Notes under the pieces: generated by a model | Told to the model about the DNA's origin: nothing | Seen by the model: the letters and a program-made list of their open reading frames with translations, nothing else | The model's database searches: none | Shown: piece after piece, positions 1 through 33,799 of the stretch | How the letters are laid out: each line of letters begins with the position of its first letter | Numbering within the stretch: position 1 is the stretch's first letter | Source: Clostridia bacterium | GTDB lineage: Bacteria > Bacillota > Clostridia > Oscillospirales > Acutalibacteraceae | NCBI GenBank assembly: GCA_017461235.1 | Contig: JAFTYU010000018.1 | Coordinates: 1-33,799, forward strand | Length of the DNA: 33,799 bases | Direction of reading: 5' to 3' | Program-made: the position numbers and the translations under genes

Positions 1-671
1 CTCTTGATTGCGCTTCTACAGATCCTTCTGCTGCTGAATATGTTTGCATCAAAGAACTTATGGATGCTGTTGACTCTTACATTCCTACACCTGATCGTAA
101 AGCTGATATGCCTTTCCTTATGCCTGTCGAAGACGTATTCACAATCACAGGTCGTGGTACTGTTGCTACAGGTAGAGTTGAAAGAGGTCAACTTAAACTT
201 AACGACGAAGTTGAACTCGTTGGTCTTAAAGACGAAAGTTCTAAAACAGTTGTTACAGGTATCGAAATGTTCCGTAAACTTCTTGACTATGCTGAAGCTG
301 GTGACAACATCGGTGCTCTCCTTCGTGGTGTTGACAGAAAAGGTATTGAACGTGGTCAGGTTCTTTGCAAACCCGGTTCAATCAAACCCCACACAAAATT
401 CAAAGGTCAGGTTTACGTTCTTTCTAAAGATGAAGGCGGCCGTCATACACCTTTCTTCAACAACTACAGACCTCAGTTCTTCTTCAGAACAACTGACGTT
501 ACAGGTACTATCTTCCTTCCCGAAGGTACAGAAATGTGCATGCCCGGTGATAACGTTGAAATGACAGTTGAACTCATCACACCCATCGCTATTGAAAAGG
601 GTCTTCGTTTTGCTATCCGTGAAGGTGGTAGAACAGTTGGTTCAGGTGCTGTTACAGACATCATCGAATAA
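1..671 (+). CDS. tuf: Elongation factor Tu, C-terminal part (5' end outside window)
   Basis: The reading frame is open from base 3 and gives 222 residues to the TAA at 669-671. This is the end of the GTPase domain plus beta-barrel domains 2 and 3 of EF-Tu, which carries aminoacyl-tRNA to the ribosomal A site. Recognisable stretches are [17 protein letters not shown] (start of domain 2), [13 protein letters not shown], the [16 protein letters not shown] segment of domain 3, and the closing [16 protein letters not shown]. No internal stop or frameshift is seen. The G1-G4 nucleotide-binding motifs lie upstream of the window. A strong terminator follows 12 bases after the stop, so tuf ends its transcription unit here. 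The identification is secure; only the missing 5' part is unknown. Confidence 0.97.
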
Positions 672-682
672 TTTAATTTCAG

Positions 683-716
683 ATAAGCGTAATCTTCGGA
701 TTACGCTTATTTTTTT
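683..716 (+). terminator. Rho-independent terminator of tuf
   Basis: A perfect 12-bp stem (683-694 with 699-710) closed by a TTCG tetraloop is followed directly by six T residues (711-716). Confidence 0.95.
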
Positions 717-717
717 A

Positions 718-746
718 TTGACTTTTATATCATAAAATAGTAAAAT
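718..746 (+). promoter_or_regulatory. Promoter of the PAP2 gene
   Basis: TTGACT at 718-723, a 17-base spacer, then TAAAAT at 741-746. It lies between the tuf terminator and the ribosome binding site of the gene starting at 777, so that gene has its own SigA-type promoter. Confidence 0.75.
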
Positions 747-776
747 AACTCTATATTTATTGTGTAGGAGGCAATT

Positions 777-1415
777 ATGGCAGATTTCTTTTTAAATGAA
801 TTCATAGTTAACATTGACGTTGCTATTTATCAATTTGTTGATGGCATTATGAATCCCGTTCTTAACGGCATTATGACATTCATTACTCACCTTGGTGATA
901 CTCCCGGTATAATCTGGTGTGTTCTGGGTATTTGTTTGTTAATTCCCAGAAAAACAAGAAAACTCGGTATTCTTGTTTTCGCAGGTCTTGCATTCTCATC
1001 ACTCATCAATAACGTTGTTCTTAAAGAGCTCATTGACAGACCCAGACCCTATAACATTGACGCTTCTGTATGGGAGAACGCAGGATATACATACGTTTGG
1101 CCGGATCTTATTAAAAAGAGTAGCAGTGCTTCATTCCCTTCAGGTCATACATCAACTTCAATCGGTGCTGCATTTGCTCTTTTACTTGGTTGTAGAAAGA
1201 AACAGCTTGCAATCGGCATTCCCGCATTTATTCTTTCACTTCTTATCGGCTTCTCAAGAATTTACGTTCACGTTCATTATCCCACAGATGTTATTGCCGG
1301 TGCGGTTGTTGGTTTGCTTGCCGCAGTTGCAATTTACTTTGTTTTCGATTTGCTCGTATTCAAAAAAGCAATCCCTGCAATTGAAAGAAAGACAAATAAA
1401 AAGATTATTGAATAA
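777..1415 (+). CDS. PAP2-family membrane phosphatase
   Basis: This 212-residue membrane protein belongs to the PAP2/phosphatidic acid phosphatase type 2 family, which removes phosphate from lipid phosphates such as undecaprenyl diphosphate or phosphatidate at the outer face of the membrane. All three catalytic blocks are present: KELIDRPRP (KX6RP), PSGH within SFPSGHTST, and SRIYVHVHYPTD (SRX5HX3D). Hydrophobic segments lie between them. The ATG has an AGGAGG ribosome binding site just upstream. It is monocistronic, with its own promoter (718-746) and terminator (1426-1453). The lipid substrate cannot be told from sequence; undecaprenyl-diphosphate recycling is the commonest role for soloists of this size. 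The truncated PAP2 gene at the far end of the window is a separate gene. Confidence 0.9.
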   Translation: MADFFLNEFIVNIDVAIYQFVDGIMNPVLNGIMTFITHLGDTPGIIWCVLGICLLIPRKTRKLGILVFAGLAFSSLINNVVLKELIDRPRPYNIDASVWENAGYTYVWPDLIKKSSSASFPSGHTSTSIGAAFALLLGCRKKQLAIGIPAFILSLLIGFSRIYVHVHYPTDVIAGAVVGLLAAVAIYFVFDLLVFKKAIPAIERKTNKKIIE

Positions 1416-1425
1416 TATATACATT

Positions 1426-1453
1426 AAGACTACGGTTTTTGCCGTAGTCTTTT
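1426..1453 (+). terminator. Terminator of the PAP2 gene
   Basis: A perfect 10-bp stem (1426-1435 with 1442-1451), six-base loop and TTTT run 11 bases after the stop codon. Confidence 0.9.
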
Positions 1454-1505
1454 GTGTTGTAAGAATAGTAGTTGATTATTTCAGAATTATGTGATAAACT
1501 ATGCT

Positions 1506-1611
1506 TGCGACACAACTTAATAAGACAAATTACGGGAGAATTGGTTTTTATTTCGGTAAAAACACATTCTCTATTTGACGTTCTCTTGTAGTTTGTCAAA
1601 GTTGTGTCGCA
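1506..1611. mobile_element. MITE-like inverted-repeat element or structured RNA
   Basis: A ~106-bp block bounded by inverted repeats. The outer 13 bases (TGCGACACAACTT at 1506-1518) are matched perfectly by 1599-1611. With a 4-base gap, the similarity continues inward over about 30 bases (GACAAA/TTTGTC, TAC/GTA, GAGAA/TTCTC). Nested inside is a second hairpin: GAGAAT (1536-1541) with ATTCTC (1566-1571), enclosing GTTTTTAT/GTAAAAAC around a TTCG loop (1552-1555). It encodes no plausible protein. Long imperfect terminal inverted repeats around a tiny core are typical of a miniature inverted-repeat transposable element, but a folded RNA would look similar. No clear target-site duplication was found, and no second copy exists in the window. 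Confidence 0.5.
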
Positions 1612-1635
1612 GCAATCGGAGTTAATGTGTTTTTT

Positions 1636-1663
1636 TGCGTCGGCTTCGGTTGGCGCATTTTTT
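1636..1663 (+). terminator. Hairpin terminator before the small ORF
   Basis: A 9-bp stem with G-T pairs (1636-1644 with 1649-1657) on a TTCG tetraloop, followed by six T residues at 1658-1663. It follows the inverted-repeat block and lies only 16 bases before the start codon of the 49-residue ORF. It could end a short transcript from the inverted-repeat element or act as an attenuator for the ORF. Confidence 0.75.
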
Positions 1664-1679
1664 ATTTTAGGGTGATTTT

Positions 1680-1829
1680 ATGACTGATAAAGAATTGTTT
1701 TGGCAGATGTACAGTAAATTATTTAATACTATTACCGATGTGTTGCCACTTATCGAAAACATAAAAGTTGCCGAAACATTAAAACAAGCACAAATTGATA
1801 CGGAAGAAATGTACATAAGTAAAGAGTAA
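1680..1829 (+). CDS. Small hypothetical protein (49 aa)
   Basis: A short ORF, ATG at 1680 to TAA at 1827-1829, preceded by AGGGTGAT at suitable spacing. The product begins MTDKELFWQMYSKLFNTITD and continues with a second helical stretch, LIENIKVAETLKQAQIDTEE, ending IYSKE-like (YISKE). It is soluble, charged and predicted to be two amphipathic helices. It resembles in general style the small helical proteins common in clostridial genomes and phages, but I cannot name a family. It sits between a terminator hairpin and a dispersed repeat, suggesting accessory or mobile origin. The opposite-strand ORF over the same bases has no supporting features. Confidence 0.55.
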   Translation: MTDKELFWQMYSKLFNTITDVLPLIENIKVAETLKQAQIDTEEMYISKE

Positions 1830-1833
1830 AAGG

Positions 1834-1914
1834 CAATAAATCGGCAAATGCCATGATTTGACCATTGGGTCATGATTTCTCGCCTTGCTATATGATTTGA
1901 TTTGCTTAAAATCA
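1834..1914 (+). repeat. Dispersed palindromic repeat, copy 1
   Basis: An ~80-bp unit that recurs at about 80% identity on the opposite strand at 10478-10557. The conserved core includes AATCGGCAAATGCCATGATT and TCGCCTTGCT. It contains two hairpins: GACC-ATTG-GGTC (1860-1871 region), and ATGATTT pairing with AAATCAT near its end (about 1892-1914). The first stem reads AACC-TTTT-GGTT in the other copy, a compensatory change that keeps base pairing. It is non-coding and begins 4 bases after the small ORF stop. Confidence 0.8.
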
Positions 1915-1958
1915 TTATGGGTTTTCCCCTGATAATTTTGCACTCTGCAATTTCCAAT

Positions 1959-1997
1959 AAAAAAGCCGCTTGCTTCACGAAAGCAAGCGGCTTTTTT
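1959..1997. terminator. Bidirectional terminator at the end of the rnf operon
   Basis: A perfect stem of about 17 bp (1959-1975 with 1981-1997) with a 5-base loop, A-rich on one side and T-rich on the other, so it works on both strands. It overlaps the rnfB stop codon region and ends the minus-strand operon. Confidence 0.93.
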
Positions 1998-2806
1998 TAT
2001 TCACCCTTAGGTGTTATTAATTCAATACATCCAATGGGGCAGGCTTCATGACATTTGCCGCATCCGACACATTTTTCGGGGTCAACCGTTGCCAGGAAGT
2101 TTTCAACTTTAACGGCATCATGCTCACAAGCCTTTACGCATTTCATACAACCGATACAGGCCGCCTTGCAATGCTTGCGTGCTACAGCGCCTTTTTCGTG
2201 GTTTTTACAAAGAACCGTAGCCTGAGTCACATTAAGCGGTAACATTGAAATAATGCCCTTAGGACAGGCTTTAACACAAGCCTTACAGCTATGGCAAGCG
2301 ATGGTGGATATACGCGCAACGCCGTCACAAATGTGGATTGCATCAAATTCACAAGCATCAACGCAATCACCGAGACCTAAACAACCGTAGGTACATTCTT
2401 TTGCACCGCCGAAAAGCTGGGAAGCCATACGACAGCTGCTGACTCCCTGATAATTCATCTTATCTTCTGAATTAGATGAGTTACCCATACACTGCACAAC
2501 GGCAACTGTGGGAAGAACTGTTGCTGCCTCTGTACCCATTATTGCCGCAATTTCTGCGGCAGCTTTGTTACCGCCGGGTGCGCAAAGATTGGTTTGTGTT
2601 GTGGTGCCTGATGAAAGTGCGGCAGCATAGCCTGCACAACCTGAAAAACCACACGCACCGCAGTTAGCACCGGGGAGTACCTCGGTGATTTTTTCTGCCT
2701 TTTCGTCAACCGGGACTGCCATAATTTTTGACGCTATGGCAAGACCTAGGCCTAAAATAAGACCGATACCTGCTACAAGGAGAACGGGAAATAAAATATC
2801 ACTCAT
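1997..2806 (-). CDS. rnfB: Rnf complex subunit B (iron-sulfur protein)
   Basis: This 269-residue protein is the ferredoxin-facing electron-entry subunit of the Rnf complex (ferredoxin:NAD+ oxidoreductase, ion-pumping). An N-terminal membrane anchor (FPVLLVAGIGLILGLGLAIA) is followed by the Fe-S motif GANCGACGFSGC with a further C downstream (NLCAPGG). Four ferredoxin-like cysteine blocks then follow: CTYGCLGLGDCVDAC, CHSCKACVKACP, CKAACIGCMKCVKAC and CVGCGKCHEACP. The multi-cluster C-terminus is typical of clostridial RnfB. The ATG has GGAGG upstream, 13 bases after the rnfA stop. It is the last gene of the operon, followed immediately by a strong terminator. Confidence 0.96.
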   Translation of the reverse strand: MSDILFPVLLVAGIGLILGLGLAIASKIMAVPVDEKAEKITEVLPGANCGACGFSGCAGYAAALSSGTTTQTNLCAPGGNKAAAEIAAIMGTEAATVLPTVAVVQCMGNSSNSEDKMNYQGVSSCRMASQLFGGAKECTYGCLGLGDCVDACEFDAIHICDGVARISTIACHSCKACVKACPKGIISMLPLNVTQATVLCKNHEKGAVARKHCKAACIGCMKCVKACEHDAVKVENFLATVDPEKCVGCGKCHEACPIGCIELITPKGE

Positions 2807-2819
2807 AATTTACGCCTCC

Positions 2820-3416
2820 TTATGAACCAAATATGCCGTCAACAACACCTGAAAAACCAAGGAAGGAAACAGATGTTAATGATGCTGCAATAAGTGTTGA
2901 AGGCAAGCCCTTCAGAAATTCGGGAATATCTGCAGTTTCAAGTCTTGAACGAACGCCTGCAAAGATAAGCATTGCAACCATAAAGCCGATACCTGCGCCG
3001 AGTGTGTTTATCATTGAAATACCGAATGAATAACCTTCTTCCAGATTGAGAAGAACAACGCCGAGAACGGCACAGTTTGTTGTAATAAGCGGAAGATATA
3101 TGCCTAAAGAGTTGTAAAGAGATTTTATGTATTTCTTTAAAACTATCTCAACTAACTGAACGAGAGCGGCTATAACAAGGATAAATATAATGGTTTGTAA
3201 GTATTCTAAATGTTTTGCAACCAGCAGTGTGTTTATGGGATAAGTAACTGCAGTAGAGATGAGCATAACGAATATAACCGCAACACTCATACCCATAGCG
3301 GTATTTACTTTCTTTGAAACACCAAGGAAGGGGCATATACCGAGGAACTTGCAAAGAACAAAGTTTTCGGTAAGTATAGCAGTAAGAAGTACTGAGAAAA
3401 GCTGTGTAGCAGTCAT
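2820..3416 (-). CDS. rnfA: Rnf complex subunit A (membrane protein)
   Basis: This 198-residue integral membrane subunit of the Rnf complex has about six hydrophobic segments. It contains the family-typical TENFVLCKFLGICPFLGVS near the N-terminus and TTNCAVLGVVLLN in the middle. RnfA and RnfE form a pseudo-symmetric pair in which the conserved Cys residues hold a membrane-embedded iron-sulfur cluster; both Cys-containing segments are visible here. The start codon overlaps the rnfE stop by 4 bases (ATGA), and a GGAGG site lies inside the rnfE 3' end, so translation is coupled. Confidence 0.96.
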   Translation of the reverse strand: MTATQLFSVLLTAILTENFVLCKFLGICPFLGVSKKVNTAMGMSVAVIFVMLISTAVTYPINTLLVAKHLEYLQTIIFILVIAALVQLVEIVLKKYIKSLYNSLGIYLPLITTNCAVLGVVLLNLEEGYSFGISMINTLGAGIGFMVAMLIFAGVRSRLETADIPEFLKGLPSTLIAASLTSVSFLGFSGVVDGIFGS

Positions 3417-4159
3417 ATTTTCTTATCCTCCCTTTCTGAAACAACTTTTGAACAAGTGGATGCAAGCGGACAACTTTCGCAACCGTGGAGTTCTGCTTTG
3501 GGAAGCTTCTTTTTATCGCCGATTTTATTGGAAAGAGCAATAAGAACACCGAAAACAAAGAAACCACCGGCAGGAAGAATGAAAATTGTCATAGGCGTAT
3601 TAAGAATTGTTATTCCGTTGAAGCCGCCTAAAACATTGTCCCCGAAAACGCCTAAAAGGTCTTGTGCTTCTGCAAAAAGAGAGCCGTTACCGAGAAATTC
3701 TCTTATGGTTGCCATACAGAAAAGCGCTGCTGTGAAACCGATACCCATGCCTAAACCGTCAACAGCGGAAGCGATAACGGGATTCTTGTTGGCGAATGCT
3801 TCTGCTCTGCCCAATATGATACAGTTAACAACGATAAGTGGAAGATATACGCCCAAAGCGGCGTCAAGGGCAGGAACAAAAGCTTTAACAATCATCTGAA
3901 CAATTGTAACGAATGAGGCGATGATAACAACGTAAGCAGGGATTCTGACCTTATCGGGAATCACTTTACGTAAAGCCGAAATAACAATATTGGAGCAAAC
4001 GAGAACGAGTGTTGCAGCGATGCCCATACCGATTGCGTTAACCATCGATGTGGAAGTTGCAAGAGTAGGACAGGTGCCGAGAACAAGTCTCAAAACAGGG
4101 TTCTCACGAAGAAGACCTTTTGTAAACTCTTTTCTGAGTGAGCATTTATTTTCAGCCAT
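3413..4159 (-). CDS. rnfE: Rnf complex subunit E (membrane protein)
   Basis: This is the partner of RnfA in the membrane part of the complex, about 248 residues. Diagnostic segments are KGLLRENPVLRLVLGTCPTL near the N-terminus and GVYLPLIVVNCIILGRAEAF in the middle. A longer GTG start at 4168 is possible, but AGGTGG sits 5 bases before the ATG at 4159, which I take as the true start. The C-terminal tail is soluble and adds a Cys cluster (CESCPLASTCS), an extension seen in some clostridial RnfE. It overlaps rnfG by 8 bases upstream and rnfA by 4 bases downstream. Confidence 0.95.
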   Translation of the reverse strand: MAENKCSLRKEFTKGLLRENPVLRLVLGTCPTLATSTSMVNAIGMGIAATLVLVCSNIVISALRKVIPDKVRIPAYVVIIASFVTIVQMIVKAFVPALDAALGVYLPLIVVNCIILGRAEAFANKNPVIASAVDGLGMGIGFTAALFCMATIREFLGNGSLFAEAQDLLGVFGDNVLGGFNGITILNTPMTIFILPAGGFFVFGVLIALSNKIGDKKKLPKAELHGCESCPLASTCSKVVSEREDKKI

Positions 4160-4736
4160 TATTTCCACCTGCCTTTATTGATTCGTATGCGCTGAAGGAT
4201 TGGTTAACAGCGTCTGTTACAGCTTTTGATGATATTGTGGCGCCTGAAACAGCCTGTATTTCTGTATCTGTTTTTTCGTTTTTATTGACACCGATGATTC
4301 CTGTTCTTTCTATATACTGACTAAGGAAATTTTCGGTGTTTACTTTCATTCCCAGACCGGGAGTGTCATTGATAGATGTGATTTCCACACCTGTGATTTT
4401 ATCAGTTTCTGCAGAGATACCTACCATTGCACTAAGGTCACCGCCGTAGCTTTTTACCGTAACGCTGAAAACATAACCTGTTATGTTGCCTTTTTCACCC
4501 TGTGCTTCGTAGTACGTGTAGGTTTCGCCGTTTACATCAACAGTTTTTTCATCGGAGAAATTTGTGGCATCTGCGAAAACCGCAGTTTTTGCCGCCATTG
4601 CGGCTTGAATCTCCAATTCATCAATTCTGTCTTCAGTTAAAAGATTTGTACCGGCAAGGAGCGCCGTGCAAATCGTTGCAATAACAAACAACATTATTGC
4701 AGGAACAAGTATTTCTTTTAATGACTTGTTTTTCAT
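4152..4736 (-). CDS. rnfG: Rnf complex subunit G (covalent FMN protein)
   Basis: This 194-residue subunit has a single N-terminal membrane helix (about residues 8-30) and an FMN-binding domain. The flavinylation motif SGATISS lies at residues 164-170, with Thr167 the expected covalent FMN site. Attachment needs the transferase ApbE, which is not encoded in this window. The ATG overlaps the rnfD stop as ATGA, with AGGAGG about 10 bases upstream inside rnfD. Length and motif position match the family. Confidence 0.95.
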   Translation of the reverse strand: MKNKSLKEILVPAIMLFVIATICTALLAGTNLLTEDRIDELEIQAAMAAKTAVFADATNFSDEKTVDVNGETYTYYEAQGEKGNITGYVFSVTVKSYGGDLSAMVGISAETDKITGVEITSINDTPGLGMKVNTENFLSQYIERTGIIGVNKNEKTDTEIQAVSGATISSKAVTDAVNQSFSAYESIKAGGNNG

Positions 4737-5731
4737 TCTGCTTTAGCCTCCTTCTGCTTTTTTTCTTTAATATAGCCGAAGGGCTTGAGCTTTGTAAGAT
4801 TGTCAATATGGGGAACAAGAAGGTTCATAAGAATGATGGCGAATGAAACACCTTCATTGTAACTGCCGAACTGTCTTATGAGAGCAGCTACAAGACCGCA
4901 ACCGATACCGTAAATGATTTTACCTTTTGATGTAAGGGGACAGGTAGCATAATCAGTTGCCATAAATATAGCACCAATAAGAAGACCGCCACCTAAAAGA
5001 TTGTATGCAAGATAGTTTGGGTCACCTTTACCTGCGATGAGCATAAATACAGCAACTGTACCGATGAACGTCAAGGGAATTGAAGGTGATATAACTTTTC
5101 TTATAAGAAGATACAGGCCACCGATAATTAAGGCAATAGCACAGGTTTCACCAAGGCAGCCTGCGCGCTGACCTATGAGCATATCGAGAAGGTCAGGGGT
5201 AGGTGTGGTGCCGTTCTGAATTTCGAAAAGGGGAGTAGCAGTTGTAACAGCGTCAACAGTTTCGCCCCATTTGTAAGGCTCTACCCATTTTGACATAGGT
5301 CCTGCGAAGGATACCATAAGAACGATTCTTCCCATAAGAGCAGGGTTAACGAAGTTCTGACCGATACCGCCGAAGAACTGTTTAACAACAACTATCGCTA
5401 CAAATGCGCCGATAGGAATCATCCACAACGGTAAGGTGGAAGGAAGATTGAACGCTAATAAAAGACCTGTAACAACTGCACTTAAATCTTTTATGGTGTT
5501 ATCGCGTTTAAGTAATTTTCTGGTTATGTACTCAAAAAGCACGCAGGAAACAACGCTTACGGCATTTACCGCAAGAGCCCTTGGTCCGAAAATCCACACC
5601 GATGCAACAAGGGCGGGTACAAGAGCTATTATAACATCAAGCATCATACCCTGTGAAGTTTCGTGGGATTTAAAGTGAGGTGATGCCGCTACAGTTGGTT
5701 TGATTTTTTGAATTAACGCGTTATCAGCCAT
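4733..5731 (-). CDS. rnfD: Rnf complex subunit D (covalent FMN membrane protein)
   Basis: This polytopic membrane subunit is about 332 residues from the ATG at 5731. That start is preferred over GTG at 5740 because AGGAAGG lies 8 bases before it. The motif DAVTTATPL (around residues 161-169 of the chosen start) is the covalent FMN site, with the second Thr of TAT as attachment residue. VNPALMGRIVLM and FMATDYATCPLT are also family-typical. RnfD works with RnfG in moving electrons through the membrane part of the complex. It overlaps the end of rnfC by 8 bases and the start of rnfG by 4. Confidence 0.95.
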   Translation of the reverse strand: MADNALIQKIKPTVAASPHFKSHETSQGMMLDVIIALVPALVASVWIFGPRALAVNAVSVVSCVLFEYITRKLLKRDNTIKDLSAVVTGLLLAFNLPSTLPLWMIPIGAFVAIVVVKQFFGGIGQNFVNPALMGRIVLMVSFAGPMSKWVEPYKWGETVDAVTTATPLFEIQNGTTPTPDLLDMLIGQRAGCLGETCAIALIIGGLYLLIRKVISPSIPLTFIGTVAVFMLIAGKGDPNYLAYNLLGGGLLIGAIFMATDYATCPLTSKGKIIYGIGCGLVAALIRQFGSYNEGVSFAIILMNLLVPHIDNLTKLKPFGYIKEKKQKEAKAE

Positions 5732-7070
5732 TTTTTGCACCTTCCTCTCTCAACATATCTTTAGCTAAAACTACATACTGTACCAAGGGTCTTCCTGCAG
5801 GGCAGGCATAGGCACAGGTTCCGCATTGCATACAAGCAATAACGTTACTTTGTTTTAATCCGTCAAAGTCGCGTACTTTTACAGAACGCATAATATTTGT
5901 AGGCATAAGACCCATAGGGCAAACCTGACTGCATCTGCCGCAACGGATACAGTTGTTATCCGGCTTTTCACGAAGGGTACCCTTTGAAAAAGCAAGCACT
6001 GCGTTATAGCTTTTAATAATTGGTACGTTGGTGTTCACAAGTGCGGTACCCATCATAGGACCGCCTGCGATAACCTTATCAAGGTCGGGCTTGAAACCGC
6101 CGCAGAAATCAATGAGCTCGTTAAGGTTTGTACCGATAGGAACGCGGACGTTCTGTGGTTTTATAATAGCGGAACCGTCAACGGTAAGAGAACGGCTGAC
6201 TAAAGGTTTACCTGTTTCAAGATACCTGCCGATAAAAGCGGTACTTGTAACGTTCATTACGATTATACCTACGTCTGCAGGCAGCTTTCCTAAAGGAATT
6301 TTTCTGCCGGTTGCGGAGTAAACAATCATTTTCTCGGCACCCTGGGGATAGCGTGATTTGAGTGCCATAACCTTGATGCTGCCGTCACCGACTTCATCGG
6401 CAACTTTCTGAAGCTTCACAATAGCGGCAGGCTTGTTATCTTCAACAGCAATAACTGCGTGCGGAATATTGAGATATTCTTTAATAATCATAAGACTTCT
6501 TATGATATAAAGTGTGTTATCAAGACATTCGCGGTAGTCAACCGTGATATGGGGTTCACATTCTGCGGCGTTGACAACAATAGTGTCAATGGGTTTGTCG
6601 GGAGAAAGTGCAAACTTAACGTGGCTGGGGAAGCCTGCACCGCCAAGACCAACAAGACCTGAATCGCGGACAGCTTTTCTGAAATCATCTGCATTATTTA
6701 CAACGGGGATTTCAATACCGTCAAAAAGAGCCATTTCGCCATCGGATTCAATAGTAACCGCGGGAGCCTGCCTGCCGTTGGCAAGAACAGTATCAGCGAT
6801 AGCGGTAACTTTACCTGATATTGAAGCGTGTATAGGTGCAGAGATGAACTTATCACTATCACCTATAATCTGACCTACCTTTACAGTGTCACCAACTTTA
6901 ACGGTAGGCGTACAGGGAGCACCGAGGTGTTGTTGCATAGGCAGAACAACCTTCTCGGGAGCAGGCATTCTGATGATTTTGCAATCTTCGGTGTTTTTGT
7001 TGTGGGGAACTTTGACACCACCGCGACCTCTTGCGGCAGGAGAAAGTACACCTGCAATATGTTTTAACAT
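5724..7070 (-). CDS. rnfC: Rnf complex subunit C (NADH-binding, Fe-S)
   Basis: This 448-residue peripheral subunit reduces NAD+. The N-terminal region carries the SLBB/biotinyl-like fold (SAPIHASISGKVTAI). The Rossmann-like FMN/NADH domain contains GLVGLGGAGFPSHVK and VNAAECEPHITVDYR. The C-terminus has two 4Fe-4S motifs, CIRCGRCSQVCPMG and CMQCGTCAYACPAG. It follows the Gx-family gene with a 4-7 base overlap and opens the rnfCDGEAB block, the standard clostridial order. Confidence 0.96.
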   Translation of the reverse strand: MLKHIAGVLSPAARGRGGVKVPHNKNTEDCKIIRMPAPEKVVLPMQQHLGAPCTPTVKVGDTVKVGQIIGDSDKFISAPIHASISGKVTAIADTVLANGRQAPAVTIESDGEMALFDGIEIPVVNNADDFRKAVRDSGLVGLGGAGFPSHVKFALSPDKPIDTIVVNAAECEPHITVDYRECLDNTLYIIRSLMIIKEYLNIPHAVIAVEDNKPAAIVKLQKVADEVGDGSIKVMALKSRYPQGAEKMIVYSATGRKIPLGKLPADVGIIVMNVTSTAFIGRYLETGKPLVSRSLTVDGSAIIKPQNVRVPIGTNLNELIDFCGGFKPDLDKVIAGGPMMGTALVNTNVPIIKSYNAVLAFSKGTLREKPDNNCIRCGRCSQVCPMGLMPTNIMRSVKVRDFDGLKQSNVIACMQCGTCAYACPAGRPLVQYVVLAKDMLREEGAKNG

Positions 7071-7597
7071 TTTTTTATCGACCCCTTGTCAGAGAGTTTT
7101 ATATGTTTTTTTAAAACGGGAACAGTATAATAAAAAACAGTTCCTGTTATAAGACCGCTTGCAACACCGCTTATAATTAAAACGGGTGAAATGGTTAAAA
7201 TTGTATGACCCAAAATGGCAACTGCAACCGCAAGCTGACCGCAGTTGTGAGCTACGGCGGCTAAAACGCCTATACCCATACAGCCGATATATTTTTCTTT
7301 GAGTCTGAAAAGCAATGTTGTAACCATAAGGCTCGCAATGCCACCGAAAAGGCTCATAAAAAATGCCGTTACGCCACGTGTTATGAGAGCGAAAGACGCT
7401 TTGAATAAGGTTACGGCAAAAGCATACGGGAAACCCAAAGAGTCAAGACAAAACATAGTTACTATGTTTGAAAAACCCGGTTTAATACCAGGTACGGGTA
7501 CTAACGGGGGTATAAGTGACTCTAAAAAAGAGATTGCCATAGCCAAGGCGCAAAAAATACCTGAAAGAGCAACCTTCCTGACTTGTGGTTTTTTCAA
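7064..7597 (-). CDS. Gx transporter / heptaprenyl diphosphate synthase component I family protein
   Basis: This hydrophobic protein of about 177 residues belongs to the family annotated as Gx transporter or heptaprenyl diphosphate synthase component I (Hpre_diP_synt_I). It has about five membrane segments and the family-typical GIFCALAMAISFLESLIPP followed by PGIKPGFSNIVTMFCLD. The frame is open upstream to 7627, but AAAGGAG lies 7 bases before a TTG at 7597, giving the start (M)KKPQVRKVAL and avoiding overlap with the NusG_II gene. The family is regularly found beside NusG_II genes and Rnf operons. Its molecular role is unproven; prenyl-quinone synthesis and transport have both been proposed. 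Confidence 0.85.
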   Translation of the reverse strand: MKKPQVRKVALSGIFCALAMAISFLESLIPPLVPVPGIKPGFSNIVTMFCLDSLGFPYAFAVTLFKASFALITRGVTAFFMSLFGGIASLMVTTLLFRLKEKYIGCMGIGVLAAVAHNCGQLAVAVAILGHTILTISPVLIISGVASGLITGTVFYYTVPVLKKHIKLSDKGSIKKC

Positions 7598-7610
7598 AGA
7601 AATGCTCCTT

Positions 7611-8000
7611 TCAACCTGCAACGGCATCTAAATCAGAGTTAAGACCGTCGCCGTCTATGGTTATAACAACCCCTGCCGGAACACAGGCGGCAGTATCACC
7701 GATTTCATATAAAAAACCGCATTTTTCACAGGTTTTATCCGGACAGAGCGAGTCGGTGAAACGGATTTTTGAGTCTTTGATCTGGATGGTTACAACAGGG
7801 GACGTATCAACGGTGAATATTTTATCTTCAGCAGTATTAAGGTTAATACGCTGTGAGGTATTGCCGTTTACCGTAATGACTGCGGTTGGCTGACCGTTTT
7901 CCTGCCGTCCCCAAATTAAGAAAGAAAAAGCCACGGACAAAACAATACCGATAATTATGAAATCGGTAAATTTAAATAGCCGTCTTTCAGGTTTAGGCAT
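7611..8000 (-). CDS. NusG domain II-containing protein
   Basis: This 129-residue protein has an N-terminal membrane helix (about residues 12-32) followed by an extracytoplasmic NusG_II domain. The sequence VVTIQIKDSKIRFTDSLCPD followed by KTCEKCGFL matches the Cys-containing core typical of these proteins. It is the first gene of the rnf operon, with a strong promoter at 8082-8110. The function of the family is not established. Its constant pairing with Gx and Rnf or ApbE genes suggests a role in assembling or supplying extracytoplasmic flavin or redox proteins (inference). The name reflects a structural domain only; it is not a transcription factor. Confidence 0.88.
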   Translation of the reverse strand: MPKPERRLFKFTDFIIIGIVLSVAFSFLIWGRQENGQPTAVITVNGNTSQRINLNTAEDKIFTVDTSPVVTIQIKDSKIRFTDSLCPDKTCEKCGFLYEIGDTAACVPAGVVITIDGDGLNSDLDAVAG

Positions 8001-8081
8001 AATGACTCTCCCTTAAATTTGTTCATCCTTGTTAAGTTTTTGTCAAAATGTGTTGAATTTTGAGTAAATTTAACCAACGAT

Positions 8082-8110
8082 ATTATACTACACAACACTT
8101 GCATTTTCAA
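8082..8110 (-). promoter_or_regulatory. Promoter of the NusG_II-Gx-rnfCDGEAB operon
   Basis: Read on the minus strand: TTGAAA (8105-8110), 17-base spacer, TATAAT (8082-8087). About 80 bases of leader precede the first start codon. No other convincing promoter was seen inside the operon, so all eight genes are probably one transcript. Confidence 0.8.
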
Positions 8111-8117
8111 CTGTAAT

Positions 8118-8146
8118 TTGATATATATTTACTTATAAATTATGTA
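8118..8146 (+). promoter_or_regulatory. Promoter of the Fe-alcohol dehydrogenase gene
   Basis: TTGATA (8118-8123), 17-base spacer, TATGTA (8141-8146), about 29 bases before the start codon. The -10 box is weaker than consensus. It is divergent from the rnf promoter. Confidence 0.5.
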
Positions 8147-8174
8147 ATCTCTTGAAAAAAGTGGGGATAAATGA

Positions 8175-9284
8175 ATGTTTGCTAATCTATATGTGAATTC
8201 TAAAGTAATAAGCGGTAAAAATTGTGTTACGGATAATGCAGAGCTGATGGCACAATTCGGTGAAAAGTGCCTTATTGTAACATCGGGAAGCGCTGCTGAA
8301 AAAAGCGGTGCGTTAAACGATGTTGTTTGCGCACTGAATAAATGCGGTATCGGTTATGCTGTTTTTAACAAAATAAACGAAAATCCTTTGGTTTCGACTG
8401 TTATCGAAGGCGGTAAAGCCGCAAGGGACGCAGACGCGGATTTTGTTATAGGTATCGGCGGCGGTTCGCCCCTTGATGCTGCTAAAGCGGTTGCAATATG
8501 TGCCGCTAATCCCGAGTACGACATTGATGGTCTTTACGGACGAAGGATACCTTCAAAGGCGTTGCCCGTTGTTCTTGTAGGTACAACGGCAGGTACAGGT
8601 AGTGAAGTTACGGGTGTGAGCGTGCTTACGAACGATAAAAATATGCAAAAAAAGAGCATAAGCGGAGTTGATTGCTATGCTGCTCTTGTTTTTGCTGATG
8701 CAAAATACACATATTCAATGGGTTATGATGTTACTGTTTCCACGGCTCTTGATGCTCTGGCACACGCTGTTGAAGGATGGTTTTCGCCTAAATGCGATGC
8801 TGTTGCAAGTGTATATGCCGAGCTCGCTCTGAAACGTATCTACAAGGCACTTAAGGTGCTGGCAGAAAATAAAGCTTTACCCGATGAAAATGTGAGAGAG
8901 GACCTTTATTACGGCTCGGTTTTTGCAGGGCTTGAGCTCAATATCTGCGGTGCCGCTTTTCCCCATACAGTAGGCTATGTGTTGACCGAAAATTACGGTA
9001 TCCCCCACGGGAAAGCCTGTACGGCATTAATGCCATGCTTTTTAACGAAAGCAAAGAAATATGAGTGTGAAAGGTTCCGTCAGTTATTAGAAATATTGGG
9101 TGAAAACGAAGTTGAGCTTATTGATACAATAAAAGCTCTTACAGACGTAAAAAATCTTGATATGACCGATGAACAGTTGGATGAGTGGTGTTCACGTTGG
9201 CAGGGCAATGTTAAGAATTTTATGAACAGTCCCGGCGGTTTTACGGCGGAAGAAGCAAAAAAAGCGTTAAAAGAATTATCTTAA
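8175..9284 (+). CDS. Iron-containing alcohol dehydrogenase
   Basis: This 369-residue protein is of the iron-dependent (group III) alcohol dehydrogenase family and interconverts alcohols and aldehydes with NAD(P)H in the cytoplasm. The dinucleotide-binding GGGSPLD lies at residues 95-101, with GTTAGTGSEVT at 136-146. The metal ligands are all present: Asp193 and His197 (ALDALAHAVEGW), His264 (FPHTVGY) and His278 (YGIPHGKAC). Length is slightly shorter than the usual ~385 residues. The ribosome binding site is weak (GTGGGG). The gene is convergent with eutH, sharing a terminator. A role in removing acetaldehyde from ethanolamine is possible by context, but the substrate is not readable from sequence. 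Confidence 0.92.
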   Translation: MFANLYVNSKVISGKNCVTDNAELMAQFGEKCLIVTSGSAAEKSGALNDVVCALNKCGIGYAVFNKINENPLVSTVIEGGKAARDADADFVIGIGGGSPLDAAKAVAICAANPEYDIDGLYGRRIPSKALPVVLVGTTAGTGSEVTGVSVLTNDKNMQKKSISGVDCYAALVFADAKYTYSMGYDVTVSTALDALAHAVEGWFSPKCDAVASVYAELALKRIYKALKVLAENKALPDENVREDLYYGSVFAGLELNICGAAFPHTVGYVLTENYGIPHGKACTALMPCFLTKAKKYECERFRQLLEILGENEVELIDTIKALTDVKNLDMTDEQLDEWCSRWQGNVKNFMNSPGGFTAEEAKKALKELS

Positions 9285-9289
9285 TAAAA

Positions 9290-9322
9290 AATCTTCTCGC
9301 AGTTAAATAAAGCGAGAAGATT
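9290..9322. terminator. Bidirectional terminator between Fe-ADH and eutH
   Basis: A perfect 11-bp stem (9290-9300 with 9312-9322) flanked by A6 on one side and a T-rich run on the other, between two convergent genes. Confidence 0.9.
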
Positions 9323-9327
9323 TCTTA

Positions 9328-10401
9328 TTATTTTTCACTTTTTTTATAAAGTACACTTGCTATCATAAGGGCGGTTACGCCTGCCACAAGCTTTCCGATT
9401 ATAACGGCAAGGATGTGTTCGTCATTATATGAAAGTGTAAATGCCAGGTGATCACCGAAGACAAATGCCGCAGAAACTGCGAAAGCAAGGTTTAAAATTC
9501 TGCCTTTACGGTTCATTCTGTCGGCACTTTCCATTGTTGCTATGGAGTTTGCAAGGGTTGCAATAAGACCCACAACGGAAACGTCATCGAGTTCGAGCTT
9601 TTTTCCTAAAGCGGAAAGGGGCTTTTTGAGAATTTTCGAGATAATGGCAATAAGCGGAAAGGTTCCTGCAAGGGTTATGCAAATAGTGAAAACGGTGGCG
9701 GCGCTTTCCATAAGGGGAGCGGTATTTTTAATAATAACCTTGCCTGTAAGTTGTTGGAAAATACCCAGAGCCAGACCGCAGGTAATGAGTATTGAAATGA
9801 TTTTACCAAAAACAGAGAAAATCTTAACGGTTATTTTCGGGAATTTTAAAAGACCGATAATGATGATTACCGAAATAAGTAACGCAGGCAAAAGATTTAT
9901 AAGAACAGTCAAGGGCTTTATCCCCATAACAAGACCCGAAACGAAGCAGCCTACGGGTATGGTACTGATACCGCAGAGAAGACCTAAAAGAACGTCATCG
10001 TGATTCTCCTTTTTTGATGACCTTAAGGCAACGGGAATGGTGAAGGAAACTGTTGCGCCCAGCATTGATGCAACACAAAGTCCGTGGAATGAACCCAAAA
10101 GACTGTCTGCTGCGATGGAATCTGCAAGAGCCGCACCACCCATATCGTTGGCAATAAGTATGCCTGCAAGTGCGGATGGGTCAAAACGGCAAAGATTTGC
10201 AACAGGGGTTATTACGGGGATAAGCAAATCTGCAAGGGCAGGTGCTATTGTCATCATACCAAGCATTGAAAGGGAAAGGGGACCCAGAGTCATAATGCCC
10301 TTTTCAAATTCATCGCCCAGTTTTAAATGATTGCCGGTTATTTTATCAAATGCGCCGATTACGGCGAACACAGCCATTATTATGGCAAGAACTTCAGCCA
10401 A
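9328..10401 (-). CDS. eutH: Ethanolamine permease EutH
   Basis: This 357-residue polytopic membrane protein has about ten hydrophobic segments and matches EutH throughout. Family-typical stretches are GIMTLGPLSLSMLGMMTIAP, ANDMGGAALADSIA and FGDHLAFTLSYN. EutH imports ethanolamine, mainly when it is scarce or at low pH. No other ethanolamine genes (eutBC, shell proteins, EutVW) lie in the window, and no EutVW-type antitermination element was seen upstream. The gene is monocistronic and convergent with an iron-type alcohol dehydrogenase that could work on the product side of the pathway. Confidence 0.92.
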   Translation of the reverse strand: MAEVLAIIMAVFAVIGAFDKITGNHLKLGDEFEKGIMTLGPLSLSMLGMMTIAPALADLLIPVITPVANLCRFDPSALAGILIANDMGGAALADSIAADSLLGSFHGLCVASMLGATVSFTIPVALRSSKKENHDDVLLGLLCGISTIPVGCFVSGLVMGIKPLTVLINLLPALLISVIIIIGLLKFPKITVKIFSVFGKIISILITCGLALGIFQQLTGKVIIKNTAPLMESAATVFTICITLAGTFPLIAIISKILKKPLSALGKKLELDDVSVVGLIATLANSIATMESADRMNRKGRILNLAFAVSAAFVFGDHLAFTLSYNDEHILAVIIGKLVAGVTALMIASVLYKKSEK

Positions 10402-10477
10402 AAACTCACATCCTAAAAAATACTTTCTATATTATACAAACAAAGGAAAGTAAAAGCAAGGGGGATGTTTTAATATA

Positions 10478-10557
10478 ATGATTTGTGAAGCAAATCATGG
10501 AGCAAGGCGAAAAATTATGAACCAAAAGGTTAAATCATGGCATTTGCCGATTCATTG
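10478..10557 (-). repeat. Dispersed palindromic repeat, copy 2
   Basis: This is the minus-strand counterpart of the repeat at 1834-1914, between eutH and the GH2 terminator. It shares AATCGGCAAATGCCATGATT and TCGCCTTGCT. The first hairpin is AACC-TTTT-GGTT. The second is an 8-bp stem ATGATTTG/CAAATCAT with a 5-base loop (10478-10498). A further small hairpin (CGCAT/ATGCG, 10573-10590) lies just beyond. Non-coding. Confidence 0.8.
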
Positions 10558-10598
10558 GTTTTTGGCATAATTCGCATCCGATCGTATGCGTTTGCATT

Positions 10599-10643
10599 AA
10601 AAAAGAAGCTCGCACATCATCAATCAGCGCGAACTTCTTTTTT
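10599..10643. terminator. Terminator of the trkA-trkH-GH2 operon
   Basis: A 10-bp outer stem (10599-10608 with 10634-10643) extends inward with one mismatch around a ~14-base loop. It is A-rich on the left and T-rich on the right, and on the minus strand it lies directly after the GH2 stop codon. Confidence 0.85.
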
Positions 10644-10644
10644 A

Positions 10645-12906
10645 TCATTTTTTCTTAACCTTATTAAGCATTGCGTTTACTTCGAGAATTTGTTCTTTGG
10701 TAAATTTATTACCCAGCATCATAAAGCAACGTTTTATGGTAAAGCCTTTAACCATACCGTACATAGATTCTATCATGCTCTTGTTGATTTTACCGAAACT
10801 GAAGCCCATAACCTCGGCTTTGCCGTCCTTTGTACCTTGTGACATTACTTTTTTGATAAGCAACAAAAGTTTCACCATACAGATTTTTCCCTTGAAGGTT
10901 GACATAATGTCACCGATGGTGTCATTGATTGAGAAGAAGCCCGTGGGAGTGGTAATTTCAAACCAGTTAATAACCTGGTTTTCTTCTTTCATAATGTAGT
11001 CTTCGTTGGGGGTATCAACTTTTCTGATAGTTGAAGTATCGGTCAAACCGTCCGCTTTTGCTTCGAGTGTTGTTTCACCTTCGTTTTTAACTTCAAAATA
11101 GAAGAAAGGATATTTGCCCTTTGTTTGTTTAGCGACGCTCACACCGTTTGCGAAAAGCTCAACTTCATTACAGTTTGAATATACAGTAACTTTTGTTACG
11201 TCTTCAACTCTGTCGATATAACGTTTACTGCAAAGATGAACCATAGGCTCGGGGTTAAGCCAAGCCTTGTATGCGTAGAAGGAGTCTTTCTTATACTGAC
11301 GGTCGAAGGTAACGAGACCTTTGTGGTTCATACCGTTTTCGCCGCCTTCGGCACGGGCATCTGCAGCAAAGTCAAACATATTCCAGACGTGCGTTGCCCA
11401 GATATAGGGACGTTCTGCAATTTGTTTTATAAGTTCTTCGTGGTAATATGACTGATATTCTTCTGTGTAGTCACCTTGAACGGGATTTGAGGTGTGCCAG
11501 TTAAGAGCTTCGCAACCGTACTCGCTCAATCCGATAGGCTTGTTGGGGTATTTTTTATGGAAATCATCGAACCATTTGCCATTCATTTCTGTTGAACCGC
11601 CGTACCAACCAAAATAGTGGTTGTATGAAAGCACGTCACTTATATGAACGTATTCGTTATCGGGGGAACACATAGTAACGGAAGCAATAGTTGTCAGACG
11701 TGTGCTGTCAAGCTTGTGAACAAGATTGTTAAGATCCTTGTGGTTTTTAATAAGGTGGGGATCATCAGCGCCTGCAATAGTGATTTCGTTGGAAAGACCC
11801 CAGAAGCATATAGATGCGTGGTTGTAGTTCTGTGTAACGAGCTCGGTCATCTGGCTTATGGTGTTATCATAAGCATCATGCATATGGCGGGAAATATAGG
11901 GGATTTCCGCCCAAATAACAAGGCCGCTTTCATCGCAAAGGTCATAGAATTCCTGAGCGTGCTGATAGTGGGCAAGTCTTATGGTGTTAGCGCCGACTTC
12001 AAGGATAAGGTCTATATCTCTCTTATGGTCCTCGTATGAAAGTGCGTTACCTTTATCGGGATTATCCTGATGGCGGGAAACACCGCGAAGGGGATATTCT
12101 TTACCGTTAAGTATGAAACCTTTTTCGGGGTCAACCTTAAACGTACGGCAACCGAAACGGGTTGAGATATTATCAAGCACTTCTCCGTCTTTTACAAGCT
12201 CCGCGTTGAGTGTGTAAAGATGGGGATCAATTCTGCCGTTCCAAAGGTGAACGTTATTTATGGTTATTAAGGCTTCGCCGTCGTGAGATTGAGCTTCGCC
12301 GACGATATTTTCGCCGTCAAGAACAGTAAATTTAACTGTTGTGCCGTCTGCATTTTTTGTGTATGCCTGAATTTTAATATCTGCATTTTCACCTTTTAAT
12401 TCGGGTGTAACGGTAATACCCGGTGCACCGTAATAATCCAAATCGAAGTGTGTTTCAGGTACGCAAATGAGTTTTACGCTTCTGTAAATACCGCCGTAAA
12501 AAGTAAAGTCAGCAGTCTGGGGGTAAACAGTTTCGTTAGGTGAGTTGTCAGCAGATACTGTCAGAATGTTTTTTTCTTTTATGTCATCACAGGGGATAAT
12601 TACTCTGAAACGTGAATAACCGCCGTGATGAACGCACAAGGATTTACCGTTCCAGAAAACTTCTGCAGATGAGTTTACCGCATCAAATTCAAGATAATTT
12701 TCCTTGCCCGTAAGTTCTGAAGCAGGAATTTCTTTGCAATAAAATGCCTTGCAGCGTTTGTAGTCATTGCCGCCGTCCTGACCGTCTTTGCCGTTCCAGG
12801 TGTGGGGAAGGTCTAAGCCTTTCCAGTCAGAAGGGAGAGTAGAAGGACAAGCTGTTGCGGTATCGGAAAAATACCAACCTTGATTAATGATTTTTGTTTC
12901 TCTCAT
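10645..12906 (-). CDS. Glycoside hydrolase family 2 (beta-galactosidase-like)
   Basis: This GH2 enzyme is 753 residues from the ATG at 12906, chosen over GTG at 12915 because GAGG lies 8 bases before it. The N-terminal jelly-roll domain includes NQGWYFSDTA and WKGLDLPHTWNG, then an immunoglobulin-like domain and the TIM barrel (GVSRHQDNP onward). The acid/base Glu is in CFWGLSNEITIAG (about residue 374) and the nucleophile in GLSEYGCEALNW (about 462). There is no signal peptide, so it is cytoplasmic and probably hydrolyses imported beta-galactosides or beta-glucuronides. An extra helical tail of about 90 residues (from FFSINDTIGDIMSTFKGK to the end) follows the usual domains. Its ribosome binding site overlaps the trkH stop, so it is part of the trk operon, an unusual partner. 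Confidence 0.9.
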   Translation of the reverse strand: MRETKIINQGWYFSDTATACPSTLPSDWKGLDLPHTWNGKDGQDGGNDYKRCKAFYCKEIPASELTGKENYLEFDAVNSSAEVFWNGKSLCVHHGGYSRFRVIIPCDDIKEKNILTVSADNSPNETVYPQTADFTFYGGIYRSVKLICVPETHFDLDYYGAPGITVTPELKGENADIKIQAYTKNADGTTVKFTVLDGENIVGEAQSHDGEALITINNVHLWNGRIDPHLYTLNAELVKDGEVLDNISTRFGCRTFKVDPEKGFILNGKEYPLRGVSRHQDNPDKGNALSYEDHKRDIDLILEVGANTIRLAHYQHAQEFYDLCDESGLVIWAEIPYISRHMHDAYDNTISQMTELVTQNYNHASICFWGLSNEITIAGADDPHLIKNHKDLNNLVHKLDSTRLTTIASVTMCSPDNEYVHISDVLSYNHYFGWYGGSTEMNGKWFDDFHKKYPNKPIGLSEYGCEALNWHTSNPVQGDYTEEYQSYYHEELIKQIAERPYIWATHVWNMFDFAADARAEGGENGMNHKGLVTFDRQYKKDSFYAYKAWLNPEPMVHLCSKRYIDRVEDVTKVTVYSNCNEVELFANGVSVAKQTKGKYPFFYFEVKNEGETTLEAKADGLTDTSTIRKVDTPNEDYIMKEENQVINWFEITTPTGFFSINDTIGDIMSTFKGKICMVKLLLLIKKVMSQGTKDGKAEVMGFSFGKINKSMIESMYGMVKGFTIKRCFMMLGNKFTKEQILEVNAMLNKVKKK

Positions 12907-12916
12907 ATTTTTCACC

Positions 12917-14374
12917 TCAAAGTTTTTTTCTGAAATGTTTTATATGTAACGACGGAGTGAAAAGGCAGATAAGCGGGAATATTTCAAGTCTGCCTAAAAG
13001 CATATCTATAATAAAAACTATTTTCGAAAGAACACCGTAAGAACCGAAGTTTCCCGTAGGGCCAACCTTACCAAGGCCGGGACCGATATTGTTAAACGTG
13101 GCGACAACGCCGGAAAAATCTGTTACCAGATCGTGCTTATCGGCAGACACTATAAGAACAGAAACGGCAAAAATTATAACATAAACTATGAAGAATGCCA
13201 TAGTTCCCTGGAAGGTTTCGTTTGCTACACGTTGCCCGTCAAAGGTGATAACCTTAATGCTGCGGGGATGTACATATGAATGTATCGTTTTCTTTGCATA
13301 TTTAAGAAGGAGTAATACCCTGGAAACTTTAAAACCGCCGCCTGTACTGCCGGCACAGGCACCGATACACATAACCATAATGAGCACGGTTTTACTGAAT
13401 TCGGGCCATTTATCAAAGTCTGTGGTGGAATAGCCTGTTGTTGTCATAACAGAGCTGACCTGGAAGGCTGCGTGATGTAATGCCTCAAAGATACTGTCAA
13501 AATGATTGCGGATATTTAATGTGATAGCCAGAATTGCCGCGCCCATTATACCGAGATACCCCCAGAGCTCTTCGCTTTTGAACGCACCCTTGAAGTTTTT
13601 AATAAGGATAAGGAAATAAACATTGAAGTTTATTCCGAACAAGGTCATAAAAACCGTAATAACAGCCTGACAGAAGGTATTATATCCCCCTATACTGTTA
13701 TTGAGTATGCCGAAACCGCCTGTACCTGCCGTGCCGAAGGATATTGTTATACTGTCAAAAAGGGGCATACCACCAACAAGAAGTAAAACTATCTGTGCTA
13801 TTGTCATAACAAGATAGATACCGTAGAGAATACGGGCGGTTTTGTTGGAGCGTGGAACCAATTTACTTACACTCGGACCGGGGCTTTCTGCACGCATAAG
13901 GTGCAAATCTCCGCCGCCGCCTGCAAGTGGAAGAACCGCCATAACGAAAACAAGCACACCCATACCGCCTATCCAATGAGTAAAGCTACGCCAAAAAAGC
14001 AAGGCTTTCGACAGAGCTTCAACATCGGAAAGAATACTTGCACCTGTGGTTGTGAACCCCGAAACCGTTTCAAAAAGTGCATCAAGATAATTGGGTATTT
14101 CGCGGCTTATAAAGAAGGGGAGAGCACCGAAAAGACTTAAAAATATCCAACCGAGAGCAACAACAAATAAACCGTCTTTGGCAAAAATAGTTTTATCTTT
14201 CGGCTTGAAGTGGATAAGAATTATACCTGCTGCACACAAAATACCGATTGTTAAAAGAAAGCTTATTAAAGTTGATTCGCTGTAAATGAGCGATACTGCT
14301 ACGGGTAGCAATAAAAGCCCTGCTTCACAGAGTAACAGTATGCCAAGTACATACGCTATCATTCGTTTATTCAT
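12917..14374 (-). CDS. trkH: Trk/Ktr-type potassium uptake protein TrkH
   Basis: This 485-residue integral membrane K+ channel subunit has the repeated membrane-pore-membrane units of TrkH/KtrB. Pore-loop signatures seen are ETVSGFTTTGASIL, FGTAGTGGFGILN, SSVMTTTGYSTTDF and NNIGPGLGKVGP, each with the selectivity-filter glycine. ACAGSTGGGFKVSR is also typical of TrkH. It begins 23 bases after the trkA stop, so the channel and its regulatory subunit are made together. The stop codon lies inside the ribosome binding site region of the GH2 gene. Confidence 0.96.
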   Translation of the reverse strand: MNKRMIAYVLGILLLCEAGLLLLPVAVSLIYSESTLISFLLTIGILCAAGIILIHFKPKDKTIFAKDGLFVVALGWIFLSLFGALPFFISREIPNYLDALFETVSGFTTTGASILSDVEALSKALLFWRSFTHWIGGMGVLVFVMAVLPLAGGGGDLHLMRAESPGPSVSKLVPRSNKTARILYGIYLVMTIAQIVLLLVGGMPLFDSITISFGTAGTGGFGILNNSIGGYNTFCQAVITVFMTLFGINFNVYFLILIKNFKGAFKSEELWGYLGIMGAAILAITLNIRNHFDSIFEALHHAAFQVSSVMTTTGYSTTDFDKWPEFSKTVLIMVMCIGACAGSTGGGFKVSRVLLLLKYAKKTIHSYVHPRSIKVITFDGQRVANETFQGTMAFFIVYVIIFAVSVLIVSADKHDLVTDFSGVVATFNNIGPGLGKVGPTGNFGSYGVLSKIVFIIDMLLGRLEIFPLICLFTPSLHIKHFRKKL

Positions 14375-14397
14375 ATTACGTAAACCCTTTATGAAAG

Positions 14398-15765
14398 TTA
14401 ATCTTTAGTGAGAATATCGTCCAGACTTGTAAGGCGTTCGGTGGAAGTAACAACCACTACAGAGTCGCCGGGCATAAGAGTATCTGAACCGCGCGGGATT
14501 ATAACTTCCCCATCCCTTGTGATTGAGCCGAGAAGTATATTGGGGCGTAAGGTTAAATCCTGAACCGTGCAGTTAGCAAGCCTGCTTTCGGGTGATACCT
14601 GGAACTCGATAGCCTCAACCTTGTTGTTAATGATTCTTGTCAGTTTTTCAACACCGCTTACACCATCACGTGACGTCTTTGAACGAACGTGCTTCAAAAT
14701 TATGCTTGCTGTAGTGAACTTGGGATAAACTACACTGTCTATATCAAGTGTTTTTATAACTTCCCTGAAAAGCGTGTGATTTACTTTTGTAATTGTTTTT
14801 ATATTCGGGTTAACGCTTTTTGCAAACAAGGAAAGAACTATGTTTTCTTCATCAATACCGGTAAGACAACAGAAAGCATCTGCTTTTTTCATCCCTTCTT
14901 CAAGAAGAAGCGAACGGTTTGTGCCGTCACCGTGAACAACATTTATGTTGGGAAGGTTATAACTGAGATTGAGTGCGGTATCAAGGTCTTTTTCAACAAT
15001 GGTCGCATTTACATTAAGGTGACTTAAGGACTTGGCAAGATATACCGCAATTTTACCGCCGCCTATAATCATAATGTTTTTTATGTGAGTTGTGCGGAAA
15101 CCTATTTGTTTAAAGAAATCGGGTGCGGTTTTTTCGGGAGTGAGCACAGCGATGGTATCGTGCTCTTTGATAACGAAGTCACCTGTGGGAATGAATACAT
15201 CATCACCACGCTCGACCGCACAGATAAGAGCTTTTGTTTTGATTCTTGAGAAAGCATCTTTAACGGATTTATCACAAAGGTTACAACTGCGGTTAATATG
15301 AAAACTGAGAAGATCAACTTTTCCGTGGCCGAAAATGTCAACATTACGTGCTGTGGGGAATTTTAAAATTCTCTGCATTTCCGCAGCGGCTTCTCTTTCG
15401 GGATTAACGGCTATTGTAAGACCGAGACTGTCTTTAATGAGACGAAGGTCATTGCTGTATTCGGGATTTCTGACTCGGGCAATGGTGCTGCCTGCGCCCA
15501 GCTGTTTTGCTAAAAGGCAGGATAAAATGTTGAGTTCGTCGCTACCCGTAAGAGCAATGAGCAAGTCGCAGTCACTTATGCCTGCATCCGTAAGGGTTTT
15601 GGACGTTGCGCCGTTACCGATAACGCCGATAACGTCTATATCCTGTAAAGTATCGTTTATAACATCCTCGTCTGTGTCGATAATTGTTACGTCGTGCATT
15701 TCCTGTGAAAGCTGTTCTGCAACGGTGTAGCCGACTTTACCTATACCTACAACAATTATGTTCAA
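14398..15765 (-). CDS. trkA: Trk system potassium regulatory subunit TrkA
   Basis: This cytosolic gating subunit of the Trk channel is 455 residues with two RCK modules. The first Rossmann domain starts NIIVVGIGKVGYTVAEQL with an acidic IDTDED segment; the second begins IMIIGGGKIAVYLAKSL. RCK-C domains follow each, the last ending DSVVVVTSTERL. The frame extends to a TTG at 15786, but AAAGGCGG is placed for the TTG at 15765, which gives the typical TrkA N-terminus, so I use that start. A clear promoter lies at 15803-15831. NAD(H)/ATP binding through the glycine motifs is established for the family. Confidence 0.95.
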   Translation of the reverse strand: MNIIVVGIGKVGYTVAEQLSQEMHDVTIIDTDEDVINDTLQDIDVIGVIGNGATSKTLTDAGISDCDLLIALTGSDELNILSCLLAKQLGAGSTIARVRNPEYSNDLRLIKDSLGLTIAVNPEREAAAEMQRILKFPTARNVDIFGHGKVDLLSFHINRSCNLCDKSVKDAFSRIKTKALICAVERGDDVFIPTGDFVIKEHDTIAVLTPEKTAPDFFKQIGFRTTHIKNIMIIGGGKIAVYLAKSLSHLNVNATIVEKDLDTALNLSYNLPNINVVHGDGTNRSLLLEEGMKKADAFCCLTGIDEENIVLSLFAKSVNPNIKTITKVNHTLFREVIKTLDIDSVVYPKFTTASIILKHVRSKTSRDGVSGVEKLTRIINNKVEAIEFQVSPESRLANCTVQDLTLRPNILLGSITRDGEVIIPRGSDTLMPGDSVVVVTSTERLTSLDDILTKD

Positions 15766-15802
15766 AGTGCATCCGCCTTTCGACAAAATTCATTCACGTT
15801 AC

Positions 15803-15831
15803 ATTATATCCCAAAAGCAATGGTAAAGCAA
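15803..15831 (-). promoter_or_regulatory. Promoter of the trkA-trkH-GH2 operon
   Basis: Minus strand: TTGCTT (15826-15831), 17-base spacer, TATAAT (15803-15808), about 35 bases before the trkA start. Confidence 0.75.
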
Positions 15832-15920
15832 TAAGATTGATGAGTAAATCTTAACAAAATACCGACACGAAATTCAGTTATAATTATCATACAAACTACT
15901 ATATTTTTTCGGAAGATAAA

Positions 15921-15949
15921 TTGAAAGAGAACGAATAATGTGATATTAT
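15921..15949 (+). promoter_or_regulatory. Promoter of the Fn3/deacetylase gene
   Basis: TTGAAA (15921-15926), 17-base spacer, TATTAT (15944-15949), giving a leader of about 60 bases. Confidence 0.75.
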
Positions 15950-16012
15950 GTAAATATATAAAGAATTTGAGTTTCAAGGAGTATTCCCCACGGATATAAA
16001 TAAGGTGTTCGG

Positions 16013-18289
16013 ATGAAAAAAAGTTTATCGTCTTTATTAAGATTATTTGTGCTTTCTGTTTTAGTTGGTATGGCTGTATCTCCTGTTTTTGCAGGAAATT
16101 ACGGACGTACTTCTGTTCCTGAGATAAATGTTGTCAATAACAGCAAGGGTGTAGCAATAAGCTGGGAAAAACAACAGAATATTGATAAATACAGCATTTA
16201 CCGTCGTCAGGGGCTTTCACCTGCGGTGAAAATTGCAGATGTAAGTGCAACAAAAAATGTTTTGTACATTGATAAAAATGCAGTAAGCGGAACAAAGTAT
16301 CAGTATTACGCGGTTGCATATTATAAGGGCAGACGTGGTGCAAAAACACAAACCGAGTCTATACTATACCTGAATGCTCCGAAGCTTCAGCGGGTTGAAA
16401 ATATTTGCGGCGGCATTTCTCTTGAATGGTCTTCTGTAGCAGGAGCAAAGGAATACAGAGTTTATCGTTTTAACGGCACGAAGGTTGCCTGTATTTCAAA
16501 AACAGATGCATCTTCAGAGTGTAAATATACTGATGCCAATGTTAAAAACTACGAAAAGTACACGTATTTTGTTGTAGCCGTCAACGGGAAATTTAAAAGC
16601 GCCTGTAAATACAGTTCTTCAGATAAATATATGACAGCCCCTAAACTGAAAAGTGCGGCTAACGCAAACGGATATATCTCCGTTTCGTGGGAGCCTGTTT
16701 CCGGTGCGGAGAAATATCTTGTTTACAAAAAAACAGAATCAACCAAATGGGCTCTTATGAAAACTGTCGGCAATAACGTTTTTTCCATAAAGGATACGGA
16801 TGTAAAAAACGGCGGACAGTATTCATATACAGTTCAGGCTGTAAAAGGAGACGCTGTCAGCGGTAAGGATGAAAATGGTGTTGTCAAAGAATATGTAAAT
16901 GTTCCCGGAAATATAAAATTGGCAAACTCCAATGATTGCATTACGGTTAAATGGGATTCGGTGAGCGGAGCTTGCGCGTACAGGGTGTACAGAAAAGAAG
17001 GTAATGCTGCAACCTGGGAAAAGATTGCGCAGACAACGAATGCTGAATATAACGATAAAGATATTAATGATGGCATCTCTTACAGATATACCGTAAAGGC
17101 TATCGGTAAAAAGGGTGGTGTCAGCGGACATCTTTCAGGGAAAAAGCTTGTAGCCCTGAAGTCGCTCACTTTGAGAATTTACTCTATGCCTGACAGAGTT
17201 CTTCTTAATTGGTCACCGTCAGCAGGTGCAACCGGATACAGAATATACAGAAAAAATCCTGGAGCAAAAAGTTGGACATTTTTAGGAGCTGTAACCGGCG
17301 GAGCAATGTCTTATTATGAAGACACAGGTGTGAAGGACGGCAAATCATATATTTACACTATCCGACAGGTCAACGGAAGTCAGATGGGCAGTTATAATGC
17401 GACTGGCTTTTCCTTTAAGTTTGCAAAGGCACCTTTGCTTACGGCTGTGCTGTCACCCAAAGGTGTAAGGCTTCAATGGACAAAAGCAAGTCAAGGCACG
17501 GGTTATATTATTGACAGATATATATCGGAAAACAACTCATGGTCCGTTGTTGCCACGATTAATAAAATCACAACGCTTACTTTTGACCACACCGGTGCCG
17601 AATACGGTAAAGATAATTATTACAGAATTCGTGTAAAGGACGCGGATATGCTTACCAATATCGAGACCATTTTTGCGATAGATCCAAGTAAACCTGTGGT
17701 GGCACTCACATATGATGACGGCCCGCATCCTACCGTAACACACGATATTCTTGACGTTCTGGAAAAGTATGATGCGAAAGCAACGTTTTTTGTTGTAGGG
17801 TCAAGAGTTAATGAGTATAAGGATTGTATAATCAGAGAAGCAGAGCTGGGGTGTGAAATAGGTAATCATACCTATAATCACACTATCCTTACATCCGTAG
17901 GCAAAAGCACGATGGTAAATCAGGTAGAAAAAACCAATGATGCCGTTGAAAAGCTTACGGGTATAAGACCGGTTATTGTAAGACCACCGGGTGGTTCTGC
18001 GAACAGCAGTGTAAAATCAGCGGTTGAGTATCCTCTCGTTAACTGGTCCGTAGATACACTGGATTGGAAAAACAGAAATTCAACATCGGTAACTGCTTCC
18101 GTTAAAAGAAATGTACGTGACGGTTCCATAATTCTTATGCATGACCTGTACGGTTCGACTGCTTCTGCCACAAGAGAGATTGTTCCGTATCTTATTGATG
18201 AGGGCTATCAGCTTGTGACAGTAACACAGCTTATGCAACTTAAGGGCATTTATATGGAACCCGGCAAAATATATTATTCGGGATATTAA
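16013..18289 (+). CDS. Secreted protein with six Fn3-like modules and a polysaccharide deacetylase domain
   Basis: This 758-residue exported protein has a signal peptide at residues 1-27 (LFVLSVLVGMAVSPVFA). Six fibronectin type III-like modules follow, at about 33-121, 122-208, 209-298, 299-382, 383-472 and 473-555. Each repeats a W-x(6-9)-Y-x-[IV]-Y-[RK] core, as in SWEPVSGAEKYLVYKK. A NodB/CE4 domain occupies about 562-745. Its catalytic Asp is in LTYDDGPHP (568-569), the metal ligands in GNHTYNHT (His619, His623), then RPPGG (657-661) and LMHD (708-711). Such enzymes remove N-acetyl groups from peptidoglycan, chitin or similar polymers. The multi-Fn3 stalk suggests surface or polymer association, but no anchor is visible. 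ATG follows AAGGTG. It has its own promoter and a shared terminator. Confidence 0.9.
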   Translation: MKKSLSSLLRLFVLSVLVGMAVSPVFAGNYGRTSVPEINVVNNSKGVAISWEKQQNIDKYSIYRRQGLSPAVKIADVSATKNVLYIDKNAVSGTKYQYYAVAYYKGRRGAKTQTESILYLNAPKLQRVENICGGISLEWSSVAGAKEYRVYRFNGTKVACISKTDASSECKYTDANVKNYEKYTYFVVAVNGKFKSACKYSSSDKYMTAPKLKSAANANGYISVSWEPVSGAEKYLVYKKTESTKWALMKTVGNNVFSIKDTDVKNGGQYSYTVQAVKGDAVSGKDENGVVKEYVNVPGNIKLANSNDCITVKWDSVSGACAYRVYRKEGNAATWEKIAQTTNAEYNDKDINDGISYRYTVKAIGKKGGVSGHLSGKKLVALKSLTLRIYSMPDRVLLNWSPSAGATGYRIYRKNPGAKSWTFLGAVTGGAMSYYEDTGVKDGKSYIYTIRQVNGSQMGSYNATGFSFKFAKAPLLTAVLSPKGVRLQWTKASQGTGYIIDRYISENNSWSVVATINKITTLTFDHTGAEYGKDNYYRIRVKDADMLTNIETIFAIDPSKPVVALTYDDGPHPTVTHDILDVLEKYDAKATFFVVGSRVNEYKDCIIREAELGCEIGNHTYNHTILTSVGKSTMVNQVEKTNDAVEKLTGIRPVIVRPPGGSANSSVKSAVEYPLVNWSVDTLDWKNRNSTSVTASVKRNVRDGSIILMHDLYGSTASATREIVPYLIDEGYQLVTVTQLMQLKGIYMEPGKIYYSGY

Positions 18290-18317
18290 TCGAAAACTTA
18301 TTCGTTTGTATTAACTG

Positions 18318-18361
18318 AAAAACTCCTGCGGCTGTTTGCTTTGCTGCCGTAGGAGTTTTTT
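18318..18361. terminator. Bidirectional terminator between convergent genes
   Basis: A ~15-bp stem with one G-T pair (18318-18332 with about 18346-18360), loop of 13 bases, A-rich left and T-rich right flank, between the deacetylase gene and the fucosidase gene. Confidence 0.88.
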
Positions 18362-18366
18362 CTATG

Positions 18367-19380
18367 TTATTTTGTAAGGAGTTCAGCGGATTTTTTTAGT
18401 GCTTCCACAGAGAACGAAGGGATTCTTCCCAATCCGTCGGGACCTATATTGAGCAGATAATTAATACCCATAGAATTCAGTTTTGTTTTGCGTCCGACTA
18501 TTTCTTCGGGTGTTATCCAATTCTGGTCATAGTATTTGTAGCCCCAGGAGCTGTTGAGAGTGCCTGCGGTTTCGTATAATCCGTAAGGGGAGTGCTTGAA
18601 CCCGTCGAGACTGTTAGGGTCATCGTTCTCACTCTTTGTGAATTGGTCAGGATATTCGTTGTCACCTAAGGAAACGTAGTCATAAGCACCGTTGCCGATA
18701 CGTGAATTTATAAGGCAGTCGGGCTGATACTCTTTAACAAGTGCGTTGAGCTCAAGACTTTGTTCAGGGGTTATTGTGTGGGGAACATCAAACCAGATAA
18801 GGCACAAATCACCGTAGTTTGTGAGAATTTCCTTGATCTGAGGCTTGATTTTTTCATTAAAGCAGATTGAAAAATCTTTTTTATCGCGTTGGGGATAATC
18901 CCAGTTGTTATCCCATGAAGTGCCCGAGCAACCTGCAAAATTATCATAGCCGCCGCCGTGCGGATGGTGCCAGTCAAGTTCCTGTGAATAATACAGTCCG
19001 AATTTCAAACCGTGTTTATAGCAGCTTTCTGCAAGCTCGCCCACAACATCGCGACCAAACGGGGTGGCATCGACTATATTGTATTTATCCGCGTAGGATT
19101 TAAACATTGCGAAACCGTCGTGGTGCTTTGATGTGAAAACAAAATATTTCATACCGCAGTCCTTTGCAAGTTTTATCCATTCGTCTGCGTTAAAATAAAT
19201 GGGATTGAAAATCTCTGCCAGCTTTTCGTATTCTGCGTTTGGTATGGGCATATTGCTCTGTATCCATTCTGCATAATCAAGAACGCGCCTTCCTTTATAT
19301 TCACCACCGAGAAGAGAGTAAAGCCCCCAGTGCGCCATCATACCGTACTGTGCTTGTTTAAACCATTGTTTGTTGTCCAT
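18367..19380 (-). CDS. GH29 alpha-L-fucosidase
   Basis: This 337-residue protein matches the catalytic barrel of GH29. MMAHWGLYSLLGGEYKG and SKHHDGFAMF (residues 84-93) are substrate-binding landmarks. The nucleophile is Asp198 in CLIWFDVP. GINYLLNIGPDGLGRIP is the typical end of the barrel. It lacks the C-terminal beta-sandwich of longer members and has no signal peptide, so it should act in the cytoplasm on imported fucosylated glycans. ATG follows GGAGG. It is transcribed divergently from a NanA/DapA-family lyase, with both promoters in one 160-bp intergenic region, suggesting joint use in host-glycan breakdown. The general acid/base residue of GH29 varies and I do not assign it. Confidence 0.92.
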   Translation of the reverse strand: MDNKQWFKQAQYGMMAHWGLYSLLGGEYKGRRVLDYAEWIQSNMPIPNAEYEKLAEIFNPIYFNADEWIKLAKDCGMKYFVFTSKHHDGFAMFKSYADKYNIVDATPFGRDVVGELAESCYKHGLKFGLYYSQELDWHHPHGGGYDNFAGCSGTSWDNNWDYPQRDKKDFSICFNEKIKPQIKEILTNYGDLCLIWFDVPHTITPEQSLELNALVKEYQPDCLINSRIGNGAYDYVSLGDNEYPDQFTKSENDDPNSLDGFKHSPYGLYETAGTLNSSWGYKYYDQNWITPEEIVGRKTKLNSMGINYLLNIGPDGLGRIPSFSVEALKKSAELLTK

Positions 19381-19417
19381 ATCCGAGCCTCCGCATTTTT
19401 AGCGTTTTATAGATTTT

Positions 19418-19445
19418 AGTATAACACAATTGAAAAAAACTTCAA
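19418..19445 (-). promoter_or_regulatory. Promoter of the fucosidase gene
   Basis: Minus strand: TTGAAG (19440-19445), 16-base spacer, TATACT (19418-19423), about 38 bases before the start. Confidence 0.65.
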
Positions 19446-19482
19446 TATTCTTTCTTTTTACGGAGAAATTATCTCTTTTCGA

Positions 19483-19511
19483 TAGACATAAAAGGAAAAA
19501 TGTGTTAGAAT
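19483..19511 (+). promoter_or_regulatory. Promoter of the NanA/DapA-family gene
   Basis: TAGACA (19483-19488), 17-base spacer, TAGAAT (19506-19511). Leader of about 30 bases to the start codon at 19547. Confidence 0.6.
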
Positions 19512-19546
19512 TTCATCGATTAAAAAACACGAAAGGTTATGATAAA

Positions 19547-20461
19547 ATGAGAGACCTTACAAAATATCACGGTATAATACCTGCTTTTTACGCTTGTTAC
19601 GATGACAACGGTAATGTTTCTGCCGAAAGAACAAAGGCTTTCGCAGAGTTCCTTCTTAACAAAGGCGTAAAAGGACTTTATGTCTGCGGTTCATCGGGCG
19701 AGTGTATTTATCAGAGCAAGGAAGAAAGAAAGCTTATTCTTGAATCCGTAATGGAAGTTGCAAAAGGCAAAATGACAATTATTGCCCACGTTGCCTGTAA
19801 CAATACAGCAGATTCAATGGAGCTTGCCGCTCACGCGGAGAGTCTCGGTGTTGATGCGATTGCTTCTATTCCGCCGATATATTTCAGACTTCCCGAAGAC
19901 GCAATTGCACAGTATTGGAACGATATTTCTTCCGCGGCACCAAATACTGATTTTGTTATTTATAACATTCCGCAGCTCGCAGGCGTTGCTCTTACAATGC
20001 CCTTGTTTAAAGAAATGCTTAAAAATCCAAATGTTATAGGTGTTAAAAACTCATCTATGCCTACACAGGATATTCAGATGTTCAAAGCCGAAGGCGGAAG
20101 AGACATAGTAGTCTTTAACGGCCCTGATGAACAATTTGTGGCAGGTCGTGCTATCGGTGCCGAAGGCGGTATCGGCGGTACATACGGTGTTATGCCCGAA
20201 TTGTTCCTTAAATGCGATGAGCTTATTAAAGCAGGCGATCTCGATAAAGCAAGAGAAATTCAGTACGCAATCAACGAGATTATTTATGCTATGTGTGCCT
20301 GCAAGTGCAATATGTACGCAGCCGCAAAAGAGGTGCTTCGTCTTCAGGGAATTGACATCGGTGATGCAAGAAAGCCACTTGCCGGCCTTAAAGATGAGTC
20401 AAAACCTCTTGCCGCAAAGGTAAACGATATGATTACCGAAGCAAAGTCAAAATTCTGCTGA
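19547..20461 (+). CDS. DapA/NanA-family aldolase, probably N-acetylneuraminate lyase-like
   Basis: This 304-residue class I aldolase of the dihydrodipicolinate synthase/N-acetylneuraminate lyase family starts at the ATG at 19547 (GAAAGG 10 bases upstream); the longer upstream frame covers promoter DNA. Key residues are present: GSSGE (about 48-52, the keto-acid carboxylate pocket), Tyr139 in VIYNIP, and the Schiff-base Lys167 in NVIGVKNSS. The family splits pyruvate from substrates such as sialic acid or joins pyruvate to aldehydes. Divergent pairing with a fucosidase favours a catabolic NanA-like role rather than lysine synthesis, but this is inference. A broken copy of the 3' end of a related gene lies at 21208-21261, about 750 bases downstream. 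Confidence 0.85.
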   Translation: MRDLTKYHGIIPAFYACYDDNGNVSAERTKAFAEFLLNKGVKGLYVCGSSGECIYQSKEERKLILESVMEVAKGKMTIIAHVACNNTADSMELAAHAESLGVDAIASIPPIYFRLPEDAIAQYWNDISSAAPNTDFVIYNIPQLAGVALTMPLFKEMLKNPNVIGVKNSSMPTQDIQMFKAEGGRDIVVFNGPDEQFVAGRAIGAEGGIGGTYGVMPELFLKCDELIKAGDLDKAREIQYAINEIIYAMCACKCNMYAAAKEVLRLQGIDIGDARKPLAGLKDESKPLAAKVNDMITEAKSKFC

Positions 20462-20516
20462 AATATTTTATAAAAATACTCTTTTTAAGAGAGAAATAAT
20501 TTAATATCGGTGGTTT

Positions 20517-21110
20517 ATGGTGAAAAAAGAGAAAATCAGAAAAGAACCTTTTATATATCGCTTTTTGTACCCGGGGATAATCAGTTTATTCCGCATAATT
20601 TTCAGACCTGATTTTTACGGTAAAGAAAATATCCCGAAAGATGGTGCTTTCGTTCTTGCGGGTAACCATATAAAGTTCCTTGACTGTTTTATGGTTATTG
20701 CTTCAACCAGGCGTTGCATTCACTTTTTGGCAAAGGCGGAACTTTTCAAATACCCCATTACCAATTGGTTTTTTAATACCGCAGGGATTATACCTGTACA
20801 TAGAGAAAGAAAGGACAAAGCGGCACTTGAGGATGCCATAAAATACCTGAATCATGGCTGTGCCGTAGGTATTTTCCCTGAAGGTAGGGTTAATAAAACT
20901 GAAGAACGTTTGCTTCCTTTAAAATTCGGTGCGGTTAAAATGGCAAGTGAAACCAATACAATTGTGGTGCCATTCAGTATCAACGGTAGCTACAAACCCT
21001 TTAAAAAATCCATTGATATTACATTCCACGAGCCCACATATATTGACCCACGAAACCTTGCGGAAGAAAACGAGCGTCTGTATAAAATAATTTACAGTGG
21101 ATTAAGATAA
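20517..21110 (+). CDS. plsC: 1-acyl-sn-glycerol-3-phosphate acyltransferase (PlsC family)
   Basis: This 197-residue membrane-associated acyltransferase transfers an acyl chain to lysophosphatidate in phospholipid synthesis. The catalytic HX4D motif is in AGNHIKFLD (His51, Asp56). The phosphate-binding block is IFPEGRVNK (about 119-127), and IIPVHRER (about 91-98) is the second conserved block. A hydrophobic stretch near the N-terminus (YPGIISLFRIIF) is the likely membrane contact. ATG follows GGTGG. It lies 55 bases after the lyase stop and may be co-transcribed with it; a terminator follows. The family includes relatives with other acceptors, so the symbol is given on family grounds. Confidence 0.88.
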   Translation: MVKKEKIRKEPFIYRFLYPGIISLFRIIFRPDFYGKENIPKDGAFVLAGNHIKFLDCFMVIASTRRCIHFLAKAELFKYPITNWFFNTAGIIPVHRERKDKAALEDAIKYLNHGCAVGIFPEGRVNKTEERLLPLKFGAVKMASETNTIVVPFSINGSYKPFKKSIDITFHEPTYIDPRNLAEENERLYKIIYSGLR

Positions 21111-21123
21111 TAACCAAAAGTCG

Positions 21124-21167
21124 GTAGCGAGGCTTTCCGGATGGAAGTCTCGCTACATTTGTTTTTT
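21124..21167 (+). terminator. Terminator of the lyase-plsC unit
   Basis: A perfect outer 8-bp stem (21124-21131 with 21149-21156) with partial pairing inside, followed by a T-rich run (21158-21167). Confidence 0.85.
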
Positions 21168-21207
21168 AATGTTAAATTTATACTTTTAAGTAAATGTTTA
21201 ACCCCAC

Positions 21208-21261
21208 CTTGCCGCAAACGTTGAAAAGATGATTGACGAAGCAATCGAAAAATTTTGCTGA
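21208..21261 (+). pseudogene. 3' remnant of a second DapA/NanA-family gene
   Basis: The frame from 21208 reads LAANVEKMIDEAIEKFC followed by TGA. It closely matches the last 17 residues of the intact lyase (LAAKVNDMITEAKSKFC, ending at 20461), and the similarity continues into the bases after the stop. Going upstream in frame, a TAA stop at 21199-21201 comes almost at once, and no other part of the gene is present between plsC and this point. It is therefore the tail of a deleted or decayed paralogue, not a gene. A hairpin followed by a T-run right after it (21271-21297) may be its original terminator. Confidence 0.85.
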
Positions 21262-21270
21262 AATATCAAG

Positions 21271-21297
21271 CGCTACGTTGTAGCGGTTGAATTTTTT
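21271..21297 (+). terminator. Hairpin terminator after the lyase remnant
   Basis: CGCTAC-GTT-GTAGCG (21271-21285) followed shortly by a run of six T. It overlaps the -35 box of the next gene's promoter. Confidence 0.55.
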
Positions 21298-21314
21298 GTA
21301 AAGTGTGATAAAAT
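21287..21314 (+). promoter_or_regulatory. Promoter of the beta-helix protein gene
   Basis: TTGAAT (21287-21292), 16-base spacer, TAAAAT (21309-21314), 28 bases before the start codon; the ribosome binding site AAAGGGG lies between. Confidence 0.65.
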
Positions 21315-21342
21315 GAAAACATAAATTCGAAAGGGGTATATT

Positions 21343-23976
21343 ATGAAAACAGGTTTTAAAAAACTGATATCCGTTATTTTTGTTTTGTGCATTTGCGCGA
21401 ATATATTCGGTATTGCTTGTGTCAACTCTTTCGCAGTTGAAAATAGCGATATAGTTCTTTATGTATCACCCGATGCAACCGAAGACGGTGCCGGTGCACT
21501 CACGTCACCCATAAGTCTGACAGGAGCTAAAGCCTTGCTCAAGACTATGAAAAGTGACAACACATCCGCAACCGTATATCTTCTTGGCGGTACCTACTAT
21601 CTTGATAAAGCCTTGTGCTTTAACGAGAAAGATATGGCAAACGTTACATATAAAGCCTACAATAATCAGGAAGTTGTTTTTTCAGGCGCTTATGATATAA
21701 AAGGTTTTGAGGAAAGCGAAGTCAACGGCGTAAAGGTATTTACAAAGAAGCTTGACACCTCTGTAGATAACTGGTATTTTAAGTCTCTTTTCAGTGATAA
21801 CGGCGAGTTAAGTATAACCCGTTTCCCCGAGGAAGGTTATTTTACGGTTAAAGCTACTGCACCCGAGGATGATCTCTGGACGGAAGATGGTGCAGACAGA
21901 CCTTGGGAATATACTCTGGGTCAACGTTCTTTTTATGCAAATACCGAAGACATACCTTTTGAATTCCATAATTCAGGTGACGTGAATATCCGCATCCTTC
22001 ACTATTGGCACGATGAACTTATGAACATAAAGTCTTTTGATAAAAATACCGGAAAAATCGGATTATCAAGACCTTCATCAATGACTATAAGCGACATTGA
22101 TCGTTATTATTTCGAGAATGTTTTTGAAGCACTCAATGAGCCGGGTGAATGGTACCTTGATAGTGTTTCAGGTATTCTTTATTATGTGCCTAAAGAAGGG
22201 GAGAAGGCGGATGAGCTCACTCTTTACGGTTCAACTGCTGACAAACTTGTTGATATAAATGGTATTGACGGTATATCCTTTGAAGGTGTGCGTTTTACGC
22301 GTACTGACTGGACTATACCCAAGGCAAACGGTTTTTATAAAAACACATGGTGGGAAGAATACGATATGGACTTTCCGCAGGCTGCAATATGCGTGGAAGG
22401 TGTAGTTTCCGTTGAATATGCGAAGGATATTCATTTCAAAAACTGCGAGTTTACCGATCTGGGCGGTACGGCAGTAAAAATGAAATTCGGTGTTAAAAAT
22501 TCATCGGTTGAAAATTGCTATTTTGAAAATATAGCAGCAACAGCCATCTATGTTGGTGGTGAAAATTGTCTTCCCGAACAAGAGAATTATACCGAAAACA
22601 TCACGATTAAAAATAATGAAATCTACAAATACGGACGAAAATTCTTCTGTGCTATAGGCATACATATAACTTTTTGCGATACTGCGGAAGTGGTTAATAA
22701 CGAAATCCACGACGGCTACTATACAGGTATCTCCTGCGGTTGGATATGGGGTTACGCTTACCACGCAACAAAGAATATTAAAATCAGCCGTAACCTTATT
22801 TACAATATAGGTCAGGGTTGGCTTTCGGATATGGGCGGTATCTATATGCTCGGTAAACAACCGGGCACGGTGCTCAGCGAAAACGTTATCCACAACGTTG
22901 CTGCCGACCCGGGTGAAGGCGGTTACGGCGGATGGGGTATTTACCTTGACGAAGGTTCATCCTTTATGAGTGTTGAGAAAAATCTTGTGTATTCATGCGG
23001 TAGTCAGGGGCTGAACATTCACTATGGTGAAGGTAATGTGATACGCAACAATATTTCTGCTCTCAGTGCCGAAGGTCAGGTGAATCCCGGTCCGGATAGG
23101 GGTGAAACCCACGCTGTAGCCACATATTACAACAATATTTTCCTTACGTCTGACAAAGTGCCGGTTTACGTTAATATGCTTAATCCGTCGCACTTCTATG
23201 ATAACGGCAATGTTATGTGGAGCATAACCGAAGGTGACGAATTGTACTTTGTTAATGATGAAAATTCGTACACCTTGAAAACGGCTCAGGATAATGAATT
23301 TATACATAATCCCGTTGCGGTTGACCCTTGCTTTAAAGATGCTCTTAATTTCGATTTTACTTTAGCAGAAGACAGCCCTGCTTTTGCAACGAATTTTGAA
23401 GCATGGGATTATTCTGTAGCCGGTACTGTTAAAGATAGTGTTATCGGTCTTAACAGGGTAGGCGGACAGACCGCATATAACGATGAAGCACATCCACAAC
23501 CCATGGATGAATTCAATCATAGTATTGCGATAATAAACTGGCTTCATCTTATTTTAGCCGTTTGCGCAGTTTTCGCTGTTTTATGGTTGATAATCGGTGT
23601 TGTAAAGGGCAAAAAGACTCTGATGCTGCCTGTGGCTGCGGCTGTTCTTTGCGTGCCTTGCTTTGTGGCAGTTTACTTTATGTATCTTGAATGGATAGAG
23701 ATTTTATATTTCCTTTCCGTATTCCTTCTGGCGGCGTTGGCGGCGGTTCTTCCCACTTGCGTTGCGGTTGAAAAGGGCAAGGCGAAAAAAAGCATTATAT
23801 TGGCTTTCGTTATAAACTTTATTCTCTCGGCAGGCATTTTCTTAGGTCTTGCGGGTATAATGAATATGCTGCTGTCATCGGGTAGCCCCGAGGTAATCTC
23901 AATCGCTTGCGGCGCAATGATTGTTTATATGATAGTGAACACAATAAGGCTTCTGAAGGTTTACAAAAAGAAGTGA
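21343..23976 (+). CDS. Exported parallel beta-helix protein with C-terminal membrane domain (GH141-like)
   Basis: This 877-residue protein has a signal peptide (about 1-31, ending near CVNSFA). It then has the N-terminal pattern LYVSPDATEDG...SPISLTGAKALLK and VYLLGGTYYLDKAL, typical of right-handed beta-helix glycan-active enzymes of the GH141/GH120 type. Helix repeats of the form ENCYFENIAATAIYVGG and NEIHDGYYTGISCGW run from about 330 to 610, with GGWGIYLDEGSS near the likely active face. The last ~150 residues form about five membrane segments (first near NWLHLILAVCAVFAVLWLII), so the helix domain would be held on the outer surface. Family-level activity, such as fucosidase, xylanase or lyase, cannot be fixed from sequence. 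A membrane domain this large on a beta-helix enzyme is unusual. The gene is monocistronic. Confidence 0.8.
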   Translation: MKTGFKKLISVIFVLCICANIFGIACVNSFAVENSDIVLYVSPDATEDGAGALTSPISLTGAKALLKTMKSDNTSATVYLLGGTYYLDKALCFNEKDMANVTYKAYNNQEVVFSGAYDIKGFEESEVNGVKVFTKKLDTSVDNWYFKSLFSDNGELSITRFPEEGYFTVKATAPEDDLWTEDGADRPWEYTLGQRSFYANTEDIPFEFHNSGDVNIRILHYWHDELMNIKSFDKNTGKIGLSRPSSMTISDIDRYYFENVFEALNEPGEWYLDSVSGILYYVPKEGEKADELTLYGSTADKLVDINGIDGISFEGVRFTRTDWTIPKANGFYKNTWWEEYDMDFPQAAICVEGVVSVEYAKDIHFKNCEFTDLGGTAVKMKFGVKNSSVENCYFENIAATAIYVGGENCLPEQENYTENITIKNNEIYKYGRKFFCAIGIHITFCDTAEVVNNEIHDGYYTGISCGWIWGYAYHATKNIKISRNLIYNIGQGWLSDMGGIYMLGKQPGTVLSENVIHNVAADPGEGGYGGWGIYLDEGSSFMSVEKNLVYSCGSQGLNIHYGEGNVIRNNISALSAEGQVNPGPDRGETHAVATYYNNIFLTSDKVPVYVNMLNPSHFYDNGNVMWSITEGDELYFVNDENSYTLKTAQDNEFIHNPVAVDPCFKDALNFDFTLAEDSPAFATNFEAWDYSVAGTVKDSVIGLNRVGGQTAYNDEAHPQPMDEFNHSIAIINWLHLILAVCAVFAVLWLIIGVVKGKKTLMLPVAAAVLCVPCFVAVYFMYLEWIEILYFLSVFLLAALAAVLPTCVAVEKGKAKKSIILAFVINFILSAGIFLGLAGIMNMLLSSGSPEVISIACGAMIVYMIVNTIRLLKVYKKK

Positions 23977-23983
23977 TAAATTA

Positions 23984-24026
23984 AACAACACCACTTGTTC
24001 AACGTCTGTGAACAAGTGGTGTTGTT
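23984..24026. terminator. Bidirectional terminator
   Basis: A perfect 18-bp stem (23984-24001 with 24009-24026) with a 7-base loop, between the convergent beta-helix and tag genes. The flanking T-runs are short, but the stem is very stable. Confidence 0.85.
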
Positions 24027-24031
24027 ACTAT

Positions 24032-24589
24032 TCAGGCTTTATATAAATAACAGTCTTTATCGTGTGAGTAAATAACGCCGATAGCCTGAAGGTAAGAGTA
24101 AATTATAACCGAGCCGACAAACTTCATTCCTCTTTTCTGCAAATCATTTGAAATGGCATCGGACAGTTCGTTGGTGACATTATCCGTTTCATAAATGATG
24201 GTGTCATTTGTGAACGTTTTTAAAAATTCATAAAAAGAGCCGTATTCGTCAACTATTTCTTTGAAAATTTTACTGTTAGTTATACTTGCTTTTATTTTAA
24301 GCCTGTTTCTGATAATATCTTTGTTATTCAGCAATTCATTTATTTTATCATCGTTATAAGATATTACCTTATTTATGTCAAAACTATCGTATGCCTTTCT
24401 GAAGCTTTCTCTTTTATTTAAAACACATTCCCACGACAGGCCTGCCTGAAAGGATTCCAGAATCAGCATTTCGTATAAATATGCGTCATGGAAGTTCGGT
24501 TTGCACCATTCATTGTCGTGATATTCTACGTATAGCGGGTTTTTTGAATTACACCATTTACATCTTTTTTGATTATCTTTTTCTGCCAT
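24032..24589 (-). CDS. tag: DNA-3-methyladenine glycosylase I
   Basis: This 185-residue base-excision repair enzyme removes 3-methyladenine from alkylated DNA. It has the family start RCKWCNSKNPLYVEYHDNEW, with zinc ligands Cys10 and His24 and the second pair in SHDKDCY near the C-terminus. ESFQAGLSWECVLNKRESFR contains the conserved Glu (about 46) of the adenine pocket. The spacing between Cys10 and His24 is one residue longer than in E. coli Tag. The -10/-35 at 24627-24655 drives it, divergently from a UDG-like gene. Lower GC and more A-rich codons than the genes to the left begin here. Confidence 0.92.
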   Translation of the reverse strand: MAEKDNQKRCKWCNSKNPLYVEYHDNEWCKPNFHDAYLYEMLILESFQAGLSWECVLNKRESFRKAYDSFDINKVISYNDDKINELLNNKDIIRNRLKIKASITNSKIFKEIVDEYGSFYEFLKTFTNDTIIYETDNVTNELSDAISNDLQKRGMKFVGSVIIYSYLQAIGVIYSHDKDCYLYKA

Positions 24590-24626
24590 TTTCTCACCAT
24601 ATTTTTATAAATAAATTTCTGCGATA

Positions 24627-24655
24627 ATTATATCACATATTGTAGGATATTTCTA
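24627..24655 (-). promoter_or_regulatory. Promoter of tag
   Basis: Minus strand: TAGAAA (24650-24655), 17-base spacer, TATAAT (24627-24632). Confidence 0.65.
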
Positions 24656-24699
24656 CCGGGCCATTGTCAGATAACGGTATATTGCACAGGTTAATTGAT

Positions 24700-24728
24700 T
24701 TGACATCATTTATGTAACCATATATAAT
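24700..24728 (+). promoter_or_regulatory. Consensus promoter of the UDG-like gene
   Basis: A perfect TTGACA (24700-24705), 17-base spacer and perfect TATAAT (24723-24728), the best SigA-type promoter in the window. Confidence 0.88.
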
Positions 24729-24758
24729 CGAGAACAGAAAGACGTGGAGGCTATTGCT

Positions 24759-25373
24759 ATGTTTAAAAATGTGTTTGTAGGAAAAAACGCAAAAAATCAA
24801 TCCGAAAGAATTTTGATATTTGGTGAATCGCATTATGAAGAAAGCGGTGAAATTAACGGTACTGCCGATGTTGTAGAATCACTTGCTGTTTGCGGCAATG
24901 ATGCTGAAAAGAATACTGAGTTTTACAAAAATATTATGAAAACCTTCGGATATAATATTTCCCCCGAAGAAAGAGTAATTTTCTGGAATAAGGTTTTTTG
25001 CGGTAATTACGTAGAAGAACTTTGCGGAAAAGGTAAAGACAACACAGCAAAGTATCATATAGCCGAAAACAGAGAAAAGTACAATGATGATTTGTTTCGT
25101 TTTGTTAACGAAAATGAAATTGATGTTGTGTTTTGTTTCAGCAGATTAGTGTATAACAGCTTGCCTTGCTTTACAAAAGGTGAAAATGAAATGAAATTGG
25201 TTGAGCACCCGCAACAGTATTTGAACAAATTTACATATCTGCCAAAATGTCATCATAAAAAATGTACTGTTCAATTAAGAAAACGTCTTACCGTATATGG
25301 CTTAAAACACCCGTCTTCATATTACAATTCTGAGCTTTATTATGAAGCCATAAAAAAAGAAATCAACATCTGA
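24759..25373 (+). CDS. Uracil-DNA glycosylase-like fold protein (unnamed)
   Basis: This protein is 204 residues from the ATG at 24759 (GGAGG 8 bases upstream; an in-frame GTG at 24744 lies within that site). It has no signal or membrane segment. The segment RILIFGESHYE near the N-terminus sits where UDG-superfamily proteins carry their catalytic water-activating loop. YGLKHPSSYYN near the C-terminus resembles the HPS motif of the DNA-intercalation loop, and VVFCFSRLVYNSLP lies on the expected central strand. This motif order supports a UDG-like fold but not the activity. The divergent partner is the DNA glycosylase Tag, which fits a repair role. I cannot assign a named family with certainty. 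Confidence 0.6.
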   Translation: MFKNVFVGKNAKNQSERILIFGESHYEESGEINGTADVVESLAVCGNDAEKNTEFYKNIMKTFGYNISPEERVIFWNKVFCGNYVEELCGKGKDNTAKYHIAENREKYNDDLFRFVNENEIDVVFCFSRLVYNSLPCFTKGENEMKLVEHPQQYLNKFTYLPKCHHKKCTVQLRKRLTVYGLKHPSSYYNSELYYEAIKKEINI

Positions 25374-25401
25374 CTTTTCAGGAAGTTTATGGATAAAGAA
25401 C

Positions 25402-25429
25402 AAAACGGATAGCGGTTGCTATCCGTTTT
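25402..25429. terminator. Bidirectional terminator
   Basis: A perfect 12-bp stem AAAACGGATAGC/GCTATCCGTTTT with a 4-base loop, between the convergent UDG-like and GIY-YIG genes. Confidence 0.93.
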
Positions 25430-25470
25430 GTTGTACTGAACAGCTTTGAAAACCTTTATTATTCAGCTGT

Positions 25471-26601
25471 TTAAAGTGTTTCGGGAGACAAATATGTAAT
25501 AGGGTTCTGCGCAGATTGGTTGACTTTTAAATTTGCTATGGTCTTATAACGATAAAATTTCGCATATTCATCAAGAACAGTATAATTTTTGCATACGAAG
25601 TATATACGATTTTTCAGTCTCTCGTAATCAGCCGGCTTTAAAAGCTCTGTCTGTGGAGCATCAATATTTTCATATCCGTAATGCCATTCGTCAGGCTTAT
25701 AAACAGCAACAATCAATCCGTTATGTACACCAAAAACATACTCTACTTTTCTGTTTTTGATTGATTTTAGCGATGCTGCCCAATAACCCCTTACAACATC
25801 ATATAATTCAGCTTCGCTCATACCTTTGCGATAAAGCTTGTTTATTTTAATAACGAGAATACTGTGCTTTACATCTTCTCTCTCTAACGGAATTGCACCG
25901 TATAGTATTTCAAATTCTTCTGTTGTTAAACATTCATGAACATGGTGCCCCGATACTTCATTTGTAAGTTGAAAATCCGGCATAAATTTTAATAAATTTA
26001 TAAGAGTTGCTTCTGCTGAAAAAGCTTCACTTTCGCTTAATCCCCAATTAACAATTAATCGCTTTACTGAAAAACCACAGTCTTTAATCTCTCGTATTTT
26101 CTGTAGTTTTTTATTTTCTGGTTTGCAATTTTTTTCGTTTTCAAGCTCATGTGAAAATACTCTGTTACCTGTTCCTTTTCCGATATAAAAAATCTTATCG
26201 TCTCGGGGGTCAACAAGCGCGTAAACATAGAATCCGTTTAATGAATCAAGTGTCTTTTCGGAAAAACCACTGATGTGATTTTCGCTTTTCTGCAAAAGAA
26301 GCCTGATAATGCGTTCAATTATAGGCTTAACCTGACCGCATTTTTGGCGTCTTGCAAAACTCCCGCTATTGAAATGATCTTCTCTCAATAACATCGTTAG
26401 TAACGCACAACACAAATCGTAATCAGCAGTAGATATACGAATTAATTCTTCATCACAATTAATTGGCGCGGTTGTCATGTATTCGTGGTAATCAGTCTTT
26501 AGCGCATTGCATTTTTCTAACACGTTATAGAAATAATCTGCACTAAAAATATCTTCGCCATTCAATTTTTGGAATTGTGATATCTTGTAGTTAAGATTCA
26601 T
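25471..26601 (-). CDS. GIY-YIG nuclease-domain protein with uncharacterised flanking domains
   Basis: This protein is 376 residues from the ATG at 26601, chosen because GAGG lies 6 bases upstream; the frame runs open to 26646 inside the preceding gene. A central GIY-YIG-like domain is seen as GFYVYALVDPRDDKIFYIGK with the following GTGNRVFSHE, which has the two tyrosines and catalytic-type Arg. The N-terminal ~130 residues contain YDLCCALLTMLLREDHFNSG and SFARRQKCGQVKPIIERII, and look like a helical domain found in small restriction-linked proteins. The C-terminal ~150 residues (WHYGYENI, KNRIYFVCKNYTVLDEYAKF) resemble a PUA/EVE-like substrate-reading domain only loosely. It follows the GH39-like gene by 34 bases and probably shares its transcript. 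Confidence 0.65.
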   Translation of the reverse strand: MNLNYKISQFQKLNGEDIFSADYFYNVLEKCNALKTDYHEYMTTAPINCDEELIRISTADYDLCCALLTMLLREDHFNSGSFARRQKCGQVKPIIERIIRLLLQKSENHISGFSEKTLDSLNGFYVYALVDPRDDKIFYIGKGTGNRVFSHELENEKNCKPENKKLQKIREIKDCGFSVKRLIVNWGLSESEAFSAEATLINLLKFMPDFQLTNEVSGHHVHECLTTEEFEILYGAIPLEREDVKHSILVIKINKLYRKGMSEAELYDVVRGYWAASLKSIKNRKVEYVFGVHNGLIVAVYKPDEWHYGYENIDAPQTELLKPADYERLKNRIYFVCKNYTVLDEYAKFYRYKTIANLKVNQSAQNPITYLSPETL

Positions 26602-26635
26602 CAGCCACCTCGTTTGGATTTTTTCTGTCATCATA

Positions 26636-28237
26636 TCAATAAACAATATAAATCGGTGAATTGCTTACGGTTATTTTTTCACCTATTTCAATGGGGTTTC
26701 CATACATATCATAAGCAATGTAATTACCGTCAGGTGCGGCGATTTTGTTTTTGTCCCCAAGGCTGTAATAAACTTCAATTTTATTTCCGTTTTTAGTGTA
26801 TTCGTCAATCACGAGATTTTTATCATTTGAAATGTTTTTCACGAAATCCGCATTGCCAAGAAAATGAATAACCGTTGCATAAGAAATAACGGCTTCGGTA
26901 GGCTGCAGATATTCGTTGAAAAAAGCAAAGTCGTTTATATCGTTTTCAGGTGTGACAGTTTTTCTGAAAGCGAAGGAAACAAAACCTTTCGCACCTGTCG
27001 AACGAGTGTAAAGCGCTTTACAGGCAATTGTTGATGCATCCGTACCGCCAACACCGCTTTCGCTGTTGAATCCGCCAACCTTGAGACCTGCTTGGTTTGT
27101 GATGTTGAGCATCTGTGCCATGTAGTCGTAGTAATTATCAAGTCCTTCATGATTGTGATAACCGAAATTATTAAGCAAGCCCTTGTCTGTAAGCTCCGCA
27201 GATTTCTGATAATATTCCGAATTGGTTTCTTTCTCTGCCGCCGCAAGGCCGCCCGAATAAACATAAGCTGACTTGTTTTTTGATTTTAATGTTTTTGATG
27301 TGCTTTCAAGCAGTTCAAAGTATTCTTCGGGGGGTCCTGCAAAGAAATACCAGTTAGGTTCATTCCATATTTCCCAAAGAATATCCGTATTATCAGCATA
27401 ATGGTCGGCAACCTTATTTGTAAAATCATCCCAGAGTTTAATATCCGGCGGATAAGTCCAACCGATTGCTTCATCATAATTCTTTTTGTATTCTTTAGCA
27501 GCTGACCATTCTCCTGCATTGTAGCCGAGAAGCCAGTTGTATTTCATACCGTGGCTGTTAACCTGTTTCACAAGATAATCCTGAGTTGTAAAATTCAAGT
27601 CTCCGTACGGCTCGCTCTGCATAGCACCCCAGCCTACACTGTCTTCGCGTACAAGGTTTGCGCCAAGATATTCGGCTGTATCAAGAATTTTATCAACGGA
27701 GTCTTCTGCATTATATCCCGGAACACAAAAACCTTCTCCCCATGTATATGCACGTGTAATATATGGTTGAACACCGTAGTAAAAAGCATCGCTTGCCTGC
27801 TCGTTTTTGGGGAGAACGCCAACAGTAAAACTAAGTTCATCTTTACCGAATTGTTTAATCTTAATAGTGAAAATACCGTTTTTCTGTGATGAAAAGCTTA
27901 AGATATTATAAGGAGAATTATAATCAAACGTAACGTAGCCCCATTTGCTGAAGCCTGTTTGCTCACTTGTAATCAAAACTATCGCTTTAGTACCGCTTAA
28001 TTCTTCGTCAAGACACTCAAGAACAACATTAATTTTTTCGTTAGGTTCAAAAAGGTTATCATCACCCTCTACTCCAAAACGCAAATGCTCGCCTTCGCCG
28101 TTTATGTAATAGTCAACGGTGTTCTCAATATTTGAAACGTTTATTTTGCTGTTGTGAAGAATGATACCAAAAGCAGTACCAACGACGAACAAAACAGCAA
28201 TTATAAGCAATATTATTTTCAAGCCGATTTTTTTCAT
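26636..28237 (-). CDS. Exported clan GH-A glycoside hydrolase (GH39/GH5-like)
   Basis: This protein is 533 residues from the ATG at 28237 (GAGG 7 bases upstream, preferred over GTG at 28243). An N-terminal hydrophobic helix (IILLIIAVLFVVGTAFGIIL) serves as signal or anchor. A beta-rich domain follows (about 40-150), then a TIM barrel of clan GH-A. The acid/base Glu is in LWEIWNEPNW (about 293) and the probable nucleophile in GGFNSESGVGG (about 393). A C-terminal beta domain ends the protein. The catalytic pattern fits GH39 or related families acting on beta-xylosides or other beta-glycans; the exact family is not secure. Its promoter is nearly identical to that of the GH16 gene at 30745. Confidence 0.82.
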   Translation of the reverse strand: MKKIGLKIILLIIAVLFVVGTAFGIILHNSKINVSNIENTVDYYINGEGEHLRFGVEGDDNLFEPNEKINVVLECLDEELSGTKAIVLITSEQTGFSKWGYVTFDYNSPYNILSFSSQKNGIFTIKIKQFGKDELSFTVGVLPKNEQASDAFYYGVQPYITRAYTWGEGFCVPGYNAEDSVDKILDTAEYLGANLVREDSVGWGAMQSEPYGDLNFTTQDYLVKQVNSHGMKYNWLLGYNAGEWSAAKEYKKNYDEAIGWTYPPDIKLWDDFTNKVADHYADNTDILWEIWNEPNWYFFAGPPEEYFELLESTSKTLKSKNKSAYVYSGGLAAAEKETNSEYYQKSAELTDKGLLNNFGYHNHEGLDNYYDYMAQMLNITNQAGLKVGGFNSESGVGGTDASTIACKALYTRSTGAKGFVSFAFRKTVTPENDINDFAFFNEYLQPTEAVISYATVIHFLGNADFVKNISNDKNLVIDEYTKNGNKIEVYYSLGDKNKIAAPDGNYIAYDMYGNPIEIGEKITVSNSPIYIVY

Positions 28238-28269
28238 AATCACACCTCATAAATCTGTGTTTGAAACCC

Positions 28270-28299
28270 ATTATATCATACATACCGCTACATTTCCAA
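28270..28299 (-). promoter_or_regulatory. Promoter of the GH39-like unit, homologous to the GH16 promoter
   Basis: Minus strand: TTGGAA (28294-28299), 18-base spacer, TATAAT (28270-28275). The stretch GGAAATGTAGCGG-n5-ATGATATAATGGGTTT is matched almost base for base in front of the GH16 gene (30783-30812). Confidence 0.7.
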
Positions 28300-28309
28300 C
28301 ATACCTGTA

Positions 28310-28351
28310 AAAATTTTTACTGAATAATACAAAGAACAGGAACATCAAAAA
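28310..28351 (-). repeat. Inter-operon repeat, copy A
   Basis: Minus-strand reading starts GATGTTCCTGTTCTTTGTAT and continues with TATTCAGTAAAAATTTTTAC. The copy at 32655-32696 matches at over 80%. A shorter copy is at 30828-30857. It includes the near-palindrome GTAAAAATTTTTAC and sits just upstream of the promoter of the GH39-like gene. Confidence 0.75.
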
Positions 28352-28404
28352 ACGAGAGGTTTTCGCCTTCGGCGAGGGGGTTCAAATCCCTGTTTATTCC
28401 GCAA
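28352..28404 (+). other. Degenerate tRNA 3'-end-like sequence (class II, Leu/Ser type?)
   Basis: On the plus strand, a small hairpin TCGCC-TTC-GGCGA (like a long variable arm) is followed by GGGGG-TTCAAAT-CCCTG, a recognisable T-arm with G-rich stem, then TTTATTCCGCA in the place of an acceptor 3' strand. The arm lengths do not fit an intact tRNA exactly, no 5' half is present, and CCA is not encoded. It may be a second tRNA-derived scar facing the tRNA-Pro fragment, or partly a terminator hairpin on the minus strand (T6 follows there). Confidence 0.3.
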
Positions 28405-28413
28405 ATTAAAAAA

Positions 28414-28445
28414 TAAAGATGTGTACGATTCGTACACACCTTCAT
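28414..28445. terminator. Palindromic hairpin between the two tRNA-like fragments
   Basis: A 19-base near-perfect palindrome TGTGTACGATTCGTACACA (28420-28438), flanked by A6TAAAG on the left and a T-rich run on the right, so it could terminate transcription on either strand. Confidence 0.75.
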
Positions 28446-28448
28446 TTT

Positions 28449-28493
28449 TGGTCGAGATGACGGGATTTGAACCCACAGCCTCTACGTCCCGAA
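28449..28493 (-). pseudogene. 3' half of tRNA-Pro(CGG), attachment-site-like remnant
   Basis: Read on the minus strand, the 45 bases form the complete 3' half of a proline tRNA. They comprise anticodon loop TTCGGGA (anticodon CGG), anticodon stem 3' strand CGTAG, variable loop AGGCT, T-stem GTGGG/CCCGT around TTCAAAT, acceptor CATCTCG, discriminator A and encoded CCA. Every segment has its exact canonical length. The sequence 5' of the loop (ACATC) does not pair with CGTAG, and no CGAGATG acceptor strand exists nearby, so the 5' half is absent. Identity starting at the anticodon loop and running to the 3' end is what tyrosine integrases that target tRNA genes leave at the distal junction. Confidence 0.85.
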
Positions 28494-28634
28494 AAGATGT
28501 CCCCGTCTGCTCTCAGGAACTCCACACAACAGCTTGTGCTTTGGGAATGCTCTTTGAAGCTGAATTTCACACTGTTTTCAAATAGTCCAACCCTGTCTGT
28601 GGGCTTTATGTGGTCGTTGGTGGGTTTCAAAAAA
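28494..28634. other. Non-coding junction segment
   Basis: This 140-bp stretch lies between the tRNA-Pro half and the stop of the immunity-like gene. A minus-strand frame of 62 codons runs through it into the tRNA sequence, but it has no ribosome binding site and its end is tRNA DNA. I see no promoter, terminator or protein similarity. It would be the terminal sequence of the putative integrated element. Confidence 0.5.
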
Positions 28635-29387
28635 TTAGATTTTCTTCAACTTTAAATTTAATGCTTTAATTGTACTGCAGTCATATGAATTATCTGGATT
28701 TTCTAAATAATCATCAGCCCAGAAAACACTTTCATTTTCAACAATCAAACGGCCTTCGTGGATTTCTCTTGTATAGTTTTCTGTTGCAGGCATAATCTTC
28801 AACATTTGTACTCCTTCAAAACATAGTTCAACAACTCCGAACCATCCACTATTATCAAAAATTGCACTTACCTTTGTATACGAATCAGATTCTTCGTAAT
28901 TGATTTTCTCAAGTGTACTATCATGAAAACCCGCAAATTTTTTCATGAAGTCATCTGCATCCGCTTGAGTTGAAATATAGTTCCACTCATTTGCATCTTT
29001 CAAGGTGCGAATAGATATATCGTACACTCCCATTGAAACTGATTTTTTTCTTAAAATCTCACCAAGGAAAGCGTAGTTTTCACACACATCAGGATAACCC
29101 CTCATTTTATTAACTTCTATAAATTCGATTCCGTTCTTTTTGCAAAAATGTTTGTATTTCAATATACTTACACTATCATATGTAACAAAATCTTCGCAGT
29201 CAGCTTGAATCACCTCAACCAGTGGTTTTGCAGGCGAAACACTTTTATCTAAATAATCAACCAATTCAAAAGAATTGGTATGGGGGTTTAAAACAATATA
29301 TTGCAAAAACCAACCATCATCAACAGTTGAATATACAATTGACTTGAAATATTTATTCTCGTTCTTATCAAAAACTCTAACAAACAT
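28635..29387 (-). CDS. Immunity-like conserved hypothetical protein
   Basis: This is a 250-residue soluble protein in two parts. The N-terminal ~125 residues (RVFDKNENKYFKSIVYSTVD, GWFLQYIVLNPHTNSFELVD) form one domain of unknown function. The C-terminal part begins FAGFHDSTLEKINYEES and continues WFGVVELCFEGVQMLKIMPA. An F-H-D-x-x-L start followed by a hydrophobic beta strand and a late F-W-A-D-D block is typical of small immunity-type proteins found near polymorphic toxins in Firmicutes. No toxin gene is in the window. ATG at 29387 has only a weak ribosome binding site. It follows the DUF6054-like gene by 35 bases. Confidence 0.6.
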   Translation of the reverse strand: MFVRVFDKNENKYFKSIVYSTVDDGWFLQYIVLNPHTNSFELVDYLDKSVSPAKPLVEVIQADCEDFVTYDSVSILKYKHFCKKNGIEFIEVNKMRGYPDVCENYAFLGEILRKKSVSMGVYDISIRTLKDANEWNYISTQADADDFMKKFAGFHDSTLEKINYEESDSYTKVSAIFDNSGWFGVVELCFEGVQMLKIMPATENYTREIHEGRLIVENESVFWADDYLENPDNSYDCSTIKALNLKLKKI

Positions 29388-29422
29388 AAAACCATCACAC
29401 CTACAATTAAAGTTCTAATAAA

Positions 29423-29749
29423 TCACAACAACTCTCTCAGCTTATCAAGGAAAGCTTCTTCGCCCAAGGTATTCACCTTGAATAACATCGCCTGACTTCC
29501 GCCCGATGTAATAGCGGAAAGATAAATAGGACCGTTCGCATTTTGAAACAATGTAACATTCATACTCACACGGTTACCGCCTGCATAGCTGTATCTTTCA
29601 AATACACGAACACTGCACCGTGCATCACCATCAAAAATATCGCTTGAATCTTCGAAGGATGCCGACATACTGCCATTCAGTATTCCGTTCTCAATTGTCT
29701 TCAAAATCTGTCCGAAATCACCATTAAGAACCTGCTCTAATTTTGCCAT
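29423..29749 (-). CDS. DUF6054-like conserved hypothetical protein
   Basis: A 108-residue soluble protein starting MAKLEQVLNGDFGQILKTIE, with SMSASFEDSSD, CSVRVFERYSYAGGNRVSMN and the near-C-terminal ISAITSGGSQAMLFKVNT-type block (SAITSGGSQAMLFKVNTLGE). This pattern matches, as I recall it, the family DUF6054, widespread in Clostridia and of unknown function; I could not search to confirm. ATG has a strong GGAGGAG site. It lies between GH16 and the immunity-like gene, in one minus-strand unit. Confidence 0.7.
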   Translation of the reverse strand: MAKLEQVLNGDFGQILKTIENGILNGSMSASFEDSSDIFDGDARCSVRVFERYSYAGGNRVSMNVTLFQNANGPIYLSAITSGGSQAMLFKVNTLGEEAFLDKLRELL

Positions 29750-29824
29750 TGCTTCTCCTCCTGTTCTTTACACCAACATTTACTTATATCTTCAAATTGG
29801 GATTTGTCAGTAATTCCAGTAGGC

Positions 29825-30745
29825 TTACTCATAACCGTTTATATCTTTATAAACACGGACATAATCTATCAGCCATTCTATTGGATATTCATTTTCAGGT
29901 TCATCCCAACCGCTGAAATCAGAGTTGATATACATAGACAGAATCATACACATTCTGTATTGGGGTGATTCTTCGGTCTGTGCCACTTCTTTTCCGTCCA
30001 CATAAAAGGTTATCCCTTCAGGTCTCCAATCCATTGCATAAGTGTGGAATTCGTTAACATAATTTTTTGAGAAACCCTTAAGATTAACCTCGCTTGACCA
30101 TTCATTGAGATTCGGATCATCCCAGGCATGAACCTTTGGGTGAAATACTCCCGGGTTATCAAAGAATGTTTCTAATACATCTATTTCACCATTCTGCTTT
30201 GTCTTTGTTGAGTCAGGAGTGGTATCATCCTCAGTACCAATAAGCCACCAGGCTGCATATCCACCGCCCTTGGTGTCGGGCATTTTCATTCGTATCTCAA
30301 AATAACCGTATTGGGTTGCATAGCCTTCGAAGGGCTCTACCTCCATCTGTTGCGCACCACCGGGATGCAAATTATTCTTCTCCCAGGTCTGAATACCATT
30401 AGCTATCCATAAAAGGTTATCGGGATCTACCGAACCCGGCTGACCGCCGAAGTAATCCGGAGAATCTTTTGTAATGTACAGATTCAGGCAACCATTCTCA
30501 ACTTTATATCTTGCAGATGAGCCTGCTGTGTTAGTAGTACAGTGAGGCAGATACTGCGGTAACCAGAATTCTGCATCTAATTTGCCATCATTAAATTCGG
30601 TGCTGAAATCAAGGGTATATCCTTCCTTTTCGGGAACTCCGTTCTCAAGGTCGCTTTCTTCTGCAGGGTTCGCACCACAGCCTCCTAACAACGAACCGAT
30701 TAACATAGTTAATGCAAGTAACAAAGATATTTTCTTTCTGTTCAT
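29825..30745 (-). CDS. GH16 family lipoprotein glucanase
   Basis: This 306-residue protein has a lipoprotein signal peptide: KKISLLLALTMLIGSLLGGC, with lipobox LGGC and lipidated Cys23. The catalytic domain carries the GH16 signature GEIDVLETF, with nucleophile Glu187, Asp189 and acid/base Glu192. YGYFEIRMKMP, HTYAMDWRPEGITFYVDG and IDYVRVYKD are conserved GH16 segments. The enzyme should sit on the outer membrane face and cleave beta-1,3(4)-glucans or related galactans; the subfamily cannot be told from sequence alone. Its promoter is a near copy of that of the GH39-like gene. DUF6054-like and immunity-like genes follow downstream. Confidence 0.92.
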   Translation of the reverse strand: MNRKKISLLLALTMLIGSLLGGCGANPAEESDLENGVPEKEGYTLDFSTEFNDGKLDAEFWLPQYLPHCTTNTAGSSARYKVENGCLNLYITKDSPDYFGGQPGSVDPDNLLWIANGIQTWEKNNLHPGGAQQMEVEPFEGYATQYGYFEIRMKMPDTKGGGYAAWWLIGTEDDTTPDSTKTKQNGEIDVLETFFDNPGVFHPKVHAWDDPNLNEWSSEVNLKGFSKNYVNEFHTYAMDWRPEGITFYVDGKEVAQTEESPQYRMCMILSMYINSDFSGWDEPENEYPIEWLIDYVRVYKDINGYE

Positions 30746-30782
30746 ACTGCACCATCCTCAAAAATTCTCAATCATCAAACTC

Positions 30783-30812
30783 ATTATACCATGCCTTCCG
30801 CCACATTTCCAC
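30783..30812 (-). promoter_or_regulatory. Promoter of the GH16 unit
   Basis: Minus strand: GTGGAA (30807-30812), 18-base spacer, TATAAT (30783-30788). It shares GGAAATGTRGCGG-n5-ATGRTATAATGRGTTT with the GH39-like promoter. Confidence 0.7.
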
Positions 30813-30827
30813 AGTTACATTTATGTT

Positions 30828-30857
30828 CAAAAACTTTACTGCATAATACAAAGAAAT
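30828..30857 (-). repeat. Inter-operon repeat, copy B
   Basis: Minus-strand TTTCTTTGTATTATGCAGTA followed by AAGTTTTTG. It shares 18 of the first 20 bases with copy A and includes the T-rich end of the hipA terminator. It lacks the GATGTT extension of copies A and C. Confidence 0.7.
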
Positions 30858-30880
30858 ACACCTACCAAACGGCAGGTGTA
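30851..30880 (-). terminator. Terminator of hipBA
   Basis: A 7-bp outer stem (30857-30863 with 30874-30880) with two more inner pairs and an AAAC loop. On the minus strand it is followed by a T-rich run ATTTCTTTGTATT. Confidence 0.75.
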
Positions 30881-30891
30881 CGACTTTAAAA

Positions 30892-32181
30892 TTACAAACC
30901 TAAAATTGTTTTTATTCTCTCAATATTTCTTTCTGACATTTCCGTTTGCCTTGCAAAGGATTCCCATTTTGAAACAGCATTTTTTACTTGCTCAATACTT
31001 TTATCTGCATCAGATTTTTTGATACCTACCTTTTCGGCAACCGTTAACATATCCTCTTTTGTTATGTTGTCAGCCTTTCCGTTAATAAGCATCTGATGAG
31101 CCTTAACCCATTGACTGTCTTTTCTGTATGCAAAGGTTACATCATAGGCAGGTGATAAAGACCAGACGCCTTTTTTATCCATAAGGAAGGATATGTTTTT
31201 GGTATGGTCATCATAGTTTTTTGCATATTCATTGAAGACCATTCGTTTGAACAATTGAATGTAGTCGCTATAAGGAAGCTTAAGCTTCTTCATTACAGAA
31301 AAAGCATCCTCGTAGGAATAAATCATTGGTGAATTAAAGTCCATATGAGCTAAAGCGCAAAGCGTTTGCATGTGCAGCTTCCTGCCGTTTTTACCTATTC
31401 TGTCAAAACGCTTTGTCATAAAATGAGCTTTTCCGTTTTCTTTGTAAAGCTTACATTCACTCATTTCTACGCCTGCTTCAACAGCCATGAGATAATAGGC
31501 ATATTCAATCTTAGTATATTCACTATCATCAGGACGAGTGTCTTTATCCTTATTGTTTTTGATATCATCAAATTTTAATAACCAATATTCATAACCCTTA
31601 CCTGCATTAATCTGACCTGAACGAATATCGTTTGTTTCAGGATTCCAGGCTATAAGAGTCTTAGCTCTTGCTCCGCCAACAGAAGAACTGCATTCCATCA
31701 ACTGAGACATAAGATTGTCGTTTTCTTCAATATGAAAATTCTCTTTTTCAGAAAGAATCTCAGAAGCAAGCTTTGTTAAAGCATCAAGGTCAACAGGCTC
31801 GTCTATAGCTCCGATTTCCTGCGAAGGCTCATATTCCAATGCACCCATACCTCTTTTGCCTGTATAACAAAGCCTTTCTATAACAGATAAGCTATCAGGC
31901 TCTCTTCCCTGACTTTCTAAATATCTGTTGATAACAATGTTACCGAATCTGTCAGGAAGCGAATCTGCAACCATACCCGGAAGTCCGTAAAAGGTTTGTT
32001 CCGGCAAGCTACGGAAAGAATAGGTAACGTTTGATAACGGCATTGTAACAGGTGAAATTTCGATATTGCTCTTCAAAAACTCATCATCATACTGAAACCC
32101 TACTAAACCATTATCCTCCTGATGAAGATAACCTACAGTAGTACCCCACATTTTAACACGAACAGTATTTACTTTTTTCAA
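30892..32181 (-). CDS. hipA: HipA-family serine/threonine kinase toxin
   Basis: This 429-residue HipA-type toxin kinase is the toxin of a type II toxin-antitoxin module. The N-terminal domain includes FRSLPEQTFYGLPGMVADSL and PDRFG (76-80). The ATP-binding loop SSSVGGARAK is at 165-174. The catalytic block NEYAKNYDDHTKNIS (Asp324/Asp325, Asn329) and the metal-binding SPAYDVTF (Asp347) are intact, so the kinase should be active. E. coli HipA phosphorylates glutamyl-tRNA synthetase and causes dormancy; the target here is not known. Its start overlaps the hipB stop by 4 bases (ATGA), ensuring coupled expression. Confidence 0.93.
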   Translation of the reverse strand: MKKVNTVRVKMWGTTVGYLHQEDNGLVGFQYDDEFLKSNIEISPVTMPLSNVTYSFRSLPEQTFYGLPGMVADSLPDRFGNIVINRYLESQGREPDSLSVIERLCYTGKRGMGALEYEPSQEIGAIDEPVDLDALTKLASEILSEKENFHIEENDNLMSQLMECSSSVGGARAKTLIAWNPETNDIRSGQINAGKGYEYWLLKFDDIKNNKDKDTRPDDSEYTKIEYAYYLMAVEAGVEMSECKLYKENGKAHFMTKRFDRIGKNGRKLHMQTLCALAHMDFNSPMIYSYEDAFSVMKKLKLPYSDYIQLFKRMVFNEYAKNYDDHTKNISFLMDKKGVWSLSPAYDVTFAYRKDSQWVKAHQMLINGKADNITKEDMLTVAEKVGIKKSDADKSIEQVKNAVSKWESFARQTEMSERNIERIKTILGL

Positions 32182-32534
32182 TCCTCATCATCCTCCCTGT
32201 CTTCTCCCCAGACCCAAGTATCATTTGAAGTCTTCTTGTCAGGTCTTGCGCGTTTTCTGATTGTTTTTTCTTCAAACATCGCTTTGTAATCAGGTTGAGG
32301 TTCAGGAATAAGCATATCAAGATTATCCAACAAATTAAATTCCGATAAAATTTTAATTATAGCAGACCATTTTGTATCGTCACCATTTTCTATACGCATT
32401 AATGTAGTTACCGAAACACCACAACGCTCAGCAAGCTGTTGCTGTGTAATATTCAAGGATACTCTATATTGTTTTATACGATTGCCAAATTCTTGTAAAA
32501 TTGCTTTTTCACTGTCAAATTGCGTAATCTTCAT
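32178..32534 (-). CDS. hipB: HipB-like XRE-family antitoxin
   Basis: This 118-residue protein has an XRE helix-turn-helix (about residues 18-66; ITQQQLAERCGVSVTTLMRI is the recognition region) and a C-terminal extension. The extension is basic (EEKTIRKRARPDKK) and then strongly acidic (WGEDREDDED); a free tail of this kind is usual for antitoxin degradation. It neutralises HipA and represses the operon. AGGAGG precedes the ATG. A pair of inverted 9-base half-sites flanks the promoter (32551-32559 and 32605-32613). Confidence 0.9.
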   Translation of the reverse strand: MKITQFDSEKAILQEFGNRIKQYRVSLNITQQQLAERCGVSVTTLMRIENGDDTKWSAIIKILSEFNLLDNLDMLIPEPQPDYKAMFEEKTIRKRARPDKKTSNDTWVWGEDREDDED

Positions 32535-32550
32535 AACTCCTCCTGAAAAT

Positions 32551-32613
32551 AACTATTCAGATTTGCAACATTATATTAACATAACACACTTAATATGTCA
32601 ACTTTGAATAGTT
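32551..32613 (-). promoter_or_regulatory. hipBA promoter with paired inverted half-sites (operator)
   Basis: Minus strand: TTGACA (32596-32601), 17-base spacer, TAATAT (32573-32578). AACTATTCA (plus strand 32551-32559) and its exact inverse TGAATAGTT (32605-32613) bracket the promoter core, 54 bases centre to centre. This geometry suits cooperative HipB binding and DNA bending, as known for E. coli hipBA; that these are the operators is inference. Confidence 0.65.
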
Positions 32614-32654
32614 AATATAAAAATTTAACATATACCAAACACAATTTCAAATGT

Positions 32655-32696
32655 AAAAAATTTTACTGCATAATTAAAAGAATAAGAAAACATCAG
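32655..32696 (-). repeat. Inter-operon repeat, copy C
   Basis: Minus-strand GATGTTTTCTTATTCTTTTA followed by ATTATGCAGTAAAATTTTTT, over 80% identical to copy A, with the near-palindrome GTAAAATTTTTTAC. It lies between the GNAT terminator and the hipBA promoter. Confidence 0.75.
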
Positions 32697-32721
32697 GCAG
32701 TGCACCGAGGTACACTGCCCT
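32691..32721 (-). terminator. Terminator of the GNAT gene
   Basis: A 10-bp stem with one mismatch (32696-32705 with 32710-32719) and a CGAG loop. On the minus strand it is followed by TGATGTTTTCTT. Confidence 0.8.
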
Positions 32722-32736
32722 TGTCTTATTCGTCCT

Positions 32737-33363
32737 TCAGAAAAGCTGTGTAGAAAGCTTCAATTTTTCTTTCGGTGGGAATTGCTTGTCAAACTCCTCT
32801 GCCTCATCTTCATTTACAAAGTATCCCTGTGGTGGAGTGTATTCGCCTGTAACACCTTTGAGATAGCCTTTTTTCAGTTCCTTGCAAAGGAAGAATGATG
32901 CATCTGCATCTTTGGGTAAATCATGGTAACGGATACCAAATTCACCGGCATAAGTAAAACCACTTTTACCATAAAAACCAATATTTCCTTCAAAGCAGAT
33001 TGCTCCGAAGCCCATTCCCGTTGCTTTCTCCAGTGAATAGTCAAGCAGAATTTTACCATAACCCTGACGCTTCAATTCATTTGCAATACAAATAGGTCCC
33101 ATTGTAAGAATCGGAATATCTCTGCCGTCATCAGCCTTGATAACCGCCTTCATAAACATATTCTGTCCTATGATTTTGCTGTCCTTTTCCATTACGAAAT
33201 TGAGTTCGTCTATAAACGCTTCGTCATTACGGAGCTGATTTAGAACATAATGCTCAAGGCAACCGGGACGGTACACATTCCAGAATGATTCCCTTACAAG
33301 ATTTTCAACTTCTCTTTGTTCTTCTTTTCTTTCATTACGAATTATATAGTCATTTTTATTCAT
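32737..33363 (-). CDS. GNAT-family N-acetyltransferase
   Basis: This is a 208-residue protein from the ATG at 33363 (GGAGGG 6 bases upstream; the frame is open further to 33426, but that part is leader DNA). It has the GNAT acetyl-CoA-binding motif A, ANELKRQGYGKILLDYSLEK, preceded by the beta-4 strand LTMGPICI. GFGAICFEGNIGFYGKSGFT is motif B. The C-terminal extension (LKKGYLKGVTGEYTPPQGYF) is seen in a clostridial subgroup that acetylates unknown small molecules or protein N-termini. The substrate cannot be predicted. Its leader contains a hairpin (33400-33433). Confidence 0.9.
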   Translation of the reverse strand: MNKNDYIIRNERKEEQREVENLVRESFWNVYRPGCLEHYVLNQLRNDEAFIDELNFVMEKDSKIIGQNMFMKAVIKADDGRDIPILTMGPICIANELKRQGYGKILLDYSLEKATGMGFGAICFEGNIGFYGKSGFTYAGEFGIRYHDLPKDADASFFLCKELKKGYLKGVTGEYTPPQGYFVNEDEAEEFDKQFPPKEKLKLSTQLF

Positions 33364-33399
33364 TGTTTTCCCTCCTGAAAATTGTTGACTTTCAATATT

Positions 33400-33433
33400 G
33401 GGAGGTTGGTGTGATTGTATTACCAAACCTCCC
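33400..33433 (-). promoter_or_regulatory. Hairpin in the 5' leader of the GNAT gene
   Basis: An 11-bp stem with one bulged base: GGGAGGTT (33400-33407) pairs with AACCTCCC (33426-33433), extended by GGT/ACC. In the mRNA, the CCTCC on the 3' side of the stem could alternatively pair with the GGAGG of the ribosome binding site, which would make translation switchable. No T-run follows, so it is not a terminator. A riboregulatory role is inference. Confidence 0.45.
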
Positions 33434-33526
33434 AGTTAGGATACAATCTCCAACGATACGATTGTCTTTCTCAAAAAGCAATCTCCTTTAATAAAATATT
33501 TTATATAATCAAGCCTTTCGGCAGGA

Positions 33527-33799
33527 TTATCTGTTTGAAAACTTAAGTTTGCTGACAAAACAATACAGCATTACAAGTCCACAACTGAGTATTGCACCGC
33601 CAATTATATCAGTAATCCAATGTACACCTGAAAGAATTCTGCCGATAACCATAAAAAGAATAAAAACAATGATTGATAATGAAATAAGCTTTTTCAGAGT
33701 TTCATTTTTGATACGATTATTAAATTGCATAATTGTTGTCGGCATAATACACATTACAAGCATAGTTGTTGATGACGGATAAGATGCTTCCAAAATACC
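33527..33799 (-). CDS. PAP2-family phosphatase, C-terminal part (5' end outside window)
   Basis: The frame is open to the window edge and shows about 90 residues. Two of the three PAP2 blocks are visible: EASYPSSTTML (the PSGH block, here with Ser and Thr in place of Gly and His) and GRILSGVHWITDIIGG (SGVHWITD, with the conserved His and Asp). The rest is membrane segments (IIVFILFMVIGRILSG, SCGLVMLYCFVSK). The KX6RP block would lie outside. The change of PSGH to PSST removes the usual catalytic histidine of that block, so activity is uncertain. It is the first gene of the putative element seen from this side. Confidence 0.8.
   Translation of the reverse strand, partial: GILEASYPSSTTMLVMCIMPTTIMQFNNRIKNETLKKLISLSIIVFILFMVIGRILSGVHWITDIIGGAILSCGLVMLYCFVSKLKFSNR

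Follow-up and report, generated by a model that had tools for sequence, protein, structure and literature searches.

Displaced 3' half of a tRNA-Pro(CGG) gene at a probable island edge, and a genus-wide family of small structured units behind tRNA genes, in a Clostridia bacterium

The window, i.e. the whole stretch of 33,799 bases analysed here, is the complete contig C41 of a Clostridia bacterium assembly (G000). Its right-hand end carries genes on the minus strand, including a gene for a 250-residue protein without Pfam or PHROGs match (28635..29387), a DUF6054 gene (29423..29749; PF19524, E 2.4e-40), a glycoside hydrolase family 16 gene (29825..30745; PF00722), a HipA-like gene (30892..32181; PF07804 and PF13657, no match in PADLOC), an HTH protein gene in the HipB position (32178..32534; PF01381), a GNAT acetyltransferase gene (32737..33363; Pfam) with similar genes in the islands of G014:C62 and G020:C21, and a PAP2 gene cut by the contig end (33527..33799; PF01569), which matches residues 133-222 of a G020 protein at 97%. 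The missing N-terminal part of the cut PAP2 protein has no other match in the G000 assembly, where a single match was obtained. Pfam supports the GH16, DUF6054-like, GNAT and PAP2 genes named in an earlier sequence-only reading of this DNA, and its hipBA pair is found as HipA and a HipB-like HTH protein. On the left-hand side of the window, a minus-strand gene run at 1997-7070 is one which we take to resemble an Rnf electron-transport operon. The only congener match to the left-hand gene region is G020:C21, up to position 28339, and 5 of the 22 genomes give any match, the window's own included. Since this left flank matches G020:C21 only, and up to 28339, the region is a mosaic. A repeated stretch (...AAAACTTTACTGCATAATACAAAGAA) stands upstream of three different genes of the window (28264-28336, 30777-30855 and 32656-32682). 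Because the homology between the window and G020:C21 stops just past its first copy, this repeat may mark module borders.

Between the two gene regions lies the 3' half of a tRNA-Pro(CGG) gene on the minus strand (28449..28493), reaching from the anticodon loop (TTCGGG) to CCA. The sequence-only reading had described these 45 bases as such a half without its 5' partner, and both statements are borne out. The half is identical at 45/45 positions to an intact tRNA-Pro(CGG) gene of the same genome, which that reading had predicted and which is located on the minus strand of another contig (C35:558-634 by ARAGORN; 561-634 by Rfam). No whole tRNA gene is present in the window, since ARAGORN detects none and an Rfam search at gathering cut-offs is empty there. 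Matches of the sensitive Rfam mode at the junction (tmRNA, 13.5 bits; tRNA-Sec, 16.9) were discarded as they merely reflect the tRNA half and the T-arm copy. A direct repeat of the half was likewise expected and exists, but it measures 132 bp instead of 45: window 28362-28493 corresponds to C35:471-602 with 130/132 identical positions. The genome combines an intact target (C35:558-634) and a displaced fragment (28449-28493) with a direct repeat that extends from within the tRNA gene beyond its 3' end (130/132). C41 and C35 are unjoined in the assembly. On the 5' side of the intact gene, C35:660-840 holds a second tRNA 5' half whose D-loop appears by eye to be interrupted by hairpin-rich sequence, and G015:C129 shows a similar start, also by eye.

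Besides the tRNA half, the 132-bp repeat contains the hairpin TTCGCCTTCGGCGA, then a T-arm-like stretch in convergent orientation and, beyond a spacer, a terminator hairpin. The terminator-like hairpin (GTGTACGA/TCGTACAC; 28408..28448, read from the sequence) is common to the intact tRNA-Pro locus and lies within the 130/132 block. The T-arm copy GGGGGTTCAAATCCC (28376..28390, plus strand) is one arm of stem P1 of what we term a T-loop unit; its partner arm is missing in the window, and its counterpart on C35 (419-503) matches model R1. The hairpin at 28362..28375 (plus strand), shared with C35, is hairpin 3 of a type-A core and ends the truncated unit. This motif occurs exactly at nine places in G000 and at a tenth with one mismatch. 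The left-hand gene region meets the truncated unit within 28340..28361, between the end of the G020:C21 homology at 28339 and the beginning of the C35 block at 28362. The left side of the tRNA half is consequently not simply host sequence: half a T-loop unit (28362-28448) adjoins it. On the other side, a conserved flank (28494..28631) is joined to the tRNA at the anticodon loop, as established by alignment of the window with five loci in four congeners.

These loci were obtained by comparing window 28330-28640 with 40 relatives, which recovered 28494-28631 in four congeners. In G014:C62, G020:C48, G020:C21, G013:C39 and G015:C129 the flank, about 138 bp long, abuts a tRNA-Pro 3' half, with the anticodon loop (CCCGAA) as the point of junction. 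The half is plain in G014:C62 and G020:C48, broken at the T-loop by hairpins in G020:C21 and G015:C129, and broken by a longer hairpin-rich stretch in G013:C39. G013 also contains the flank in part without a tRNA half (G013:C2 and G013:C39:3348). At two of the five loci the intact tRNA-Pro gene lies on the same contig as the half: in G020:C48 the two are 5.8 kb apart with the island between them (intact gene at 6162-6238), and in G015:C129 about 2.1 kb separate them. The displaced half in G020:C48 is identical to that genome's own tRNA-Pro, though the latter agrees with G000 at only 33/45 positions of the 3' half. A Pfam scan of seven of the nine ORFs with 80 aa or more in these two islands found DUF4143/AAA_14, DUF6054-like, RNase III with dsrm and HsdM proteins, besides proteins without Pfam match. 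By eye, the window and four of the five loci have a DUF6054-like gene on their island side, and in G013:C39 it lies beyond the fragment on the other side. Relatives of DUF6054 outside these islands were seen in two viral contigs and one plasmid.

The sequence-only reading had taken the half for the edge of an integrated element extending from 28494 to higher coordinates, and had seen in the hipBA pair an addiction module that may serve to retain it. The intact gene, the repeat and the recurring junction support the edge of a tRNA island, and the direction fits the arrangement in G020:C48 and G015:C129; the integrase expected with it was not found, C41 and C35 stay unjoined, and the search for an empty site of the Pro island gave none, the left flank occurring in G020:C21 alone among the congeners. 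Six-frame searches for PF00589 gave no match on C41, C35, G020:C48 or G015:C129, the window's island being incomplete in the assembly. One may still think of an ordinary integrase island, whose tyrosine integrase gene would lie in the assembly gap between C41 and C35 and for which the T-loop units would be unrelated debris. Half, repeat and intact gene form the textbook pattern of such islands, the incompleteness of the window's island leaves room for the gene, and G000 has PF00589 matches at two places (contigs C16 and C33). Yet in G020:C48 and G015:C129 half and intact gene share one contig without a PF00589 match, and the 98% repeat continues past the terminator into the unit, so that we regard this explanation as rather unlikely.

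Compared across loci, a complete T-loop unit reads along the tRNA as follows: the 3' end of the tRNA from T-loop to CCA, a terminator, a spacer, the T-arm in inverted copy, three hairpins that make up the core, the stretch from T-loop to CCA again, and a terminator. In each unit the inverted T-arm is a copy of the T-arm of that particular host tRNA. Of this unit the window retains the terminator, hairpin 3 and what lies between them, and it lacks hairpins 1 and 2 as well as the second T-loop half. A truncated tRNA 3' part joined straight to a T-loop unit, as in the window, was also observed by eye in G002:C62 (L157:1000-1330).

Occupied and empty sites could be compared at tRNA-Gln(TTG) and at tmRNA. 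Thirteen tRNA-Gln(TTG) loci comprise one with a type-A unit, three with a type-B core and nine without a unit; for two of the latter the downstream sequence available is only about 55-62 bases long. In G020 the gene is empty, CCA being followed by GAAAAAAGCAGCC... and the terminator. In G000, CCA is followed by a new terminator, the unit, GAATCTCGCCATCCCTGCCA repeated, and then the ancestral terminator and flank. G017, G006 and G012 carry the type-B core at the same point. The tmRNA gene was found occupied at one locus (G000) and empty at one (G017). Distal terminator and flank match an empty site at G000 tRNA-Gln, G017 tRNA-Gln and G000 tmRNA, and therefore it was the unit that supplied the new tRNA 3' end. 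These comparisons indicate insertion within the last ~20 bases of the gene, from T-loop to CCA, with the 3' end rebuilt; because the direct repeat is itself ~20 bp long, the crossover is placed no more finely, and the T-loop is its upstream limit only. The type-B core also lies behind tRNA-Gln(CTG) of G000 and forms the second unit behind tRNA-Pro(GGG) of G020; a third, longer core type was recognised by eye. Another palindromic repeat family (GTGAAATATTTACTTCGTAAATGTGAAATATTCGC...) follows ancestral terminators at tRNA-Gln (L205, L173) and at tmRNA (L101).

The distribution of the units was assessed with a covariance model built from 15 copies and applied to 40 genomes at a threshold of E <= 1e-3. 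The model matches 146 places in 21 of the 40 genomes. The window's genus, represented by 22 genomes, accounts for 143 of these places, spread over 19 genomes; outside the genus there are three weak matches, in G024 and G039 (E about 1e-4 to 8e-4). Copy numbers vary widely, with 28 in G008, 18 in G000 and 14 in G020, as compared to none in G004, G009 and G010. In a class-wide sample only one of 391 genomes, the window's own, matches at E <= 1e-6 under stricter filters. The exact core pattern was met in named genomes in 19 stretches, all from MAGs titled Oscillospiraceae or Clostridia bacterium and all from the ruminant gut wherever a source is stated. No exact match of the core pattern occurs in viral_contigs, and the phage records match the tRNA-Pro part only (best 37% of the query, among 10 of 41 records listed); a phage origin was therefore dismissed.

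Within G000, 10 of the 18 matches lie 51-65 bp behind a tRNA gene and in opposite orientation, the host tRNAs being Pro CGG, Pro GGG, Leu GAG, Leu CAA, Lys, Val, Gln, Ser, Arg and Glu (the last a weak match). A further one lies 52 bp behind tmRNA. The remaining seven do not follow a tRNA or tmRNA gene directly in the assembly: five are contig-end or relic-like, one is a second Leu copy and one is truncated. Over all 146 copies, successive copies on the same strand are 136-153 bp apart in 20 of 43 cases. Units form tandem arrays with a period of about 150 bp or flank genes, defence genes among them.

Such regular spacing would also be expected from a purely local process, slippage or fold-back copying at the T-arm hairpin followed by unequal crossing-over, in which no recombinase takes part. 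The near identity of proximal and distal terminators in the Ser and Lys loci speaks for it as well; moreover, fold-back copying would yield an inverted T-arm, and stems free of mismatches would be expected under templated correction. Against this, the proximal terminator at tRNA-Gln and at tmRNA is no copy of the ancestral one, one and the same core stands behind many tRNAs, and differing cores stand behind one tRNA. We consider local duplication unlikely as the origin of the units.

Some copies are more widely spaced and enclose gene cargo. In G008:C15 (9.8 kb, at tRNA-Leu TAA) it includes DitA, DitB, a response regulator, TnpV and others. In G000:C26 (5.8 kb, tRNA-Leu GAG) the cargo comprises AIPR, a type II restriction enzyme, an EcoRI-type methylase, an HTH protein and AbiD. 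Shorter inserts carry DUF4760 and an amidase (G008:C9; 2.4 kb, tRNA-Met) or DUF4241 (G002:C62; 1.4 kb). The tRNA 3' end of the second unit of G000:C26 starts cleanly at the T-loop; the right-hand T-loop junction of G008:C15 is unclean.

The fold of the core is conserved over its sequence. In a MAFFT alignment of 15 copies, which was not fitted to the model, 99.2% of the cells are paired and double changes occur in 10 of 24 pairs, with a single one-sided (G-U-type) change in 358 cells. In the alignment of 73 distinct copies 97.0% are paired and 19 of 24 pairs show double changes, this alignment being fitted to the model, which favours pairing; its covariation score was reached in 0 of 500 shuffles. 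The latter alignment (A2) derives from 57 loci, some places being represented twice through overlapping loci, with 88 matches reduced to 73 distinct rows. For alignment A1 the copies were picked by the hairpin-3 pattern, which limits hairpin-3 variation, and three copies without a recognisable hairpin 1 were dropped, the window's truncated copy among them.

Strong covariation and an adjoining terminator hairpin would suit a structured RNA, a regulatory or processing signal travelling with tRNA genes. G-U pairs are tolerated in RNA helices. In the core helices of the 73 copies, however, there are merely 12 G-U among 1,695 cells, next to 13 A-C, the mirror image of G-U on the other strand, and hence no strand bias. 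Acceptor stems of the tRNAs at the same loci show 37 G-U and one A-C in 595 cells, and T-stems in fixed register 75 G-U and four A-C in 425. Because G-U is tolerated in RNA helices yet nearly absent from the core, the constraint looks like one at the DNA level, and it points to folded DNA (single strand or cruciform) or to hairpin-templated correction. Rfam at gathering score likewise recognised no family other than tRNA in eight unit-bearing loci and none in the window; sub-threshold matches at the eight loci (Leu_leader, RT-9 and others) were set aside as below the cut-off. A structured RNA is accordingly an improbable explanation.

No recombinase could be tied to the Pro island or to the units. 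PF00589 has a match in 21 of the 22 congeners. The copy-rich genomes G008 (28 copies) and G020 (14 copies) have one PF00589 place each, in ORFs of about 343-353 aa whose neighbourhood is similar in several congeners, and by inference these are housekeeping Xer proteins. With one place each in a conserved neighbourhood, a dedicated tyrosine integrase for the units was rejected; an Xer-like PF00589 protein could be the enzyme that acts on them. Y1 transposases (PF01797) are present in 9 of 22 genomes and were not detected in G000 and G008, the two genomes richest in copies, nor in G006 or G013; their absence from G000 and G008 led us to discard them too. A serine recombinase of phages or other elements might make the insertions. 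Close to one unit of G000 (C7:178414-178509), about 30 bp away at a contig end, is a serine-integrase-like ORF (PHROGs 'integrase', E 1.9e-32), and in two viral contigs a DUF6054 relative was seen by eye beside serine-recombinase-like ORFs. The unit at C7 is a single instance, however, and we hold this explanation to be very doubtful. At this place (G000:C7:178414-179296, L170:10415-11297) the unit stands next to the serine-integrase-like ORF without an intact tRNA. In the viral contigs, L267 and L268, the DUF6054 relative has 75% identity and is accompanied by two ORFs that resemble large serine recombinases by eye.

Taken together, we propose an explanation in two layers, which we judge to be probably correct: an island anchored in tRNA-Pro(CGG), and a genus-wide family of T-loop units of about 150 bp, both served by a putative enzyme acting in trans. 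The tRNA-Pro half is, on strong indications, the displaced end of that island. Recombination at the anticodon loop would explain why 28362-28493 contains the former 3' half together with its terminator and half a T-loop unit, the intact gene now being on C35. Along the tRNA, an island unit would consist of the tRNA 3' end, a terminator, genes, the conserved end sequence (28494-28631) and the next tRNA 3' half. The extra half unit appears to belong to the ~150-bp family, whose members insert into the terminal ~20 bases of tRNA and tmRNA genes. Each member brings a new tRNA 3' end with a terminator of its own, followed by a short spacer or genes, the inverted T-arm of the host tRNA and a core ending on the old T-loop half. 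Both kinds may be cassettes that encode no recombinase and are mobilised by a putative trans-acting enzyme that uses tRNA stem-loops as sites. The site of the T-loop unit would act in the form of a folded strand, in which the inverted T-arm, by pairing with the T-loop half, restores a tRNA-like duplex. Counting against the two-layer explanation are the unjoined contigs C41 and C35, the further inserts in three of the five tRNA-Pro halves, the flank parts without a tRNA half in G013, the seven G000 copies away from tRNA and tmRNA genes and the unclean junction of G008:C15; neither circles nor excision were observed, and the tandem arrays could come from unequal crossing-over.

Integron cassettes are arranged head-to-tail, some empty and some with genes; their attC sites are defined by fold, and the cassettes do not encode the enzyme. 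T-loop units resemble them in their arrays, their fold-conserved site and their lack of an enzyme. The fold is kept over the sequence, as the covariation shows, in the manner of integron sites, and a role as a recombination site is what we infer from it. In contrast to integrons, the anchor is a tRNA gene instead of attI, and the stem copies the T-arm of the host tRNA. The core boxes of attC, RYYYAAC and GTTRRRY, were not seen; by eye the outer stem is the tRNA T-arm half, e.g. GGGATTTG/CAAATCCC. More boldly, the units may constitute an integron-like system anchored at tRNA genes, without integron parts, in which tRNA and tmRNA genes serve as entry points, ~150-bp units with folded single-strand sites are captured serially by a recombinase in trans, every unit restores the tRNA, and cargo is stored between units. 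The stored cargo would include the defence genes (restriction-modification, AbiD and Ditmarsch-type genes). We hold this cassette reading to be rather unlikely. REP elements and MITEs, too, are small, palindromic, present in many copies and devoid of an enzyme, and T-loop units share these properties. They differ in lying precisely behind tRNA genes and rebuilding them, and the REP-type transposase PF01797 is absent from G000 and G008.

tRNA genes are classic docking sites of mobile DNA, and to our knowledge the elements that dock there bring their own integrase. As described for Islander, islands in tRNA and tmRNA genes rebuild the target, leave a displaced fragment at the far end and show a repeat inside the tRNA gene, and an encoded integrase is required (PMC4383910). 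The window's island is like those so described in its rebuilt target, displaced fragment and intragenic repeat; unlike them, no integrase was found with it, and the repeat continues through the terminator into half of another element. Mycobacteriophage Ms6 reportedly integrates in the 3' part of a tRNA gene at the T-loop (PMC1762012). T-loop units share this kind of target, but as compared to Ms6 so described they measure only ~150 bp, are gene-free or carry defence cargo, serve many tRNAs and possess a hairpin core and an inverted T-arm. A literature search of titles and abstract openings, with subscription journals and bioRxiv outside its scope, yielded no description of such structured units. 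The attached structured unit is the more novel part of the locus, as a tRNA-targeted insertion with integrase-free units; its integron-like reading is the boldest.

Many tRNA genes of one genus thus carry small, integrase-free, structured units, and a few of these loci bracket defence genes. If mobile, the units would represent a second route, besides integrons, by which genes are gathered via folded sites, and they would account for islands in tRNA genes that have no integrase. Since several contig ends of G000 lie at unit arrays, the units also affect assemblies: units were found at most 420 bp from the ends of contigs C8 (both ends), C30, C35 and C36.
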